Shown here: piece by piece, positions 1 to 64,000 of the stretch
Layout: each line of letters begins with the position of its first letter
Numbering within the stretch: the stretch's first letter is position 1
DNA from: Natrinema versiforme JCM 10478
Lineage (GTDB): Archaea > Halobacteriota > Halobacteria > Halobacteriales > Natrialbaceae
DNA: 64,000 nt
Reading direction: 5' to 3'
Assembly (NCBI RefSeq): GCF_000337195.1
Contig: NZ_AOID01000064.1
Coordinates: forward strand, 19,770-83,769
Program-made: the position numbers and the translations under genes
The notes under the pieces: generated by a model
Told to the model about the DNA's origin: nothing
Seen by the model: only the letters and a program-made list of their open reading frames with translations
Database searches by the model: none

Positions 1-1112
1 GCGAGCTGGTGGAACTTGTGGACGGTGTGTTCGTTGGGGCCGAGTTGGGCCTGTGCGAGCGCGCCGGTCTTGAGCCCTTCCCACTGGCGTTCGACCAGCT
101 CGAAGTCCTCCTCCTGGAGCTGGCGGCTGGTGCGGACGAACTCCCGCTCTTCGTCGGAGAGTTCACTGTCGCGGAAGTAGTAGTCCGCGATCAACTGGAA
201 CCGATCGGTATCGATCGGATCGATGATGTAGGTGCCGTAGCCGTCGGCGGTGCCGTACATGTTGACCGTGAAGTTCGGCCAGAGGTAGTGGAACTGTGCT
301 TCGTGTTCGTCGTGGATCCGCATCTCGTCCTCGACGTCTTCGGCGTGGGTGTAGTGAAGCACCCAGTGGTAATCGTTTACCTCGAGCTCTGACTCGTTGA
401 GCGAAATGCCCTTGATCCAGTCTTGGTGGTTGGCCTGGCAGTGGTCACACTCCGAGTAGTTGCTCGCGAACACCTTCCAGTTACACTCGACCTCCGAGAC
501 GATTCGGGTCGCGTGTTCGTACTCTCCGAGCGGGAGTGCCTCGAGACGGTCTTTCATGACGCCGGCCTGTTCAGCCAACGGCATCGGATCCTCGCTCAGG
601 TTCACGAAGATCAGTGGGCCGATGGTGTCGACGTGGACGTCGTTCAGGGCGTTCGCTTCGGCGTCGAACTCTTGGACTTCCTCGTCCTCGAGGTCGGGGT
701 TCAGACCGGCTTCGTCGAAGCTCTTGGGCGTGCTTTTGAGTTCCCCCTCGAGGTCGTACGTCCAGAGATGGTATGGACATTTGATTCGCTTTGCATCACC
801 GGGATCGGTCATCGGCGTGTCGTCGACCATCTTCGAGCCGCGGTGGGCACAGACGTTGTCGAACGCCTTGATATCCCCATCGTGACCGCGGACGACGATC
901 AGTTGCCGACCGCCGATCGTCCGGGTGAAGTACTGGCCTGATTCCTTGATGCAGTTGGCGTGGCCGGCGTATACCCAGTACTCGCCGAACACCTTCTCGT
1001 TCTCTACCTCGAGGTACTCCGGTTCAGTAAAATACTTCGCCGGTAATGCGTTTGACTTCTCCGTGATATCTGAACTCACTGCCTGCGTTTGTGATTCGTC
1101 CCACTGTGTCAT
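1..1112 (-). CDS. Rieske ring-hydroxylating-type oxygenase, glycine betaine monooxygenase-like (partial)
   Basis: The large subunit of a Rieske non-haem iron oxygenase runs off the left edge, so about 370 residues are seen and the C-terminus is missing. The Rieske [2Fe-2S] motif is C88-x-H90 (CAHRG) with C112-x2-H115 (CPYH). The mononuclear iron site is the NYSECDHCQANH stretch with H224 and H229. This layout fits the GbcA/stachydrine demethylase branch, which removes a methyl from quaternary amines as formaldehyde; the substrate is inferred from the nearby BCCT transporter, dimethylglycine/sarcosine dehydrogenase-like genes and C1 genes. The start MTQWDE follows a TATA-like tract (1134-1143) by about 27 bases, so the mRNA is probably leaderless. 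A reductase partner is not visible and may lie beyond the edge. A related aromatic or carnitine oxygenase is the main alternative. Confidence 0.85.
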   Translation of the reverse strand, partial: MTQWDESQTQAVSSDITEKSNALPAKYFTEPEYLEVENEKVFGEYWVYAGHANCIKESGQYFTRTIGGRQLIVVRGHDGDIKAFDNVCAHRGSKMVDDTPMTDPGDAKRIKCPYHLWTYDLEGELKSTPKSFDEAGLNPDLEDEEVQEFDAEANALNDVHVDTIGPLIFVNLSEDPMPLAEQAGVMKDRLEALPLGEYEHATRIVSEVECNWKVFASNYSECDHCQANHQDWIKGISLNESELEVNDYHWVLHYTHAEDVEDEMRIHDEHEAQFHYLWPNFTVNMYGTADGYGTYIIDPIDTDRFQLIADYYFRDSELSDEEREFVRTSRQLQEEDFELVERQWEGLKTGALAQAQLGPNEHTVHKFHQL

Positions 1113-1448
1113 ACAAGACAGCAATTGACATACCTATTAAAAACAGTTCACCTGTGATATTGAACCTCAATATAAACCAGGGAGAACTCGGGTGGGGACG
1201 AATGGAGGGACATGATCCACAGAGAGCCGGAAGCGTACTGTTGATCTCGGTTGGTAATCAGTCGACGGGGTCCGAATGTGCAGTGTCTGTCCGATTCCTG
1301 TAGTACGGAGCTGCACAAGACGAGCGGCAGTCATCCGGGGAAGCATTTCAGAACAGATGTGGCTCGTCGAGCGTGGTCCTCCTCAGCGAAAACCCCGTCT
1401 CGCTGCTGGACACACTGCGGCGATGGGCGTGTCCAAAGAATCGCGATA
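1113..1448. other. Intergenic region
   Basis: Apart from the TATA-like box at its left end this stretch between two minus-strand genes shows no convincing gene, repeat or RNA. It receives the upstream side of the Rieske gene and the 3' end of the regulator-like gene on its right. Confidence 0.5.
1134..1143 (-). promoter_or_regulatory. TATA-like box of the Rieske oxygenase gene
   Basis: On the minus strand the tract TTTTTAATA is centred about 27 bases before the ATG at 1112, the spacing expected for a leaderless haloarchaeal transcript. Confidence 0.5.
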
Positions 1449-2696
1449 TCAGCCGCTGATGGCACTGCTGTGAATCCGGCTGGCGATCTCTTCGCGGGTG
1501 ATTTCCCGATCCGGGTCGTGCGAGAGTCGATGCATGGCGAGATCGATCAGATCTAGCTGTTTGAGCAACTTCTGTGTGCGGTCCCGGTTGAGGTCCAGTT
1601 GTCGTTGGACGTCGTACAGCGTCATCGACGACTCTATGGCACTCACCACCTCTTCGATCGTGAGGCCGTCCGGGAGACCGAGCCCGTCGGCGGCGAGCTG
1701 TGTATTGGAGACGTTCTCGATCGGGTCATCTTCGTCCGGTGCGAGATCCTGTTCCGCTGTCGATTCGGATGTCGACTGTGAGTCCTCGGGACACTCCGTC
1801 TCGGCTGCCGACTCGTCTGTCTCGTCGACTGTGTCATCGGAGTCCGCCGCCGCTACGCTACCGTCTGCCGTGCAGTCGTCCGTCCCGGTCTCGTCGGCCG
1901 CCTCGGTTTCGTCGGCTGTCGCGTACGACATCGGTTGGTGGATACCGGCCTCGGTCATGTACCGACGAACGGTCTCCGAGGCGACATCCATCTCGATGTG
2001 TTCGGCCATCTCTGCGAACGTGTCGAAGGAATCGTACAGACATTGGAGGTAGTCGTCGTCCTCATACGGTGGGAGGTCCGCCGATCGTGCGGCGTCGAGT
2101 TTCTCCGCTACCTCGTCCTGGCCGCTCGCCGACTCCACAGTCGTTGCCTGGGCGTCCTCGTGTTCATCGATACCGTCTGAGCCGTCAACCGCTTCTCCGC
2201 GAGCCACCGTCGCAGTACTCGCGTCGACGGGTTCTTGGTCGTCGTCGATCGCTTCGTCGCTCTCGGTAGTGTCTGCCGGTGGACGGGATTGAGAGTTGCG
2301 GTCTTGGGAGGCTGCTGCTTCGGAACGCTGGTGTTCCTCCTCTACCTCGAAAGTGAGCGTGAGCGTCGCCACCACGGTGCCGTCGTCGGTCACGCGAGCG
2401 TCTTTCTTGGTAGTTGATACACCCTCGGGAACGTACTCGTCTATCTCCGGTAGCATCGACCCGGAGAACTCTATTTGCACCCCGCCGTCGTCTGTGATCG
2501 TTGCTGTCTGCGGCGATGTCTCCGTTCCTGATTTCTCCCCCGAACACAGGGAGAGCGGAACGTCGAGTGTGGCCGTTAGCCCGGACTCGGATTCCTGGGT
2601 GGGCATCTCCGCTTCGATACGTCGGACCCTCCCGCCATCCGATTCGTATCGATTGACCACGTGGGAGAGTTCTTTGAATGAGGTACTGACGCCCAT
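1449..2696 (-). CDS. Acidic protein with two helix-turn-helix-like segments, function unknown
   Basis: The protein of about 415 residues is not assigned to a family. Its N-terminal 110 residues look like a beta-rich domain. A long Asp/Glu/Thr/Ser-rich linker follows, then a helix-turn-helix-like segment around residues 220-260 (FAEMAEHIEMDVASETVRRY), a second acidic linker, and a C-terminal segment with a second HTH-like pattern (SMTLYDVQRQLDLNRDRTQK). This suggests DNA binding, as an inference only. The start is taken at MGVSTS because the TATA-like CTATATAAGC at 2719-2728 is centred 27 bases upstream; an in-frame ATG five codons earlier (2711) is the alternative. The gene stands alone and could regulate the betaine genes around it, but nothing in the sequence proves that. 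Confidence 0.7.
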   Translation of the reverse strand: MGVSTSFKELSHVVNRYESDGGRVRRIEAEMPTQESESGLTATLDVPLSLCSGEKSGTETSPQTATITDDGGVQIEFSGSMLPEIDEYVPEGVSTTKKDARVTDDGTVVATLTLTFEVEEEHQRSEAAASQDRNSQSRPPADTTESDEAIDDDQEPVDASTATVARGEAVDGSDGIDEHEDAQATTVESASGQDEVAEKLDAARSADLPPYEDDDYLQCLYDSFDTFAEMAEHIEMDVASETVRRYMTEAGIHQPMSYATADETEAADETGTDDCTADGSVAAADSDDTVDETDESAAETECPEDSQSTSESTAEQDLAPDEDDPIENVSNTQLAADGLGLPDGLTIEEVVSAIESSMTLYDVQRQLDLNRDRTQKLLKQLDLIDLAMHRLSHDPDREITREEIASRIHSSAISG

Positions 2697-2718
2697 GGTA
2701 TCACATCCCATTCTTCGG

Positions 2719-2728
2719 CTATATAAGC
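2719..2728 (-). promoter_or_regulatory. TATA box for the HTH-like acidic protein
   Basis: The sequence reads GCTTATATAG on the minus strand and is centred 27 bases before the chosen start at 2696, which decides for the second in-frame ATG. Confidence 0.55.
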
Positions 2729-2908
2729 ATCAATGGGGAATAACGAATCCCTTTATGTGGGGGGAGTTTACATGGGGAGAGATACTCAAGCGACGATACT
2801 CCTCTACTCCGTATCGGGCACGTGCTTCCCGTACCGGAGTACGGTTGCGGTCGTTGCAGGTCTTACAGGTGGTTCGTTGACGCTGACGATCGTCTTGCAT
2901 CGCACTGC

Positions 2909-3859
2909 TTAGACGACTTCCGCGATATCGGCGAGTTTCTCACCGGCTGCGACGACGGATTCTCTCGTGAGTGAGTAGACGATTCCGCGTTCACGCGCCG
3001 TCACCGTTTGTAGTTCCTCGAAGGTCGATGGATTATAGACCGCCCCCAGCGCCGTCTCCGGTGACACCCGGTCGCCGACTTCGATGTCGGGGTTGGGTTC
3101 GAAGAACCCGGACTCTTCGGCCCTGATGCAGTCACCGGCACTCCGAAACACGGTCCGAGTGGACGGAGTGTCCGGCTCGCCGTCTAAAACGTTCATTTCG
3201 CGAAGGACGTTCCGGATCCCCGCCACTCCTCGCTGCACCGCGCTGTGGTCTACCTGCCTGCTGTTCGACAGTTCCGGCGTGATCGCTGGAATACCTGCTC
3301 GTGCGGCGGCTGTCCGTAGCTTTCCGCTGAAATAACGATCGGCAGCGTCCTCCTCGAGGGTGTCCACGAGAAGGTGTTCGGTATCGAACGCCGCTGCGAG
3401 CGCTTTCGAGTCGTCGTGGAAGCGGACGTGTTCCAGCATGTCTGCGGCCCCGGTGTGGAGATCGATGACAGCGTCGGCATCTTCGAACAGACACCACAGT
3501 CGTCTGGCTGCGCGTTCCTGCAGCGTTCCCTCCTCGTTACCAGGCCAGACGCGATTCATATTCGAGTTGACCGCGTCGAGTGCCTGCGGGGTGACGTACG
3601 ATCGGTGGTCGAACGCACGCGGATTCGCGATGGGCACTACGAGCACTGTCCCTGCGATTTCGGTAGACAGCAGGTGATCGTGGAGTCGTCGTAGCGCGGC
3701 AGTTCCGTTCAGTTCGATTCCGTGCTGGGCGGCTTGGACGTACACCGTTGGACCGGGGCCACCCTCGTATCGGTGGACGGTAACAGAGACGTCGGAGCCG
3801 GATGGCAATCGAACGAGACGGCGCTCGGTCGCCGTATGCGTAACGCGGTTGCGGTTCAT
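2909..3859 (-). CDS. Succinylglutamate desuccinylase/aspartoacylase (AspA/AstE) family zinc hydrolase
   Basis: This M14-type zinc carboxypeptidase-fold amidohydrolase would deacylate an N-acyl amino acid. The zinc ligands are visible as H46-x2-E49 in QAAQHGIELNG and H135 in the DLHTG motif; an NMNR motif around residue 100 is the usual substrate-carboxylate arginine. The total of about 316 residues is normal. The start MNRNR at 3859 is preferred over an ATG seven codons earlier because the TATA-like ACTTACAAG (3883-3891) sits 27 bases upstream. The gene is divergent from the creatininase-like gene. DoeB, the N-acetyl-diaminobutyrate deacetylase of ectoine breakdown, belongs to this family and would suit a compatible-solute island, but the true substrate cannot be read here. 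Confidence 0.85.
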   Translation of the reverse strand: MNRNRVTHTATERRLVRLPSGSDVSVTVHRYEGGPGPTVYVQAAQHGIELNGTAALRRLHDHLLSTEIAGTVLVVPIANPRAFDHRSYVTPQALDAVNSNMNRVWPGNEEGTLQERAARRLWCLFEDADAVIDLHTGAADMLEHVRFHDDSKALAAAFDTEHLLVDTLEEDAADRYFSGKLRTAAARAGIPAITPELSNSRQVDHSAVQRGVAGIRNVLREMNVLDGEPDTPSTRTVFRSAGDCIRAEESGFFEPNPDIEVGDRVSPETALGAVYNPSTFEELQTVTARERGIVYSLTRESVVAAGEKLADIAEVV

Positions 3860-3906
3860 ACTCCATCTGCCGGGTGTCACGGCTTGTAAGTGTCGGGGAG
3901 GGTGGG

Positions 3907-3916
3907 TTTTTATACG
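3907..3916 (+). promoter_or_regulatory. TATA box of the creatininase-like gene
   Basis: TTTTTATACG lies about 28 bases before the ATG at 3940. Together with the minus-strand box at 3883-3891 it makes a compact divergent promoter between the two amidohydrolase genes. Confidence 0.55.
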
Positions 3917-3939
3917 CTTCCGCGAACAGCAGCCAGTAC

Positions 3940-4677
3940 ATGCACCTCGAGCGCACGACGTGGACCGACATCGATACCGTTGCGACGGATCTAGCGATGG
4001 TCCCGATCGGTAGCACGGAACAGCACGGCCCTCACGCCGCGTTGGGTACCGACACGCGCAACGCCGAAGCGGTCGCTGAGTCCGCCGCCGAACGGCTCGA
4101 CGACCCGGTCATTGTATCGCCGGCAGTCCCAGTCGGCATCGCTGAGGAACACAGACAGTTTTCCGGAACGCTCTGGACTTCCGAATCGACGTTCAGGTCG
4201 TACGTCCGTGACATCGTCAGGAGCCTGGCGTCACACGGTTTCGATCGCGTCGTGCTGGTGAACGGTCACGGTGGAAACATCGCTGCGCTCCGAGAAGTCG
4301 CGGGAACGATCACACGCCACGACGATGCGTACGCGGTCCCGTTCACCTGGTTCGATGAGGTCGGAGACCACGCTTCCCGCATGGGACACGGCGGGCCGCT
4401 GGAGACGGCATTGCTCCAGCACGCGAACCCTGACTGCGTACACGAGGATCGCCTCGAGGACGCGGCAGCGGAAGCCAGCGATCGATGGGGTGAGTGGCAG
4501 GGACGGACCAATCTCGCGTTCGACTCAGCCGAGTTTACCGAGAACGGCGTCGTCGGCGATCCGCGCGAGGCAAGCGCCGACCTGGGTGCGGACCTTCTCG
4601 ATGCCGCGACCGACGCGCTCGTGGAATTGCTCGAGACCGTCGCCGAGCACGAGACAGACCGTCCGCCCCATCGGTAA
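3940..4677 (+). CDS. Creatininase family amidohydrolase
   Basis: This metal-dependent cyclic-amide hydrolase has about 245 residues, the normal length. Family motifs are present in order: IGSTEQHGPHAALGTD (E27, H29 and D38 as metal ligands), VNGHGGN with H110, and MGHGGPLETA with the late Glu ligand. Members hydrolyse creatinine to creatine, or act on F420/riboflavin precursors (ArfB-type formamide hydrolase) and mycofactocin peptides, so a name narrower than the family is not justified. The start MHLERT fits a leaderless message from the box at 3907. The divergent AspA-like gene suggests joint expression. In this island a creatinine-like route to sarcosine is attractive, but no creatinase is visible. 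Confidence 0.85.
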   Translation: MHLERTTWTDIDTVATDLAMVPIGSTEQHGPHAALGTDTRNAEAVAESAAERLDDPVIVSPAVPVGIAEEHRQFSGTLWTSESTFRSYVRDIVRSLASHGFDRVVLVNGHGGNIAALREVAGTITRHDDAYAVPFTWFDEVGDHASRMGHGGPLETALLQHANPDCVHEDRLEDAAAEASDRWGEWQGRTNLAFDSAEFTENGVVGDPREASADLGADLLDAATDALVELLETVAEHETDRPPHR

Positions 4678-4886
4678 CACGGCTGCACACGGGCGATCCG
4701 GTCCGGATACCGCTGCTATCAGTGTTTCAATGGGACAGTACACTTCGACAGGAAGAATGGCTGGCGTATTCCGAGAGAGTGCTCGGTAACCGTGTGAGAA
4801 CTACACGCTAGCGAAGACACAACCGAGCGACTGAGAGACGTCTGGATCAGTCGCTCACGGACTGTGTATCACCGGGCTCTCGCCGA

Positions 4887-5330
4887 TCAGTCGTCTGCCG
4901 TGATCGCTTCTTCGTCGATGAGTTCGTTCCACCGTTCGACGCCAGCTTCGGCGACCTCGCGGTCTTGGCTCACGGCGCCGCCGGAGACACCAATCGAGCC
5001 GACGACTTCACCGTCTCGCTCGAGCGGATAGCCGCCACCGAAGATGACGATCTGATCGTCGTCGGTCGTCTGGAGGCCGTACAGCGAGTTGCCCGGCTCG
5101 GAGGGCTCTGCCAGTTCGTGTGTCGGCATTTCCAGGGCAGACGACGTGTATGCCTTGTTACGCGAGATGCTTACGGAGGCCAGCCAGCCGCCGTCCATGC
5201 GGTGCTGAGCGATGAGGTTCCCCTCGCTGTTCGCGATCGTGATCACCATCGGGTTGTCGATCTCGTCCGCTTTCGCTTCTGCCGCTTCGATCAACTCTGT
5301 CGCTGTCTCCAGCGGAATGGATTCGACCAT
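4887..5330 (-). CDS. GlcG/HbpS family (DUF336) protein
   Basis: The 147-residue protein has the GlcG/HbpS fold signature: an N-terminal helix ending in VITIANSEGNLIAQHRMDGG, a SISRNKAYTSSALEMPT helix, and a GGGYPLERDGEVVGSIGVSGG core. Family members bind haem or act as small accessory proteins next to oxidoreductase genes; their reaction is generally unknown. The start MVESIP has a TATA-like ACTTATTT about 30 bases upstream, so it is probably leaderless. It lies between the creatininase-like gene and the first FAD-GcvT gene, and is divergent from the latter. A scaffold or cofactor role for a nearby oxidoreductase is only a guess. Confidence 0.8.
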   Translation of the reverse strand: MVESIPLETATELIEAAEAKADEIDNPMVITIANSEGNLIAQHRMDGGWLASVSISRNKAYTSSALEMPTHELAEPSEPGNSLYGLQTTDDDQIVIFGGGYPLERDGEVVGSIGVSGGAVSQDREVAEAGVERWNELIDEEAITADD

Positions 5331-5770
5331 GCAAGCGGAAGGTGCGGAGATACCATGAAATAAGTTGTCGTTATTTCTTCGACAGATGATATAATTTCGG
5401 AAAATTAGGGGAGAATTATGTCTCCATGGGGCTTCTATGTATGGCTATTTCAGGATTGGCTTGATTGCGACGAGTAGCTGCAACTAGAAGCTGTCACCCC
5501 CGACGTAGCGTTCCTCTCGCAAGAAATAACAGTAAAATAATGTTTTGTGCTTCTCTCCGACCGTCTCGATGCCTCTGCTGACCGGTGGCGTGTCCATGCA
5601 CGGAACCGAGCGCCGTCGCTTGGCGATGGTGGCGTAGAATAACAGTGATATCAGTGTTATGCACACCATCTCGCAAAACTCTAAGTATAATCCTTCTGCT
5701 ACTATCTGGTGAAGATTCGGGTGAGCGATACTTATATTTGTACTCGACTGGCACCACGAAGTGTACACTT
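5331..5770. other. Divergent intergenic region with a TGATATCA element
   Basis: This 440-base AT-richer stretch lies between divergent genes. It holds the GlcG-like promoter at its left end, the TATA-like CTTATATTT at 5731-5739 for the FAD-GcvT gene, and a 20-base element at 5634-5653 that recurs at 26746. No gene is evident. Confidence 0.5.
5634..5653 (+). repeat. 20-base repeated element, copy 1
   Basis: GTAGAATAACAGTGATATCA is identical to 26746-26765. In this copy the symmetry around TGATATCA is imperfect further out. It lies about 120 bases before the FAD-GcvT gene start, so it could be an operator or the end of a lost mobile element. Confidence 0.5.
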
Positions 5771-8344
5771 ATGAACGCAGATGACAGCTTGCCGGACCAA
5801 GCAGACACCGTTATCGTCGGTGCCGGTATCGTCGGGTGTAACCTGGCGTACCAGCTTACTGAACTCGGCCGGGACGATGTCGTCGTCGTCGATCAGGGAC
5901 CGATGCCGACCACTGGTGGCTCTTCCAGCCACGCGCCGGGGATCATGTTTCAGACCTCGGAGTCGAAGATCCTCTCGAAGTTCGCCAAATACAGCCGTAA
6001 CCTGTACTCGGACCTCGAGGACGACAACGGGGTGCAGGCCTACAAGGAAGTCGGCGGCATCGAGGTTGCGCGGACCGACGAGCGCATGGACTACCTCCAG
6101 CGCCGCGTCGAGTGGGCGGAATCCTGGGGGCTCCCGAACCCGGAGATTCTTTCGCCCGAGGAAGTAGAAGAAAAGCTGCCGCTCGTCGACAGCGACGTGA
6201 TCCAGGGTGGGTACCACTCCCCGACTGACGGCCAAGTGTCCGGCGTCGTCGCCTGCGCTGCCCTCGCCAGAGAAGCCATGGACCGGGGAGCGACGTTCGT
6301 GCCACATACCCGCACCGAAGACATCGAAACGGAGAACGGGTCGGTCACCTCGGTCGCCACCGAAAACGGGACTATCGAGTGTAACGAAGTCGTCATCGCG
6401 ACGAACATCTGGGCGCGTCAACTCGGCGAGAAGCTCGACGTTCACCTCCCGGTGACGCCGGTCGAGCACCAATACACGATGACCGAGTCGCTCGAGGAGC
6501 TTGCCGACAACCAGATCGATGTCAGCGATCACCCGCTGTACGAGGGTTACAAGGACGTCTCCGGCGAGAAGACCGACCGCCTGCTCGCGAGCCCCGATCG
6601 GCCGATCCTCCGCGATCAGGACAACGCGATGTACTTCCGGACCCACGGGGACTCGTACGGAATCGGGTCGTACAACCACGAACCCGTCGTTCCGGACCCG
6701 CGGGAGCTCGGCGGCAACGAGGACGGCGGCGAACAGGGCTCGGTCCACGAGTTCACCGAGTACCACATGAACAACGCGACCCACCCGGACCGGCCGGACA
6801 AGGCCCCCCGCCAGGCCAGCGACGAACTGCTGCCGGCCACGGAGGGGAAGGAACTCGAACACAAGTACAACGGCATGTTCGCGGAGTCCCCCAACGGTCT
6901 GCCGGTGATGGGTCCCGTCCAGGAGTACGACGGTCTCTGGTCCGCGGCCGCCATTTGGGTCACTCACGCCGGCGGCGCTGGCAAGGCGCTCGCGGAGTGG
7001 ATGGAAAACGGCGTCCCCCGTCTCTCCGACGGCCCGATCGACCTCCGGCACTGCGACGTCAATCGGTTCGACGACCACGAAGGCAGCTGGGACTTCGCAC
7101 GGGACATCGGCGGCGAGGAGTACCGCATCGTCTACAACATCATGCACCCGAAGTGGGTCTGGACGGATCATCAGCGCGACATCCGCCGCACGCCCATGTA
7201 CCACAGCCACAAGGAACTCGATGCCGAGCTGTGGGCCGAAGCCGGGTGGGAGGAACCGCAGTGGTTCGAGTCCAACGCCGACCTGCTCGCCGAATACGGC
7301 GACCAGATCCCCGACCGTGAGGGCTGGGAAGGCAAGTACTGGTCGCCCATCGAGGGCGCGGAGGCGCTCCACGTCCGTAACAAGGTCGGCCTCCACGACA
7401 TGACGTCGTTCAACAAGATGGAGGTCATCGGGAGCGATGCCGGAGACTTCGTTCAGCGCCTCTGTACGAACGACATGAGCCTCGACGTCGGCGACGTCCG
7501 GTACACCTTGATGTGTAACGAGGAGGGCGGCATCCGTGCGGACATCACCGTCACGCGCGTCGACGACGACCGCTACCTCATTCTGACGACCGGTCGCGAG
7601 GTCGGAAACAACCACGTCGCGTGGGTCCGCGAGCAGTCCCCCGAGGACGTGGTCGTCAACGACGTTACCTCGAGCCTGGCGGCGATGGTCTGTACCGGTC
7701 CGAACGCGCGGAAGGTGCTCTCGGAGGTGACGGACGCGGACCTCTCCGATGAGGCGTTCCCGTTCTTCACAAGTCAGCAGTTCTTCGTCAAGAACGTGCC
7801 TGTCACCGCACTCCGCGTGTCCTACGCCGGCGAACTCGGCTGGGAGCTGTACACGCCTGCCGAGTACGGCGAGCAACTCTGGGAGCATCTCATGGAGGCC
7901 GGCGAAGAGCACGACATTCGCCCGTATGGCAACGGTGCGCTGAACGCGCTGCGCATTGAGAAGGGCTTCCGGCTGTGGGGCGAGGACCTCCACACCGAGC
8001 ACAACCCCTACGAAGCGGACCTCGGGTGGGCCACCGACCTGGAGACCGACTTCATCGGGAAGGAAGCGGTCGTCGAAGCGGCCGAGGGGAACAACATCGA
8101 CCACAAGGTCGCGTGCCTGACCCTCGATGACGAAGCGGCGACGATCCTCCCTCACCGTCCGATCTTCGACGGTGACGAACGGATCGGCTACGTCCACAGC
8201 GCCGAGTACGGGTACACGGTCGGTGCCTGCGTCGTCTACACGTACCTCCCCCCGGAGTACGCAGAGCCCGGGACCGAACTCGAGATCAAGTACGAGGGCG
8301 ACCGGTACGACGCCACCGTTCGCGAGGAACCGCTCCTCGATTAA
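5771..8344 (+). CDS. FAD oxidoreductase-GcvT fusion, dimethylglycine/sarcosine dehydrogenase type
   Basis: The 857-residue protein removes an N-methyl group from dimethylglycine or sarcosine and hands it to tetrahydrofolate as methylene-THF. An N-terminal DAO-type FAD domain opens with VIVGAGIVGCN (GxGxxG near residues 17-22), followed by a GGSSSHAPG segment whose His (about residue 58) is at the place of flavin attachment in this family. A linker domain follows, then a GcvT-like folate-binding domain from about residue 520 to the end with a C-terminal barrel. The start MNADD follows the TATA-like tract at 5731-5739 with a leader of about ten bases. It is paralogous to the gene at 22276-24828; which of the two prefers dimethylglycine cannot be told from sequence. 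The nearby glyA, folD and BCCT genes fit this role. Confidence 0.9.
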   Translation: MNADDSLPDQADTVIVGAGIVGCNLAYQLTELGRDDVVVVDQGPMPTTGGSSSHAPGIMFQTSESKILSKFAKYSRNLYSDLEDDNGVQAYKEVGGIEVARTDERMDYLQRRVEWAESWGLPNPEILSPEEVEEKLPLVDSDVIQGGYHSPTDGQVSGVVACAALAREAMDRGATFVPHTRTEDIETENGSVTSVATENGTIECNEVVIATNIWARQLGEKLDVHLPVTPVEHQYTMTESLEELADNQIDVSDHPLYEGYKDVSGEKTDRLLASPDRPILRDQDNAMYFRTHGDSYGIGSYNHEPVVPDPRELGGNEDGGEQGSVHEFTEYHMNNATHPDRPDKAPRQASDELLPATEGKELEHKYNGMFAESPNGLPVMGPVQEYDGLWSAAAIWVTHAGGAGKALAEWMENGVPRLSDGPIDLRHCDVNRFDDHEGSWDFARDIGGEEYRIVYNIMHPKWVWTDHQRDIRRTPMYHSHKELDAELWAEAGWEEPQWFESNADLLAEYGDQIPDREGWEGKYWSPIEGAEALHVRNKVGLHDMTSFNKMEVIGSDAGDFVQRLCTNDMSLDVGDVRYTLMCNEEGGIRADITVTRVDDDRYLILTTGREVGNNHVAWVREQSPEDVVVNDVTSSLAAMVCTGPNARKVLSEVTDADLSDEAFPFFTSQQFFVKNVPVTALRVSYAGELGWELYTPAEYGEQLWEHLMEAGEEHDIRPYGNGALNALRIEKGFRLWGEDLHTEHNPYEADLGWATDLETDFIGKEAVVEAAEGNNIDHKVACLTLDDEAATILPHRPIFDGDERIGYVHSAEYGYTVGACVVYTYLPPEYAEPGTELEIKYEGDRYDATVREEPLLD

Positions 8345-8694
8345 AACGAGCGCATTTGGCGACACAATGTGATCTCGCGTCTGCCTTTTCTTTTCTTCTC
8401 GATGAGGGAGACGCTCTGTCGTGCGAGGGGAGTGATCACCGGCAGCGAAACCTGCTCGTATAATCGTACCTCGATCGGGGAAACGTAGTCCGGCGGGCAG
8501 TTGGCCTCGAGTTCACAGTGACGGCAGGAGCCCAATCTGCGACGCGACGTGTCTGTGGCCTCCTCGAAACGGTCGGTAACCGTCTCATCAAGTGCACTGA
8601 CGCGGTAAACGGCTATCGGCGAGTGGGGTCCGCGCGGTGCTGTCCGTTCGGTGACGAGATACTTTTTTACACTGCAAGGGGATACGTCCACTCC
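8345..8694. other. Intergenic region with a probable terminator
   Basis: These 350 bases hold a T-rich tract just after the FAD-GcvT gene and a TATA-like ATACTTTTTTAC about 30 bases before the AOR-like gene. A minus-strand frame of about 119 codons crosses it, but its codon use and lack of a recognisable domain make it unconvincing. Confidence 0.45.
8385..8399 (+). terminator. T-rich transcription terminator after the FAD-GcvT gene
   Basis: CTTTTCTTTTCTTCT begins about 40 bases after the stop codon. Archaeal termination depends mainly on such U-rich tracts. Confidence 0.4.
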
Positions 8695-10461
8695 ATGCAC
8701 CTTCGCGCGCCCGATCGACTCCTCCGCGTGGATCTCTCGACGGAGTCGGTGGACCGCGTTTCCGTTCCGGATGAGTGGCGACGACGCTACGTCGGCGGCA
8801 AGGGTCTCGGAGCGCGGTACCTCTACGAGGAACTGGACGCCGATACCGATCCGCTCGGGCCGAACAACGTCCTGCTGTTCATGCTCGGACCGGTCTCGGG
8901 ACTCCTGCCGGGAGAGAGTCGCTACGCGGCGATTACGAAGTCCCCGCTGACCGGGGGCTTCCTCGACTCGTACGCTGGCGGGACGTTCCCGGCAGTGCTC
9001 GCGGGTGCGTTACGCGACGCCAGTGGCATCCTCGTCACCGGGCAGGCGTCACAGCCAGTCCGACTCGTCGTGGCGGACGGAGACGTGGCTATCGAGCCAG
9101 CCGAGACCTGGGGTTCGGATACCGTCGCCACTGACGAGCATTTTTCCGATGCTGCAGTCGCCTGTGTCGGTCCTGCCGGGGAAAACCAGGTTGCCTACGC
9201 GACCATTTCGTCCGACGGTGGCGACCACCACGCCGGTCGGGGCGGCGCGGGTGCCGTGATGGGTGCCAAGCGGCTCAAGGCTGTCGTCGCCCGAGGCGAC
9301 CCCCCGTCGGGCCTCGAGGAACTGCGCGAGCGGTATGCGGAACGCTATCGCGAATCGGACACCGGCAAGTGGCTGCAAGCGAGCGGTACCGCCGAAACGG
9401 TCGATTTCGCCAACGAGACCGGCGTGCTCCCGACGCGGGGTTGGCAAGACGGGCAGTTCGAGGGCGCAGACGACATCGGCATCGCCGCCGTCCGCGAACT
9501 GGCGCGCGAGCGGGAGTACCCGGACGACGACCCCGGCGGATACCGAGTCGAGACCGACGCGGGCGAGAGCGTCCCCCGCGGTGCCACGGCGATGACGCTC
9601 GGCGCGGGCCTGGGCATCGACGACTTCGACGCCGTGGCGGAACTCGGGGCGACGTGTGACCGCCTCGGTATCGATCTGATCAGCGCCGGAAACACCGTCG
9701 CGTGGGCCGTCCGCGCCAGCGAGGCGAACCTGATCGATCGCTCGGTTGCGTTCGGCAATCCCGACGATGCACGATCACTTCTCCGCGGTATCGCAGCCCG
9801 AGAGACGACGCTCGGCGACGTACTGGCGGAGGGAGTCGACGCGGCGGCTGAGCGGTTCGGTGGCGACGACCTCGTGCCGACGGTCAAGGCGATGGAACTG
9901 CCGGCGTACGATCCCCGTGGTGCCGAAAGCATGGCGCTGGCTTATGCTACGAGCGATCGCGGCGCTTGCCACCGGCGAGCGATCCCGATCGAGCGGGAGA
10001 TCTTCGAGGACTGGAGTCCCGAGCGGGCCGCCCGCGCCGTCGCGACTGAACAGGACCAGCGATCGATCCTCTGGAGCCTGATCGTCGACGACTTCGTCGG
10101 CGATGTCTTTGAGGATCTCGGTGCCGAGTGGCTAGACGCCGTGGGGTTAGACACCGACGGAGACTTACGGACGATCGGGGAGCGCATCTGGACGCTCACC
10201 CGGTTGTTCAACGTTCGCGAGGGCGTCTCTCGAGCGGACGACGAACTCCCGCCCGCGCTCCGAACTCCCCTCGAGTCGGGGCCGAACGACGGGCAGTCGG
10301 TAGCCGAGGATCGCTTCGACGCGATGCTCGACGCCTACTACGCGGAGCGCGGGTGGGGAGCCGACGGCCGACCGGCTCGCGAAACGATCGACCGGCTCGG
10401 GTTGGACGAGGCCGTCGACGACGAGACGCCGCTGGCCGAGCACCCCATGGAACCGAACTGA
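8695..10461 (+). CDS. Aldehyde:ferredoxin oxidoreductase family protein lacking Fe-S ligands
   Basis: This is a tungsten/molybdopterin AOR homologue of 588 residues, slightly shorter than classical AORs. Family landmarks are present: YVGGKGLGARYLYEEL near residue 35, GRGGAGAVMGAKRLKAVV around 180-200, CDRLGIDLISAGN, and DPRGAESMALAYATSDRGACH near residue 410. The CxxCxxxC plus distal Cys that bind the [4Fe-4S] cluster in known AORs are absent; the stretch expected to carry them reads ETDAGESVPRGATAMT, and the distal Cys position falls in LWSLIVDDF. Only a few scattered cysteines remain. Electron transfer to ferredoxin by the standard route is therefore doubtful. The start MHLRAP is leaderless, 30 bases after a TATA-like tract. 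An aldehyde-oxidising role on formaldehyde would suit the island but is not proven. Confidence 0.85.
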   Translation: MHLRAPDRLLRVDLSTESVDRVSVPDEWRRRYVGGKGLGARYLYEELDADTDPLGPNNVLLFMLGPVSGLLPGESRYAAITKSPLTGGFLDSYAGGTFPAVLAGALRDASGILVTGQASQPVRLVVADGDVAIEPAETWGSDTVATDEHFSDAAVACVGPAGENQVAYATISSDGGDHHAGRGGAGAVMGAKRLKAVVARGDPPSGLEELRERYAERYRESDTGKWLQASGTAETVDFANETGVLPTRGWQDGQFEGADDIGIAAVRELAREREYPDDDPGGYRVETDAGESVPRGATAMTLGAGLGIDDFDAVAELGATCDRLGIDLISAGNTVAWAVRASEANLIDRSVAFGNPDDARSLLRGIAARETTLGDVLAEGVDAAAERFGGDDLVPTVKAMELPAYDPRGAESMALAYATSDRGACHRRAIPIEREIFEDWSPERAARAVATEQDQRSILWSLIVDDFVGDVFEDLGAEWLDAVGLDTDGDLRTIGERIWTLTRLFNVREGVSRADDELPPALRTPLESGPNDGQSVAEDRFDAMLDAYYAERGWGADGRPARETIDRLGLDEAVDDETPLAEHPMEPN

Positions 10462-10575
10462 TCGTCGCAACGGCCACTGCTCGTCAGGACGCGGGGCCGT
10501 CTCGGCCAGCAGTTGCAGCCGAACCGTTCCGGCACTCGTCTGGCACCAGTCCGGACGAAGCTAGTCGGTTCGTAA

Positions 10576-10959
10576 CTACAGCGGCCAGTCGTCGGCAACG
10601 TCCAGAAGCGGACGTAGCTCCGCAGCGGTCTGTGTGAGCGCGACTGTCTTCTGGTCCTGATCGTACTCGACGAGATCCGCATCTGCCAGTTTCGGAATAT
10701 CTGCGTGATAGAGCGACGCGTAGGCGTCTTTCGCGTCCGCTTTGGAGACCTCGGCTGTCCCAGTACCGTTCTCCAACGCGGCGACTTCGTCTGCCAGGTC
10801 CGCTAACGCCATCGGGTTATCGACCGATCGCAGGCACCGAAGCACGCACCGACGGCGCTCGGTCGACAGAATCTCGAGCGCGGTATCCGCTGCTAGTGAT
10901 TCGATACCGCTGGGATCCAGACCCGGGCCAGTAGTCGAACAAGTAGTATTGTCCGGCAT
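10576..10959 (-). CDS. DUF7344-type winged-helix regulator
   Basis: The 127-residue acidic protein has the haloarchaeal pattern DTALEILSTERRRCVLRCLR, then MALADLADEVAALE, an acidic turn, YASLYHADIPKLADADLVEYDQ and a final beta-wing VALTQTAAELRPLLD. That is a winged helix-turn-helix of the DUF7344 kind, probably a DNA-binding transcription factor; its target is unknown. It is convergent with the AOR-like gene, 114 bases from its end. The start MPDNTT is chosen as the first Met; an AT-rich tract lies immediately upstream, which leaves open a slightly later start. Confidence 0.8.
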   Translation of the reverse strand: MPDNTTCSTTGPGLDPSGIESLAADTALEILSTERRRCVLRCLRSVDNPMALADLADEVAALENGTGTAEVSKADAKDAYASLYHADIPKLADADLVEYDQDQKTVALTQTAAELRPLLDVADDWPL

Positions 10960-11448
10960 TATAATTTATCCTGCAGTATGGTAAAGATGTGTTAGTAAAA
11001 TAGATTTCTGATTCCGACATACCCAAACGCAGAACTGCGAAAGCAAATAGTATTGTGCTTCTTATATTTGTCGTCTGCACCACGGAACAGCGTGTGGCCG
11101 CGTTACCCGAGACGGTTCAGCCACGCGATCCCGGCTATCAAGCGCTCACCGAAGCTCCAGTTGCTCGGCGCGCTCGACTGCGGGGTCGGCGATCGCCGTG
11201 AGAGAGGTGTCGAAACGATCGGCGAGTACGCACACCAGCATGCCGGCCTGAACCGCTGTGTCCTCCGAAGTTCGGCCCTTCCTCGGTATCGTCTCCGGAA
11301 TAGCGCTCGTGGCGGCTATCCAACCCCGAAAGCCAGCGTCTGTCGCCGCCATCGCTTCAGTCGTGGGTTTCGTTTCCACATAATATAAAAATAATTACAG
11401 TAGTTCGGTTATGAGAGTTTTTATCCCTGCGATGCAACGGTCTACTCA
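10960..11448. other. Intergenic region between divergent genes
   Basis: The region is AT-rich at both ends. At the right a TATA-like GTTTTTATCC (11416-11425) serves the NuoF-like gene. A minus-strand frame of 77 codons (11146-11379) has moderate codon bias and an AT tract directly before its ATG, so a small protein is possible but not supported by any motif. Confidence 0.4.
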
Positions 11449-12972
11449 ATGAAACGGGGTACAAGTACCGCTGGTCGCTCACCGCTCGTCCGCGTCGCGA
11501 CCGACGTAGCGGCGAACGACGACGAACAGGTCGTGACGGCGATGCGAGACGAAGCCGAGTCGATACCGGTGGTCCGTACGGGATCAACCGGTGTAACGGG
11601 GAGCGAACCGCTCGTGATGGCGACGCACGAGGGGCAAACGGCGTTCTTCGCCAAACCGGAGCCGTCGACCGCTCGAGACCTCGTTGCCACACTGGAAGAC
11701 GGATCCATCCCAGCGGCTGACGCTGATGCGGTCGTCGAACACGAGCCCGAGACGACATCGCTTCCGATCCCGAACACGGGACCGCTCTCGATCGGCCAGC
11801 GATCGGTGCTCGGCCGGTGTGGCTGGGCCGATCCGCTCGAGCCGAACGAGTGGCCGATCGTCTCGTCTGCTCGAGCCGCCGAGGCGGTGACCGATACCGG
11901 ACTCCTCGGTCGGGGGCGCGGCGACGCCGCTGCCGATGACCCCGTCGCCGACGTGTGGGAGACCGTTCGGGACGCGGACGGGGACCCGGTCGTGGTTGCC
12001 AATGCGAACGAGACACGCGACGAACAGCGGGGGGACGAGGTGCTGCTCGGCGGCGCGCCGATCGCCGTCCTCGACGGGATCGCGGCCGTCGCCGAGTACG
12101 TGGGTGCCGACGACGCCGTCGTCTACCTGAACGAAGCGGATAGCCATCTCCATCGACACCTCCGCGAAGCGATCGATGCAGTTGCCGACGAACTGCCGAT
12201 CGTTCCGCAGCTGGTCGCCGGCCCCGACGAGTACCGGGCCGGTGCCCCGACGGCCGCGCTCGAGGCGATGGAAGGTGCCGACCGGATCGAACCGCGCCTC
12301 CAGCCGCCGTCACCCGCCATGCACGGTCTCTACGGACGACCGACGGTCATCCATACGCCGCGGACGTTCGCACAAGTACGGCAGGCGATCCGCGATCCGG
12401 ACGCCTTCGACGCGAACGCCGCCGACCCGGGCACTCGGCTGATCACTGTCGCCGGCGATGTCGCTGACCCGGCGACCATCGAACTCCCGTCGGACAGCAG
12501 TCTTTCGGTGGGACGAGACGCCGTCGAACTGATAGGGTCGTTCAAGATGGCCTGCGCCGGCGGGATCCTCGGCGGTATCACGCGGGACCTCGATGTCGCC
12601 CCGACCGCACAGTCGCTCGCTGCGGCCGGTCTCGGGACCGACGGCGTCGTCGAATTGCTGAACGACGACCGGTGCGTGGTCGCCGATGTCGGCGAGCGCG
12701 CTCGATTCGCGTCCACCGAGAACAGCGGCCGCTGCGTGCCCGGCCGCGAAGGGACGAAACAGCTCACCGAACTCCTGCGAGACGTCTATCAGGGATCGCT
12801 CGAGGCCGACGCGATCCGCGAACTGGCTCGAGTCATGGCACGGTCGAGCAACTGCCAGATCGGCGCTCACGCGCCCCGTCCCGTGACGACCGCGCTCGAC
12901 GAGTTCGAATCCGAGTTCCACGCACACGCTGACGGTCGCTGTCCCAGCGGCACCTGTACTGAGAACCTATGA
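11449..12972 (+). CDS. NuoF/FdhB-like subunit with degenerate cofactor motifs
   Basis: The 507-residue protein aligns over its second half with the NADH-binding 51-kDa subunit (NuoF/FdsB/HoxF). PRLQPPSPAMHGLYGRPTVIHTPRTFAQV near residue 285 and GSFKMACAGGILGG near residue 365 match that family. The N3-cluster motif, normally ESCGxCxPCR plus a distal Cys, here reads ENSGRCVPGR with the distal Cys kept in NCQIGAHAP, so two of four ligands are lost. The FMN loop (usually GRGGAGFP) is reduced to GRGRGDAAA and the acidic NADH-binding loop is not recognisable. It overlaps the formate dehydrogenase gene by four bases (ATGA), so the products probably form one complex, with this subunit perhaps structural or using another acceptor. 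The start fits a leaderless message. Confidence 0.8.
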   Translation: MKRGTSTAGRSPLVRVATDVAANDDEQVVTAMRDEAESIPVVRTGSTGVTGSEPLVMATHEGQTAFFAKPEPSTARDLVATLEDGSIPAADADAVVEHEPETTSLPIPNTGPLSIGQRSVLGRCGWADPLEPNEWPIVSSARAAEAVTDTGLLGRGRGDAAADDPVADVWETVRDADGDPVVVANANETRDEQRGDEVLLGGAPIAVLDGIAAVAEYVGADDAVVYLNEADSHLHRHLREAIDAVADELPIVPQLVAGPDEYRAGAPTAALEAMEGADRIEPRLQPPSPAMHGLYGRPTVIHTPRTFAQVRQAIRDPDAFDANAADPGTRLITVAGDVADPATIELPSDSSLSVGRDAVELIGSFKMACAGGILGGITRDLDVAPTAQSLAAAGLGTDGVVELLNDDRCVVADVGERARFASTENSGRCVPGREGTKQLTELLRDVYQGSLEADAIRELARVMARSSNCQIGAHAPRPVTTALDEFESEFHAHADGRCPSGTCTENL

Positions 12973-15900
12973 GCACTGACCACACACTTCCAGGCGTTCC
13001 CGATATCGAAGACTCGCAACCGAATACGCCGGTCACCGCTACGTTCGAGACCGGCACCGCGAACGACCCCGACGTCGGCACCGACGGCGACGAGTCGACG
13101 ACGGTGACGATCAACGGCGAACCGGTGACCGTCCCGCCGGATTCGACCGTTATCGACGCGATGCAGGCCGTCAGCGACGAGACGGTCAGCGTCGACCCCG
13201 GTGCGGATGGTGTCGAGGACGACGCCGATGTCCCCGCACTCTGCTACTACGACCGGGATGGCGATTGCAGCGGTGAGATCGGCCCGCGAAGTGAGTGCCG
13301 GACCTGTATGGTCGAGACCGACGAGCACGGGCTCGTTCCCTCGTGTTCGTTCCCGGCCGAAGACGGGCTCTCCGTGCAGACGGACACGCCGGATGCCGAG
13401 GAAACTCGGAGCGTCAACCTCGATCTAGTCCTCTCGAACCACAACCTCCGGTGTACGACCTGCAACGGCAACGGCCGCTGCGAACTGCAGGACACCGCTA
13501 TCAGCGAGGGCGTCGACCATCCGCGCTATGGGGTCTTCGACGACCGTGACGAGTACGAACCCCTCGACGACAGTTCGTCGTTCATCCAGATCGACCGGAA
13601 CAAGTGCATCCTCTGTAATCGGTGCGTCGAGGGCTGTAACGACGTGCAGGTCGAAGGCGTGCTTCGAATCGAGGGCCACGGCGAGGACACCCGCATCGGC
13701 TTCCAGTCCGACGCCGAGACGATGGCCGACTCCGACTGCGTCTCCTGTGGTCACTGTGCGACCGTCTGTCCGACCGGCGCGCTGACGGAGAAGGACATCG
13801 GCGGCGCTGCGACGCTTCCGCTTCCGGGATTCACCCAGCGTAACTCCATTGGAACGGTTATGGAACACGAGGCGGCCGAAACGCTCGACGACACAACGGC
13901 ACCGAACCGCTCGCCCGACCCCGGCGGAGAGGGTCGGATCGGAGCCAGCCCCAGCGTGAGCCCGGACGATCGAAGCGGCGTCGCCCGATTCATGGCACAA
14001 AGCAGGCACCGTGCGCTGGACCTCGCCACGGAGTACGGTCGGAAAGCCATGCTGGCCGGCGAACACACCGCCGAGAACGTTGCCGCGACGGTGCTCCCCG
14101 AGGGACGACTGTTCGATGTCGCGTCGGCCGTGAGCGGCTACCGACTCGGTAAGGTCGACACGGAGGAGACGACGTGTGGGTTCTGTGCTGTCGGCTGTCG
14201 GTTCGAGATGTGGGGCAAGGACGGCGACGCGATCGGTGTCCAACCCGTCGACGATCCCGCCCAGGCACCCGCCAACAATTTCTCGACCTGCGTGAAAGGG
14301 AAGTTCGGCCACGAGTTCGCCAACAGCGACGAGCGGCTCACGGAACCGCTCGTGCGCAACGACGACGGCGAGTTCGAGACGGCGTCCTGGGACGAGGCGC
14401 TCGATCGCGTCGCGAGCGAACTGCGCGCGATCCAGGACGACCACGGCGTCGACGCGGTCGGCTGTCTCGCGTCGTCGAAGGGGAGCAACGAGGAGGCCTA
14501 TCTCGTCCAGAAGTTCGCCCGACAGGTCCTCGGCACGAAAAACATCGACAACTGTGCGCGGCTCTGTCATTCGACGACAGTGGCGGCGCTGCAACAGACC
14601 CTCGGGTACGGTGCCATGACCAACCGTATCAACGAGGACGTCGGTGAGGCCGACGCCTACCTCATCTCCGGGTCGAACACGACGGAGTCGCATCCGGTCT
14701 TGGCAACCCGGATCAAGCAAAACGTCCGAGACGGGGCCGACCTGGTCGTCTTCGACCCCCGTGAAGTCGGCATCGCCGAGCACGCAGACCAATACACGCG
14801 GACCAAACCCGGGTACGATGTCGCCTGGCTCAACGGGCTCATTCGATATATCGTCGAGAACGATCTCCACGACGAGGCGTTCATCGAGCGCAACACGAAG
14901 GGATTCGAGAAAGTCAGGGAGAAGGTGCAGGCATTTACGCCCGAGAAAGTCGAAGAAATGGCGGGTGTCCCGCCCGAAGAGCTCAAGTCCGCCGCCGAGA
15001 CGCTCGCCGACGCCGAGACCGTCGTCTTCGGCTGGGCGATGGGGATGACCCAGTCCAGCCACGGCACGCAGAACCTCCTCGCGATGGCCGATCTCGCACT
15101 CGCGCTCGGCCAGCTCGGCAAGCCCGGTGCCGGACTCTCACCCTTCCGGGGCCAGAACAACGTCCAGGGCGGCGGTGGCGACATGGGGACGCTCCCCGGA
15201 AGCCTTCCAGGGTATCAGGACCCAGCGGACCCCGAAGTCGCCGAGAAGTTCGAAAACGCATGGGACACGCGTCCGCCCGAGGAACCGGGGCTCAAGGTGC
15301 CGGAGATGCTCTCGGAGGCCCACGAAGGGAACCTGCGGGGCATGTACGTCGTCGGAGAAAACCCCGCGCTGTCCGAACCCGACATCCAGCACGCCGAAGA
15401 AGCACTCGAGAAACTCGAGTTCCTCGTCGTCCAGGACATCTTCATGACGGAGACGGCGACGCACGCGGACGTAATCTTGCCCGCAGCGACATCGCCGGAG
15501 AAACACGGCACGTTCACGAACACCGAGCGCCGCATCCAGCGGGTGCGCCCGACTGCGACACCGCCCGGGACGGCGCGCCAAGACTGGGAGATCACGCAGG
15601 ATCTGGCCAACCGGCTCGGGTGGGACTGGGACTACGACCATCCGCGGGAGGTCATGGACGAGATCAGCGACCTCACCCCGATCTACGGCGGTGTCAGCTA
15701 CGACCGCATCGAATCGGGCGACGAGCACGGACTCCAGTGGCCCTGCTGGGACGAAGCGCACCCCGGAACGCCGTACCTCTACGATTACGAGGACGGGGAG
15801 TTCAACTTCGACGACGGCAAGGCGCGGTTCGTGCCCGCGGACGGCGGCCACCCCGGCGAGTTACCTAGCGAAGAGTATCCGCTCACGCTCACCTCCGGGC

Positions 15901-16304
15901 GGGTGCTCTACCACTGGCACACCGGCCAGATCACCCGGCGCGTCGAGGGGCTCATGAGCCACGTCGGCGAGAGCTTCGTCGAGATCAACCCGTCGACGGC
16001 CGCCGACCTCGGCGTCGAAGACGGCGAGTACGTCCGGGTCGAGTCCCGCCGTGGCAACATCGTCGTCAAGGCGACCGTGACCGACCGCATCGGCGAGGGG
16101 ACGCTGTTCATCCCGATGCACTTCGCTGCCGGCGCGGTCAACAAGCTCACTCAGGAGAGCTTCGACCCGCACACCGGCATTCCCGAGTACAAGGTCTCGA
16201 GCGTCCGTCTCGAACCGCTCGGATCGGACGCCGATCCGGACGTGCTGCGGGCACCCGACGCCGGAGCCGATAGCGGTGCCAGCACCTCGGCCAGCGACGA
16301 CTGA
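12969..16304 (+). CDS. fdhA: Formate dehydrogenase catalytic subunit, NuoG-type N-terminus
   Basis: The 1111-residue molybdopterin oxidoreductase oxidises formate to CO2. In order it has a [2Fe-2S] ferredoxin domain (ECRTCMVE region, about residues 40-145), a His-Cys3 motif (NLRCTTCNGNGRC), two [4Fe-4S] motifs (CILCNRCVEGC and CVSCGHCATVC, about 210-275), a CGFCAVGC cluster-binding motif at the start of the bis-MGD domain (about 400), and a C-terminal MopB domain. The catalytic residue is Cys, about residue 532 in NIDNCARLCHSTT, rather than selenocysteine. A Gly/Asp-rich tail is typical of haloarchaea. It starts inside the stop of the NuoF-like gene. In this island it would dispose of formate made from methyl groups through the folate route. 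An assignment to a related oxidoreductase is possible, but the ARxCH motif favours formate dehydrogenase. Confidence 0.9.
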   Translation: MSTDHTLPGVPDIEDSQPNTPVTATFETGTANDPDVGTDGDESTTVTINGEPVTVPPDSTVIDAMQAVSDETVSVDPGADGVEDDADVPALCYYDRDGDCSGEIGPRSECRTCMVETDEHGLVPSCSFPAEDGLSVQTDTPDAEETRSVNLDLVLSNHNLRCTTCNGNGRCELQDTAISEGVDHPRYGVFDDRDEYEPLDDSSSFIQIDRNKCILCNRCVEGCNDVQVEGVLRIEGHGEDTRIGFQSDAETMADSDCVSCGHCATVCPTGALTEKDIGGAATLPLPGFTQRNSIGTVMEHEAAETLDDTTAPNRSPDPGGEGRIGASPSVSPDDRSGVARFMAQSRHRALDLATEYGRKAMLAGEHTAENVAATVLPEGRLFDVASAVSGYRLGKVDTEETTCGFCAVGCRFEMWGKDGDAIGVQPVDDPAQAPANNFSTCVKGKFGHEFANSDERLTEPLVRNDDGEFETASWDEALDRVASELRAIQDDHGVDAVGCLASSKGSNEEAYLVQKFARQVLGTKNIDNCARLCHSTTVAALQQTLGYGAMTNRINEDVGEADAYLISGSNTTESHPVLATRIKQNVRDGADLVVFDPREVGIAEHADQYTRTKPGYDVAWLNGLIRYIVENDLHDEAFIERNTKGFEKVREKVQAFTPEKVEEMAGVPPEELKSAAETLADAETVVFGWAMGMTQSSHGTQNLLAMADLALALGQLGKPGAGLSPFRGQNNVQGGGGDMGTLPGSLPGYQDPADPEVAEKFENAWDTRPPEEPGLKVPEMLSEAHEGNLRGMYVVGENPALSEPDIQHAEEALEKLEFLVVQDIFMTETATHADVILPAATSPEKHGTFTNTERRIQRVRPTATPPGTARQDWEITQDLANRLGWDWDYDHPREVMDEISDLTPIYGGVSYDRIESGDEHGLQWPCWDEAHPGTPYLYDYEDGEFNFDDGKARFVPADGGHPGELPSEEYPLTLTSGRVLYHWHTGQITRRVEGLMSHVGESFVEINPSTAADLGVEDGEYVRVESRRGNIVVKATVTDRIGEGTLFIPMHFAAGAVNKLTQESFDPHTGIPEYKVSSVRLEPLGSDADPDVLRAPDAGADSGASTSASDD

Positions 16305-16469
16305 GCGTCGGAGTCATCTCGAGCACCGACTGTTTCTGTTCGAGCAAACTTCCTGTCTCGGAGCCGTCACGGAGTCACTACCCGGTTCGGTCTCTTTCGG
16401 GTCACACGAGCGGAAACCGAACGCTATCCAGCGAACCGCGGATACGGGACGTTCAGCCGAATTGACTCA

Positions 16470-16631
16470 TCAGGGCGCGCCGTAACCGACTTCCTCTCGA
16501 AGTTCGTCCCACGATTCGTGGAAGCCGTACGTCGACTCCGACTCTGCACTGATGGTGTTCTGGTACACAGTATCGTATTGTAATAACTGCGTCCAGCCGT
16601 CGTGGTACCGGTAGCTACAGTACTGACACAT
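16470..16631 (-). CDS. Small CxxC protein of 53 residues
   Basis: The frame opens MCQYCSYRYHDGWTQ and ends EEVGYGAP before TGA. It has an N-terminal Cys-x2-Cys, a basic-aromatic segment and an acidic C-terminal helix (ESWDELREEV). Haloarchaea make many small proteins with CxxC pairs, some of which are zinc-binding regulators. The composition looks like coding sequence, unlike the overlapping frames. It lies alone between fdhA and ridA and is convergent with fdhA. It is too short for a family call; with only one CxxC it would need a partner or dimer to bind zinc. Confidence 0.5.
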   Translation of the reverse strand: MCQYCSYRYHDGWTQLLQYDTVYQNTISAESESTYGFHESWDELREEVGYGAP

Positions 16632-16853
16632 GGACGATCATACACCGCCCGCTGAAAAAGGAGTGTCGGTCACCCCGAGCACCGACCGACTGTTCCAGCG
16701 TCGATACGCCGGTTGTCCCCTCGTTGTCGGAAAACAGCTGGCGGCATCCGCGTGACCGCGCAGTATGCGAAGTCGAGCCGGAGCCTGACCGTGTGATTGC
16801 GGCGAACTCCCGTTACACGCTACGGGCGCTCGGTCCCTCGTCGTCGACTGCGA

Positions 16854-17234
16854 CTACTCGAGTACGGCGAGCGCTTCGATCTCGACCGCTGCCCCCTTGG
16901 GAACGCGGCCGACCTCGACGGCGCTTCTGGCGGGCGGCTCCTCGTCGAAGAACTCGCTGTACGCTTGGTTGAACTCGTCGAAGTCATCGATATCGTCGAG
17001 GAACACGGTCGTCTTGAGGACGTCGTCCATCGAGCCCCCTTCGGACTGGAGAATCGCGTTGACGTTTTCGAGACATTGCCGAGTCTGTTCATCGACCGGC
17101 GCGTCGTCGAGGAGTTCGCCGTCCGTCGTGAGCGGGAGCTGGCCGGCGGTGAACAGCAGTTCACCGTTGGTCGTTGCCTGACTGTACGCGCCTACGGCTG
17201 CCGGAGCATCGTCGGTACTGATTGCACGCTTCAT
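16854..17234 (-). CDS. ridA: RidA family enamine/imine deaminase
   Basis: The 126-residue YjgF/YER057c/UK114 protein hydrolyses reactive 2-aminoacrylate released by serine/threonine dehydratases. Signature segments are VGAYSQATTNGELLFTAGQLPLT, CLENVNAILQSEGGSMDDVLKTTVFLDDIDDF and PPARSAVEVGRVPKGAAVEIEALA; the Arg of PPARSAV is the family's carboxylate-binding residue. The start MKRAIS at 17234 is chosen because the TATA-like CTTTAAG lies about 27 bases upstream; the open frame extends further without support. It is divergent from glyA with a 139-base shared promoter region. The dehydratase at 21010-22248 is the obvious source of its substrate. Confidence 0.92.
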   Translation of the reverse strand: MKRAISTDDAPAAVGAYSQATTNGELLFTAGQLPLTTDGELLDDAPVDEQTRQCLENVNAILQSEGGSMDDVLKTTVFLDDIDDFDEFNQAYSEFFDEEPPARSAVEVGRVPKGAAVEIEALAVLE

Positions 17235-17373
17235 AGCCACACGATAGCCGTTCCTGTCTCTTAAAGCCAGGTACTGTGACGGCTTCTCACCACATTGTCT
17301 CGCATATATTACTCTTTGAGGTTGCAAGCCCGCTGCACGCAAGATACTTACCGTCTATAATCGACATCTAGCT

Positions 17374-18624
17374 ATGGCGTTCAAACAGTCACTCGAGCAG
17401 ATAGATCCGGATACGGCCGAAGCGATCGACCTCGAGCGTGAACGGCAGGAATCGACCCTCGGGATGATCGCCTCCGAGAATCACGTCTCGAAAGCCGTGC
17501 TCGAAGCACAGGGGAGCGTTCTCACGAACAAGTACGCCGAGGGATACCCCGGCGGGAGATACTACGGCGGCTGCCAACACGTCGATACCGTCGAAGAACT
17601 CGCCATCGAACGCGCAAAAGACCTGTTCGGGGTCGACCACGCCAACGTACAACCCCACAGCGGTACGCAGGCCAACATGGGCGTGTACTTCTCCGTGCTC
17701 GAACCGGGCGACAAGATCCTGTCGCTGTCGCTCTCACACGGCGGCCACCTCTCTCACGGCCACAACGTCAACTTCTCGGGACAGCTCTACGACGTCGAAC
17801 AGTACGAGGTCGACCCCGAGACGGGCTACATCGATTACGACGACCTGGAGAGACAGGCGAGCGAGTTCGACCCGGACATCATCGTGAGTGGCTCCTCGGC
17901 GTATCCCCGCGAATTCGAGTACGAACGGATCGGCGATGTCGCGGACGCGGTCGACGCGTACCACCTCGCGGATATCGCTCACGTGACGGGGCTCGTCGCT
18001 GCCGGCGTCCACGACTCGCCGGTCGACCATGCGGATTTCGTCACCGGGAGCACACACAAGACGATCCGTGCCGGCCGCGGCGGCATCATCATGTGCGACG
18101 AGGAGTTCGCGGACGATATCGACTCGGCAGTGTTCCCCGGCGCGCAGGGAGGGCCGCTGATGCACAACGTGGCCGGCAAGGCTGCAGGCTTTGCGGAAGC
18201 GACCACCGATGAGTTCCAGTCCTACGCCATGCAGACCGTCGTGAACGCGAATATCCTCGCCGACGAGTTCACCGACAGCGGACTCTCGCTGGTGAGTGAT
18301 GGCACGGACAAGCACCTCATGCTCGTCGACCTCCGTGACTCCCACCCCGACATTACGGGCAAGGAGGCTGAAGAACTCCTATCCGATGTCGGCATCATCG
18401 TCAACAAGAACACTGTGCCCGGTGAAACGCGATCGCCGATGGTTACCAGCGGAATCCGCGTCGGGACGCCGGCGCTCACGACCCGAGGCTTCGGCGAAAA
18501 GGAAATGAAGACCGTCGCCGACCTCATCGTGGATGTCCTCGACAATCCCGAGGATGAGGAGATTCACGACCGGGCCGCTTCGACGGTCGAACACCTCTGC
18601 CAGGAGTTCCCGATCTACGGATAG
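17374..18624 (+). CDS. glyA: Serine hydroxymethyltransferase
   Basis: This PLP enzyme of 416 residues interconverts glycine plus 5,10-methylene-THF with serine plus THF. Motifs are LGMIASENHVSKAVLEAQGS and NKYAEGYPGGRYYGG near the N-terminus, HSGTQANMGVYF (about 95), and the PLP lysine in TGSTHKTIRAGRGG (about residue 229). The length matches bacterial-type GlyA. The start follows a TATA-like GATACTTA by about 27 bases. Downstream of sarcosine demethylation it can join the resulting glycine and methylene-THF into serine, which the IlvA-type dehydratase then turns into pyruvate. Confidence 0.96.
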   Translation: MAFKQSLEQIDPDTAEAIDLERERQESTLGMIASENHVSKAVLEAQGSVLTNKYAEGYPGGRYYGGCQHVDTVEELAIERAKDLFGVDHANVQPHSGTQANMGVYFSVLEPGDKILSLSLSHGGHLSHGHNVNFSGQLYDVEQYEVDPETGYIDYDDLERQASEFDPDIIVSGSSAYPREFEYERIGDVADAVDAYHLADIAHVTGLVAAGVHDSPVDHADFVTGSTHKTIRAGRGGIIMCDEEFADDIDSAVFPGAQGGPLMHNVAGKAAGFAEATTDEFQSYAMQTVVNANILADEFTDSGLSLVSDGTDKHLMLVDLRDSHPDITGKEAEELLSDVGIIVNKNTVPGETRSPMVTSGIRVGTPALTTRGFGEKEMKTVADLIVDVLDNPEDEEIHDRAASTVEHLCQEFPIYG

Positions 18625-19102
18625 CCGACAGGGACCCGCCTCGAGCGATCGAGTACGCACGACTCTTTTTCGGGAACGCTTGAGCAGTCACGCTGGCGGA
18701 CCCGTGTGTGAGACGGCCCGGAATAGGTCGCCGACTCCGTGATTGCAGAGTACGCTCGACGGTATACCGTGTACTTGTGGGTCCAACGCCGCCACCTCGA
18801 GCGGCGGATTACTCTCTCTTTCTCTCTCCGACCTGCGCGACGCTGTCTGCCACTCTGGAGGCCGAGATAGCGCGTCTCTACGATGCAAAGAAGCGCGGTG
18901 ACATGACCGTCAGCGAGGACAGGTCACTCTGGGAACCAGTAGACGGACAGCCAGGGCGACGGCTGCTGTACTGACTCCCCGTACTGCGAACGGTCGAGCC
19001 TCGCAGCCGATCGGTCCGCTCGATGCGATCGCTCTCGTCGTCAGGTAGTGTCTCAGTGCTGTCCGTTTCGACCAGTTGGATCCGAGCGCCGTCGAACAGC
19101 GA
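18625..19102. other. Intergenic region between convergent glyA and BCCT genes
   Basis: Beyond the oligo-T tract it holds a plus-strand frame whose last 40 codons (18850-18974, LSATLEAEIARLYDAKKRG...) look protein-like but match nothing recognised and lack a clear start. It may be a small gene or a gene remnant. Confidence 0.35.
18663..18670 (+). terminator. Oligo-T terminator after glyA
   Basis: The CTCTTTTT tract about 40 bases past the glyA stop is a plausible archaeal termination site. Confidence 0.3.
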
Positions 19103-20731
19103 TCAATCGTCGTCCGCCCCTTCGGCCGACATATCGTCTGGAGCGTCGAAGTTCGTGGACGACTCCGACATGGTATCCGGGCGACGGGTGTCGAAGAAGA
19201 TGGGGCGTATATCACGGCAGATGTAGATGATCGCCGCGACCGCGAGGAGGGTAATGATGGCGAATGGCCCGCCGGTGATAATCGACGCCGCCTGGAGCGC
19301 GTTGACACCGCCCACGACCATTAGCAGGGACGCCAGCGCGCCGACCAGTCCGCCCCAGATCACGCGGTTGATCGTTGACGGCTCGAGTTCGCCCCCGGTC
19401 GTGAGCATCCCCAGTGCCAGCGTCGAGGAGTCCGCCGACGTGACGAAGAACGTCGTGATCAACAGCAAGAACAGGAGGTTCAGGACGCCACCGACGGGAA
19501 GCGCCTCGAACAGCGGATAGCCGGAGCCGGCGACGCCGTACTCGGAGATAACGCCGAGGATATCCGCCGCGTTGGTCGATTGGAGTTTGATCGCGGTACT
19601 ACCCATAATTCCGAACCAGGGAATCGTTATCCCCGTCGACGCCAGGACGCCGGTGGCGACGACCTGCCGGATCGTTCGACCGCGCGAAACGCGGGCGATA
19701 AACAGGCCGACGAACGGCGTCCAGGAGAACCACCATGCCCAGTAGAAGACGGTCCAGCTCCCGACCCAGCTCGCGCCGTTGCCCGCGTTCAGGAAGAAAC
19801 TCATCGCGACGAACTGGTTGATATACTGCCCGAGCGCTTCCGTCGTGACCGTCATGATGTACACTGACGGCCCCAGTATGAACGCCAGCAGCATGACGAG
19901 CATGAACAGCCCCATATTGAACTGGGAGACCCGACGGATCCCCTTCTCGATACCCAGCGTTACGGACAGCGTAAACGCGATAGTCAGGGCGGTGATCGCC
20001 AGTACCGTCCCGGCGTCACCGACCGATACCCCGGTGGTGTACTCGATGCCGGTCAGGAATTGGCTCCCGACGAACCCGAGCGTCGTCGCGATACCGCCGA
20101 GGGTGGCGAACACCGCGAGGATATCGACCAGTTTCGCCCAGACGCTGTCTAGGTTGTCGACGCCCAAGAACGGGGCGAGTACCGTCGAGATACGCATGGG
20201 CGCGTCGTGCCGGTACGTGTAGAACGCTATGGGAAGCGACATGATGGCGTACGCGGCCCACGCGGAGAGCCCCCAGTGGAAGAACGTGTACTGGACAGCA
20301 CCGACCGCTGCGTCGGCCGTCTGTGACTCGCCACCGACGAACGGCGGGACCGTGTCGTAGTGGAAGATCGCCTCTGCCGGCCCCCAGAAGACGATTCCTG
20401 CCGCGATTCCGGCTGAGTACAACATCGAAAAGTACGACAGGAAGCTGTACTGTGGCTCCTCGTCGGGCTTGCCGAGTTTGATGTTCCCCCACGGACCGAA
20501 CACCAGAAACAACGCGAACACCACGATGAAGAACATCGCGAGGATGTACACCCAGCCGACGTTTTGCCACAGGAACGAGTTCACATTGTTGACGGCTTCG
20601 GCGGCTGTGTCCGGTATCAGCGCGAACGCGACGACTGCTACCAACGCTGTGAGGAACCCGACGAGAAACACGGGACCGTCGAGTTCGTCCGTGAACCGAG
20701 CGAACCGACCGTTTGGCTTAGAGTCGCCCAT
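19103..20731 (-). CDS. BCCT family betaine/carnitine/choline transporter
   Basis: The 542-residue secondary transporter has about twelve hydrophobic segments and imports a trimethylammonium compound with sodium or protons. The BCCT signature is clear: FHWGLSAWAAYAI around residue 155 and the aromatic-rich GSWTVFYWAWWFSWTPFVGLF near residue 310-330, followed by RVSRGRTIRQ. The acidic C-terminal tail is cytoplasmic and typical of haloarchaea. It is transcribed in the same direction as folD, the second FAD-GcvT gene and ilvA. Glycine betaine is the most likely substrate given the demethylation genes. Import for use as an osmolyte as well as for catabolism is possible. Confidence 0.93.
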   Translation of the reverse strand: MGDSKPNGRFARFTDELDGPVFLVGFLTALVAVVAFALIPDTAAEAVNNVNSFLWQNVGWVYILAMFFIVVFALFLVFGPWGNIKLGKPDEEPQYSFLSYFSMLYSAGIAAGIVFWGPAEAIFHYDTVPPFVGGESQTADAAVGAVQYTFFHWGLSAWAAYAIMSLPIAFYTYRHDAPMRISTVLAPFLGVDNLDSVWAKLVDILAVFATLGGIATTLGFVGSQFLTGIEYTTGVSVGDAGTVLAITALTIAFTLSVTLGIEKGIRRVSQFNMGLFMLVMLLAFILGPSVYIMTVTTEALGQYINQFVAMSFFLNAGNGASWVGSWTVFYWAWWFSWTPFVGLFIARVSRGRTIRQVVATGVLASTGITIPWFGIMGSTAIKLQSTNAADILGVISEYGVAGSGYPLFEALPVGGVLNLLFLLLITTFFVTSADSSTLALGMLTTGGELEPSTINRVIWGGLVGALASLLMVVGGVNALQAASIITGGPFAIITLLAVAAIIYICRDIRPIFFDTRRPDTMSESSTNFDAPDDMSAEGADDD

Positions 20732-20965
20732 ATGCAGTCACCAATGTTTGCCTCGAGTACGTGCCGTCCGTGCCGATACGAATCCGTCCGATCTCACGAC
20801 GGTGTTCTCTCGTGTCGTCTCGATTCGTGGTCTTCCCGCTTGCGCGGTACCCTTGTCTCGTGATAGCATTGGGGTCTCTCCCATCTCCTAACATCTCGTA
20901 GTGGCGTATAAACCCCTGGTAGTGACTGGCACTGAACATATTATAACAATAATTTGTAACAAATC

Positions 20966-20982
20966 CGTTCCGTTTCGGAACG
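20966..20982 (-). terminator. Hairpin terminator after ilvA
   Basis: A perfect 7-base stem CGTTCCG / CGGAACG with a 3-base loop lies 28 bases past the ilvA stop. On the minus strand it is followed by an AT-rich tract, so it could end the ilvA message before the BCCT gene. An operator for the BCCT gene is the alternative. Confidence 0.4.
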
Positions 20983-21009
20983 ATGCTTCCACTACGTATA
21001 ATTTTATTT

Positions 21010-22248
21010 TTACGTCTGGTTGATGTCTTCGACGGTGTATCCTTCCGATTCGATCGCCCCGATGATCGACTCGGCGTGTTCGGCACCGCTCGTCTCGATC
21101 CGGAAGACGAGATAGGAATCACCAACGCTGAGATTCTCCACTGCCCGGTCATGGCGGACATCGTGAATGTTCGCGCCGTGGTTTGCGATGATCCCGGAAA
21201 TCTCTTCCATCTTGCCCGGGGCGTCGTTGATCCGCACGCGCAGCCGAAGGATCTGCTTTCGGTCGGTGAGTGCGTGGATGAGGACCGTTTGAAGCATTGT
21301 CATGTCGAGGTTTCCGCCACAGAGCAGCGGCATGACAGTTTCGCCCCGAACGTCGAGTTCGGGGCTCAGCACTGCTGCGACGGACGCCGCCGCAGCGCCT
21401 TCGACGACCTGCTTGGCGCGCTCGAGCAGTAGCAAGATCGCGTTTGCGATCTCCGTGTCGGAGACGGTCACGATCTCGTCGACGTGCGCGTCGATGAGAT
21501 CGAGCGTCAAGTCGGAGATGCCACCGGTCGCGATCCCGTCAGCGATCGTGTCGACTTCGTCGAGCGTGACCGGCATGCCCTTGTCTAGGCTCTCGTGGAC
21601 CGTCGACGCGCCCTCCGCCTGTACGCCGACGATCCGCGTGTCGGGCGACCGGTGAGCGAAGGCAGTCGAGATCCCGCTGATGAGTCCGCCGCCGCCGATC
21701 GGGACGACGACGGTGTCCAGGTCCGGGCAGTCCTCGTCCATCTCGATCCCGAGTGTCCCTTGGCCAGCGACGATGTGTGGATCGTCGTAGGCGTGGACGA
21801 ACTCCGCGTCGCCGCCTTCGGCTTCGGACTGGGCGTACGACATCGCGTCCTGGAAGTCTTGGCCGACGAGTTCGACGGTCCCACCGTAGCCGCGGGTCGC
21901 GTCGATCTTCGCCTGCGGGGCGGTCTTCGGCATGACGATGGTCGACTCCGCGCCACACTCCGTCGCCGCCAGCGCGACGCCCTGTGCGTGGTTTCCGGCG
22001 CTGGCAGCGACGAACTCATCGACCCCCTCCTCGACAGACTGCGATATCTTGTTGTAGGCACCTCTCGTCTTGAACGAGCCGGTCCACTGGAGGTGTTCCA
22101 TCTTCAGGTACACCTCGCCGCCAACCATCTCGCCGAGCGACGTGCTCTGTTCGACCGGCGTGCGCTTAACGACCGTGTCGTCGTCCAACCGGTCGTGTGC
22201 CTCCTGAATGTCCTCGTATCGTACCTGCCGTTCGCGTGATTCGCTCAT
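21010..22248 (-). CDS. ilvA: Serine/threonine dehydratase (threonine ammonia-lyase type) with ACT domain
   Basis: This fold-type II PLP enzyme of 412 residues deaminates L-threonine to 2-oxobutyrate or L-serine to pyruvate. The PLP lysine is in WTGSFKTRGAYNK (about residue 59), the glycine-rich phosphate loop is PIGGGGLISG (about 185), and the C-terminal 75 residues form an ACT-like regulatory domain (LRLRVRINDAPGKMEEISGIIANHGANI). The catabolic form with one ACT-like domain fits. Its start lies 27 bases after the end of the upstream FAD-GcvT gene on the same strand, so the two form an operon; sarcosine demethylation, GlyA and this enzyme then link betaine to pyruvate. RidA nearby would protect against its aminoacrylate intermediate. 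Confidence 0.93.
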   Translation of the reverse strand: MSESRERQVRYEDIQEAHDRLDDDTVVKRTPVEQSTSLGEMVGGEVYLKMEHLQWTGSFKTRGAYNKISQSVEEGVDEFVAASAGNHAQGVALAATECGAESTIVMPKTAPQAKIDATRGYGGTVELVGQDFQDAMSYAQSEAEGGDAEFVHAYDDPHIVAGQGTLGIEMDEDCPDLDTVVVPIGGGGLISGISTAFAHRSPDTRIVGVQAEGASTVHESLDKGMPVTLDEVDTIADGIATGGISDLTLDLIDAHVDEIVTVSDTEIANAILLLLERAKQVVEGAAAASVAAVLSPELDVRGETVMPLLCGGNLDMTMLQTVLIHALTDRKQILRLRVRINDAPGKMEEISGIIANHGANIHDVRHDRAVENLSVGDSYLVFRIETSGAEHAESIIGAIESEGYTVEDINQT

Positions 22249-22275
22249 GGTGTAGATTCTATCGAAGTCGTTCGA

Positions 22276-24828
22276 TCACCGGATGATCTTATCGCGTCCG
22301 GGGTCGAACAGCGGTTCGTCGCGGACCGTCGCGTCGTACGTTTCGCCCTCACACTGGATCTGGACCGCGGTACCGGCCTCGGCGTACTCGCTGGGCAGGT
22401 ACGTATAGGCGATCGACTCCTGGACCGAGTAGCCGAAGTCGCCGGCTTGTACGTATCCGAGAACCTCACCGTCCGCGAGCACCGGGCGACCGCCGAGCAT
22501 CGCGTCGGTCGAATCGTCCAGCGTCAGACAGGCGACTTCGGTGTCGATGCCCGCCTCTTTGGCCTCGGCGAGCGCCTCCTTTCCGATGAACTCGGTCTCC
22601 AGATCGACGGCGAATGGAAGGCCGGCCTCGAGCGGATTGACGTCCGTGTCGATGTCAGTCCCCCACAGGCGGAACCCTTTCTCGAGCCGCATCGACTCGA
22701 GCGCGCCGTCGCCGATCGGCCTGACATCGAGATCCTGGCCGGCCTCCCACAGGGTGTCCCAGAGCTTCCGACCGTATTCCGACGGGGCCCACAGTTCCCA
22801 GCCGAGTTCGCCCACGTACGACACCCGGAGTGCAATGACCGGCACGTCGCCGACGTACATGCGCTTACAGCTGAAGTACGGAAAGTCGTCGTTGGAGACG
22901 TCAGCGTCAGTGACTCGCTGGAGCAGCATCCGGGACTTCGGCCCCCATAGCCCGACCGTGCACTTCGCGGACTCCTCGATGGTGACGGAGACGGTCTCCG
23001 GGGCGTGCTCCTGAAGCCAGGAGCCGTGGATGCCCGGCGAGTTGCCGCCGCCCGTGGTCACCATGTATTCGTCGTCATCGAGGCGAGCCACGGTTAGGTC
23101 CGCGATCACGTTGCCGCCCTCGTTCAGCAACGTGGTGTAGCGAACTCGGCCGACGCTGATTTCCATGTCGTTACTACAGACCTGTTGGAGGAATTCGCCG
23201 GCGTCGTCGCCCTCCACCATGATCGAACTGAACGTCGTCATATCGTACATCGAGACGTTCTCGCGGGTATGGAGGTGCTCTGCGCCCTCGATCGGCGACC
23301 GGTTGATCCCCTGCCACTCGTCTTGTTCGGGGATCTGGTCTTCGTACTCCTCGACGAGGTCCTCGTTGTACTCGTACCACTGTGGGGATTCCCAGCCGCC
23401 GCTCTGGAAGAACTCGGCACCGAGTTCCGCCTGCTGTGGATAGAAGGGGCTCTCCCGCAGCCCTCGGTGTTCGTCCGGTTGCCAGCGAGGTTCGACGATG
23501 CTGTACACCTGCTCGTAGCGCTTCCCACCGCGGTCCATGAGGAACTCCTTGTTCCCCGCGTGGGGCGCGAATCGGGCGACGTGGATGGCGCTGGTGTCGA
23601 CTGGCCCGGACGGAAGACGGGGGACGCCGTTTTCCATCCACTCCGCGAGAATCCGACCGTACCCGCCCGAGTGGGTCCACCAGATCGCTAAGCCGGTCCA
23701 GAGGCCGTCGATTTCGGGTGTCTCGCCGATGACGGGCATCCCGTCGGGCGTGTAGACGAAGATCCCGTTCTCGGTAACCTGGAACTCTTTGTCCTGCGTG
23801 GCGGGGAGGAGTTCGTCGAACGCCTGCTGCGGTGATTTGTCCCGGTTCGGATGGGTCGCTTTCGTCCAGTGTTTCTCGGTGAAACTGTGAACCGACGCCT
23901 GACTCTCGTCGGTGTTTTTCCCCATCTCCTCGGGGTCGACGACCAGGGATTCGTGGTTGTAGGACCCGAGCCCGTAGCCGTCTCCGTGCGTGCGGAAGTA
24001 CAGCGAATGATCCTGATCGCGGCCGACAGGCCGGTCCGGCGGCTGGGACATGGACTCGGTGATGGTTCGGTCGCCAGGCACCTCGAGACCGGCCGTCGCG
24101 TCACCGAGCGACGAGGCGTTCCCCTCGAGTTCCGCCAACGATTCGGTGACGACGTACTGGTGTTCGACGGGCGCAATCGGGAGGTCGAGATCGACCATCT
24201 GTCCGGTCTGGTACGCCCAGTTGTTCGTCGCGAGGACACAGCGATCGCACTCGATGCGCCCTCGGTCCGTTTCGACAGCCGTCACTTCGCCGTCAGTCGT
24301 CTCGATGTCCGTCACTTCGGTGTTTCCGTAGAAGTCGGCCGCCGACTCGTTGATATACCACTGGAGCGCGTCAGTGCCGGCCACTTGACCGTCCGTCGGC
24401 GAATAGTATCCCCCGAGGATCTCGTCCTCGTCGACGAGCGGCAACTGCTCCGTGACTTCTTCGGGCTCGAGGAGTTGCGGATCGGGGAGCCCGTAGGACT
24501 TGGCCCACTCGACACGACGCTCGAGGAAGTCCATGCGCTCTTCCGAGCGCGCAACTTCGATCCCGCCGACTTCCGTGTACACGCCGGCGTCTTTCAGGAG
24601 CCGGCTCGTGTAATGAGCCGTCTTCGTCTGGATTTTCGACGGTGACGTCTGGAACATGATCCCCGGAGCGTGCGTCGAGGAGCCACCGGTCACCGGAAGC
24701 GGTCCTTGATCGAGGGCGACGACGTCTTCCGCCCCGAGTTCGGTCAAGTGGTATGCGATGCTACACCCGACGGCACCCGCACCGATGACGACAGTATCTG
24801 CTCGTGACGGAACGCTGTCTGTGCTCAT
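22276..24828 (-). CDS. FAD oxidoreductase-GcvT fusion, second dimethylglycine/sarcosine dehydrogenase-type protein
   Basis: The 850-residue paralogue of the 5771-8344 product has a DAO-type FAD domain (VVIGAGAVGCSIAYHLTELG near the N-terminus, then GGSSTHAPG), a linker domain, and a C-terminal GcvT folate domain from about residue 525 to the end. It would demethylate dimethylglycine or sarcosine with methylene-THF as product. The start MSTDSV at 24828 is chosen over an upstream in-frame ATG because the TATA-like CTTATAAG (24856-24863) is about 31 bases before it. It heads an operon with ilvA, which hints that this copy makes glycine (sarcosine step) while the other takes dimethylglycine; that split is an inference. 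FolD is upstream on the same strand behind its own spacer. Confidence 0.9.
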   Translation of the reverse strand: MSTDSVPSRADTVVIGAGAVGCSIAYHLTELGAEDVVALDQGPLPVTGGSSTHAPGIMFQTSPSKIQTKTAHYTSRLLKDAGVYTEVGGIEVARSEERMDFLERRVEWAKSYGLPDPQLLEPEEVTEQLPLVDEDEILGGYYSPTDGQVAGTDALQWYINESAADFYGNTEVTDIETTDGEVTAVETDRGRIECDRCVLATNNWAYQTGQMVDLDLPIAPVEHQYVVTESLAELEGNASSLGDATAGLEVPGDRTITESMSQPPDRPVGRDQDHSLYFRTHGDGYGLGSYNHESLVVDPEEMGKNTDESQASVHSFTEKHWTKATHPNRDKSPQQAFDELLPATQDKEFQVTENGIFVYTPDGMPVIGETPEIDGLWTGLAIWWTHSGGYGRILAEWMENGVPRLPSGPVDTSAIHVARFAPHAGNKEFLMDRGGKRYEQVYSIVEPRWQPDEHRGLRESPFYPQQAELGAEFFQSGGWESPQWYEYNEDLVEEYEDQIPEQDEWQGINRSPIEGAEHLHTRENVSMYDMTTFSSIMVEGDDAGEFLQQVCSNDMEISVGRVRYTTLLNEGGNVIADLTVARLDDDEYMVTTGGGNSPGIHGSWLQEHAPETVSVTIEESAKCTVGLWGPKSRMLLQRVTDADVSNDDFPYFSCKRMYVGDVPVIALRVSYVGELGWELWAPSEYGRKLWDTLWEAGQDLDVRPIGDGALESMRLEKGFRLWGTDIDTDVNPLEAGLPFAVDLETEFIGKEALAEAKEAGIDTEVACLTLDDSTDAMLGGRPVLADGEVLGYVQAGDFGYSVQESIAYTYLPSEYAEAGTAVQIQCEGETYDATVRDEPLFDPGRDKIIR

Positions 24829-24855
24829 ATGACACATCCCAATCCGGTGGATTCT

Positions 24856-24863
24856 CTTATAAG
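24856..24863 (-). promoter_or_regulatory. TATA box of the FAD-GcvT / ilvA operon
   Basis: CTTATAAG is a perfect palindrome placed about 31 bases before the ATG at 24828. Confidence 0.5.
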
Positions 24864-25008
24864 TGCAACGGTCATTTAAGTCAAAACCGGTCGCAGACAC
24901 TGAGGTACGGCAAAGCGGCAGGCCACTCCACTACTAGCTAGAAAATTTACAAAAGGTCCACAAAATGAAGCCTATGTGTTACTTTCGGGAAGCGCGAGCC
25001 ACTGCTGG

Positions 25009-25947
25009 TCAGGGAAGATCAACGTCGACGTTCTCCTGCAGGCTGGCCGCCTTGACGGTGTTGTAGAGCAACATCGCGATCGTCAGCGGGCCGACGCCGC
25101 CAGGGACCGGTGTGATCGCGCTGGCTTTCTGTTTTGCACTCTCGAATTCGACGTCGCCGACGAGTTCGTACCCCTTGTCGGTGTCCGACTGGTCAGACGG
25201 TGTCTGACCGTCCTCCAAACGTCGTTCGGAGACGTCGACGCGATTGACGCCCACATCGATGACAACGGTGTCTTCCGAGAGCATCGATCCGTCGATCAGT
25301 TCCGGGACGCCGGCGGCGGCGATAACGATGTCCGCGTTTTTCGTTTTTTCTGCGAGCGCATCCGTTCGGGAGTGACAGGTCGTCACCGTTGCGTTACCGA
25401 GATCTCTCTTCTGGACGAGGAGGTTCGTCATCGGTTTCCCGACGATGTTGGACCTGCCGACGACCGCGACGTCTTTTCCCGCCGTCTCCACGCCCGTTTC
25501 GGCGAGCAGTCGTTGGATCCCGTGTGGCGTACACGGTTTGAGTCGGGGCTCGCCCGTGACGAGTTTGCCGACGTTCTCCGGATGGAACCCGTCGACGTCT
25601 TTCATCGGATCGATCCGCTCGAGAACGGTTTGCTCGTCGACGTGGTCGGGGACCGGCATCTGGACGAGAATGCCGTGTACGTCCGGGTTTTCGTTCAACG
25701 CCTCTATCCGACCCTCTAGCGTGTCCGACGACGCCTCGGCGTCGAGTTCGTGGTGACGCCCTTCGATCCCGATTTCCTCGCATGCCCGCTGTTTCATGTT
25801 CACGTACGTCTCGCTCGCGCCGTCGTCGCTCATCAACACCGTCGCGAGACCGGGTGTGACGCCGTGATCGCCGAGTGTGTCGACGCACACGTTCAATTCT
25901 GCCTTGATTCGATCCGCAATCTCGTTTCCATCGATGATTTCTGTCAT
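25009..25947 (-). CDS. folD: Methylene-THF dehydrogenase / methenyl-THF cyclohydrolase
   Basis: The bifunctional enzyme of 312 residues oxidises 5,10-methylene-THF to methenyl-THF and hydrolyses it to 10-formyl-THF. Motifs are ETYVNMKQRACEEIGI with the YxxxK catalytic Tyr and Lys (about 50-54), GILVQMPVPDHV, PCTPHGIQRLL, GRSNIVGKPM for NAD(P) binding and TPVPGGVGPLTIAMLL at the C-terminus. A haloarchaeal insertion of acidic residues lies near residue 240. The start MTEIID is the conserved one; the open frame extends 19 codons further without support. It gives the island an oxidative branch for methyl groups released by the two FAD-GcvT proteins. Confidence 0.95.
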   Translation of the reverse strand: MTEIIDGNEIADRIKAELNVCVDTLGDHGVTPGLATVLMSDDGASETYVNMKQRACEEIGIEGRHHELDAEASSDTLEGRIEALNENPDVHGILVQMPVPDHVDEQTVLERIDPMKDVDGFHPENVGKLVTGEPRLKPCTPHGIQRLLAETGVETAGKDVAVVGRSNIVGKPMTNLLVQKRDLGNATVTTCHSRTDALAEKTKNADIVIAAAGVPELIDGSMLSEDTVVIDVGVNRVDVSERRLEDGQTPSDQSDTDKGYELVGDVEFESAKQKASAITPVPGGVGPLTIAMLLYNTVKAASLQENVDVDLP

Positions 25948-26330
25948 TGGTTTACCTTCGAGTGTCACTCTGCAGTGACCGTACCCACAGCTGGCGGGAG
26001 GCACTGAGCTGTTACCCGCAGCGTCAGCGGTTGCAGGGTCATCCGGTAGAAGTAATTACTTTACGGGTAGCGGGGACGACCGGATTCTCTATCCTTGTTT
26101 GTGGGAAAATCGGGGTGGTGTGTCCACCGTTGCTGGCAAGATCGTATAAAATCCCGTAACTATCCACGTGAAGCTATTTTAAGTGATACAGTAACACTTG
26201 TCACGGCACCTCACCCGGGTGCCCTACACAGGATGAGGAACATGGATCCGTCCAACGGTCGTTCCGACCGCGGACTGTCCCGGATCCCGTAGCTCTGTCC
26301 TCAGCCACGGGCTAACACGGGTCTCGATAA

Positions 26331-26415
26331 CTATAGTAGCTCTTGAAAGTCACTGCACACCCGATCGCAGGAGAGCGTTGTGATCGGTGTGTCAATCGTT
26401 CAAGAGCTACTATAG
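26331..26415. repeat. Palindromic MITE-like element, copy 1
   Basis: A perfect 17-base terminal inverted repeat, CTATAGTAGCTCTTGAA (26331-26347) and its complement (26399-26415), encloses an inner inverted repeat around CACACCCGATCG / TGATCGGTGTG. The 85 bases could fold into one long hairpin. A related copy lies about 45 bases downstream. Confidence 0.7.
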
Positions 26416-26456
26416 ACCCCCTCATCCACAGTCGTAGCGACGAAATAGCCTCTCTT

Positions 26457-26538
26457 CTCGTAGCCACCGAAAGCCACTGCACACTTGATCGCCAGACAGC
26501 GTTTCGATCGGTGTGTGAATCGTTTCAGTGGCTACTAT
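26457..26538. repeat. Palindromic MITE-like element, copy 2
   Basis: Arms GTAGCCACCGAAA (26460-26472) and TTTCAGTGGCTAC (26523-26535) pair with one mismatch. The inner part CACTGCACACTTGATCG...CGATCGGTGTGTGAATCG closely follows copy 1. The outer left end is diverged, so this is the same family with a decayed end. Confidence 0.65.
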
Positions 26539-26745
26539 CGGTGCCTTGGAGAAGTCTTGCCGTCGATCGATTCTCAACTCTCCAGTCGTCCGTAACACCG
26601 TGTTTCGGAACACGGATCGCGCTGATCAGTGTCCGTCGACAACCGTCAGCACGCGACGGAACTCGTTGATCGAACGCCCCAGAAGACCGGCCTGTCTCGT
26701 CCTCTTTCTGTCGACGGTAGATGGACGGTTGTTCTAGGGGAGGCG

Positions 26746-26769
26746 GTAGAATAACAGTGATATCACTGT
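26746..26769. repeat. 20-base repeated element, copy 2, with 16-base palindrome
   Basis: 26746-26765 repeats 5634-5653 exactly, and here ACAGTGATATCACTGT (26754-26769) is a perfect palindrome. No gene start lies nearby on either strand, which speaks for a mobile-element end rather than an active operator at this copy. Confidence 0.5.
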
Positions 26770-26844
26770 GAAATACTGGTGGTGGTCGCGATTCGTCCGC
26801 GACCGTGACCGTCGCGTCGAACGAGATACCGTAGCAAAGACCGG

Positions 26845-27285
26845 TTATCGGACGGCCACCGAACAGAAGTTTTCGATGATCTGCTTCCCTGCGTCGGTGA
26901 GGATACTCTCGGGGTGACACTGGACGCCGACGTGCGGTCTGTCTGCATGCCGGACGCCCATCAGGATCTCGCCGTCGTCGTCCGTCCAGGCCGTCTCGAG
27001 GAGACAGGACGGCAACGACTCTTGTTCGACGGCAAGCGAGTGGTATCGCCCTACCTCGAACGGGTCTGGGAGGCCAGCGTACAGTCCAGCGCCGTCGTGG
27101 CGCACCTCGGACGGCTTCCCGTGTATCACTTCGGGGGCGTGGCCGACTGAGACGTCGTGAGCGGCACACAGCGCCTGGTGTACATCGGGGAGTACAGTTT
27201 GACCCCGTGTTCTCGAGCGGATAATCGAACGATTCCCGACGGAGAACAACTCGTCTGGGTCGGACGGAACCCACGGAGGAATCAC
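26845..27285 (-). pseudogene. trpG: Broken anthranilate synthase glutamine amidotransferase (TrpG/PabA) fragment
   Basis: From about residue 35 the frame reads like the C-terminal two thirds of TrpG: VGHAPEVIHGKPSEVRHDG, GRYHSLAVEQ, MGVRHADRPHVGVQCHPES and GKQIIENFC, including the catalytic His and Glu. The class I amidotransferase nucleophile motif GVCLGHQ is reduced to LPDVHQA, so the catalytic Cys is gone, and the N-terminal DNxDSF half is missing. No trpE or other tryptophan gene is next to it. It is best read as a relic of a trpG or pabA gene; an intact copy is expected elsewhere in the genome. Confidence 0.75.
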
Positions 27286-27423
27286 GGACCGTCCGAGTGA
27301 AAACTCGTGGTGTCAGCTAGGAGGGGTGATGTGGCGTCTATACGTGTTGGTCACCCAGCCCACAAGGAGCCATTCGGGGTCACCACCGATGGTCGTGAGG
27401 TACTCCCCGCCACAGTCTCCTGA

Positions 27424-27717
27424 TTAGCTCTTCTTGATCAGTACTTGGCCGGTACTCTGAACGAGCACGGTGTAGCCATAGTAGGAGAACGTGATGCATC
27501 CCGCCATAGTTGCATCGTCGTCGGGTGCTTCGAATGCCGTATTGAGCGCCGTCGGACTGATTCTTTTGCTCAGTGATGGCAGCTCTTCGGGATCCGCGTT
27601 TTCGTGTTCTGCGATCTCTTCTACGATCTGATCGCTGATTAATTCCGTTCCCTTCCACTCGTGGCGGAGATGATAGGTCGTTTGGTCGGTGGCTGGCTCC
27701 TTGGGTCTGCTACTCAT
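27424..27717 (-). CDS. HalOD1 output domain protein
   Basis: The 97-residue protein matches the halobacterial output domain HalOD1: YHLRHEWKGTELISDQIVEEIAEHENADPEELPSLSKRISPTALNTAF, then a GCITFSYYGYTVLVQSTGQVLIKKS beta segment. Such domains often follow response regulators; stand-alone copies are common and their partners unknown. The start MSSRPK is chosen over an ATG eleven codons upstream because of the promoter-like TTAATT about 30 bases before it. A perfect 16-base palindrome lies just beyond that box. Confidence 0.8.
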   Translation of the reverse strand: MSSRPKEPATDQTTYHLRHEWKGTELISDQIVEEIAEHENADPEELPSLSKRISPTALNTAFEAPDDDATMAGCITFSYYGYTVLVQSTGQVLIKKS

Positions 27718-27754
27718 ACGAATACCATCCGCATTCAGAACCAATGACAATTAA

Positions 27755-27770
27755 CCCGTAATATTACGGG
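27755..27770. promoter_or_regulatory. 16-base palindrome upstream of the HalOD1 gene
   Basis: CCCGTAATATTACGGG is its own complement. It is centred about 46 bases before the HalOD1 start, directly upstream of the presumed TATA/BRE, where an activator or repressor dimer would bind. Confidence 0.5.
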
Positions 27771-27848
27771 GGTTTAAGTTGTGTTTCGATACCGGATCCG
27801 AACGTGGGCCTGTAACTGTCATCTGTTCGGATCCGCTTCTTCTATTGG

Positions 27849-27905
27849 AACGGAAACAAATTGAGCCAATCGTAGTGTACCCTGATGCAACGGAAACAAT
27901 TTGAG
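27849..27905 (+). repeat. Pair of direct repeats upstream of ppc
   Basis: AACGGAAACAAATTGAG (27849-27865) recurs as AACGGAAACAATTTGAG (27889-27905) with one mismatch and an exact 40-base period, close to four helical turns. They lie 140-196 bases before ppc. Confidence 0.5.
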
Positions 27906-28044
27906 TCTCGAATGAAGTCTAGGTGATACTATGAACCTCGCAGAAGCGAGGATAATCGACGAGAGCGGTCGTCTATTGGTCTCACCGATGAAGCTGAGAT
28001 CCATCTACAGAGGACTTTTACCGTCAAACTAACATTCTCCGCAT

Positions 28045-30786
28045 ATGGATCGTCAGACGAGAGAGATTAGTCAAGACGTCCGGGAACTCGGCGCGCTCCT
28101 GGGAACCGTCCTCGAAGAGCAAACCTCGAGCAAGGCGTTCGAGGCGGTCGAGTCGGGCCGACAGACCGCGATCGAGTATCGCTCCGGTGAACGCAACTCC
28201 CGCGAGCCCTTGATCACGGAAATCGAGCGGTTATCGCCCCACAATCAGCAGATCGTCGCCCGGGCGTTTACGACCTACTTCGAGTTGATCAATCTGGCGG
28301 AAGAACAGGAGCGGATCCGAACGATCCGGACGAAATCGCAAGCGGGTACCCTCGAGGATAGCTTCGAGACCGCAGCCGAGGAACTCGGCGAGGCCGATGT
28401 CGAGACTGTCCAGCAGGTACTGGACGACGTGCTGATCGAGCCGACGTTTACCGCCCATCCGACCGAGGCCCGCCGCAAGACCGTCAAATCCAAACTCCGC
28501 GAGATTTCGACCTCGCTCGAGCGCTTAGACGAGCAACTGTTGACGGACAAAGAGACGCGTCAGGTCTGGCAGGAGATCGATGCCGAGATAACGAGCCTCT
28601 GGCAGACCCCACAGGTGCGCAATCGCCAGCCCGAACCCGAAGACGAGGCCCGCAATGTGCAGTGGTATCTCGAGAACACGCTGTTCGATGCCGTCGGCGA
28701 GATCTACGACGAACTCGACGAGGCGATCGACGCCGAAGTCCCCGGCAATCTCGAGATTCCGAAACTCTTCGAATTCCGGTCGTGGGCGGGCAGCGACCGC
28801 GACGGCAACCCCTACGTCACCCCCGACGTGACCGCCAACACGCTCGAGCGCCAACGCTCGCTGATCGCCGAGCGCTATCAGGCGGAGTTCAAGCGACTCT
28901 CCGGTGTCTTGAGCCAGGACGGGAGCCGGATCGATGCCGGCTCCGCCTTCCAGGCCTCCCTCGAGCGCGACCACGAGTTGCTGCCCGGCGTCGCCCGCAC
29001 GGCCGAAGAGCGGTATCCGGACGAGCCCTACCGACAGAAGCTCAAGCTCATGCGCGAGCGCCTGCGCCGCGTCGGCGACGTGCGCCCGGGCGGCTACGAC
29101 GACGTCGACGACCTCCTCGAGGATCTCGAGGTAATCGCGATGAGCCTGCGGAACAACGGTGCCGAGAGCGTCGTCGACGCCCATGTCGATCCGATCCGCC
29201 GGCAGGTCGCCACCTTCGGCTTCTCGCTCGCGAGTCTCGACCTGCGCGAGCACCAAGCGAAACACACCGACGCCATCGCTGAAGCCCTCGAGGCCGAGGG
29301 GATCGACTATCACGGGCTCTCGGAGGACGAGCGCGTCGAGTTCCTAACTGATGCCGTCCTCCAGGAGGAATCCGTGATCGACCTCGGTGACACCGAGGAC
29401 CTTTCGGACGATTCCGAGCGAGTCCTCCGGCTGTTCGACAGCCTCGCCGACTGGCAGACCGAGTACGGTAGTCACGCCATCGACACCTACTGTATCTCGA
29501 TGACCGAGGAACCCAGTCACGTCCTCGAGGTGCTGTTCTTGGCCGATCAGGCCGGAGTGGTATCCCTGCCAGAACATGCCGGAATCGATATCGTTCCGCT
29601 GCTCGAGACCGAATACGCCCTTTCGGGTGCCCGGCGGATCATGGGCACCCTATTTGAGAACGAGGCCTATGCACAGGTGCTCGAGGTCCGCGGGCAGACC
29701 CAGGAGATCATGCTTGGGTACTCGGACTCGAACAAGGAGAACGGCTTTTTAGCGGCAAACTGGTCGCTGTACAAGAACCAGCGCCGCCTCGGCGAGATCT
29801 GTGATGATCACGACGTGACGATGCGGCTGTTCCACGGCCGCGGCGGCTCGATCTCGCGCGGTGGCGGCCCGATGAACGAGGCGCTGCTCGCGCTGCCGAA
29901 TTCGACGGTGACTGGCCAAGTCAAGTTCACCGAACAGGGCGAAGCGATCGCCGAAAAGTACGCCAACCCCCGCATCGCCGAGCGCAACATCGAGCAGATG
30001 CTCAACGCCCAACTGCGGGCCCGCAAGCAGGCGATCGACCAACCCGAAGAAGAGGTCCGCGAGGAGTGGGTCGAGGCCATGGAGACCATGGCCGACGCTG
30101 CCCGTCAGGAGTACCGCGATCTCCTCGAGAGCGAGGGATTCGTCCAGTACTTCGAGCAGGCGACGCCGATTAGGGTCATCGAGGATCTCGATCTGGGGTC
30201 GCGGCCGGCCTCCCGCTCGGGTGAGCGCACGGTCGAAGACCTGCGGGCGATCCCGTGGGTGTTCTCGTGGACCCAGTCGCGGTGTATCCTTCCGGGCTGG
30301 TACGCCATTGCGACCGGTATAGAGGCCTATCTCGAGGGCGAGGAGCCACGCTCCTCGGAACAGTCGAGCGGCGATGAGCCGCGAGATGACGGCGGATCGA
30401 TGGAGACATTGCAGGAGATGTACGACGAGTGGCCGTTCTTCCGAACCACGCTCGACAACGCCGCGCTCTCACTCTCACGGACTGAACTCGAGATCGCCGA
30501 GCGGTACGCGGAGATGGCCGAGCCGGTGCTTCGCGAGCGGTTCTTCCCGCGCGTCTCCGAGGAGTACGAGCGGGCCGCCGACCTGATCACCGAGATCGGC
30601 CAGCGCGACCGCCTGCACACCCGCGACTGGCTCGGCGAGAATCTGGAGCGGCGGAATCCGTACGTCGATCCCCTGAACATGCTGCAGGTACACCTGCTCG
30701 ATCAGAATCACCGAACGGATCTCGAAGAACGAACGCTTCGATTGACTGTCAAGGGAATCGCGGCCGGCATGAAAAACACGGGCTAA
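28045..30786 (+). CDS. ppc: Phosphoenolpyruvate carboxylase
   Basis: This 913-residue bacterial-type PEPC makes oxaloacetate from PEP and bicarbonate. Conserved motifs are EPTFTAHPTEARRKT (catalytic His near 138), FRSWAGSDRDGNPYVTPDVT (about 250), EIMLGYSDSNKENGFLAANW (about 552), FHGRGGSISRGGGP (about 594) and the C-terminal GIAAGMKNTG. An acidic insertion before LQEMYDEWPFFRTTLDN is a halophilic feature. The start is leaderless, behind the box at 28013. As an anaplerotic enzyme it would restock the TCA cycle during growth on C1- and pyruvate-yielding substrates such as betaine. It stands alone behind a region with paired repeats. Confidence 0.97.
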   Translation: MDRQTREISQDVRELGALLGTVLEEQTSSKAFEAVESGRQTAIEYRSGERNSREPLITEIERLSPHNQQIVARAFTTYFELINLAEEQERIRTIRTKSQAGTLEDSFETAAEELGEADVETVQQVLDDVLIEPTFTAHPTEARRKTVKSKLREISTSLERLDEQLLTDKETRQVWQEIDAEITSLWQTPQVRNRQPEPEDEARNVQWYLENTLFDAVGEIYDELDEAIDAEVPGNLEIPKLFEFRSWAGSDRDGNPYVTPDVTANTLERQRSLIAERYQAEFKRLSGVLSQDGSRIDAGSAFQASLERDHELLPGVARTAEERYPDEPYRQKLKLMRERLRRVGDVRPGGYDDVDDLLEDLEVIAMSLRNNGAESVVDAHVDPIRRQVATFGFSLASLDLREHQAKHTDAIAEALEAEGIDYHGLSEDERVEFLTDAVLQEESVIDLGDTEDLSDDSERVLRLFDSLADWQTEYGSHAIDTYCISMTEEPSHVLEVLFLADQAGVVSLPEHAGIDIVPLLETEYALSGARRIMGTLFENEAYAQVLEVRGQTQEIMLGYSDSNKENGFLAANWSLYKNQRRLGEICDDHDVTMRLFHGRGGSISRGGGPMNEALLALPNSTVTGQVKFTEQGEAIAEKYANPRIAERNIEQMLNAQLRARKQAIDQPEEEVREEWVEAMETMADAARQEYRDLLESEGFVQYFEQATPIRVIEDLDLGSRPASRSGERTVEDLRAIPWVFSWTQSRCILPGWYAIATGIEAYLEGEEPRSSEQSSGDEPRDDGGSMETLQEMYDEWPFFRTTLDNAALSLSRTELEIAERYAEMAEPVLRERFFPRVSEEYERAADLITEIGQRDRLHTRDWLGENLERRNPYVDPLNMLQVHLLDQNHRTDLEERTLRLTVKGIAAGMKNTG

Positions 30787-31580
30787 GGTCGGCAGCGGTC
30801 GATCGTGACGAACGGACCGTCGTTCACTAGTCACTATCCAGCCGTCGCAGTTCCCTCTCGACTGGGCTATGGGTAATTATATGTGAACCATGAGGTGGGA
30901 CGGTTTTCTGGTATCTCTATCAAAACTGGCTTAGGTCGTATTCTGTGGACCGAGAACGGACACTACGTCAGCTGATGGAGTTCGGTATTCGACTCTACTT
31001 TGCCGAATCATCATCTTAGGATTTAGTTAGATAGTATGATGTATGCTGTCGAGAAATCACGGAAGTCTGTGTCCGATTGGGACAGAAAGCCGATCTACAG
31101 CTAGCAACTGACGCGAATCCCAATTGCGTTTCGCTCAATGGACCTGTAATTCGGAGACGGTCATCACCGTATTATTTGCCAGACATGGAAGCTGTAATGA
31201 AATAGAACTCAACATATGGCTGCTTTAGATGATCAAACCTATCGATAGCGCTATTTCTATGAGGGGTGACCGAGAAACACAATATCAAATATTCTGTGTC
31301 TCTCGTTGATGGCGCACAGCATTTCAAGCTCGCACTCCGTCGATACGGGCTCTGATTTCGATACGAAAAAATCGGTGATCGGAACGTCGCCAAAATATGT
31401 TTAGAGTGATAAAAGACCGACTATTCCCGTTCTCAAACCATTTCAGTTACGTCGAACCGTCAACCGCAGAAACCTATCCCCAAGCCGTCGCCATCTGGCA
31501 AAGTGAGACGAACTAAACACGACCACGATCGCGACGGCTGTCTTTCTGTTCCTCTCGTCCGTCGCCCCGATCGGTGCGTC
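30787..31580. other. Long AT-rich intergenic region
   Basis: About 790 bases between convergent ppc and acyl-CoA synthetase genes show many stops in all frames and no recognisable gene, RNA or repeat. Base composition is clearly more AT-rich than the flanking genes. Confidence 0.5.
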
Positions 31581-33314
31581 TCACGCCGTCTCGGTGTCGT
31601 CTGCCGTTTCGTCTCGGAGCTCTGTCCGGCGGATCTTCCCGGTGACTGTCTTCGGGAGATCCTCCCGGAACTCGATTTCGCGGGGGTACTCGTGTGCCGA
31701 CAGTTCTTCTCGAACGTGGGTTTTGATCTTCTCTGCGAGCTCTTCGGAGCCCGTCGCCCCCTCGCTGGGAACGACGTAGGCCTTCACGATGTTGCCCCGC
31801 TCTCGATGGGGCTTCGGCACGACGGCCGCCTCGGCGACGGCCTCGTGTTCGCCCAGCGAACTCTCGACCTCGAAGGGGCCGATCCGGTACCCCGACGAAA
31901 GGATGACGTCGTCGGCGCGCCCCTCGAACCAGAAGTACCCGTCCTCGTCCCTGTGTGCGAGGTCGCCCGAGAGGTACCACTCACCGTCAGATGTCCCGTC
32001 TGACGAGGATCGCATCGCTTCGCTCTGCTCACCCCCGTCCGGTCCATCGACGAAGCAGTCCGCGGTCTTGTCGGGCTTCTCCCAGTACTCCGCGAAGAAA
32101 CAGGGGTAGTCCCCGCGCTGGGCGATTTCGCCTGTTTCGCCGGGCTCGAGCACCTCTCCGGTTTCGGGGTCGACGACGGCGGCCTCGATCCCGGGCAGCG
32201 GTTTGCCCATCGATCCCGGCCGGACCTCCATCGCCGGGTAGTTGTTGATGATCATGTTCCCCGTCTCGGTCTGGCCGTAGGTGTCGTGGATCGTGACGTC
32301 GAGGGTCTCTTCGCCCCACTCGACGACGCCCGCCGAGAGCGGTTCGCCGATCGACAGCGCGTGGCGTAGGTCCAGCGAGACTCCCTCCAGGACGTCCTCG
32401 TGTTCGCGAAGCATGCGGTAGGCCGTCGGAACCGAGAACAGGACCGTGATGGGGTAGGTATCGAGGAGTTCGGCCCACGCGTCGGTCTCGAACTCGCCCT
32501 CGTACGTGAACAGTGCGGTTCCCCAGAACCACGCGCCCAGCGTGTTGATCGGCCCGGTCAGCCAGCCGAGATCCGCCGTCGACCAGTAGCAATCGCCCTC
32601 CTGTAGGTCGACCGCATACTTCTGCGTGGCGGCGACGCCGGCGACCCACCGATGTTTGTGCAAAACGCCTTTCGCCAGTCCGGTCGTCCCGCTGGTGTAG
32701 TACAGTAACGCGTCGTCCTCGCCGCTCGTGTCGGCTGGCTCGTACTCGCGACTCGCGCTCGCCATCTCGCTCCGGTAGCTCGCGTCGCCGCGCCGGATGC
32801 CTGTTCCGTCATCGCTGACGACGATGACGTGTTCGACGGATGGAACGTCCTCGAGCGCGTCCGCAACCGTCTCGCGGTTCGCCGCCGTGGTGACGATCGC
32901 CTTCGCGTCGCAGTCATCTAGCCGATAGGCGATCCCATCGGGGCCGAACCGTTCGTTGATCCCGCCGAAGACGGCCCCTCGCTTGAGCGTCCCGATAAGC
33001 GCGACGTAGTGTTCGGGGATTCGCGGCATGTACGAGAACACGCGGTCGCCTCGTTCGATGCCGAGCCCCTCGAGGACGTTCGCGAACCGATCGGTTCGAT
33101 CGGCGAGTTCCCAGAAGGTCATCGTCGTCAGCTCCCCGTCGGTATCGACCTGATACAATGCGACCTTCTCCTTGTTCTCGGCGTGGCGATCGCAGACCTC
33201 GTGTGCGATATTCAACGACGAGGGGGCGTCCCAGTCCGCCGCGTCGTAGATCTCGTCCCACGAGAACGCCTCGCGAACGTCCTCGTAGTCAGCCATGTTG
33301 TGACTATGTGCCAT
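31581..33314 (-). CDS. AMP-forming acyl-CoA (acetyl-CoA-type) synthetase
   Basis: The 577-residue ANL-superfamily enzyme activates a short acid with ATP to acyl-AMP and then acyl-CoA. It has the P-loop-like YTSGTTGLAKGVLH (about 205), the DTYGQTETG motif (about 345), GYFWFEGRADDVILSSGYRIGPFEVE (about 465-490) and the catalytic Lys in PKTVTGKIRR near the C-terminus. Length and the QTETG motif suit the acetate/medium-chain acyl-CoA synthetase branch. The start MAHSHN follows a TATA-like CAATTATTG by about 28 bases; a Met six codons later is an alternative. It stands alone; acetate or propionate are plausible substrates. Confidence 0.9.
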   Translation of the reverse strand: MAHSHNMADYEDVREAFSWDEIYDAADWDAPSSLNIAHEVCDRHAENKEKVALYQVDTDGELTTMTFWELADRTDRFANVLEGLGIERGDRVFSYMPRIPEHYVALIGTLKRGAVFGGINERFGPDGIAYRLDDCDAKAIVTTAANRETVADALEDVPSVEHVIVVSDDGTGIRRGDASYRSEMASASREYEPADTSGEDDALLYYTSGTTGLAKGVLHKHRWVAGVAATQKYAVDLQEGDCYWSTADLGWLTGPINTLGAWFWGTALFTYEGEFETDAWAELLDTYPITVLFSVPTAYRMLREHEDVLEGVSLDLRHALSIGEPLSAGVVEWGEETLDVTIHDTYGQTETGNMIINNYPAMEVRPGSMGKPLPGIEAAVVDPETGEVLEPGETGEIAQRGDYPCFFAEYWEKPDKTADCFVDGPDGGEQSEAMRSSSDGTSDGEWYLSGDLAHRDEDGYFWFEGRADDVILSSGYRIGPFEVESSLGEHEAVAEAAVVPKPHRERGNIVKAYVVPSEGATGSEELAEKIKTHVREELSAHEYPREIEFREDLPKTVTGKIRRTELRDETADDTETA

Positions 33315-33624
33315 ACACTACGGGTGGCTTCGTTCTTGGCAATAATTGCACCGGCTGGTTGCACCCCAGCGATCGAGGAGAAAAACCCGCGGAGTGGCGA
33401 CCCCGCTTCGAAAGTTCGGTATCCGCGGGCGAAGGCAGTCTCGAGAACACTGGCTAAACTGAACATCGGTCACTGCTCGCGGTCGCCGATTGTCCGTCGA
33501 CTCGAATTCTCGACTGATCGCTTCGACGGCACGTCTTGTCTCCTCCCATCCCGTGTCGCTGCTTGGCTCTCGAGTGGCAAGCGCGATCGACTGTCTCGCC
33601 TGCCCGTCACGAATATCGTGCCAG
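33315..33624. other. Intergenic region
   Basis: Except for the acyl-CoA synthetase promoter at the left end nothing recognisable is seen; short frames in it lack codon bias. Confidence 0.4.
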
Positions 33625-34044
33625 CTACGACCCCGTTTCGACGAGGTCCGCTTCTCCGTGCGTCTCGTCGACGGTCGTCACACGGACCGTCGCCTCGATC
33701 GCCGCGATATCCGCCTCGAGGAAGAGGACGAACCCGCTTTCTGTCTTGCAGACGAGCGTGCCGTCGGCTTTCTCGTCGACGATATCGACGGTCACCTCGT
33801 CACCCGGTTCGGGTTTTCCACCCAAGGATTCCCCACAACGCCAACAGTCGGGATCGTACTCTGTGGACCCTTCAGGCGCGTTGTTTGCCCCGCAGCGACG
33901 CGTATCGCATTTGATGAACGAGTCGTGTTTTCTCGGCTGGTAGCGTCCCACAGTACTTCGTCCGTACCGTCTCCTAAAAGCATGCCGCTCGCTCAATGAC
34001 GCCGGATTCGGTCTCCGAACGAAGTCGGTTTCGAACTCACTCAT
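33625..34044 (-). CDS. Zinc-ribbon plus TRAM-like domain protein
   Basis: A four-cysteine zinc ribbon (KCDTRRCGANN...DCWRCGESLG, about residues 45-75) is followed by a beta-barrel segment PGDEVTVDIVDEKADGTLVCKTESGFVLFLEADIAA that resembles a TRAM/OB-like RNA-binding domain. Such small proteins are common in haloarchaea and probably bind RNA. The first Met gives 139 residues, but the first 30 residues look poorly coding. A GTG at 33951 (VGRYQPRKHDSF) lies 24 bases downstream of a TATA-like CTTTTAGG, so a start there with 108 residues is also likely. It has no clear operon partner. Confidence 0.65.
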   Translation of the reverse strand: MSEFETDFVRRPNPASLSERHAFRRRYGRSTVGRYQPRKHDSFIKCDTRRCGANNAPEGSTEYDPDCWRCGESLGGKPEPGDEVTVDIVDEKADGTLVCKTESGFVLFLEADIAAIEATVRVTTVDETHGEADLVETGS

Positions 34045-34352
34045 CAGTATCTGACAGGCTTGTGATCGAGGTGAGTGACAATTCGACGATCAGCTTCCGA
34101 TAGTCTCCCTCAAGAAGGCGAGGCCCCGTCTCGGAGCGGATCGGTGCTGGATAGACGACCGCATCCGTCCCCCGCCGTTGGGACGTCGGACGACTCTCGA
34201 GCGGTTTCGATATAACAGTCGGCGACTGCGTGACTCGCTCTTCTGAGACGCATTCAACCAGTCGTATTCGAGCCGTATACTAGTTTAGCCCATGATATCT
34301 TCCGTTCACTTATTCTCGGAATCCTTATCCGTCGATAGACAGAACTTCCGAT
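34045..34352. other. Divergent intergenic region before padR-type gene
   Basis: It holds the TATA-like TCCTTATCC (34320-34328) for the PadR gene. No gene is recognisable in the rest. Confidence 0.4.
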
Positions 34353-34646
34353 ATGTACGATCTCACTGGCTTCCAGCGAGACTTGCTGTACACGATCGCC
34401 GGACAGGACGAACCGCACGGACTCGCGATCAAGGAGGAACTCGAGGAGTACTACGAAAAGGAGATCCACCACGGACGACTCTACCCCAACCTCGACACCC
34501 TCGTCGATAAAGGGCTCGTCGAGAAAGGCGAACTCGACCAGCGAACGAATTACTACACGGTCACGGCCCGCGGGCGACGCGAACTCGAGGCCCGTCGCGA
34601 GTGGGAAGACAGCTACGTCGGCGAGTTACTCGCCGACTCTGAGTGA
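34353..34646 (+). CDS. PadR family transcriptional regulator
   Basis: The 97-residue winged helix reads LTGFQRDLLYTIAGQDEPHGLAIKEELEEYYEKEIHHGRLYPNLDTLVDKGLVEKG with a YYTVTARGRRELEARR wing, the normal PadR N-terminal domain without a C-terminal dimerisation extension. This short form is common in haloarchaea. It probably represses a promoter nearby or its own. The start is leaderless, 26 bases behind TCCTTATCC. Neighbours give no hint of the ligand. Confidence 0.9.
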   Translation: MYDLTGFQRDLLYTIAGQDEPHGLAIKEELEEYYEKEIHHGRLYPNLDTLVDKGLVEKGELDQRTNYYTVTARGRRELEARREWEDSYVGELLADSE

Positions 34647-35447
34647 GCGACCTGCCCGTACTGGGCTGGGTCACGCTCGAGCCGCTTTGATGCGGAGTTG
34701 CGGGGACTGGTATCGGATGAAGAGACGCATCGCGCCTTCTGCACCCCGTGTTATCTCGATGAACACCGCTGCCGGGTCAGTCGGCCGCTACTTCGTAGTC
34801 GAGTCGCGGTTCCGGAGCAGTGCAGTATTTCACCTAATCACAGTATTCCGACTTTGGTCCGTTCGATTTACCTATCGGATTTAGATATTGTTCCGCTATC
34901 CGAGATAGTGGTGAACTAAATGGACCCGTAATCATTTCGTCATTGCTTCTCCGAAGTCGACCGGCAACTCAAGACTGGCTGGTATTCGATCGCGTTACAA
35001 TCGGTCCATCGGTATATTGCTCAGTTATCTATCTGCAACCGTATGGTTATGGCGTATATAAATCAAATAATTGGCTGTGCTGGAGTTATTGAAATGTAAC
35101 TATAGCTCTTCCCGAGTAAAGTCCTTAGAAATCGCATACTGGGAACGATGCCGCTATCGTTCGTTTCTCATTCATTCAATACTACGAATCAGTCGCTTCT
35201 TCCGTCACGACCAACATTGATCTCGAGACGGTACTCTCGAACGATACTAGATTGATAATAATACGATTTCAAACAGTACGAACTATATACCAAATATATT
35301 ATTTTATTGCTCGATCTTTGCCCGCCGGTACTAGATCTATCGTGCTGTCTGGTAGCACCCATCGAACGAGTGTCCGATAATGATTAACTGACTGGTACCG
35401 ACAGTGAGAGTCCGGGAGAAATTACGTACGACTTCTCCGACGAGACC
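34647..35447. other. Long AT-rich region without genes
   Basis: About 800 bases with dense stops in all frames. The last 60 bases (35388-35447) are an in-frame extension of the short-chain dehydrogenase without a normal start codon. It may be decayed insertion or regulatory DNA; no repeat was recognised. Confidence 0.45.
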
Positions 35448-36191
35448 GTGATCATGACCGGTGGAACGTCCGGTATCGGCCGCGAAGTCGCTCGCCGATT
35501 CGGCGAGGCGGGCGCGGTGATCGTCGTTGACATCCGCGAGCAGCCCGAAGAGGACGACGAGTCGGCACCGACACACGAACTCATCGAAGACAACGACGGC
35601 CGAGCGGAGTTCATTGAAACCGACGTTTCCGACCCGACCGACGTCGGCGCAGTCGTCGAAGCCGCACGGGAGTTCGGTGGCGTCGGCGTGATGGTCAACA
35701 ACGCCGGCATCTATCGCGAAGCGTCGCTCATCGAGACCGATGACGACGCGTTCGATCAGGTGTTCGCGATCAACGTCCGCGGCGTCTTCGCTGGCTGTCG
35801 GGCGGCGGCTCGAGACATGCTCGAGCGAGAGGAACCGGGATCGATCGTGAACACGGCCTCGATCAGCTCCGAGTACGCACAGGTCGGTCACTCGATGTAC
35901 GACGCCTCGAAGGGCGCAGTCATGATGCTTACCCGCGTCGCAGCGCTCGAACTCGCCCGCTACGACATTCGGGTCAACGCCGTTGCACCGGGGATCATCG
36001 AAACCACGTTCGGCGACGGGAATCCTGATTTCGACCGAGAGCTCGGCGACGGATTCATCCTCAACGATGCGGATCTCCCAGATCTCAACGCCCGGGAGAT
36101 CGACCCCGAGATTCCGATGGGTCGGACGGGGACGCCCGACGACCTCGCGGGGTCGTACCTCTTCCCGTCCTCCGACGAGCGATTGGACTGA
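35448..36191 (+). CDS. Short-chain dehydrogenase/reductase, truncated at both ends
   Basis: This NAD(P)-dependent SDR has the cofactor motif TGGTSGIGR, the NNAG motif (VNNAGIYREAS) and the catalytic Ser plus YDASK (Tyr, Lys). The frame is open from 35388 and that part (TDSESPGEITYDFSDETV) looks coding, but it begins with CTG and has no ATG or GTG before the GTG at 35448. At the C-terminus the usual SDASYVTGxxLxVDGG tail is replaced by SYLFPSSDERLD and a stop, so the last 20-25 residues are missing. It is probably a decaying gene, though the core could still fold. The nearest gene on the right is the IclR regulator on the opposite strand. Confidence 0.65.
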   Translation: MIMTGGTSGIGREVARRFGEAGAVIVVDIREQPEEDDESAPTHELIEDNDGRAEFIETDVSDPTDVGAVVEAAREFGGVGVMVNNAGIYREASLIETDDDAFDQVFAINVRGVFAGCRAAARDMLEREEPGSIVNTASISSEYAQVGHSMYDASKGAVMMLTRVAALELARYDIRVNAVAPGIIETTFGDGNPDFDRELGDGFILNDADLPDLNAREIDPEIPMGRTGTPDDLAGSYLFPSSDERLD

Positions 36192-36605
36192 ACGACGAGA
36201 TGCCTCGGCTGTCAGCCGTCGTCTTGGCCCCACGTCTCGGATCGTCTTTCCATTCACAACTGCACAGGAGCCGATATGGCCCGTCTCCACCGATCCGGCA
36301 AACTCAGCGGAGACGTTCCATCCGAGAAGAGTCTGATACTAATAGAGAACGATGGTACAACACAACTGTCTCTCGTGTTGTACTGCTACGTTCGTTTCCC
36401 CGCTCGAGCGCGGTTTCGAGTCAACGGCAGTTGCTGTCCCGTTTTCTCCGGGTCCGTCGGTTGTCGCTCGAGTTTCCGGCGGCAAACGGCGGCTACCGAA
36501 CGCTGTGATTTACTCACATATGGATGTAATGGATAGCGTCGATAGCCGAATCGCGTGGAATTCATAATAGTAACAGAGAGCCAGCACCGAAGAATGGCGA
36601 GAAAT
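36192..36605. other. Intergenic region after the truncated SDR
   Basis: No gene is convincing and no remnant of the missing SDR tail is recognised in any frame. Confidence 0.4.
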
Positions 36606-37397
36606 TTAAGAATGAGCGAGGTTCAGTTCGATTTCGTTGGTCACACTTCGCAGTGTCTCGACCACTTGTGACGTTTTTCCGGTATCGTTCATACGATGAG
36701 TCGGTCCGGAAACGGTACACGCTCCAATGACGTTCTCCGAGACGGACATCACCGGGACGGAAACGGCGAATAGCTTCTTCGTACTCTCCGACCGATTCGT
36801 CGCGTATCCGCGTTCTCGGATTTCTGCTAGTTCGTCCTTGAGCGCCTCTGTATCGGTGATCGTGTTTTCCGTCGCCGCTGGAAGCCCGTGGCGCTGTACG
36901 ATTTCGTCGACGCGAGTGTCGGGCATGAACGCGAGCATGGCCTTTCCCGACGCGACCTGATGGATCGGGAGCTGTGCGCCGACCCTCGTTCGGAGCGACA
37001 CGCCCTGATGGCCGACTTCCTTGAAAACGATGACCGATTTCCCGTTCGACTCGACCATGTATTGGGCGACCTCCTCCGTTTTGTCGGCGATTTCGGCGAT
37101 CTTCGGCTTGATGATGTGCTGGCCCTCGAGTTGCTCCCGTACCAGCCCGCCGAGATCGAGATAGCCGAGTCCAAGCCGGAACTCGTCGTCGTCTCGCTCG
37201 ACGAATCCCTGCGCTTTGAGCGTGTTGAGGTGCTTGTACACGTTCGCTTTCGAATGCCCGGTCAATTGGGCCAGTTCGCTGACTTTCGCCGTCCGTTCTC
37301 GTTTGAGTGCCTCGACGATCGAAAGCGACGTATCGACCGCTTTGATCGTGTTCCTGCCGTCTTGATCACCGGTTCGGTCCGCATCGTTCGTCCCCAT
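36606..37397 (-). CDS. IclR family transcriptional regulator (organic-acid cluster)
   Basis: The 263-residue protein has an N-terminal winged helix (IKAVDTSLSIVEAL...VSELAQLTGHSKANVYKHLNTLKAQGFVER, residues 18-70) and a C-terminal ligand-binding GAF-like IclR domain with TRVGAQLPIHQVASGKAMLAFMP and GYATNRSES...LFAVSVPVMSVSENVIGACTVSGP. The start MGTNDA follows a TATA-like CTAAATAGT by 27 bases. It is divergent from the CoA-transferase gene at 37652, so it very likely controls the CoA-transferase / lyase / transporter cluster in answer to the imported acid. Confidence 0.93.
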   Translation of the reverse strand: MGTNDADRTGDQDGRNTIKAVDTSLSIVEALKRERTAKVSELAQLTGHSKANVYKHLNTLKAQGFVERDDDEFRLGLGYLDLGGLVREQLEGQHIIKPKIAEIADKTEEVAQYMVESNGKSVIVFKEVGHQGVSLRTRVGAQLPIHQVASGKAMLAFMPDTRVDEIVQRHGLPAATENTITDTEALKDELAEIRERGYATNRSESTKKLFAVSVPVMSVSENVIGACTVSGPTHRMNDTGKTSQVVETLRSVTNEIELNLAHS

Positions 37398-37635
37398 ATC
37401 GTCTCGGACTTCCGTCGCCGACTATTTAGGATTTACTTCCAGTTGACCGATTCGATATATAATTCACAGTGTGAAACGTGACTGGTCGCCGGAGCGACGA
37501 TACGGAACGAGCGTGCTGGTATCGGCTACAGAGTCGCCGTTCCCTGGGCGGAAGCCGGATGATGTCGTTCGAACCCATCGATTCGCACAAACGTTTATTA
37601 CCGTCCCTGTTCCACGTTCAGGCGGCCTGACTACT

Positions 37636-37640
37636 GGAGG
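37636..37640 (+). promoter_or_regulatory. Shine-Dalgarno site of the CoA-transferase gene
   Basis: GGAGG stands 11 bases before the ATG at 37652, and the TATA-like TTTATTACC near 37592 predicts a leader of about 30 bases. This gene is therefore probably translated with a ribosome binding site. Confidence 0.45.
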
Positions 37641-37651
37641 ATACGAAACGC

Positions 37652-38854
37652 ATGCTCGATACTATCACCGTCTTAGACGTGACGCAAGTCGTCTCGGGGT
37701 CGTTCGCGTCGATGACGCTCGCTGACATGGGTGCCGACGTTGTGAAGATCGAACGACCGACGGGAGGAGACGTGGGCCGTCACAATCCGCCCTACGTCGG
37801 CGATTTCAGCTCCTACTTCGCATCCGTCAATCGGAACAAGCGATCCGTCTCCCTGAACCTCAAGAGCGACGAGGGCGCGGCGCTCTTCCTCGAGTTGGCC
37901 GAGGAAGCGGACGTGGTCGTCGAAAACTTCCGGCCGGGGGCGATGGAGCGGTTCGGAATCGACTACGAGACAGTCGCCGAGCGGAATCCCGAAATCGTCT
38001 ACTGCTCGATCAGCGGCTTCGGACAGGACGGTCCCTACGCCGAGTACCCCGCCCTCGACATCATCGCACAGGCGATGTCGGGGAACATGAGTATCACGGG
38101 ACCGCCGGACTCGAAACCGTATCGGTCGGGCGTCCCGATCGCCGATATCGCCGGTTCCATGTACGCGGTCCAGGGCGTTCTCGGCGCGCTCTTCCGGCGC
38201 GAACGGACCGGCGAGGGACAGTACATCGACGTTTCGATGCTGGACTGTATGCTTTCTTGGCTGACCGTTAGAGCCGGCTATACCTTCGCGACGGACGAAC
38301 CGTATCCGCGGATGGGAAACAAACTGGACGAGTTCGTCCCTTACGGCGTCTTCGAGACGGCGGACTCGCATCTCGCGATCGTCGTCGTGCAGGACCACCA
38401 CTGGGAGAAGCTATGCGCCGCGATCGACCGCCCCGAACTCGCGACGGACGACCGCTTCCGGACGACCGAACAGCGGCGCACGAACCGGGACGAACTCGAG
38501 TCGATTCTGGAAGACGAACTAACCGCACGGTCGACAGACGAGTGGTTCGACGTGATGGCTGATTACGGCGTTCCGAGCGGTCCGATCTACGATACGAAGG
38601 AGGTCTGGGACGACGAGCACGTGAAACACCGAGAGCTGCGCTCCGAGATACGGGCGGGTGACGAGGAACTGTCCGTGACCGACCATCCCGTGAAGTATGG
38701 CGACGACACGACGGGGATCACGCGGGGCGTTCCTCGCGTCGGCGAAGACACGTACGAGACGCTCGAACGGATGGGATACACCGAGGAGGAAGTCGCGGCG
38801 TTAATCGAGCGCGGCGTCGTCGGGTCGCCGGAGACGGCTCACCCCGATCGATAG
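37652..38854 (+). CDS. Class III (CaiB/BaiF) CoA-transferase
   Basis: The 400-residue enzyme moves CoA between carboxylic acids. It has VLDVTQVVSGSFASMTLADMGADVVKIERPTGGD at the N-terminus, NRNKRSVSLNLKSDEG, VVVENFRPGAMERFG and the active-site segment YPALDIIAQAMSG with the conserved Asp (about residue 134). A good Shine-Dalgarno GGAGG lies at 37636-37640, about 11 bases before the ATG, unusual among the leaderless genes here. It would activate an acid imported by the CitMHS-type transporter for cleavage by the CitE-like lyase. The acid itself (citramalate, malate or similar) is inferred. Confidence 0.9.
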   Translation: MLDTITVLDVTQVVSGSFASMTLADMGADVVKIERPTGGDVGRHNPPYVGDFSSYFASVNRNKRSVSLNLKSDEGAALFLELAEEADVVVENFRPGAMERFGIDYETVAERNPEIVYCSISGFGQDGPYAEYPALDIIAQAMSGNMSITGPPDSKPYRSGVPIADIAGSMYAVQGVLGALFRRERTGEGQYIDVSMLDCMLSWLTVRAGYTFATDEPYPRMGNKLDEFVPYGVFETADSHLAIVVVQDHHWEKLCAAIDRPELATDDRFRTTEQRRTNRDELESILEDELTARSTDEWFDVMADYGVPSGPIYDTKEVWDDEHVKHRELRSEIRAGDEELSVTDHPVKYGDDTTGITRGVPRVGEDTYETLERMGYTEEEVAALIERGVVGSPETAHPDR

Positions 38855-38921
38855 GGTCGAACCGGTCCTTCGGTCGTGATGATTTCTACTGGTTGTGCTG
38901 CTCGCGAGCCGGCATCGTCGC

Positions 38922-39875
38922 TCAGTTCGACGCGTACTCGAGGTCGTTTAGTCGCTCCGCGACATCGTCGTCCAGTTCGTCCTGAAATGCGACCGCACGC
39001 CGGAGGTGCTCCCTGGCTGTTTCGAGGTTCGCCGTATCGATCATCTCGCCGCGGTAGCGGATCGCGCTCTCGCCGAGATCGATCGCGTCCTGCAACGCTG
39101 CGTAGAGGTCGATCCAGTACTCGACGGTCTCGTCGTCGGGCGTGAACCGGTCGTTCGCGTACTGGACGTGCGACGGGTGGACGACGACGTATCCCTCGTA
39201 TCCCATTTCGCGAGCGAATTCGATGTCCTCGACCAGTCCGTCGTGATCGTCGATGTCGACGTACGGACCGGCAAGTGGGTAGTCAATCCCCGCCGCTCTT
39301 GCGTCGAGCAGCGCCTTCTGCCGCATGTGTACTGTCTCGAGTCCTTGTCGACCCGGCCCCGTCCAGTCGAACCGGAGTGCACGGTTCGTATCCGTCCCCT
39401 TCGTGGCCCCGCACATGATGGACGTGACGCGGTCGGACGCGAGACAGATCTCGTAGCACTGTTTCATCGCCCGTGCCGTTTCGATCGTCACGAGGAGTTC
39501 CGTGCTCCCGATATTCAGCCCCTCCCGTCGCTCGATATGTGTGATGACGGCCTCGAGTTCCTCGATATCCGCGGCAGTTGCGACCTTCGGGACGACGAGG
39601 CCGTTCGGCTCTCGGGGGACGATCGCCTCGAGATCTCGAGTGACACTGTCGGCCGACGCGTTCGGATGGCCATTGATACGGACGAAGACCCGTTGGCCGT
39701 CGTCTCGAAGCGTCAGGACTGCGTCCGAGACGTTGTCTCTGGCCGCGGCCGTTTCGGCCGGCGGGACGGCGTCCTCGAGGTCGATAATGACGAGATCGGC
39801 CCCGTTGGTCGCTGCGTCGTCGATCCATTCCGGACGATTACCGGGTATGAACAGCGCTGAGCGGGTCGGTTTCAT
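38922..39875 (-). CDS. HpcH/HpaI aldolase / citrate lyase beta (CitE)-like lyase
   Basis: The 317-residue TIM-barrel enzyme would split a 3-hydroxyacyl-CoA such as malyl-, citramalyl- or citryl-CoA. It has SALFIPGNRPEWI, the acidic LVIIDLEDAVPP (metal and substrate), VFVRINGHPN, GLVVPKVATAADIEELE, VTIETARAM and GYEGYVVVHPSHV. MKPTRS (39875) is preferred, as in relatives, with GGAG five bases upstream; an ATG at 39905 would add ten residues. The gene is convergent with the CoA-transferase gene and divergent from the transporter gene over an AT palindrome. Citramalyl-CoA cleavage to acetyl-CoA and pyruvate is a reasonable hypothesis. Confidence 0.88.
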   Translation of the reverse strand: MKPTRSALFIPGNRPEWIDDAATNGADLVIIDLEDAVPPAETAAARDNVSDAVLTLRDDGQRVFVRINGHPNASADSVTRDLEAIVPREPNGLVVPKVATAADIEELEAVITHIERREGLNIGSTELLVTIETARAMKQCYEICLASDRVTSIMCGATKGTDTNRALRFDWTGPGRQGLETVHMRQKALLDARAAGIDYPLAGPYVDIDDHDGLVEDIEFAREMGYEGYVVVHPSHVQYANDRFTPDDETVEYWIDLYAALQDAIDLGESAIRYRGEMIDTANLETAREHLRRAVAFQDELDDDVAERLNDLEYASN

Positions 39876-39981
39876 CCGCTCCGTACTATCTATTGGTCCG
39901 ACCATATGTACTTCGGTGGGGACGATATCCGGGAGATCTCCGTCTCGGGGCGTCGCTATCCGCAGTGAGTGAATGACCACC

Positions 39982-39994
39982 AAAATAATTATTA
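39982..39994. promoter_or_regulatory. Bidirectional TATA tract between the lyase and transporter genes
   Basis: AAAATAATTATTA contains the self-complementary AATAATTATT. It lies about 30 bases before the transporter ATG and could drive the lyase gene on the other strand with a longer leader, so one AT tract may serve both directions. Confidence 0.5.
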
Positions 39995-40018
39995 GGGTAG
40001 ATACGGGAGCTACACAGG

Positions 40019-41413
40019 ATGGTAGTTAGCATCACACAATCGCTGCCAGTAGTGCCGTTGCAACTTGACGGGACCGGGCTCGGCATCATCGGCTATCTGG
40101 TGATCGCACTCATTCTGGTGTTGATCATCGGGAAGATCACGTACGTGGTGCCGACCCTGATCATCGTCCCGGTCCTCGGCGCGTTCGTCGCCGGATTCGG
40201 GCCGTCAGAACTGGGGGAGTTCGCGGCCTCCGGGTTGGGTGGGATCGTCGAGATCACCGCCATGTTCGCGTTCGCCGTCTGGTACTTCGCGATCATGCGG
40301 GACAGGGGATTGTTCGATCCGCTCGTGAGACGGGTCATCCACGTCGTCCTGGACCGACCCGCACTGCTGACGTTCGGAACGGTGGTCTTGGCGGTCGCGT
40401 CGCACCTCGACGGGGCCGGCGCGACGACCTTCCTCATCACGATTCCGGCGCTCCTGCCGATCTACGTGGCGCTCGATGTCGATACGAAGATTCTAGCCGC
40501 GCTGGCGGCGTTGAGCGCGGGGACGATGAATCTCGTTCCGTGGGGCGGTGTCACGGTTCGAGCGATCGGCTCCGTCGATGGCGCGACCGTCGGAACCGTC
40601 TACAATCCGCTGATACCGGCACAGATCGCGGGATTCGCGACGATTCTCCTGATCGCATACTACTTCAGCCGACGGATCGACACCGATCTCGACCTCTCTG
40701 ACAGCGAACGGAAACGGCTCGTCACGGAGGCTCTCGCCGGGGATGAGACCGACCTCAGGACTGACGGCGGCACGGAGCTCGAGACCGGAGTGAACCGGCG
40801 CTGGTATTTCAACGTCCTCGTGACGGTCGCGATTATCGCGCTCCTGATGCTCGACATCACTAGTCCGGCGATCGTCTTCATGACCGGACTCGTGATCGCC
40901 CTCGTGGTGAACGTTCCGGACTACGAGGAACAACGGAACATCCTCGAGGAGTACTCCTCGGACGTGATGACCTACGTCGGGATCCTCCTCGCCGCGGGTG
41001 TCCTGCTCGGCGTTCTCAATGAGACTGGAATGATCACCGAGATGGCGAACATCTTGATCTCGATCGTCCCCGATTGGATGGGATCGTACATGGCCGCTCT
41101 GGTCGGGCTGATCGCGATGCCGGCGAGCCTCGTCTTTAGCCCCGACGCCTACTACTTCGGCGTACTGCCGGTGTTAGCCGAGACGGCTCAGGCGTACGGT
41201 ATTCCCGAAGTCGCGGTCGTTCGCGCGTCGCTGATCGGGCAGATGACGGTCGGGTTCCCGATTTCGCCGCTGACCGGTGCGACGTACTTGCTGATCGGAC
41301 TCGCCGATGTCGACCTCGGCGAACACATCAAGTTCACCTTCCTCTGGGCGTGGGTCGTATCGCTGGTCATGCTGACGGTTGCCATCTTCACGGGCGCGGT
41401 TCCGCTGTTCTGA
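40019..41413 (+). CDS. CitMHS-type citrate/organic acid transporter
   Basis: The 464-residue membrane protein has about twelve hydrophobic segments and takes up a di- or tricarboxylate, often with a divalent metal or cations. Family-like segments are VASHLDGAGATTFLITIPALLPIYVALDVD (about 125-150), LSAGTMNLVPWGGVTVRAIGS (about 170) and, in the second half, FSPDAYYFGVLPVLAETAQAYG with IGQMTVGFPISPLTGATYLLIGL. A cytoplasmic charged loop lies near residues 220-265. Its place beside CoA-transferase, CitE-like lyase and IclR genes points to import of the acid that these enzymes use. Confidence 0.88.
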   Translation: MVVSITQSLPVVPLQLDGTGLGIIGYLVIALILVLIIGKITYVVPTLIIVPVLGAFVAGFGPSELGEFAASGLGGIVEITAMFAFAVWYFAIMRDRGLFDPLVRRVIHVVLDRPALLTFGTVVLAVASHLDGAGATTFLITIPALLPIYVALDVDTKILAALAALSAGTMNLVPWGGVTVRAIGSVDGATVGTVYNPLIPAQIAGFATILLIAYYFSRRIDTDLDLSDSERKRLVTEALAGDETDLRTDGGTELETGVNRRWYFNVLVTVAIIALLMLDITSPAIVFMTGLVIALVVNVPDYEEQRNILEEYSSDVMTYVGILLAAGVLLGVLNETGMITEMANILISIVPDWMGSYMAALVGLIAMPASLVFSPDAYYFGVLPVLAETAQAYGIPEVAVVRASLIGQMTVGFPISPLTGATYLLIGLADVDLGEHIKFTFLWAWVVSLVMLTVAIFTGAVPLF

Positions 41414-42548
41414 ACCACGTACCCTTTCTCCGTCGGTATTGATACGGATTTCGGCTGATTCAGACGATGCTAATCGTTTCCAGCGCTACCGCTCGATTCG
41501 GTCGAGAACCGATATCGGCCGGGTGATGGCCCGTAGGTATTGATCGGCAACCGTACGTTTAGTTCACCGTTTTTCTGTACGGGGCGACATCTGATCATTC
41601 TGTTCGAATCGATTTGAGCAGTGACCACCACGCCGTGAGTGTGGTCGGTACTCGCCGGCGATGACTTGAGCGACACGAACACATCGGCACGACCGATAGT
41701 TTGGTATGTCCCTTCTTCGCGAGTACTGCTGCTGCCAATCGACAGCCTTTGATCCTTGTGTTCGGCCGTGGCTCGACGACCGATTTCGAAGAGGTTCAGA
41801 AACGCCACCGGGATAGTTACCACTTTACTATACTACTCACTATCTAAAGTAGTTCAGTATCAATTGAGTATAGCTGCCATCCAGAGTTCGGTATCTGTCC
41901 GACAACTGGAGCCGAACCGGACCGAACTGCAGTCAATGAACCAGCGTGCTCGACGTGTCGATCGACAATACGGGTGTCTGTTTCTCTTTATTCAGTATCG
42001 ACCAAACAGACCTCTACCGTTTTATTCGGCTCAAAGATGGAATCTACTTCGATATTATTGCTACACGACGAGAAGCATACCACACTGACGATGGCACAGT
42101 CCTCGCTGAGATAGCACTCTACCGCAACGTTGAAGTCTCCGACCACGGGCTTTGGCGTTGATACGGATACTGCATGGGCTAAATCGTAGTAAATATTTGT
42201 GATAAGTTATACGAGAGACCTTCTACCAGATCTAAGACTATTTTGAAACGGTGAGCCACTGATGGCCGTACGCGGTACCAGAACGATACGTACTGCTGGC
42301 GTTCCGGCGAACGGTTCGTCCGAGCACTGTCGTGTACTGCACAGCCTGAATTTATAATCCAGCCGTCTCGCGTTCGGGAGTTGGTATCCTGAAGCCGTGA
42401 GCGTTCCGTAGTGGTGAACGACCGAACGACGGACGGAGACGAATTACAGGTATATGGGTGTAAATAGAAATAGCGTCTGAGTGAATTTGTCGGTTCCGCG
42501 GCGTCATATCGCTCCATTCCGTCGGATCGTTCCGTAAGAGCGAACGAG
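41414..42548. other. Gene-poor stretch of 1.1 kb
   Basis: Two weak frames exist: minus 41470-41823 (117 codons, GTG start, tail RLPINTYGPSPGRYRFS) and plus 41946-42161 (71 codons, IDQTDLYRFIRLKDGIYFDI). Neither has a motif, promoter of correct spacing or strong codon bias, so both may be remnants. No repeat was recognised. Confidence 0.4.
41470..41823 (-). CDS. Possible hypothetical protein, weakly supported
   Basis: The 117-codon frame starts with GTG. Its last 60 residues (HGVVVTAQIDSNRMIRCRPV, ELNVRLPINTYGPSPGRYRF) read like a folded beta-rich protein, but codon bias is modest and an AT tract is too close to the start for a proper promoter. It may be an old, decaying gene. No family is recognised. 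Confidence 0.25.
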   Translation of the reverse strand: MVTIPVAFLNLFEIGRRATAEHKDQRLSIGSSSTREEGTYQTIGRADVFVSLKSSPASTDHTHGVVVTAQIDSNRMIRCRPVQKNGELNVRLPINTYGPSPGRYRFSTESSGSAGND

Positions 42549-43313
42549 TTAGCTGTAGGTCGTCCGAATCGCGATGACGCGAGCGCTCCGTTGGACCTGT
42601 TTCGGCAACTCGTCTTCCGCGGCGCGGTCGTCGATGCGGGTCGTCGGCACCGAGACGCTGATCGCCCCGAGCACGTCGTTCTGATCGGTGACGATCGGGG
42701 CGCCGACCGCTCGCATGCCGATGATCCGCTCCTCGCGGTTCAGGGCGTACCCCTGTTGGCGAACCGTCTCGAGTTCGTCCCGGAACGCCTCTCGGTCCGT
42801 GATCGTGTGTTCGGTCTGTTCTGCGAGTCCGACGTCGTCGAGGTAGGCCTCGAGTTCGTCTTCGGGCAGGTTGGCGAGGTAGCACTTGCCGACCGCGGTA
42901 CAGTGGAGATCGACGGTGCTGCCGATGTGGGAGTCCGTTCGGACAGCCTGTTCGCCGGCGGTCTGGTAGATGTAGACGCCGTGGTGGCCCTCTGGGACCA
43001 TTATCTGACACCGCTCACCGGTCATCTCCGCGAGCTGGTCGGCTTCCGCCTTCGCCGACTCGTAGAGGTTGTACCGCGACCGCGCGTGGTGGCCGAGCTC
43101 GAGGAAGCTCAGTCCGACGCGGTAGGTCCCGTCGACTTTGACGACGTGTCCTATCGACTCCATCGTCGACAGATGGCCGTGTGCGGTACTCTTCGACACC
43201 GACAGCGCGTCGGCGATCTCGGTCACTCCAGCCTCCTCGTTGTGCTGGAGGTAATCGAGAATCTCGAAGGCCGTCTCGACCGATTGGATGCGTTCGGATT
43301 CGTGGGCTGTCAT
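42549..43313 (-). CDS. IclR family transcriptional regulator (second island)
   Basis: The 254-residue protein has an N-terminal winged helix (IQSVETAFEILDYLQHNEEAGVTEIADALSVSKSTAHGHLSTMESIGHVV) and a C-terminal effector domain with RTDSHIGSTVDLHCTAVGKCYLANLPEDELEAYL, GYALNREERIIGMRAVGAPI and LGAISVSVPTTRI. The start follows the TATA-like AAAGAACTTT by about 27 bases. It is divergent from the flavoprotein gene whose promoter carries a perfect 9-base inverted repeat, a likely binding site. It is the natural candidate for controlling the 43.5-61.7 kb catabolic genes. The domain layout resembles the AT-rich IclR at the right end. Confidence 0.93.
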   Translation of the reverse strand: MTAHESERIQSVETAFEILDYLQHNEEAGVTEIADALSVSKSTAHGHLSTMESIGHVVKVDGTYRVGLSFLELGHHARSRYNLYESAKAEADQLAEMTGERCQIMVPEGHHGVYIYQTAGEQAVRTDSHIGSTVDLHCTAVGKCYLANLPEDELEAYLDDVGLAEQTEHTITDREAFRDELETVRQQGYALNREERIIGMRAVGAPIVTDQNDVLGAISVSVPTTRIDDRAAEDELPKQVQRSARVIAIRTTYS

Positions 43314-43490
43314 TGCAGATACCTACTCGGCCGACCCGCAAAGTTCTTTCTAGAGGAACGGCGGTTCGCTACCCCCGAACGAAACGACCAGTTCGGCGGA
43401 TCCCTGCCTCCGATGTAAGCGTGTAGCGGCGAGATTCCGGGGTGGCGAATCGGACGCCGTTTCGACGTTACGCCGCGGAATCAGCGGAGT

Positions 43491-43500
43491 GAATACCTTT
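43491..43500 (+). promoter_or_regulatory. TATA-like box of the flavoprotein gene
   Basis: ATACCTTTA around 43493-43501 is centred about 27-30 bases before the expected transcription start next to the ATG at 43529. Confidence 0.45.
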
Positions 43501-43502
43501 AC

Positions 43503-43521
43503 GTATCGGTGGCACCGATAC
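43503..43521. promoter_or_regulatory. Operator-like inverted repeat between TATA box and start
   Basis: GTATCGGTG-G-CACCGATAC is a perfect 9-base inverted repeat with a 1-base centre. It lies between the TATA-like box and the ATG of the flavoprotein gene, where a bound dimer would block initiation. The IclR gene next door is the obvious candidate binder. Confidence 0.65.
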
Positions 43522-43528
43522 ACACGGT

Positions 43529-44968
43529 ATGTCGACTCCCGATTACAGCCGACGGACAATCGAAGATGCCACACCCGAAGTCGTCTCCGTCAATGACGTG
43601 ACGATCGACGTCGAAACCAACGTGCTCGTCGCCGGCGGCGGTGGAACAGGGCTGGTCGCCGCGCTCGCGGCTTCTGAACGAACGAACGGGACCGTCACCG
43701 TCCTCGAGAAGTCGGACCGGCTAGGTGGCAATACGTCGCTGTCGACGGGGATGATCCCCGCGGCGGGGACGCGGTTTCAGCGCGACGCGGGCATCGAGGA
43801 AACGGCCGACGACATGGCCCGGGACATCCTCGAGAAGAACGATTACGAGGCCGACGAGGAGATGGTGCGACACCTCTGTGCGGAGAGCAAGCACTTGGTC
43901 CACTGGCTGGTCGACGACTGGGACATCACGCTCCGACTCGTGGACGATTTCAAGTACCCCCAACACTCGGCCTACCGGATGCATGCGCCGCCCGGCCGGA
44001 ACGGGGAGCACTTGATAGACGAACTGGCGGCGCGGATCGAGGCCGACGACGACATCGAACTGCTCACGAATACGCCCGTGACGAAACTCGTCGCGGACGG
44101 CGACGCGGTCGCGGGTGCGGTCGCCGGCGAAACGCACGAGGAGGTGATCGGCGCGGGGAAGGTCGTCCTCGCGACCGACGGCTTCGCCGGCAATCGGCGG
44201 ATGGTCGAGAACAACTGCGGGGAGATCGCGGACGCGCTGTACTTCGGCTCGGACGGCAACACCGGCGACGGCATCCGCTGGGGAGCGGCGCTCGACGCCG
44301 AGATCGCGTACATGGATTCCTTCCAAGGGCACGCGACCGTCGTGCAGGGAACTGGCGCGCTCTCGACGTACGCGGTCATCATGAACGGCGGCGTTCTCGT
44401 CAACGAGGACGGCGAGCGGTTCGGCAATGAAGCTAAGGGCTATTCCGCGCTCGCCATCGACGTCGTCGACCAACCGGGCGGCGTCGGCTACGAACTCTTC
44501 GACGAGCGCATCTTCGAGAAACTCCGCGGCGAGTTCGACGACTTCGACGAGGCGGTCGACCTCGGGTCGTACGTCAGCGCGCCCGACATCGAGACGTTGG
44601 CCGCGGAACTCGGATGCGATCCGTCGGCGACCGCCGCGGCCCTCGAGTCGTACAACGAGGCGGTTCGAGCGGACGAACCGGACTCGGTCGGCCGCGTCGA
44701 CGGCCGCGCCGTCCTCGAGCCGCCGTTTTACGGTGCGACGATCGTCGGGTCGCTGTTCCACACGCAGGGCGGCTTGCTCGTCGACGAACACGGCCGCGTC
44801 CTGCAGTCCGACGGGAGCGTCGTCGACAACCTCTACGCCGGCGGCGGCACCGCGGCGGGGATCAGCGGTCACGGCGCGGACGGCTACCTCAGCGGCAACG
44901 GGTTGACTACCGCGCTCGGACTCGGCCGACTCGCCGGTAGACACGCCGGCGACTCCCTCGAGGTGTGA
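43529..44968 (+). CDS. FAD-binding fumarate reductase/succinate dehydrogenase flavoprotein-like oxidoreductase
   Basis: The 479-residue flavoprotein has the dinucleotide-binding motif NVLVAGGGGTGLVAALAASE (about 32-52), then VLEKSDRLGGNTSLSTGMIPAAG, the substrate-domain segment PGRNGEHLIDEL, VVLATDGFAGN, and the C-terminal FAD motif NLYAGGGTAAGISGHGADGYLSGNGLTTALGLGRLAG. It belongs to the fumarate reductase / 3-ketosteroid dehydrogenase / tricarballylate dehydrogenase superfamily of enzymes that add or remove hydrogen next to a carboxyl or keto group. It lacks a separate iron-sulfur or haem partner here. As first gene after the IclR operator it may carry out an early redox step on the imported compound. 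Confidence 0.88.
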   Translation: MSTPDYSRRTIEDATPEVVSVNDVTIDVETNVLVAGGGGTGLVAALAASERTNGTVTVLEKSDRLGGNTSLSTGMIPAAGTRFQRDAGIEETADDMARDILEKNDYEADEEMVRHLCAESKHLVHWLVDDWDITLRLVDDFKYPQHSAYRMHAPPGRNGEHLIDELAARIEADDDIELLTNTPVTKLVADGDAVAGAVAGETHEEVIGAGKVVLATDGFAGNRRMVENNCGEIADALYFGSDGNTGDGIRWGAALDAEIAYMDSFQGHATVVQGTGALSTYAVIMNGGVLVNEDGERFGNEAKGYSALAIDVVDQPGGVGYELFDERIFEKLRGEFDDFDEAVDLGSYVSAPDIETLAAELGCDPSATAAALESYNEAVRADEPDSVGRVDGRAVLEPPFYGATIVGSLFHTQGGLLVDEHGRVLQSDGSVVDNLYAGGGTAAGISGHGADGYLSGNGLTTALGLGRLAGRHAGDSLEV

Positions 44969-45130
44969 CTCGGTGCCGCGCGCCCACACCTCCTCGGTGG
45001 TCGTTCCCTCGATGGGTCGATTCCTCTGTGCGCCCGTCCGCGCGGCGCTCTCTCGCCGTCCCGCCGGAACATATCGGGTTTCGGAGGCGAGTACGCAGCT
45101 TTATAGTCATCCGATCACACGTGTCAAGAC

Positions 45131-45802
45131 ATGACGGATCGTGTCTGGGAAGACCTGCTATCCGAGCAGGACAAACGTGTTATCGAGAAGGCAGGCTATG
45201 ACAAGGACGGCGCGTCCTCGTGGGAGTCACGCGGCGCGGGCGAGAACCCGATGGTCCTCGTTATCGACGTCCAAGAACTGATCGTCGGCGACGACGTGCC
45301 GATCCTCGAGGCGGTCGAGGAACACCGGACCGCGATGGGAGAGATCGCGTGGGACGCGGTCGATCGGATCGCGGACTTCCTCGAGTTCGCCCGGGGGAAC
45401 GACATCCCCGTCGGGTACACGCGGGTGGTCCCGAGTTCGTACGACGACCCCGACCACGAAGACCTGGCGATCGTCGATCCCGTCGCGCCCGAGCAGGGCG
45501 AGACGGTCATCGACAAGAGCTACGCCAGCGCGTTCTACGGGACCGACCTGCTCGCCCGGCTGAATCGCAACGACGTGGACACGCTGGTCGTCGTCGGCAA
45601 CTCCACCAGCGGCTGCGTGCGGGCGACGACGGTCGACGCCCAGCAACACGGCTTCGACGTCGTCCTGCCACAGGAGTGCATCTTCGATCGGATCGAAGCC
45701 TCGCACAAGATCGGACTGCTGGACATGTGGATGAAGTACGCGGAAGTCCTCGAGACGGCGGAGGTCGAAGACTACCTCGAGAGCATGGGTGAGTCGGCGT
45801 GA
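45131..45802 (+). CDS. Isochorismatase-like cysteine amidohydrolase, N-carbamoylsarcosine amidase-like
   Basis: The 223-residue isochorismatase-fold hydrolase has the catalytic triad D46 (MVLVIDVQ), K129 (VIDKSYASAF) and C162 (NSTSGCVRATTVDA). The Lys-Cys spacing and the STSGCVRAT motif resemble N-carbamoylsarcosine amidohydrolase; maleamate amidase and ureidoacrylate hydrolase (RutB) are other members. It would release ammonia, with CO2 if a carbamoyl group is removed. The start is leaderless behind GCTTTATAG. Its last codons overlap the hydantoinase gene by four bases, so the two very likely act in sequence on one substrate: ring opening, then amide cleavage. Confidence 0.88.
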   Translation: MTDRVWEDLLSEQDKRVIEKAGYDKDGASSWESRGAGENPMVLVIDVQELIVGDDVPILEAVEEHRTAMGEIAWDAVDRIADFLEFARGNDIPVGYTRVVPSSYDDPDHEDLAIVDPVAPEQGETVIDKSYASAFYGTDLLARLNRNDVDTLVVVGNSTSGCVRATTVDAQQHGFDVVLPQECIFDRIEASHKIGLLDMWMKYAEVLETAEVEDYLESMGESA

Positions 45803-47193
45803 CGGGTCACGACCTCGTGATCGAAAACGGCACCCTCGTCACCGAAGACGGCCTGCTCGAGGCCGACGTCGCCGCGACCGACGGACGGATTTCGGCGATC
45901 GGCGAACGCGGGTCGCTCGAGAGCGACGAGACGATCGACGCCGGCGGAAACCACGTCCTGCCGGGCGCGATCGACCCGCACACCCACCACGGGATCTACA
46001 ACTCGCTGGCCGAGGACGCGAACACCGAGAGCCGGTCGGACCTCGTCGGCGGCGTGACGACGACGGGGAACTTCTTCCGTCGACCGGGTGCCTACGAGGA
46101 GATCATGGACGACTACGTCGAGGCGGCCGAGTCGAACTACCGCCACGACTACTTCTTCTCGCTCGGCCTGCTGTCGTTCGACCACGTCGAGGAGATCCCG
46201 ACGATCATCGAGGAGTACGGGATCACGACGTTCAAGTGGTACATGAACTACAAGTACGCCGCCGCGGAGAAGTTCGGCGTCGACTGCGAGATGCGCGACG
46301 ACTTCGGGAACGCGTTCATCGAGACGCTGGCCGAACAGGACGTCGAGACGACGCTCGGCTACCACTCCGAGAACGTCGAGATCACGAACGCGCTGGCGGG
46401 GGGTAACCCCTACGTCGAGACCGAAGCGGACGGGGACGCCGAGGAAGAGAGCTACGAGGTCTTCGTCGAGGAGTTCCCCGACTACGCCGAGGCCCAGAGC
46501 ATGGTCGCGGGCGCGAGCCTCGCCAGACAGCACGACTACGACGACAGCTTCTACGCCGTCCACGTCAGCGCCGGCCGGACGGCCGACGAACTCGCGACGC
46601 TACAGGACGCGGGCTACGAGGTCACCGGCGAGACCTGCACCCACTACCTGACGCTGACCGCCGAGGAGTGCGACGATCGCATGAAGGTCAACCCGCCCGT
46701 GCGCCACGAGACCGACAAAGAGACGCTCTGGGAGCGCGTCGCCGACGGTACCATCTCCTGTATCGGCACCGACCACTGCGCGAACACGACCGACGAGAAG
46801 ATCGGCGACACCATCCGCGAGAGCAAACTCGGCTTCCCCTCGACGGCGACCATGCTCCCGCTGATCCTCTCGGAAGGGGTCAACGAGGGGCGGATCGACC
46901 TCGAGCGCGCGGTCGAGGTCACGAGCACGAACACCGCGAAGGCGTGGAACCTCTACCCGAAGAAGGGGACGATCCGCGTCGGCAGCGACGCCGACCTGGT
47001 CGTCGTCGACTTAGAGGAGACGAAGACGGTGACGCCCGAGTTGCTCCGGAGCGTCGCCGACTACTCGATCTACGAGGGCCGGGACGTGACCGGCTGGCCG
47101 ACCCACACTGTCGCGGGCGGCGAACTCGCCTACGCGGACGGCGAGGTGCTGGCCGAGCCCGGCACGGGAACCCACGTCGACCGACCGGTCTGA
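45799..47193 (+). CDS. Hydantoinase/dihydropyrimidinase-type amidohydrolase
   Basis: The 464-residue enzyme of the cyclic amidohydrolase superfamily opens a five- or six-membered cyclic amide or imide. The metal site has H61 and H63 (IDPHTHHG), a Lys in TTFKWYMNYK (about residue 146, the likely carboxylated ligand), H189 (GYHSEN), a further His (YAVHVSAG) and the Asp in CIGTDHC. The start is GTG inside the stop region of the preceding amidase gene (GTGA overlap), a sign of translational coupling. Candidate substrates are hydantoins, dihydropyrimidines or similar rings. It differs from dihydroorotase by its length and motifs; allantoinase is also possible. Confidence 0.88.
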   Translation: MTGHDLVIENGTLVTEDGLLEADVAATDGRISAIGERGSLESDETIDAGGNHVLPGAIDPHTHHGIYNSLAEDANTESRSDLVGGVTTTGNFFRRPGAYEEIMDDYVEAAESNYRHDYFFSLGLLSFDHVEEIPTIIEEYGITTFKWYMNYKYAAAEKFGVDCEMRDDFGNAFIETLAEQDVETTLGYHSENVEITNALAGGNPYVETEADGDAEEESYEVFVEEFPDYAEAQSMVAGASLARQHDYDDSFYAVHVSAGRTADELATLQDAGYEVTGETCTHYLTLTAEECDDRMKVNPPVRHETDKETLWERVADGTISCIGTDHCANTTDEKIGDTIRESKLGFPSTATMLPLILSEGVNEGRIDLERAVEVTSTNTAKAWNLYPKKGTIRVGSDADLVVVDLEETKTVTPELLRSVADYSIYEGRDVTGWPTHTVAGGELAYADGEVLAEPGTGTHVDRPV

Positions 47194-47278
47194 ACGATCG
47201 GCCCCGCCACGAACAGCGTTATACGCGACCCAACCCGACGATGACACACGCGACTGAACGACGACACACACGACTTCG

Positions 47279-48487
47279 ATGACAGACGACACTCCGGGTC
47301 CGCTTGACGGACTCACGGTAGTAGAGGCCGGATCGATGATCTCCGGGCCGACCGTCGGTCGGCTCCTCGCCGACTTCGGCGCGACGGTGATCAAGGTCGA
47401 ACACCCCGAACACGGCGATCACATCCGTAACTTCGGGACCCAGAAGGACGGCATCGGCATGTGGCACAAGTATCTGAGCCGGAACAAGCAGTCCGTGACG
47501 CTCGACGTCTCCTCCGAGCGGGGACAGACCGTCTTCGTCGACCTCGTCTCGGAAGCCGACGTGCTCATCGAGAACTTCCGACCCGGCACGCTCGAGCGCT
47601 GGAACCTCGGCTGGGACGCCCTCTCCGAGGAGAACCCGGGGCTCGTTATGCTGCGGATGTCGGGCTACGGCCAGACGGGGCCGTACTCCGAAAAGCCGGG
47701 CTTCGGGACCCTCGCGGAGGCGATGAGCGGCTTCGCCTACGTCAACGGCTTCGAGGACCGGCCGCCGCTGCTGCCGCCGACGGGTCTGGCGGACAACATC
47801 GCCGCGCTGTACGCCACGTTCTCGGTGATGTTCGCGCTGTACCACCGCGACGTCAACGGCGGCACCGGGCAGTACATCGACGTGAGCCTCATCGAGCCGA
47901 TCTTCAACCTGATCGGCCCCTTCCCGTTGACCTACGATCAGACCGGCGAGATCGCCCGCCGCTCGGGCAACCGGTCGACCTCCTCGGCGCCGCGGAACGT
48001 CTACCGAACCGGCGACGACCGCTGGGTCGCCCTCTCGGCGAGCGCACAGCCTATCGCCATGCGGGTGTTCGACGCGATCGGCCGGCCGGACCTGAAGGAC
48101 GATCCCCGGTTCGCCGACAACGAGCGCCGCCTCGAGAACGTCGAGGAACTCGACGCGATCATCCAAGACTGGATGGCCGACCACACCCGCGAGGAGGTCC
48201 TCGATGCGTTCGAGGAACACGACGCGACGATCGCGCCGGTGTACAACGTCGCGGACATCATGGAGGACGAACACTACCGGGCCCGCGACGCGGTCGTGCG
48301 GGTCGACGACGACGACCTCGGCGAGGCGGCGGTCCAGAACACGATCCCCAAGTTCAGCGAGACGCCGGGCCGCGTCGATCACCTCGGCTCGGATCTCGGC
48401 GAGCACAACGAGGACGTATTCGGGGAGTATCTGGGCTACGACGACGACGTGCTGGCGGAACTCGAGTCGGAGGGCGTGATCCGATGA
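47279..48487 (+). CDS. Class III (CaiB/BaiF) CoA-transferase, Asp-less active-site variant
   Basis: The 402-residue homologue starts LDGLTVVEAGSMISGPTVGRLLADFGATVIKVEHPEHGD and has NRNKQSVTLDVSSERGQ and VLIENFRPGTLERWN. In the active-site segment the usual Asp is replaced by Gly (KPGFGTLAEAMSG, about residue 140), compared with ALDIIAQAMSG in the paralogue at 37652. Such GFGTLAEAMSG variants are frequent in this superfamily, so the chemistry may use another residue or be a racemase or lyase-partner role. A TATA-like GTTATACG at 47217 may give it an own promoter. It overlaps the HMGL-like gene by four bases, so its CoA product probably feeds that lyase. Confidence 0.87.
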   Translation: MTDDTPGPLDGLTVVEAGSMISGPTVGRLLADFGATVIKVEHPEHGDHIRNFGTQKDGIGMWHKYLSRNKQSVTLDVSSERGQTVFVDLVSEADVLIENFRPGTLERWNLGWDALSEENPGLVMLRMSGYGQTGPYSEKPGFGTLAEAMSGFAYVNGFEDRPPLLPPTGLADNIAALYATFSVMFALYHRDVNGGTGQYIDVSLIEPIFNLIGPFPLTYDQTGEIARRSGNRSTSSAPRNVYRTGDDRWVALSASAQPIAMRVFDAIGRPDLKDDPRFADNERRLENVEELDAIIQDWMADHTREEVLDAFEEHDATIAPVYNVADIMEDEHYRARDAVVRVDDDDLGEAAVQNTIPKFSETPGRVDHLGSDLGEHNEDVFGEYLGYDDDVLAELESEGVIR

Positions 48488-49431
48488 CGCTGCCCGAGTC
48501 CGCGACGATCGTCGAGATGCTCCCGCGGGACGGCTTCCAGCGCTACCCGGAGTTCGTCCCGACCGACGAGAAAGTCGAAATCATCGACGCGCTCTCGGAG
48601 ACGGGCATCGACGAGATCGAGTTCACCTCGTTTACCCACCCCGAGGCCGTCCCCGGACTGCGCGACGCCGACGAGGTCGCCGAGCGGATCGATCGGCGCG
48701 ACGACGTGACCTACCGGGCGCTCGTGCCGAACGACATCGGGATGGAGCGGGCCATCGAGGCCGATGTCGACAAGGTGAACGCGCTGGTCGTCATCAGCGA
48801 CACCTACCGCGAGAAGAACCAGGGGATGAGCTTGGAAGAGAACTTAGAGCAGGTCAGGAACATCGTGGAGATGGCCGAGGGAACCGGGATCGAAGTCGAG
48901 GCGGGGCTCGGCACGAGCTTCTTCTGTCCCTACGAGGGCCGGATCCCGCTGGCGCGGACGCGCTACGTCGTCGACCGCGTCCTCGAGGCCGGCGTCGACG
49001 AAGTGACTCTCGCGACGACGATGGGGATGGCCGATCCGAGCGGGATCATGGAGACGCTCACGTCCGTCTACGAGCACCATCCGAACGCGGACGTCGGGGT
49101 CCACCTGCACGACACCAACGGCATGAGCCTTGCGAACACGCTCGCGGCCATGCAGTGTGGCGTCTCGCGGTTCGACACCTCGGTCTGTGGCCTCGGCGGG
49201 GGGACGATCCTCCCCGGCGGACTGGGAGACGTCGGCAACACGCCGACGGAAGACCTCGTCAACATGCTCCACGACATGGGGATCGAAACCGGCGTCGACT
49301 TCGTCCGACTGCTCGCCGTCGCCGAAGACGTCGCCGAACGGCTCGAGTTGGGGACGCCGAGCCACGCGTTAATGGGCGGGACCCGCGAGCAGGTACTCGA
49401 GGTCGCCGGCGGCGAATCGACGACCGACTAA
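48484..49431 (+). CDS. Hydroxymethylglutaryl-CoA lyase-like aldolase
   Basis: The 315-residue DRE-TIM family enzyme cleaves a 3-hydroxy-3-methylacyl-CoA to acetyl-CoA plus a keto acid. Recognisable are EMLPRDGFQ (the usual DGLQ metal Asp), FTSFTHPEAVPGL, GTSFFCPYEGRI, GVHLHDTNGMSLAN (metal His pair) and GLGGGTILPGGLGDVGN in place of the HMGL glycine-rich loop GCPFAPGATGN; the flexible catalytic Cys is replaced. The start lies in the stop of the CoA-transferase gene (ATGA). HMG-CoA or a related branched acyl-CoA is the inferred substrate; the changed loop suggests it may not be HMG-CoA itself. Confidence 0.85.
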   Translation: MTLPESATIVEMLPRDGFQRYPEFVPTDEKVEIIDALSETGIDEIEFTSFTHPEAVPGLRDADEVAERIDRRDDVTYRALVPNDIGMERAIEADVDKVNALVVISDTYREKNQGMSLEENLEQVRNIVEMAEGTGIEVEAGLGTSFFCPYEGRIPLARTRYVVDRVLEAGVDEVTLATTMGMADPSGIMETLTSVYEHHPNADVGVHLHDTNGMSLANTLAAMQCGVSRFDTSVCGLGGGTILPGGLGDVGNTPTEDLVNMLHDMGIETGVDFVRLLAVAEDVAERLELGTPSHALMGGTREQVLEVAGGESTTD

Positions 49432-49469
49432 TCGACACGAAACCGACATTCGACACAGCCACCACAGCT

Positions 49470-50789
49470 ATGACAGGAAAAACGATAACGGAGAAGATCC
49501 TCTCGGAGAAATCGGGCGCGGACGCGACCGCCGGAGACTACGTCGAGGCGACGGTCGACGCGATGGTCACGCACGACGTGACCGGACCGTTGACCATCGA
49601 CGTCTTCGAGGACGTGACCGGCGATGACGCGGCGCTCGCCGCGCCAGAGAACGTCGTCTTCACGCTCGACCACCACGCCCCCGCAGACGGGGTACAGGCC
49701 GCGAACAACCACAACATCGTCAGGGAGTTCGCGGCCGAGTACGGGGCGAACCAGTACGAGATCAGCGACGGCATCTGCCACCAAGTGATGATCGAGGAGG
49801 GGTTCGTCGAACCGGGCGATCTCGTCATCGGGGCCGACTCCCACTCGACGACCTACGGCGGACTGGGCGCGCTCGGGACGGGCGTCGGGTCGACCGACCT
49901 CGGGACCGCCTTCGCCACGGGCGAACTGTGGTTCCGGGTTCCCGAAACGATCCGCTTCGAGGTCGAAGGCGACCTCCCCGACGGCGTCTACGCGAAGGAC
50001 CTCATCCTCCGCTTCATCGGGGACGTCGGGTTCGACGGCGCGACGTACAAGACGGCCGAATACGGCGGGAGCGCGATCCGCGATCTGCCGATCCACCAGC
50101 GGCTCGTCCTCTCGAACATGGCGATCGAGATGGGCGGCAAAGCCGGCATCGTCGAACCCGACGAGCGAACGGCGACGTACCTCGAGGAGCAGGCCGGCCT
50201 CGAGGTCGGGGTCGATCCCGACCTCGCCGCCGACGACGACGCGAGCTACGAGGCCGTCTACACCTACGAGGGGGCGGACCTCGCGCCGCAGGTCTCGAAG
50301 CCGTCGAACCCGGAAAACGCGGTCGACGTCGGCGAGACCACCGGGACGGACATCGATCAGGTCTTCGTCGGCACCTGCACCAACGGCCGCTACGAGGACA
50401 TCCGCGTCGTCGCGGACGTCCTCACTGGCGAGCGGGTCGCCCCGAACACCCGCCTGATCGTCGTCCCGGCCTCCCGGGCGGTGTATCAGCGGTGCCTCGA
50501 GACCGGCGTCCTCGAGGCGCTGGTCGACGCGGGCGCGACCTTCCAGAGCGCCGGCTGCGGTCCGTGTTTCGGCACCCATCAGGGCGCGCTCGGCGACGGC
50601 GACGTCGCGCTGGCGACGGCCAACCGAAACTTCCCCGGCCGCGAGGGGTCGATGGAGAGTCGGGTCTACCTCGGCAGTCCGGCGACCGCGGCCGCGACGG
50701 CGCTGTACGGCGAGATCACCGATCCGCGGGAGATCGACACGACGCGGTACGACGATCACGCCGTCTCCGACGTGGGGGTGGTCCGATGA
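49470..50789 (+). CDS. Aconitase-superfamily hydro-lyase large subunit (LeuC-type)
   Basis: The 439-residue [4Fe-4S] hydro-lyase subunit resembles 3-isopropylmalate dehydratase/homoaconitase large subunits. Cluster ligands are C in VGTCTNGRYED (about residue 309) and CGPC in SAGCGPCFGTHQG (about 366-369). Also present are FTLDHHAPADG, GADSHSTTYGGLGALGTGVGSTD and GDVGFDGATYKTAEYGG. Homologues act on isopropylmalate, citraconate/methylmalate, dimethylmaleate or maleate. The small subunit follows with a 4-base overlap. Next to an ICL/PEP-mutase-family lyase, the best-known parallel is dimethylmaleate hydratase with dimethylmalate lyase, but leucine-type substrates cannot be excluded. No leucine genes accompany it. 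Confidence 0.9.
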   Translation: MTGKTITEKILSEKSGADATAGDYVEATVDAMVTHDVTGPLTIDVFEDVTGDDAALAAPENVVFTLDHHAPADGVQAANNHNIVREFAAEYGANQYEISDGICHQVMIEEGFVEPGDLVIGADSHSTTYGGLGALGTGVGSTDLGTAFATGELWFRVPETIRFEVEGDLPDGVYAKDLILRFIGDVGFDGATYKTAEYGGSAIRDLPIHQRLVLSNMAIEMGGKAGIVEPDERTATYLEEQAGLEVGVDPDLAADDDASYEAVYTYEGADLAPQVSKPSNPENAVDVGETTGTDIDQVFVGTCTNGRYEDIRVVADVLTGERVAPNTRLIVVPASRAVYQRCLETGVLEALVDAGATFQSAGCGPCFGTHQGALGDGDVALATANRNFPGREGSMESRVYLGSPATAAATALYGEITDPREIDTTRYDDHAVSDVGVVR

Positions 50790-51289
50790 GCGTCGACGGA
50801 ACCGGACGCGCGTGGGTATTCGGCGATGACATCGACACCGATCAGATCACTCCCTCGCGGTTTCTGGTCTCGAGCGATCCGGACGAACTCGGCGAGCACG
50901 CGTTCAACGACCTCCGGCCCGAGTTCGCCGACGGCGTCGAACCCGGCGACTTCGTCGTCGCGGGGGAGAACTTCGGGAGCGGCTCCTCGCGGGAGCACGC
51001 GCCGCTCTCGCTCGTCGGTGCCGGCGTCGCCGGCGTCGTCGCCCAGTCGTTCGCGCGGATCTTCTTCCGGAACGCGATCAACCTCGGCCTGCCGGTGTTG
51101 ATCTGTCCGGGCGTCGGCGAGATCGACGACGGGACCGAAATCTCGATCGATGTCGACGAGGGGTTCGTCTACGATCACGACGAGGAGATCCGGTACGACG
51201 CCGAACCGCTGCCGCCGTTCCTGCAGGACCTCGTCGATCAGGGCGGGCTCAAACCGTACACGAGACGTAAACTCGAGTCGGCCGACTGA
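50786..51289 (+). CDS. Aconitase-superfamily hydro-lyase small subunit (LeuD-type)
   Basis: The 167-residue swivel-domain subunit has WVFGDDIDTDQITPSRFL, the GENFGSGSSREHAPLSL loop that binds substrate carboxylates, SFARIFFRNAINLGLPVLIC and an acidic C-terminus. It pairs with the preceding large subunit (ATGA overlap). The GSGSSREHA motif is the standard LeuD/aconitase swivel loop. Its gene ends four bases before the convergent ICL-type lyase gene on the other strand. Confidence 0.92.
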   Translation: MSVDGTGRAWVFGDDIDTDQITPSRFLVSSDPDELGEHAFNDLRPEFADGVEPGDFVVAGENFGSGSSREHAPLSLVGAGVAGVVAQSFARIFFRNAINLGLPVLICPGVGEIDDGTEISIDVDEGFVYDHDEEIRYDAEPLPPFLQDLVDQGGLKPYTRRKLESAD

Positions 51290-51292
51290 TCG

Positions 51293-52183
51293 CTACTCCC
51301 GGTCGGCTGATTCCGCGTCGGCGTAGCGTCGTTCGCGCTCGCGCCACGTCTCGAGGTCGGTCACGTCGTCGCGGTCCTCCCACGTGCCGAGCCGGTCGAC
51401 GAGCCCGCGCTCATTCCCGGTTTCGACGAGTTCGGAGTAGACCTCCTCGAGCAGCCGTAGCTTCGCTTTCTGTGCCGTCGTCGCGAAGAGCAGTACGTCG
51501 TACCCCATCTCCGCGACCCGCTCGGCGGGGAGCATCGGGCTCTCCCCGCCGTAGGGGAGGTTGACGACCAGCGGCACGTCGGCGAGTCGCTCACCGATCT
51601 CGGCCAGTTGCGCCTCCGTCTCCGGGGCGTCGACGAAGATTCCGTCGGCGCCGGCCTCGACGTACGTCCGGGCGCGGTCGATCGCTTCCTCGAGTCCCCC
51701 GACGGCGACCGCGTCGGTGCGAGCGACGACGACGAACGAGTCGTCCTCGCGGGCGTCGAGCGCGGCTTCGAGCTTACCGACCATCTCTTCGGCCTCGACG
51801 AGCCGCTTCCCGTCGAAGTGACCGCATTTCTTCGGCGCGCGCTGGTCCTCGATGTGGACGCCGGCCGCGCCGGCCCGTTCGAACTCGTGGACGGTTCGGT
51901 AGACGTTCAGCGCGTTCCCGTAGCCGGCGTCCGCGTCGCAAAACACCGGTCGGTCGACGGCACCGGTGATCTCGCGAACGCGGTCGACGGTCTCCGACAT
52001 CGTCGTCAGGCCGACGTCCGGCCCGCCGTGGACGGCCGTCGCGACGGCGTTGCCGCTGACGTAGAGGGCGTCGGCGTCGGCCCGTTCGGCGATCGTCGCC
52101 TCGAGCGCGTCCGCGACGCCCGGCGCGAGGAGGAGGTCGTCGCGATCGAACAGGTCTCGGAGCGTCGCGTCTGAATCGGTCAT
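51293..52183 (-). CDS. Isocitrate lyase/PEP mutase family carbon-carbon lyase
   Basis: The 296-residue enzyme is of the methylisocitrate lyase / dimethylmalate lyase / oxaloacetate hydrolase type. It has LLLAPGVADALEATIAE, VFCDADAGYGN (metal Asp residues), GVHIEDQRAPKKCGH with the catalytic Cys of the KKCGH loop (about residue 122), VVARTDAVAVGG and GADGIFVDAPET. The KKCGH motif marks lyases rather than PEP mutases. It would split a 2-methylisocitrate- or dimethylmalate-like acid into pyruvate (or succinate) plus another acid. It lies 55 bases downstream of the MmgE/PrpD gene on the same strand, an operon, and may use the product of the LeuC/LeuD-type hydro-lyase. Confidence 0.9.
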   Translation of the reverse strand: MTDSDATLRDLFDRDDLLLAPGVADALEATIAERADADALYVSGNAVATAVHGGPDVGLTTMSETVDRVREITGAVDRPVFCDADAGYGNALNVYRTVHEFERAGAAGVHIEDQRAPKKCGHFDGKRLVEAEEMVGKLEAALDAREDDSFVVVARTDAVAVGGLEEAIDRARTYVEAGADGIFVDAPETEAQLAEIGERLADVPLVVNLPYGGESPMLPAERVAEMGYDVLLFATTAQKAKLRLLEEVYSELVETGNERGLVDRLGTWEDRDDVTDLETWRERERRYADAESADRE

Positions 52184-52238
52184 AGGTGTCCTGAGAATCG
52201 GTCAGGCTAATGGGTTTTCGTTCCGTTCGGCGGCCGGC

Positions 52239-53609
52239 TCAGGGTCGCAACCGGGCACCGATCTCCCGCGTGTCGACCGCTCGCGGATCGCGAACGACGG
52301 CGAACGCGTCCTCGGCGGTCCCATCCGGAAGGCCGTAGTCGAGCAGCGTCCGCAATCGCTCGTCGAACGCCGCCGGCGCGATCGGATCGCGGTGGTCCCC
52401 CGCGGGATACGCCCGTTCGCCGACCGCAGTCCGGCCGTCGGCGTACTCCAGCGTGACCCGAGCGCCCCAGCTTTCGGGGAAGGCGTCGTCAAACTCGTCG
52501 GCCGCTCGGACGGTCACGCGATCGGCGAGGGCCCGGACCGCGTCGTCCGCGATGCGGTCCGGGTGGAAGTGCTCGAGACGGAGTCCGCCGCTGGTCACGT
52601 ATCGCGCGAGGACGTATGGAATCGAGAACTTCGCGCCGGTGAGCGTCTCCGGCTCGGCGTGGGCCATGTCGGCCGCGTTCGCGTAGGTCTCGACGACGAT
52701 CCGGTCGATCGCGTCCGCATCGATCTCCCCGTCGATCTCGCGGAGGGCATCGACGGGCGCGTGGGTGTACCGACACGACGGATACGGCTTGAAGTAGTTC
52801 TCCGCGATCGCCCAGCGGTCGCCGAGATCGGCGAACAGGGCGTCGAACCCGTCCGGGAGCACGTCCTCGAACGGATCGTAGACCGCCCGCATCGCGTCGG
52901 GGGAACCGGGCACGCCGGCCCGCGCGAGTTGGGCCATCGTCACGCCGACCCCCGCCGACGCGCCGGCGGTCAGGTTCCGCGACGGCGGGCCCGCCTCGTA
53001 GGGGTCGTCCATCGAGACCACGGCGCGGTTGGCCGCCAACCGGAACGCCTCACGGGCCACGCCGGGATCGGGGTCGGTACAGAGCACGCCGGCCAGCGCG
53101 GGCCCGACCGTGGTCCAGGTCGCGTGGGGGTTCCGCACGAGCCACGGCACCGACTCGTTGAGCCGGTCTTTCATCGCGAAGATCGCTTCCTCGAGCCGAG
53201 CGCAGACCTCGTAGGCCCTGACACAGCTCTCGACCAGCCGCTCGCCGTCGGCGTCCGCTCGTTCGGCCATCGCGAGCGCTCCGACGACGATGCCCGAGCC
53301 GACGTGACCGCCAGTGTTGTGGCCCTCCTCGATCTCCTGTGCGATGGCCGCCGTCCCGTTCAGCGTGGCGGCCTGTACCGGCGACGTGGTGCGACTCGAG
53401 CCGACGACCGTCGACGCCCCCTCCGGGAGATCGACGGACTCCCACGCCTCCTCGTACGGATCGACCGCGCTCCCGGCGACCGTCGCGGCCAGCACGTCGG
53501 CGACGGTCATCGCCCCGCGTTCCGAGATAGGCTCGGGGATCGGTCGCTCGAGGAAGTCGAAGATCGACGCCTCCCACGGGCTCGCCGGATCGGGTGCGCT
53601 CGTCGTCAT
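52239..53609 (-). CDS. MmgE/PrpD family protein, copy 1
   Basis: The 456-residue homologue of 2-methylcitrate dehydratase and cis-aconitate decarboxylase has LAATVAGSAVD, ATLNGTAAIAQEIEEGHNTGGHVGSGIV (the family's conserved His region), PHATWTTVGPALAG, ENYFKPYPSCRYTHAPVDAL and GAKFSIPYVLARY. Family members dehydrate, isomerise or decarboxylate tricarboxylates. It heads a two-gene operon with the ICL-type lyase, which recalls the methylcitrate pathway, but there is no citrate-synthase-like gene. An inverted repeat lies in its upstream region. It is only a distant paralogue of the protein at 60313. Confidence 0.88.
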   Translation of the reverse strand: MTTSAPDPASPWEASIFDFLERPIPEPISERGAMTVADVLAATVAGSAVDPYEEAWESVDLPEGASTVVGSSRTTSPVQAATLNGTAAIAQEIEEGHNTGGHVGSGIVVGALAMAERADADGERLVESCVRAYEVCARLEEAIFAMKDRLNESVPWLVRNPHATWTTVGPALAGVLCTDPDPGVAREAFRLAANRAVVSMDDPYEAGPPSRNLTAGASAGVGVTMAQLARAGVPGSPDAMRAVYDPFEDVLPDGFDALFADLGDRWAIAENYFKPYPSCRYTHAPVDALREIDGEIDADAIDRIVVETYANAADMAHAEPETLTGAKFSIPYVLARYVTSGGLRLEHFHPDRIADDAVRALADRVTVRAADEFDDAFPESWGARVTLEYADGRTAVGERAYPAGDHRDPIAPAAFDERLRTLLDYGLPDGTAEDAFAVVRDPRAVDTREIGARLRP

Positions 53610-53690
53610 GAGTCGTCCCTCGTCGGCGCGGCAGCGGACGATCGGCTGATACGAATCGGACTGCGCTCGCGCTGCTCGCGGCGCTGCGAG

Positions 53691-53718
53691 CGAGTGGTAC
53701 TCGAGACCATACCACTCG
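53691..53718. promoter_or_regulatory. Inverted repeat in divergent promoter region
   Basis: CGAGTGGTA (53691-53699) and TACCACTCG (53710-53718) form a perfect 9-base inverted repeat with a 10-base spacer between the MmgE/PrpD gene (minus) and the NTF2-like gene (plus). It could be an operator for both. Confidence 0.45.
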
Positions 53719-53815
53719 TTTCGGCGACGCGCACCTAAAGCTATCTTCCGAGCGGGGTGGTCTGCGGCCGGTCCGAGGGGAACGTTAAGTCCACGCCGCC
53801 GAATGAACGACGCGT

Positions 53816-54190
53816 ATGACCGATACGCCGAGAGCGCTGGTCGAGGAGTTCTTCGAGCGGATGGCCGACGACGAACGCCGGCACACCGTCGGCGATTGCT
53901 TCGCCGAGAACGCGGTGATCACCCTCCCCGGAGCGCGGTTCGAGGGTCCCGATACGGCCGACGAGATGCTCGAGTGGCTCGCATCCCGATACGAGCGAGC
54001 GGCGAAGGAGTACGCCGATTGGATCGAAGCGGGCGCGGTCGTCGTCAGTCAGGGTACCCTCTTCGGCGTCGACGCCGACGGCGAGCGGTTCGATGACGTC
54101 CGGTACGTCGACGTCTACCGGATCGAGGACGGCGAGATCGCGCGGCTGGACATCTACAACGACCTCGCGGCCGAGGGGATCGTCGAATGA
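53816..54190 (+). CDS. NTF2/SnoaL-like fold protein
   Basis: The 124-residue protein starts LVEEFFERMADDERRHTVGDCFAENAVITLPGARFEGPDTADEMLEWL and continues with beta strands ending in RYVDVYRIEDGEIARLDIYND, the pattern of the SnoaL/nuclear transport factor 2 fold. Such proteins are small isomerases, cyclases, hydratases or binding partners. A leaderless start follows CGTTAAGTC. Its stop overlaps the start of the luciferase-like gene (ATGA), so the two products probably act on the same compound. Confidence 0.85.
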   Translation: MTDTPRALVEEFFERMADDERRHTVGDCFAENAVITLPGARFEGPDTADEMLEWLASRYERAAKEYADWIEAGAVVVSQGTLFGVDADGERFDDVRYVDVYRIEDGEIARLDIYNDLAAEGIVE

Positions 54191-55167
54191 CCGAGCGAAC
54201 GGGGATCCTCTTCTCGACGCAGGACGACCTCGAGCTCGTGCGGACCGCCGAGGAACTGGGCTTCGAGAGCGTCTGGGCCGCCGAGGGGCAGGGCAAGACC
54301 GCGTTCGGGAAACTCGAGCGGTGGGCGACGGCCACGGACGAGATCGGGCTGGCGACCGGCATCGTCAACCCGTTCTCGCGGACCCCGGCCGCGACGGCGC
54401 AGGCGATCGCGACCCTCGACGCCCACTCGGACGGTCGCGCGATCCTCGGCCTCGGAGTCGCCCATCCGGGCGTCGTCGAGGGCTTCCACGGCGTCGACTT
54501 CGACCGGCCGCTCGCGCGACTGGCCGAGTACGTCGAACTGGTCCGGCGCTACCTCGCGGGCGACCCCGGCGCGTTCGACGGCGACTTTTTCGCGCCCGAC
54601 CGGACCGCCTTCTGGGACGCCTTCGATCCGGCCCGGAGCGAGATCCCGATCTACAACGCGGCGCTCGGCCCGGGTAACGTCCGCCTGACCGGCGAACTGG
54701 CCGACGGCTGGCTGCCCAACCTCTACCCCGAAGCCCGGTTCGAAACGGCGCTTGAGTGGCTCGAGACGGGAGCCGACCGCGCGGGTCGCGCCGTCGACGA
54801 TATCGACGTCGCGATGTACGTCCTCGTGTCGGTCGCCGACGATCCTGACCAGGCGCGTGCGGCCGCCGCCGAACACGTCGCGACGTACTTCCGCGACATC
54901 CCGGGCTATTACGACCGCGTAGCCGCGGAAGCGGGATTCGAGCCGATGATCGACTCGATCCGGGCGGCGCCCACGACGGAGGCGGCGGCCGCGGCCGTCG
55001 AGGACGAGTTCCTCGACCACGTCGCCGTCGTCGGCGACGAAGCGGCCGTCAGGGAGCGACTGGCCGCGCTCAGGGACGCGGGCGTCGACCTGCCGATCGT
55101 CCGAGCGCCGATCGGCGGCGACCGCGCCGCGGACGAGCGGCTCCTGCGCGCGACGCGGCCGCTGTGA
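54187..55167 (+). CDS. Luciferase-like (LLM) flavin/F420-dependent oxidoreductase
   Basis: The 326-residue TIM-barrel enzyme has FSTQDDLELVRTAEELGFESVWAAEG, ATDEIGLATGIVNPFSRTPAATAQAIATLD, GRAILGLGVAHPGVVEGFHGVDFDRP and GELADGWLPNLYPEARF. These segments resemble the F420-dependent Mer/LLM branch; FMN-dependent monooxygenases, including RutA of pyrimidine breakdown, are relatives. The cofactor cannot be decided from sequence; haloarchaea do make F420. Coupled to the NTF2-like gene by overlap, and 119 bases before the ABC importer genes, it probably oxidises or reduces the imported substrate or an intermediate. Confidence 0.85.
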   Translation: MTERTGILFSTQDDLELVRTAEELGFESVWAAEGQGKTAFGKLERWATATDEIGLATGIVNPFSRTPAATAQAIATLDAHSDGRAILGLGVAHPGVVEGFHGVDFDRPLARLAEYVELVRRYLAGDPGAFDGDFFAPDRTAFWDAFDPARSEIPIYNAALGPGNVRLTGELADGWLPNLYPEARFETALEWLETGADRAGRAVDDIDVAMYVLVSVADDPDQARAAAAEHVATYFRDIPGYYDRVAAEAGFEPMIDSIRAAPTTEAAAAAVEDEFLDHVAVVGDEAAVRERLAALRDAGVDLPIVRAPIGGDRAADERLLRATRPL

Positions 55168-55286
55168 GTCCGCGACCGTCGCGTGAACGGGGCTGTTCGA
55201 CCGGCCGTGGGTTATGGGACAATCATCCGGGAACGCTCCGGTGAACTGTGGGAAACCCTTAAGCGGATACTCTCTGATATACGCCC

Positions 55287-56912
55287 GTGAGCGAACCGAT
55301 ACTCGAGACTGTGGACTTACGGAAACAGTTCGGCAGCCTGATCGCGAACGACGAGATCTCCCTGCAGGTCGAGGCGGGCGAGATACACGGGATCATCGGC
55401 CCGAACGGGAGCGGCAAGTCGACGTTTTTCAACACGGTGACCGGGTTCTACGACGCCGACGGGGGGTCGGTCTACTTCGACGGGACCGACATCACCGACG
55501 CGTCGCCGGACGAGATCGCGCGACGCGGCCTCGGCCGGACGTTCCAGATAGCCTCTCCGTTCCGGGACCTTTCCGTCAGGGAGAACCTGTTGAGCGTCTA
55601 CACCGCCGGTCTCCGATCCGGGCTCCGGATCACCGAGGGGAAACGCGAGCGCGCCCAAGAGATCATCGAGCGCCTCGAGATCGAACACATCGCCGACCAC
55701 GAGGCCAGCGACATCAGCGGCGGCCAACAGCAACTCCTCGAACTCGGACGGATCCTGATGCTCGACCCCCAGTGTATCATGCTCGACGAGCCCACCGCGG
55801 GGGTGAACCCGGCGCTGCAGAACCGGATCCTCGATCACCTGCGCGAACTCAACGAGGAGGGGCAGACCTTCGTGATCATCGAACACGACATGAGCGTTAT
55901 CTCCGGACTCACGGACCGTGTCACCGTCTTCGATCAGGGGAAGGTCGTGATGGACGGCGACTTCGAGACGGTGACCAGCGACGAGCGCGTCCGAGAGGCG
56001 TATCTCGGCGCGGAGACCGATCCCGACGCCGGACTCGGTGACGCACTCGGAGCCGGTTCCGACTCGAGTGCAGCCGCGGACCCGTCCGCGAGCGAGGCTG
56101 ACGGCGGCGCGGCGACGACTTCGGGGGGCGGCTCGAGCGCGGCGGCGACGGGTGCGAGCGCAACGACGCAGGTCGTCGAGACCGAAGCCGATCTGATCGG
56201 CGAGCAGCGCCGACTCGTCGCGGACGACATCGTCACTGGCTACGGCAATCACACCGTAATCGACGACGTTTCCGTCGAGAGCCACGACGGCGTCACCTGC
56301 ATCTTCGGCCCCAACGGCAGCGGGAAGTCGACGCTACTCAAGGCGCTCGTCGGCGCGGTCCCCGTCTGGTCGGGTTCGATCTCGCTCGGCGAGACGGACA
56401 TCACCGAGACGAACGCCGCCGAGAACCTCCAACACGGCATGGTGATGCTCCCGCAGGACGGCGGCATCTTCGGCTCCCTGACGGTCAGGGAGAACCTCCT
56501 GCTCGGCGGATTCCGCGTTGACCGCGACGTTCGTCGCGAACGGCTCGACACCGTCCTCGAGGCGTTTCCCGATCTCGAGGACAAACTCGACGCGAAGGGC
56601 AGTTCCCTTTCGGGCGGCCAACAGATGATGCTGAGTTTCGGGCGGGCCATGATGACCGGCTCGGAGCTGTTCCTCCTCGACGAGCCGTCGGCGGGACTCT
56701 CGCCGGCGCTCGTCGACGATGTCTTCGAGATGACTCAGACGCTCGTCGAGCAGGGCGCGCAGGTAATCCTCGTCGAACAGAACGTACGTGAGGCGCTTCG
56801 AATCGCCGATTACGTCTACATTCTTGCACAGGGTCGCCTGCAGTTCGACGGGCCGGCGGCCGAACTGCTCGACGAAGACGAACTCGTCGAACTCTATCTC
56901 GGTCTCGAGTGA
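55287..56912 (+). CDS. Fused LivG-LivF ABC transporter ATPase
   Basis: The 541-residue protein carries two complete ABC ATPase domains in one chain. The first (about 1-235) has Walker A GPNGSGKST, signature SGGQQQ and Walker B MLDEPTAGVNPALQ, with the LivG-type AGVNP D-loop. The second (about 300-541) has Walker A GPNGSGKST, signature SGGQQMML and LLDEPSAGLSPALV as in LivF. A low-complexity Ala/Ser/Gly/Asp linker (about 245-295) joins them. LivG and LivF are normally separate. The start is GTG, leaderless behind CCTTAAG. It energises uptake by the permease and binding-protein genes downstream. Confidence 0.93.
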   Translation: MSEPILETVDLRKQFGSLIANDEISLQVEAGEIHGIIGPNGSGKSTFFNTVTGFYDADGGSVYFDGTDITDASPDEIARRGLGRTFQIASPFRDLSVRENLLSVYTAGLRSGLRITEGKRERAQEIIERLEIEHIADHEASDISGGQQQLLELGRILMLDPQCIMLDEPTAGVNPALQNRILDHLRELNEEGQTFVIIEHDMSVISGLTDRVTVFDQGKVVMDGDFETVTSDERVREAYLGAETDPDAGLGDALGAGSDSSAAADPSASEADGGAATTSGGGSSAAATGASATTQVVETEADLIGEQRRLVADDIVTGYGNHTVIDDVSVESHDGVTCIFGPNGSGKSTLLKALVGAVPVWSGSISLGETDITETNAAENLQHGMVMLPQDGGIFGSLTVRENLLLGGFRVDRDVRRERLDTVLEAFPDLEDKLDAKGSSLSGGQQMMLSFGRAMMTGSELFLLDEPSAGLSPALVDDVFEMTQTLVEQGAQVILVEQNVREALRIADYVYILAQGRLQFDGPAAELLDEDELVELYLGLE

Positions 56913-57008
56913 CGGGCCGGTTCTCACTCGCTATTTCTAATCGCATCGCTGCCTTCGTATGTCCTCGTTTGGCAAACTTATATGTGGGTTGGTTTCAGAT
57001 AGCAATGT

Positions 57009-58241
57009 ATGCGGAAGACTACCAGCCAATCGGATAGACGGTCATTTATCAAGTACGTCGGTGCCGCGGGAACGCTCGGTCTCGCGGGATGCGTCGGACA
57101 GGATCCCTCGGAGGACGGCGGAGACGGGAGCAGCGTTGTCATCGGATCGAACCACCCGCTGAGCGGGAGTCTCGGCGGAACGGGGACGCGGATGGACAAC
57201 GCGGTCCAACTGGCCGCCATGATGAAGAACGAAAACGGCGGCATCGAGTCGCTCGACGGCGCGGAACTCGAGGTTATCAGCGAGGACAATCAGGGGAATC
57301 AGGAACTTGGGGGCGAAGTGACCGACAGTCTCATCGACGACGGGGCCGACGTCATTACCGGCTGTTTCTCCTCCCCAGTCACTAACGCGGCGACGCGTGC
57401 GGCCGAGCGCGCCGGCGTTCCGTTCGTCATCTCCGTCTCCGTCGACGACGCGATCCTCCAAGACAACGACCTGCAGTACGCCTACCGACCACAGCCGCCC
57501 GCGTCGCAGATGGCGGTCGACCACGCCGAGTTGATGCCACAGGTCATCCGCAACGCCGGACAGGAGGTCCAGACGGCGGGGCTGTACTACATCAATATTG
57601 ACTTCGGCCAATCGGTCCGGGACAGCCTCCGGGAGGAACTGCCGAACCAAGACATCGAAATCGTCGAGGAGGTCAGTATCGACTTCGGCGAGACGGCCGA
57701 CACAGCAGCCACGCAACTGGCCGACGCGGACCCGGACGTCGTGATCGCAACGACCTACGAGGCGGAGACGGTCGAACTCGTCAGGGCGATGGACAACCAG
57801 AACTACGCGCCCCCATTTATCGCCGGCTGTGCGAACGAGGCGCTCAACGACGTGGGCGCGCTCGAGGAGATGGGCGAGACCGTCGAGGGTGCGCTGCCGA
57901 CGAACTTCGCACTCAACCCCACTCTCGATCGCGCGAGCGAGGTTCGAGAGCGGTACGAAAGCGAGTTCGACGAATCGTTCGACGCCAACGTCGCGATGAC
58001 CTACGCGGCGACGGAGGTTATCATCGCGGGCATTGAGGAAGCGGGCTCGAGCGATCCCGAGGATATCAACGACGCGCTCTCCGAGATCGAGGTCAGCGAC
58101 CACATCGCGGCGATGCCGCCGATCTCGTTCGACGAGAACGGCGAGAACGAAAACGCCCTCGCACCGCTGTTCCAAGTCCAGGACCTCGACGACCGCGTCG
58201 TCTTCCCCGAAGAATACGCTGAGACCGAGATCGATCTGTAA
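57009..58241 (+). CDS. Liv-type ABC transporter substrate-binding lipoprotein
   Basis: The 410-residue periplasmic-binding-protein type I (LivJ/AmiC-like) receptor has a Tat signal with twin arginine (DRRSFIK) and a lipobox LAGC at about residue 28, so it is exported folded and anchored by lipid, as usual in haloarchaea. The mature part starts VVIGSNHPLSGSLGGTGTRMDNAVQLAAM and has the two-lobed pattern ending in AMTYAATEVIIAGIEEAGS and a C-terminal ALAPLFQVQD region. Relatives bind branched-chain amino acids, amides, urea or aromatic and hydroxy acids. The start is leaderless behind AACTTATATG. It sets the substrate specificity of the importer; the ligand is unknown. Confidence 0.93.
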   Translation: MRKTTSQSDRRSFIKYVGAAGTLGLAGCVGQDPSEDGGDGSSVVIGSNHPLSGSLGGTGTRMDNAVQLAAMMKNENGGIESLDGAELEVISEDNQGNQELGGEVTDSLIDDGADVITGCFSSPVTNAATRAAERAGVPFVISVSVDDAILQDNDLQYAYRPQPPASQMAVDHAELMPQVIRNAGQEVQTAGLYYINIDFGQSVRDSLREELPNQDIEIVEEVSIDFGETADTAATQLADADPDVVIATTYEAETVELVRAMDNQNYAPPFIAGCANEALNDVGALEEMGETVEGALPTNFALNPTLDRASEVRERYESEFDESFDANVAMTYAATEVIIAGIEEAGSSDPEDINDALSEIEVSDHIAAMPPISFDENGENENALAPLFQVQDLDDRVVFPEEYAETEIDL

Positions 58242-58248
58242 CCTCTCG

Positions 58249-59208
58249 ATGATCGCAACGATGGGTTTCAGTTTCGGTTCGGTGGCCGCGTTGCCTTCGA
58301 TCGGCGGACTCGCGACCGAATCGGCGATGGTGGCGTTCATCCAACCGTCGACCGCGCTCCAGTTGATAGCCTTCGCCATCCTCCTCGGTGGCATCTACGG
58401 GCTCGTCGCGCTCGGTCTGACGATGATCTTCGGCGTGATGGACGTGATCAACTTCGCGCACGGGGCAATGATGGTCGTCGGCATGTACACGGTCTGGTGG
58501 ACCGCGACGGCCTTCGGTCTGCACCCGATCCTGTCGATTCCGCTCGCCGTGCTCGGCCTGTTCGCGCTCGGTGTCCTCGTACACCTGACGACGATCTCGT
58601 CGATCATGGACGCCCCACAGGAGAACCAGCTGATCGTGACCTTCGGGATCATGCTGATCCTGATCAGCGCCATCGAGATCACGTTCTCGACCGATCCCCA
58701 GAGCCTCGGCCTCGGCCTCGGTTCGGTCGCCATCGCTGGCGTCTTCCTCCCGCTGGGCCAGCTGTACGCCCTGCTCATCGCGATCTCGGCCGTGGTCGTC
58801 GTCTGGCTCTTCCTTCAGCGGACGCAGCTGGGACGAGCGATTCGCGGCACGGCCGACGACCGGACGGCCGCACAGTACGTCGGGATCAACGTGCCTCGGA
58901 TCGACTATCTGACCTTCGGTATCGGTGCGGCGCTCGCCGGACTCGCGGGAGCGGTGATCCCGCTGTTCCAACAGATCAATCCGTACCTCGGGGATTCGTA
59001 CCTGATCAACGCGTTCGTCATCGTGGTTCTCGGCGGGCTCGGCTCGTTCCCCGGCGCGTTGCTGGGCGGGCTGATCGTCGGATTCGTCCACGTGTTCGGT
59101 CAGTACTACCTCCCCGGATCGGGGTACCAGATCTCGATCTTCCTGATATTCATCCTCGTGTTATTACTCAAGCCCGAGGGCCTGCTCGGCGGTGGTGTCA
59201 GTGAGTAA
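58249..59208 (+). CDS. LivH-type ABC transporter permease
   Basis: The 319-residue inner-membrane permease has about eight to nine hydrophobic segments. LivH-like stretches are GIYGLVALGLTMIFGVMDVINFAHGAMMVVGMY near the N-terminus and GIGAALAGLAGAVIPLFQQINPYLG followed by VIVVLGGLGSFPGALLGGLIVG near the C-terminus. The start MIATMG lies seven bases after the binding-protein stop; a Met four codons later is the alternative. It forms a heterodimer with the LivM-type protein encoded next. Confidence 0.92.
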   Translation: MIATMGFSFGSVAALPSIGGLATESAMVAFIQPSTALQLIAFAILLGGIYGLVALGLTMIFGVMDVINFAHGAMMVVGMYTVWWTATAFGLHPILSIPLAVLGLFALGVLVHLTTISSIMDAPQENQLIVTFGIMLILISAIEITFSTDPQSLGLGLGSVAIAGVFLPLGQLYALLIAISAVVVVWLFLQRTQLGRAIRGTADDRTAAQYVGINVPRIDYLTFGIGAALAGLAGAVIPLFQQINPYLGDSYLINAFVIVVLGGLGSFPGALLGGLIVGFVHVFGQYYLPGSGYQISIFLIFILVLLLKPEGLLGGGVSE

Positions 59209-60316
59209 CGCCGACGTCTCGAGTCGCCTCGATCAGGCCCGCCGACAGTACCGGACGTTTCAATCAAAGTGGTACGCGACGCCGGCGATACTCGCGGGTA
59301 TCTTCGGACTGTTGCTCGTTTTGCCGCTGGTCCTCGACCTGTACTTCTTCGGGTTCAGTCTCGGGTCGTGGATCAGCGTTCACGTGCTGGTCATCACACT
59401 CGTCTGGGCGACCGCGGCGCAGGGATGGAACGTGATGTCGGGGTACACCGGCCAGTTCTCGTTCGGGCACGCCGCGTTCTTCGGGCTCGGAGCCTACGGG
59501 ACGATTCTGCTCCTGAACACGGTCGGATTGAACCCGTGGCTCGGCATGCTGATCGGCGCGACCGTCGCCAGTCTGTACGGGCTACTCATCGGCGTGCTCT
59601 GTTTCCGGTACGACCTCCGCGGGCACTACTTCGCGCTCGCGACGCTCGCGTTCGCCGAACTCCTTCGGCACACGTTCAACACGTTCTCGCAACTCGGGGG
59701 CGCGAGCGGCTACTTCAAGCCGCTGCCCCGATCGTACGGCGCGGAGTTCGGGTTCGCCGCGTTCCAGTTCCGGGAGACGCTTCCGTACTACTACATCATC
59801 CTCGGCTTCCTCGTCGTCGTCACGGCCGTCTCGCTCGCGATCAAGCAATCGCGGCTCGGCCTCTATCTGTTCGCAATCCGCGAAGACGAGAGTGCCGCCG
59901 CAGCCGTAGGTATCCCGACGTACCGGTACAAACTCGTCGGCATCGGCGTGAGCGCGTTCTTCACGGCGTGGGCCGGCGCGTTCTGGGCGATGTATTTCGA
60001 TACGATCCGCCCGGACACCGTCTACGAACTGCTCGTCAACGTTGAGATCCTGTTGCCGGCGATCGTCGGCGGCGTCGGGACTGTTATCGGCCCCATCGTC
60101 GGCGCGTTCGTCGTGATTCCGCTCAGCGAGGTCGCCCGGCAGTCCGTCGACATCACCGGATTTGACCGGGTCATCTACGGACTGTTGCTGGTCGGTATCG
60201 TCCTCTACAGTCCGCAGGGAGCGATCTCATGGCCACGACGGGCCGTCGAACTGATCGGCGCGTACGGACCGTCCAAGCGAAACGCCTCGGCGACGGCCGA
60301 CGACGACGACGAATGA
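59201..60316 (+). CDS. LivM-type ABC transporter permease
   Basis: The 371-residue permease has an N-terminal soluble stretch (about 30 residues) and about nine to ten membrane segments. LivM-like features are WNVMSGYTGQFSFGHAAFFGLGAYGTI, LCFRYDLRGHYFALATLAFAELLRHTF and the C-terminal GGVGTVIGPIVGAFVVIPLSEVAR. The GTG at 59201 (VSNADV) is chosen; GTG codons at 59192 and 59195 are alternatives. It overlaps the LivH gene end by eight bases and the next MmgE/PrpD gene by four, so importer and enzyme are one transcription unit. Confidence 0.92.
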   Translation: MSNADVSSRLDQARRQYRTFQSKWYATPAILAGIFGLLLVLPLVLDLYFFGFSLGSWISVHVLVITLVWATAAQGWNVMSGYTGQFSFGHAAFFGLGAYGTILLLNTVGLNPWLGMLIGATVASLYGLLIGVLCFRYDLRGHYFALATLAFAELLRHTFNTFSQLGGASGYFKPLPRSYGAEFGFAAFQFRETLPYYYIILGFLVVVTAVSLAIKQSRLGLYLFAIREDESAAAAVGIPTYRYKLVGIGVSAFFTAWAGAFWAMYFDTIRPDTVYELLVNVEILLPAIVGGVGTVIGPIVGAFVVIPLSEVARQSVDITGFDRVIYGLLLVGIVLYSPQGAISWPRRAVELIGAYGPSKRNASATADDDDE

Positions 60317-61656
60317 CCGCCGACGAATCGCTCGCGTCGTTCGTCGCCACCCTCTCTCCGGACGACGTTCCCACGACGGTTCGCGACCACGTCGGTCTCG
60401 TCGTCGCCGACACGGTCGGCACGATTGTCGGCGGGTCGATGACGGACCCCGTCGCGTCGCTCCGGCGCCGATACGCCGACCGATCAGACGGTCCCGCGAC
60501 CGTTCTCGGGACGACGGCGACGCTTCCCGTCCACCAGACCGCGACGCTCAACGGGATCGCCGGAACCGTCCTCGAGCTCGATGAAGGGCACAAACTGGCC
60601 GCCGGACACCCGGCGATCCACGTCTTTCCCGCGGTGCTCGCCGTCGCCGAGGCGGATGACGGTACCGCCGAGGCAGCCTCGACGGCGTTCGTCGCCGGCT
60701 ACGAGACGGCCGTCCGCGTCGCACGAGCGTGCCGGCCGCTCACGGAGGGATACCACCCTCACGGCGTCTGGGGCGTCGTCGGCGCGGCGGCCGCGGTCGC
60801 CAATTACGAGGGCCTAGACGCCGACGAGACGGCGAACGCACTCCGTATCGCCGCGAACCACGCCCAACACACCCGATTCGAAGCGGCGATCGAGGGAGCG
60901 ACCGTCAGAGACACGTACGCCGGGATGAATGCGCCCGACGCGATCGCTGCGGTCGATCAAGCCCGGAGCGGTTTCTCCGGTCTCGAGAACGGTCTCGCTC
61001 GCCACCTCGAACGGACGAGCGACGGCCCGATCGAGTTCCCCGAAGACCTCTTCCTGGGCGAGCGGTGGACGGTGACCGAGGGCTACTTCAAAATCCATGC
61101 GGCCTGCCGGTACACCCATCCCGTGCTCGACGCCGTCGACGAACTGGCGGCGACGGAGCCGATCGATCCCGAGACGCTCGAGCGCATCACGGTCGAAACG
61201 TATCCCGCTGCGGCGATACTCACCGATCCGTGCCCCGAGAACCGCCTCGCTGCGAAGTTCTCGATCCCGTTCGCCGTCGCGACGCGACTCCGTCGCGGGC
61301 ACGCCGGCAAGGCGGCGTTCGAGCCCGCGGCGCTCGACGAACCGACCGAGAGACTGGCACGGTTCGTCGAGGTCGAATCGACGCCGAAATTCGCGTCGGC
61401 ACTGCCGGACTCGCGGGGGGCACGTGTGACGATTGCGCTCGCCGACGGGCGCGAACGGACCGCAACGGTCGATCACGCACGCGGCGGCGTGGAGCGTCGG
61501 TTTTCCGAGGACCGACTCCGAGAGAAATTCCACTCGCTCGCCGACCCGACGCTCGGGCGGGACGCCGCGACGGACGCTTGGGTGACGCTTCGGGACTGCT
61601 GGTCGGGGGACGTCGACCGACTCTGTCGGACCGTCGTTCCCGCCTCCGACGCGTAG
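60313..61656 (+). CDS. MmgE/PrpD family protein, copy 2
   Basis: The 447-residue protein has LVVADTVGTIVGGSMTDPVASL, ATLNGIAGTVLELDEGHKLAAGHPAIHVFPAVLAVAEA (conserved His and Asp), HPHGVWGVVGAAAAVAN, IHAACRYTHPVLDAVDEL and AAKFSIPFAVATRL. It keeps the family's DEGHxxAxGHP pattern better than copy 1. The start MTADES overlaps the LivM stop (ATGA). Being welded to the importer suggests that it acts early on the imported compound, perhaps as dehydratase, epimerase or decarboxylase. Two PrpD homologues in one cluster imply two different (de)hydration or isomerisation steps. Confidence 0.9.
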   Translation: MTADESLASFVATLSPDDVPTTVRDHVGLVVADTVGTIVGGSMTDPVASLRRRYADRSDGPATVLGTTATLPVHQTATLNGIAGTVLELDEGHKLAAGHPAIHVFPAVLAVAEADDGTAEAASTAFVAGYETAVRVARACRPLTEGYHPHGVWGVVGAAAAVANYEGLDADETANALRIAANHAQHTRFEAAIEGATVRDTYAGMNAPDAIAAVDQARSGFSGLENGLARHLERTSDGPIEFPEDLFLGERWTVTEGYFKIHAACRYTHPVLDAVDELAATEPIDPETLERITVETYPAAAILTDPCPENRLAAKFSIPFAVATRLRRGHAGKAAFEPAALDEPTERLARFVEVESTPKFASALPDSRGARVTIALADGRERTATVDHARGGVERRFSEDRLREKFHSLADPTLGRDAATDAWVTLRDCWSGDVDRLCRTVVPASDA

Positions 61657-61744
61657 TTCTATTCGCTTTCCGCTCTCGGAAACAGATCCGCGCGGCTAGA
61701 ATAGTTTGAAGACAGAGGGGTACGTCGATACAGATTTTAGTAGA
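61657..61744. other. Spacer between the importer operon and transposase relics
   Basis: Short region without a gene. GC content drops here at the border of the mobile scar. Confidence 0.35.
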
Positions 61745-62140
61745 CATTTCTAAGGTAGTCAGGTTTCCACCCTTCTGGCGTCGAACTCCGAGTTCACGTT
61801 GGTGGAGTAGCGTTCGGAGTCGTTGTCTGCCATCGACGAGAAACACCACCTTCTCCGGCGTATTTCTCTCACATATTCGAGCACGACTCTCCGTTGGAAC
61901 GGCTGTCGTTGCCGGACTGGGCCGTATACAGCGACTACCGCTCGCTCCGTGATCGATCACAGGGATGGCACTCGAGGGTATCTCGAGCCGGATCGTCGCC
62001 TCGTTGACTGCAACGCGATTCGGATTCACGTCACTTCTGGACTGGACAGCACGCGTGTGAAACCAATCGTGAGCCGTGTCGTGCCTCTGCTCGACGCCAG
62101 AATGTCTAACTCTATAACTGTTTTTGAGAGGGATAGTTTA
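61745..62140 (-). pseudogene. Relic of an ISH/IS6-type transposase, copy A
   Basis: Pieces of a haloarchaeal DDE transposase appear in more than one minus-strand frame: NPNRVAVNEATIRLE (normally xVAVDETxIxL) near 62030-61985 and FLVDGRQRLRTLLHQRELGVRR near 61850-61790, followed by a GN-like end. To the right RHDTAHDWFHT resembles the RSHxAVHNWVxKAD segment. Frameshifts break it, and the second half of the transposase is missing. It is inactive. Confidence 0.55.
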
Positions 62141-62159
62141 GGGAGAAAGGCGCTGTCTA

Positions 62160-62690
62160 GTTTAGCACCTCCGCTGGCGTCTGTCCGTTGAGTGACTAAT
62201 TCGGCCGCTGTATGTTATAGTAGTGTACGAACTGATCAAGCCATTCTCTGACGCTCGCCCGACTGCCGGCCCGTGAAGTATGGAAGCGGTCGATCCGCAT
62301 TGTGAGCGTGTAAACCATTTTTCGATATGGTTTCGATCGACATAGTCGAGGTGACCGCTCGATCCTAATCGGGAGAGGGAAGTCAGATAGCCAGACCATC
62401 GACGAGAAAATCAGCGTCGGAGAAATCGTGTTTCTCGGTGAGTCCATGCAGAAACGCAGCAGCTGGATCGGTGCCTCGCCGTCCAAAGAGCGCGACGTCG
62501 AGAATGAGTTTCGTGTCGAGGTCTATTGCAGTGCACATCCAAGATCGGTCGCCGTTAATCCTGACAGTAGTTTCATCAACCGCGACCCGCGACGGCGAAG
62601 TCGTCGGCGGGTCGCACCCGCTGTCAGCCCCCAATTCCAGACCGCTCCATGCGAGCGTTCAACGCCTAATTCAGATAAAATAGTTGAGTA
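62160..62690 (-). pseudogene. Relic of an ISH/IS6-type transposase, copy B
   Basis: The minus strand gives in order STILSELGVERSHGAVWNWG, then in another frame SRVAVDETTVRINGDRSWMCTAIDLDTKLILDVALF, GTDPAAAFLHGLTEKHDFSDADFLVDG, and in a third frame RKMVYTLTMRIDRFHTSRAGSRASVREWLDQFVHYYNIQRPN before an in-frame stop and SLNGQTPAEVL. The order is that of an intact transposase, but there are frameshifts, an internal deletion after FLVDG and a stop codon. It differs from copies A and C, so several elements inserted here. Confidence 0.75.
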
Positions 62691-62895
62691 ATATTGTTGG
62701 TAATGAGAATAAGACTATCTCTCTTTATTAATACAAGAGACAATGTTTCAATACAGAGTATGAAGACATCACATATTGTGAATTGGATATATTAGATAAT
62801 TCCATCATTAGAGGGTACAGACGCGCATTATCGGGATAGAGAGTGGAAATGCGAAAATTCACAGTATGTATATAGCCCTTTCTGGTATACTAATT
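62691..62895. other. AT-rich promoter region of the third IclR gene
   Basis: Strongly AT-rich. It contains TATATAGCCC (62867-62876) about 26 bases before the ATG at 62896. Confidence 0.45.
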
Positions 62896-63669
62896 ATGGC
62901 CAATAACTCGTCTTCCGGCCGTCAACTCAAAACTCTTGAGACTGCTGCCGAACTGGTCGATATCATACAGCAACAAAGTGGAATGTCAATTGAATCTCTT
63001 GCAAAAGAGCTTAACTTAGCAGAAAGTACTATACATGGATACGTAAAAACTCTTGAAAACAATGGATATCTAGTTTATGAGGATGGAAAATATCACATCG
63101 GATTGGAATTTTTGAATAAGGGAGGTCATGCTCGGACGAGAAAGCCAGAATATGATTTTATAATATCGAAATTAGAGGATTTAGCCGAACAGACGGGTGA
63201 ACGCGTCCAATTTATTGTTGAAGAAAATGGAAAAGCATACTATGTCCATACGTCGATCGGGAAAAATGCTGTTCAGGTGGATGCCCATATTGGGAAGGTA
63301 ATCCATCTTCATGCGAGCTCTGCAGGAAAGGCTATTCTTGCTCATTTACCAGAGGATCGCGTAAAGCAAATTCTCAACCAGTGGGGAACTCCGGCATACA
63401 CTCAGCATACAATTACCAGTGAGGAAGAATTACTTGAAGAACTGAACACCATCCAGGAGAGGGGGTATTCAATTAGCGATCAAGAATCGATTAGCGGTCT
63501 CCGTGCAATTGGGGTACCAATTTGTTCCCAGAGTAGTGGCCACCCACTTGGGGCAATTAGTCTCTCGGGTCCGGCACATCGGCTCAAAGGAGAGTGGTTC
63601 GAACAAGATATTCCAGATATTATTCTTGCAGTCGTAAACGAAATAGAACTCGACCTAGAGTATCATTAG
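62896..63669 (+). CDS. IclR family transcriptional regulator, AT-rich
   Basis: The 257-residue regulator has a winged helix (KTLETAAELVDIIQQQSGMSIESLAKELNLAESTIHGYVKTLENNGYLVYEDGKYHIGLEFLNKGGHAR) and an effector domain with VDAHIGKVIHLHASSAGKAILAHLPEDRV, GYSISDQESISGLRAIGVPI and PLGAISLSGPAHRL. The layout and motifs resemble the IclR at 42549. Codon use is much more AT-rich and the protein less acidic than its neighbours (many Asn, Lys, Ile), which indicates recent transfer. The start MANNSS is leaderless behind TATATAGCCC; an upstream in-frame ATG lacks a promoter. It sits between transposase relics, with no obvious target gene. Confidence 0.9.
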   Translation: MANNSSSGRQLKTLETAAELVDIIQQQSGMSIESLAKELNLAESTIHGYVKTLENNGYLVYEDGKYHIGLEFLNKGGHARTRKPEYDFIISKLEDLAEQTGERVQFIVEENGKAYYVHTSIGKNAVQVDAHIGKVIHLHASSAGKAILAHLPEDRVKQILNQWGTPAYTQHTITSEEELLEELNTIQERGYSISDQESISGLRAIGVPICSQSSGHPLGAISLSGPAHRLKGEWFEQDIPDIILAVVNEIELDLEYH

Positions 63670-63779
63670 TCGAGATTCGATACAGATCATTTCGGCTCTG
63701 TTGAAATACTACCCTTTAGATACATTCTCACCTGAAACAGTCAGTCAATGAGAGCCACGAGTTGACGACAAATCGGTCA

Positions 63780-64000
63780 CGCATCCTGTTCACCCCAAAT
63801 CACGCTGAAAGCTCGTCCATCTCCAGCCGGAAGATGACGCGAAGCCGAATCACGTCGCGCTCGACGAGACAGTGATTCAATTCGACGAACATCGGTATTG
63901 GCTGTACTCTGCTGTTGATCCGGAAACGAACAAAATTCTCCATATACGGCTGTATTCGACGACTATGGCCGCGTTGACAGAACGGTTTCTGCAGGAACTC
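63780..64000 (+). pseudogene. Partial ISH/IS6-type transposase at the right edge, copy C
   Basis: The plus strand reads HLQPEDDAKPNHVALDETVIQFDEHRYWLYSAVDPETNKILHIRLYSTTMAALTERFLQEL up to the edge, the DET-catalytic start of a haloarchaeal DDE transposase. The first catalytic Asp is in VALDET. An in-frame stop lies just before the KLVHLQP segment, so the N-terminal part is broken or joined by a frameshift. The rest lies outside the window, so activity cannot be fully judged. Confidence 0.65.

Follow-up and report, generated by a model that had tools for sequence, protein, structure and literature searches.

The window analysed here, a stretch of 64,000 nucleotides from Natrinema versiforme JCM 10478, carries in sequential order the genes for a dimethylglycine-type dehydrogenase, a homologue of the aldehyde:ferredoxin oxidoreductases (AORs), a NuoF-like protein and the formate dehydrogenase (FDH) FdhF, with SHMT and FolD genes further along. 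The genes and sites considered below are:

5780–8344, + strand: FAD-dependent dimethylglycine/sarcosine-type dehydrogenase with a GcvT domain, the upstream neighbour (start uncertain)
8695–10461, + strand: cluster-free AOR/WOR homologue, 588 aa
9226–9231, + strand: His178-His179, replacing R182-A183 of Pyrococcus AOR before the kept AGRGG phosphate loop (H182 in 145/145 and H183 in 139/145 clade members)
9514–9543, + strand: lost CxxCxxxC site (C288, C291 and C295 of Pyrococcus AOR), here EYPDDDPGGY by alignment
9577–9585, + strand: R295-G296-A297, replacing E311-Y312-E313 beside the tungsten, from the clade alignment
10072–10095, + strand: W460..D465-D466-F467, replacing D489..C494-x-F, the second pterin motif and fourth cluster ligand (W and D each in 145/145 clade members)
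11449–12972, + strand: NuoF-like FMN/Fe-S subunit upstream of fdhF, scoring below the NuoF equivalog cut-off
12969–16304, + strand: FDH alpha subunit (TIGR01591, 812.8 bits; cut-off 666)

The wider region (3874–26004) is of a one-carbon/betaine type and holds a creatininase family gene, an HbpS-like gene, two FAD-GcvT dehydrogenases, FDH, RidA, SHMT, a BCCT transporter, a PLP enzyme and FolD. The same core as at the window locus is present on plasmid pHTUR02 of Haloterrigena turkmenica.

The frame of the AOR homologue runs from an ATG at 8695 to a stop codon at 10459–10461 with no internal stops, and a longer alternative frame begins with a GTG at 8518. Both the AFOR_N (3e-63, 213 bits) and AFOR_C (4e-97, 326 bits) domains of Pfam are matched end to end by the protein, and these are its only matches, the FdhD domain (PF02634) giving none. 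The nearest solved relatives by sequence are the AORs and FOR (E down to 3e-89). The AlphaFold model, which is confident (pLDDT 93.5, pTM 0.94), superposes in Foldseek on FOR at a TM of 0.91 and on AOR at 0.89, with FOR as the top match by E-value. Judged by its sequence, the 588-aa protein is a homologue within the AOR/WOR family. A phage search with the protein gave no matches.

Alignment with Pyrococcus AOR reveals that the protein has none of the four cysteine ligands of the [4Fe-4S] cluster present in known AORs: the region of C288, C291 and C295 reads EYPDDDPGGY, and C494 corresponds to Asp465. The original prediction that the protein is without the CxxCxxxC motif and the distal cysteine is borne out by this alignment and by the orthologues, as CxxCxxxC occurs in 0/145 distinct clade members and position 494 is Asp in every one of them. 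The motif is retained in all cluster-bearing relatives examined, including the three other AORs of the same genome. The absence of CxxCxxxC together with D494 in all 145 orthologues argues against both frame damage and chance, and a frame corrupted at the cluster site is ruled out as the cause of the cysteine loss by a reading frame that is intact and conserved across the clade. Nor was a replacement motif of the CxxC type found in the clade sequences; the three conserved cysteines (157, 321 and 425) are scattered along the sequence, two of them (321 and 425) also being Cys in most or many cluster-bearing AORs, and substitute cysteines near the pterin thus appear to be ruled out in the form of such a motif.

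The cysteine-less proteins form a conserved haloarchaeal clade, with a match at E<1e-150 in 201 of 391 Halobacteria genomes, mostly at ∼57% identity or more; with 23 further ambiguous genomes set aside, 201 clade-positive genomes may be compared with 167 clade-negative ones. Beyond Halobacteria, no match in a sample spanning the phylum exceeds 573 bits, and all of the best ones examined have the motif. Comparison of close pairs gives a dN/dS of 0.11–0.21, which shows purifying selection on the gene. A quick tree, calculated without bootstrap and with the cluster columns left out, recovers the clade as a single group (SH-aLRT 99), which rules out independent losses of the cluster. Its nearest outgroups are cluster-bearing haloarchaeal proteins (L179, L187 and L181), followed by L189 from another class. 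These sisters, at 42–45% identity, have Y93, D443 and an aromatic residue at 489 in common with the clade, and the three haloarchaeal ones also share HH at 182–183, but unlike the clade they retain CxxCxxxC, C494 and E311-Y312-E313. With the cluster ligands and E311-Y312-E313 intact in L179, L181 and L189, the cluster and these residues must have been lost on one branch, whereas N93→Y, N443→D and the loss of D489 are earlier changes that precede the loss of the cluster. At the four haloarchaeal sister loci examined there are no YqeC, MobA or FDH neighbours, and four genomes with only the sister type are without YqeC.

The substitutions extend beyond the cluster ligands. In Pyrococcus AOR numbering the clade exhibits E311→R (144/145), Y312→G, E313→A/G/S (all 145), D489→W, N93→Y and R182→H, changes that, by homology to known AORs, would be placed around the cofactor. 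A set of 19 cluster-bearing AORs shares 114 positions at a conservation of 80% or more, and the clade retains 76 of these; those lost or switched to a new constant residue include 288, 291, 295, 494, 311–313 and 182. R311, R449, R450, R339, H182 and W489 are new invariant or near-invariant residues, and the pocket therefore seems to have moved to new invariant states and not to have decayed, with which a new catalytic function would also fit. The tungstopterin-binding landmarks, said in the original prediction to be kept, are so only in part. The RGG phosphate loop and first pterin motif (G185, R186, G188, G190, R76 and D343) as well as K82 are present, whereas WxLxxDDF stands in place of the second pterin motif D489..C494 (W489 and D494 in 145/145), and N93 and A183, whose main chains are given as Mg ligands of the AOR family in reviews (PMC12096430, PMC13328260), are Y and H. 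The same reviews describe T243, E313, Y427 and H448 as a conserved second shell, of which the clade retains T243, Y427 and H448; the residue replaced is E313, for which PMC12096430 gives a proposed role as the proton acceptor of AOR.

We surveyed the genes within 6 kb of the AOR homologue at 80 named loci and in the window (81 loci). At least one YqeC, MobA-like, FdhF-like, NuoF-like, TorD-like or HdrA-like gene is present at 66/81 loci, in several gene orders (YqeC at 33, MobA-like at 22, FdhF-like at 42, NuoF-like at 15, TorD-like at 28 and HdrA-like at 23), and 15/81 have no such neighbour. The YqeC neighbours score above the NCBIfam cut-off, the MobA-like neighbour has MobA as its best match at a score under the equivalog cut-off, and the TorD-like neighbour matches Nitrate_red_del and TorD-type models. 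None of these genes adjoins the three canonical AORs of the same genome (L208–L210), L211 or four cluster-bearing sisters (L213–L216), so that a generic AOR neighbourhood is not supported by the control loci, with one exception (L212, 873–11026), where a cluster-bearing AOR of another type adjoins an FDH-like MopB protein and TorD-like and HdrA-like genes. At L076 (14173–16308) and similar loci, a polyferredoxin/FlpD-type (HdrA-like) protein and a TorD-like chaperone lie beside an FDH-like MopB protein of ∼1000 aa that has a Tat-like N-terminus and scores below the FDH cut-off. Three short uncharacterised families (g356, s91 and s128, the last with no Pfam match) follow the AOR gene at 21–32 of the 81 loci (e.g. 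L245, 8438–10135). YqeC, MobA-like, FdhF and NuoF-like genes also occur together at L217 (7608–13572) and L218 (8221–16062), in genomes without a cluster-free AOR, which suggests that YqeC, a selenium-cofactor marker by name, is FDH-linked in haloarchaea.

The association persists at the level of whole genomes. YqeC is found in 200/201 clade-positive versus 54/167 clade-negative genomes (ambiguous genomes left out), and FDH alpha in 192/201 versus 83/167. In all 15 genera in which YqeC is variable (large genera being represented by some members), the clade-positive genomes have YqeC and its absences are confined to clade-negative ones. Eight of the nine clade-positive genomes without an FDH alpha above the TIGR01591 cut-off carry a sub-cut-off FDH-like MopB protein, which brings FDH-type enzymes to 200/201; the ninth (G315) is 89% complete. 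YqeC is also present in 49/79 genomes with only canonical AORs versus 5/88 without any AOR match, a lower frequency than in the clade, and shared Mo/W metabolism thus explains part of the YqeC link. Co-occurrence and co-location with FDH and Moco genes are both as expected of a role in FDH maturation, and both are partly confounded. A search for FdhD (PF02634) gave no match in any of 50 haloarchaeal genomes, clade-positive and clade-negative alike, and recovered it in 8 of 14 control genomes, including 3 other archaea. Most of these 50 genomes carry an FDH. As 83 clade-negative genomes have FDH, with those tested also lacking FdhD, the clade protein is not needed for FDH generally.

With the electron exit and the proton acceptor gone, the phosphate loop kept, a linkage to YqeC, MobA-like and FDH genes, and no FdhD, the reading that we rate highest, tentatively and from genome context, is that the protein binds a cofactor and acts as a maturation factor or carrier for FDH-type enzymes rather than as an aldehyde:ferredoxin oxidoreductase. 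FdhD normally sulfurates the FDH cofactor and delivers bis-MGD to FDH (PMC13197769), the AOR-fold protein YdhV carries bis-Mo-MPT, from which MobA makes bis-MGD (PMC9103625), and the role of YqeC is still uncertain (PMC11448449). A homologue of the AOR/WOR tungstopterin enzymes would accordingly have left aldehyde:ferredoxin chemistry while still binding the bis-pterin Mo/W cofactor, or a precursor, without turning it over. Bis-Mo/W-MPT, the form bound by AOR-fold proteins and guanylylated by MobA, would be held or handed on, with YqeC and the MobA-like protein, for MopB formate dehydrogenases, and such a carrier could partly stand in for the FdhD sulfurase, for which the tested haloarchaea gave no match. 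The fuller proposal, in which an AOR-fold enzyme became a non-catalytic bis-Mo/W-pterin carrier in haloarchaea and, together with YqeC and the MobA-like protein, matures FDH without FdhD, is advanced with greater reserve, as one possibility. The loss of the second pterin motif is a point against a carrier. FdhD and TorD-type maturation chaperones, of a fold unrelated to that of the clade protein, would be comparable by functional analogy only, through the genomic tie to FDH and the proposed cofactor handling.

The main rival reading is a cluster-free C1 oxidoreductase. Such an enzyme would supply the adjoining FDH with formate made from formaldehyde or a similar C1 compound, and its metal cofactor would donate the electrons to a partner protein with no cluster in between. 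Cluster-free DMSO-reductase-type enzymes transfer electrons directly in this manner, and the gene order of the window with SHMT and FolD beyond, a formaldehyde-dehydrogenase-like ADH or folate genes at some loci, the retained T243, Y427 and H448, and the rank of FOR in Foldseek are all consistent with such an enzyme. We nevertheless consider it unlikely, as many loci have YqeC, MobA-like, TorD-like and FDH genes but no C1 genes close by, and as the proton acceptor proposed in PMC12096430 is substituted throughout the clade, with R at 311 in 144 members. Either consequence drawn in the original prediction, another path for the electrons or non-redox or hydride-type chemistry, may hold. The branch that lost the cluster also lost E311 and E313, the acids on the substrate side of AOR, and the ties of the gene to YqeC, MobA-like and FDH genes make cofactor handling no less likely than an oxidoreductase with altered chemistry.

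The new invariant and near-invariant residues suggest a rebuilt pocket and, with the low dN/dS, could instead point to a non-redox or internal-redox enzyme on the Mo/W-pterin cofactor, a reading put forward in the original prediction, in which here the clade arginines would hold a new anionic substrate; the neighbours suggest no substrate, however, and this reading alone does not account for the link to YqeC and FDH, which makes it improbable. To a similar degree, we doubt that the protein is a scaffold devoid of any metal-pterin that serves as a structural partner or binds another ligand such as a folate. The loss of the second pterin motif, of every cluster ligand and of N93 and A183 at the Mg site would agree with a scaffold, as would the folate genes near some loci, but the RGG loop, R76, K82 and D343 are retained, and D489 is also lost in the cluster-bearing sisters, so that its loss alone is no proof of cofactor loss.

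Compared with AOR and FOR of Pyrococcus furiosus and the AOR/WOR family (Class I WorL), the clade protein has both AFOR domains, the predicted fold (TM 0.89–0.91), the phosphate loop and T243, Y427 and H448 in common, and differs in the missing [4Fe-4S] ligands, the missing E311 and E313 and the replaced second pterin motif. YdhV of E. coli and BamB, compared here from the literature only, are AOR-family proteins reported to be without the usual second-shell residues, YdhV carrying bis-Mo-MPT; unlike the clade protein, both fall within cluster-containing clades and coordinate the metal with an additional Cys (PMC12096430, PMC9103625). With its cluster ligands absent and its second shell incomplete, the protein should not be annotated as an aldehyde:ferredoxin oxidoreductase.

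In a 2026 classification and a 2025 review (PMC13328260, PMC12096430), the cluster and the cofactor-site residues are described as conserved across the family, and their available text makes no mention of a clade of this kind. The literature searched held no description of a cluster-free AOR clade, which may be hidden among those of Class I in the published set of 92 WOR clades. The family rule as described is broken by a large clade that has neither the cluster nor the catalytic acid, and whose genes bear AOR-domain names. The tie to YqeC and FDH makes two questions testable in haloarchaea, namely how FDH matures without FdhD and what YqeC does. If true, the carrier reading would represent a new route of cofactor delivery.
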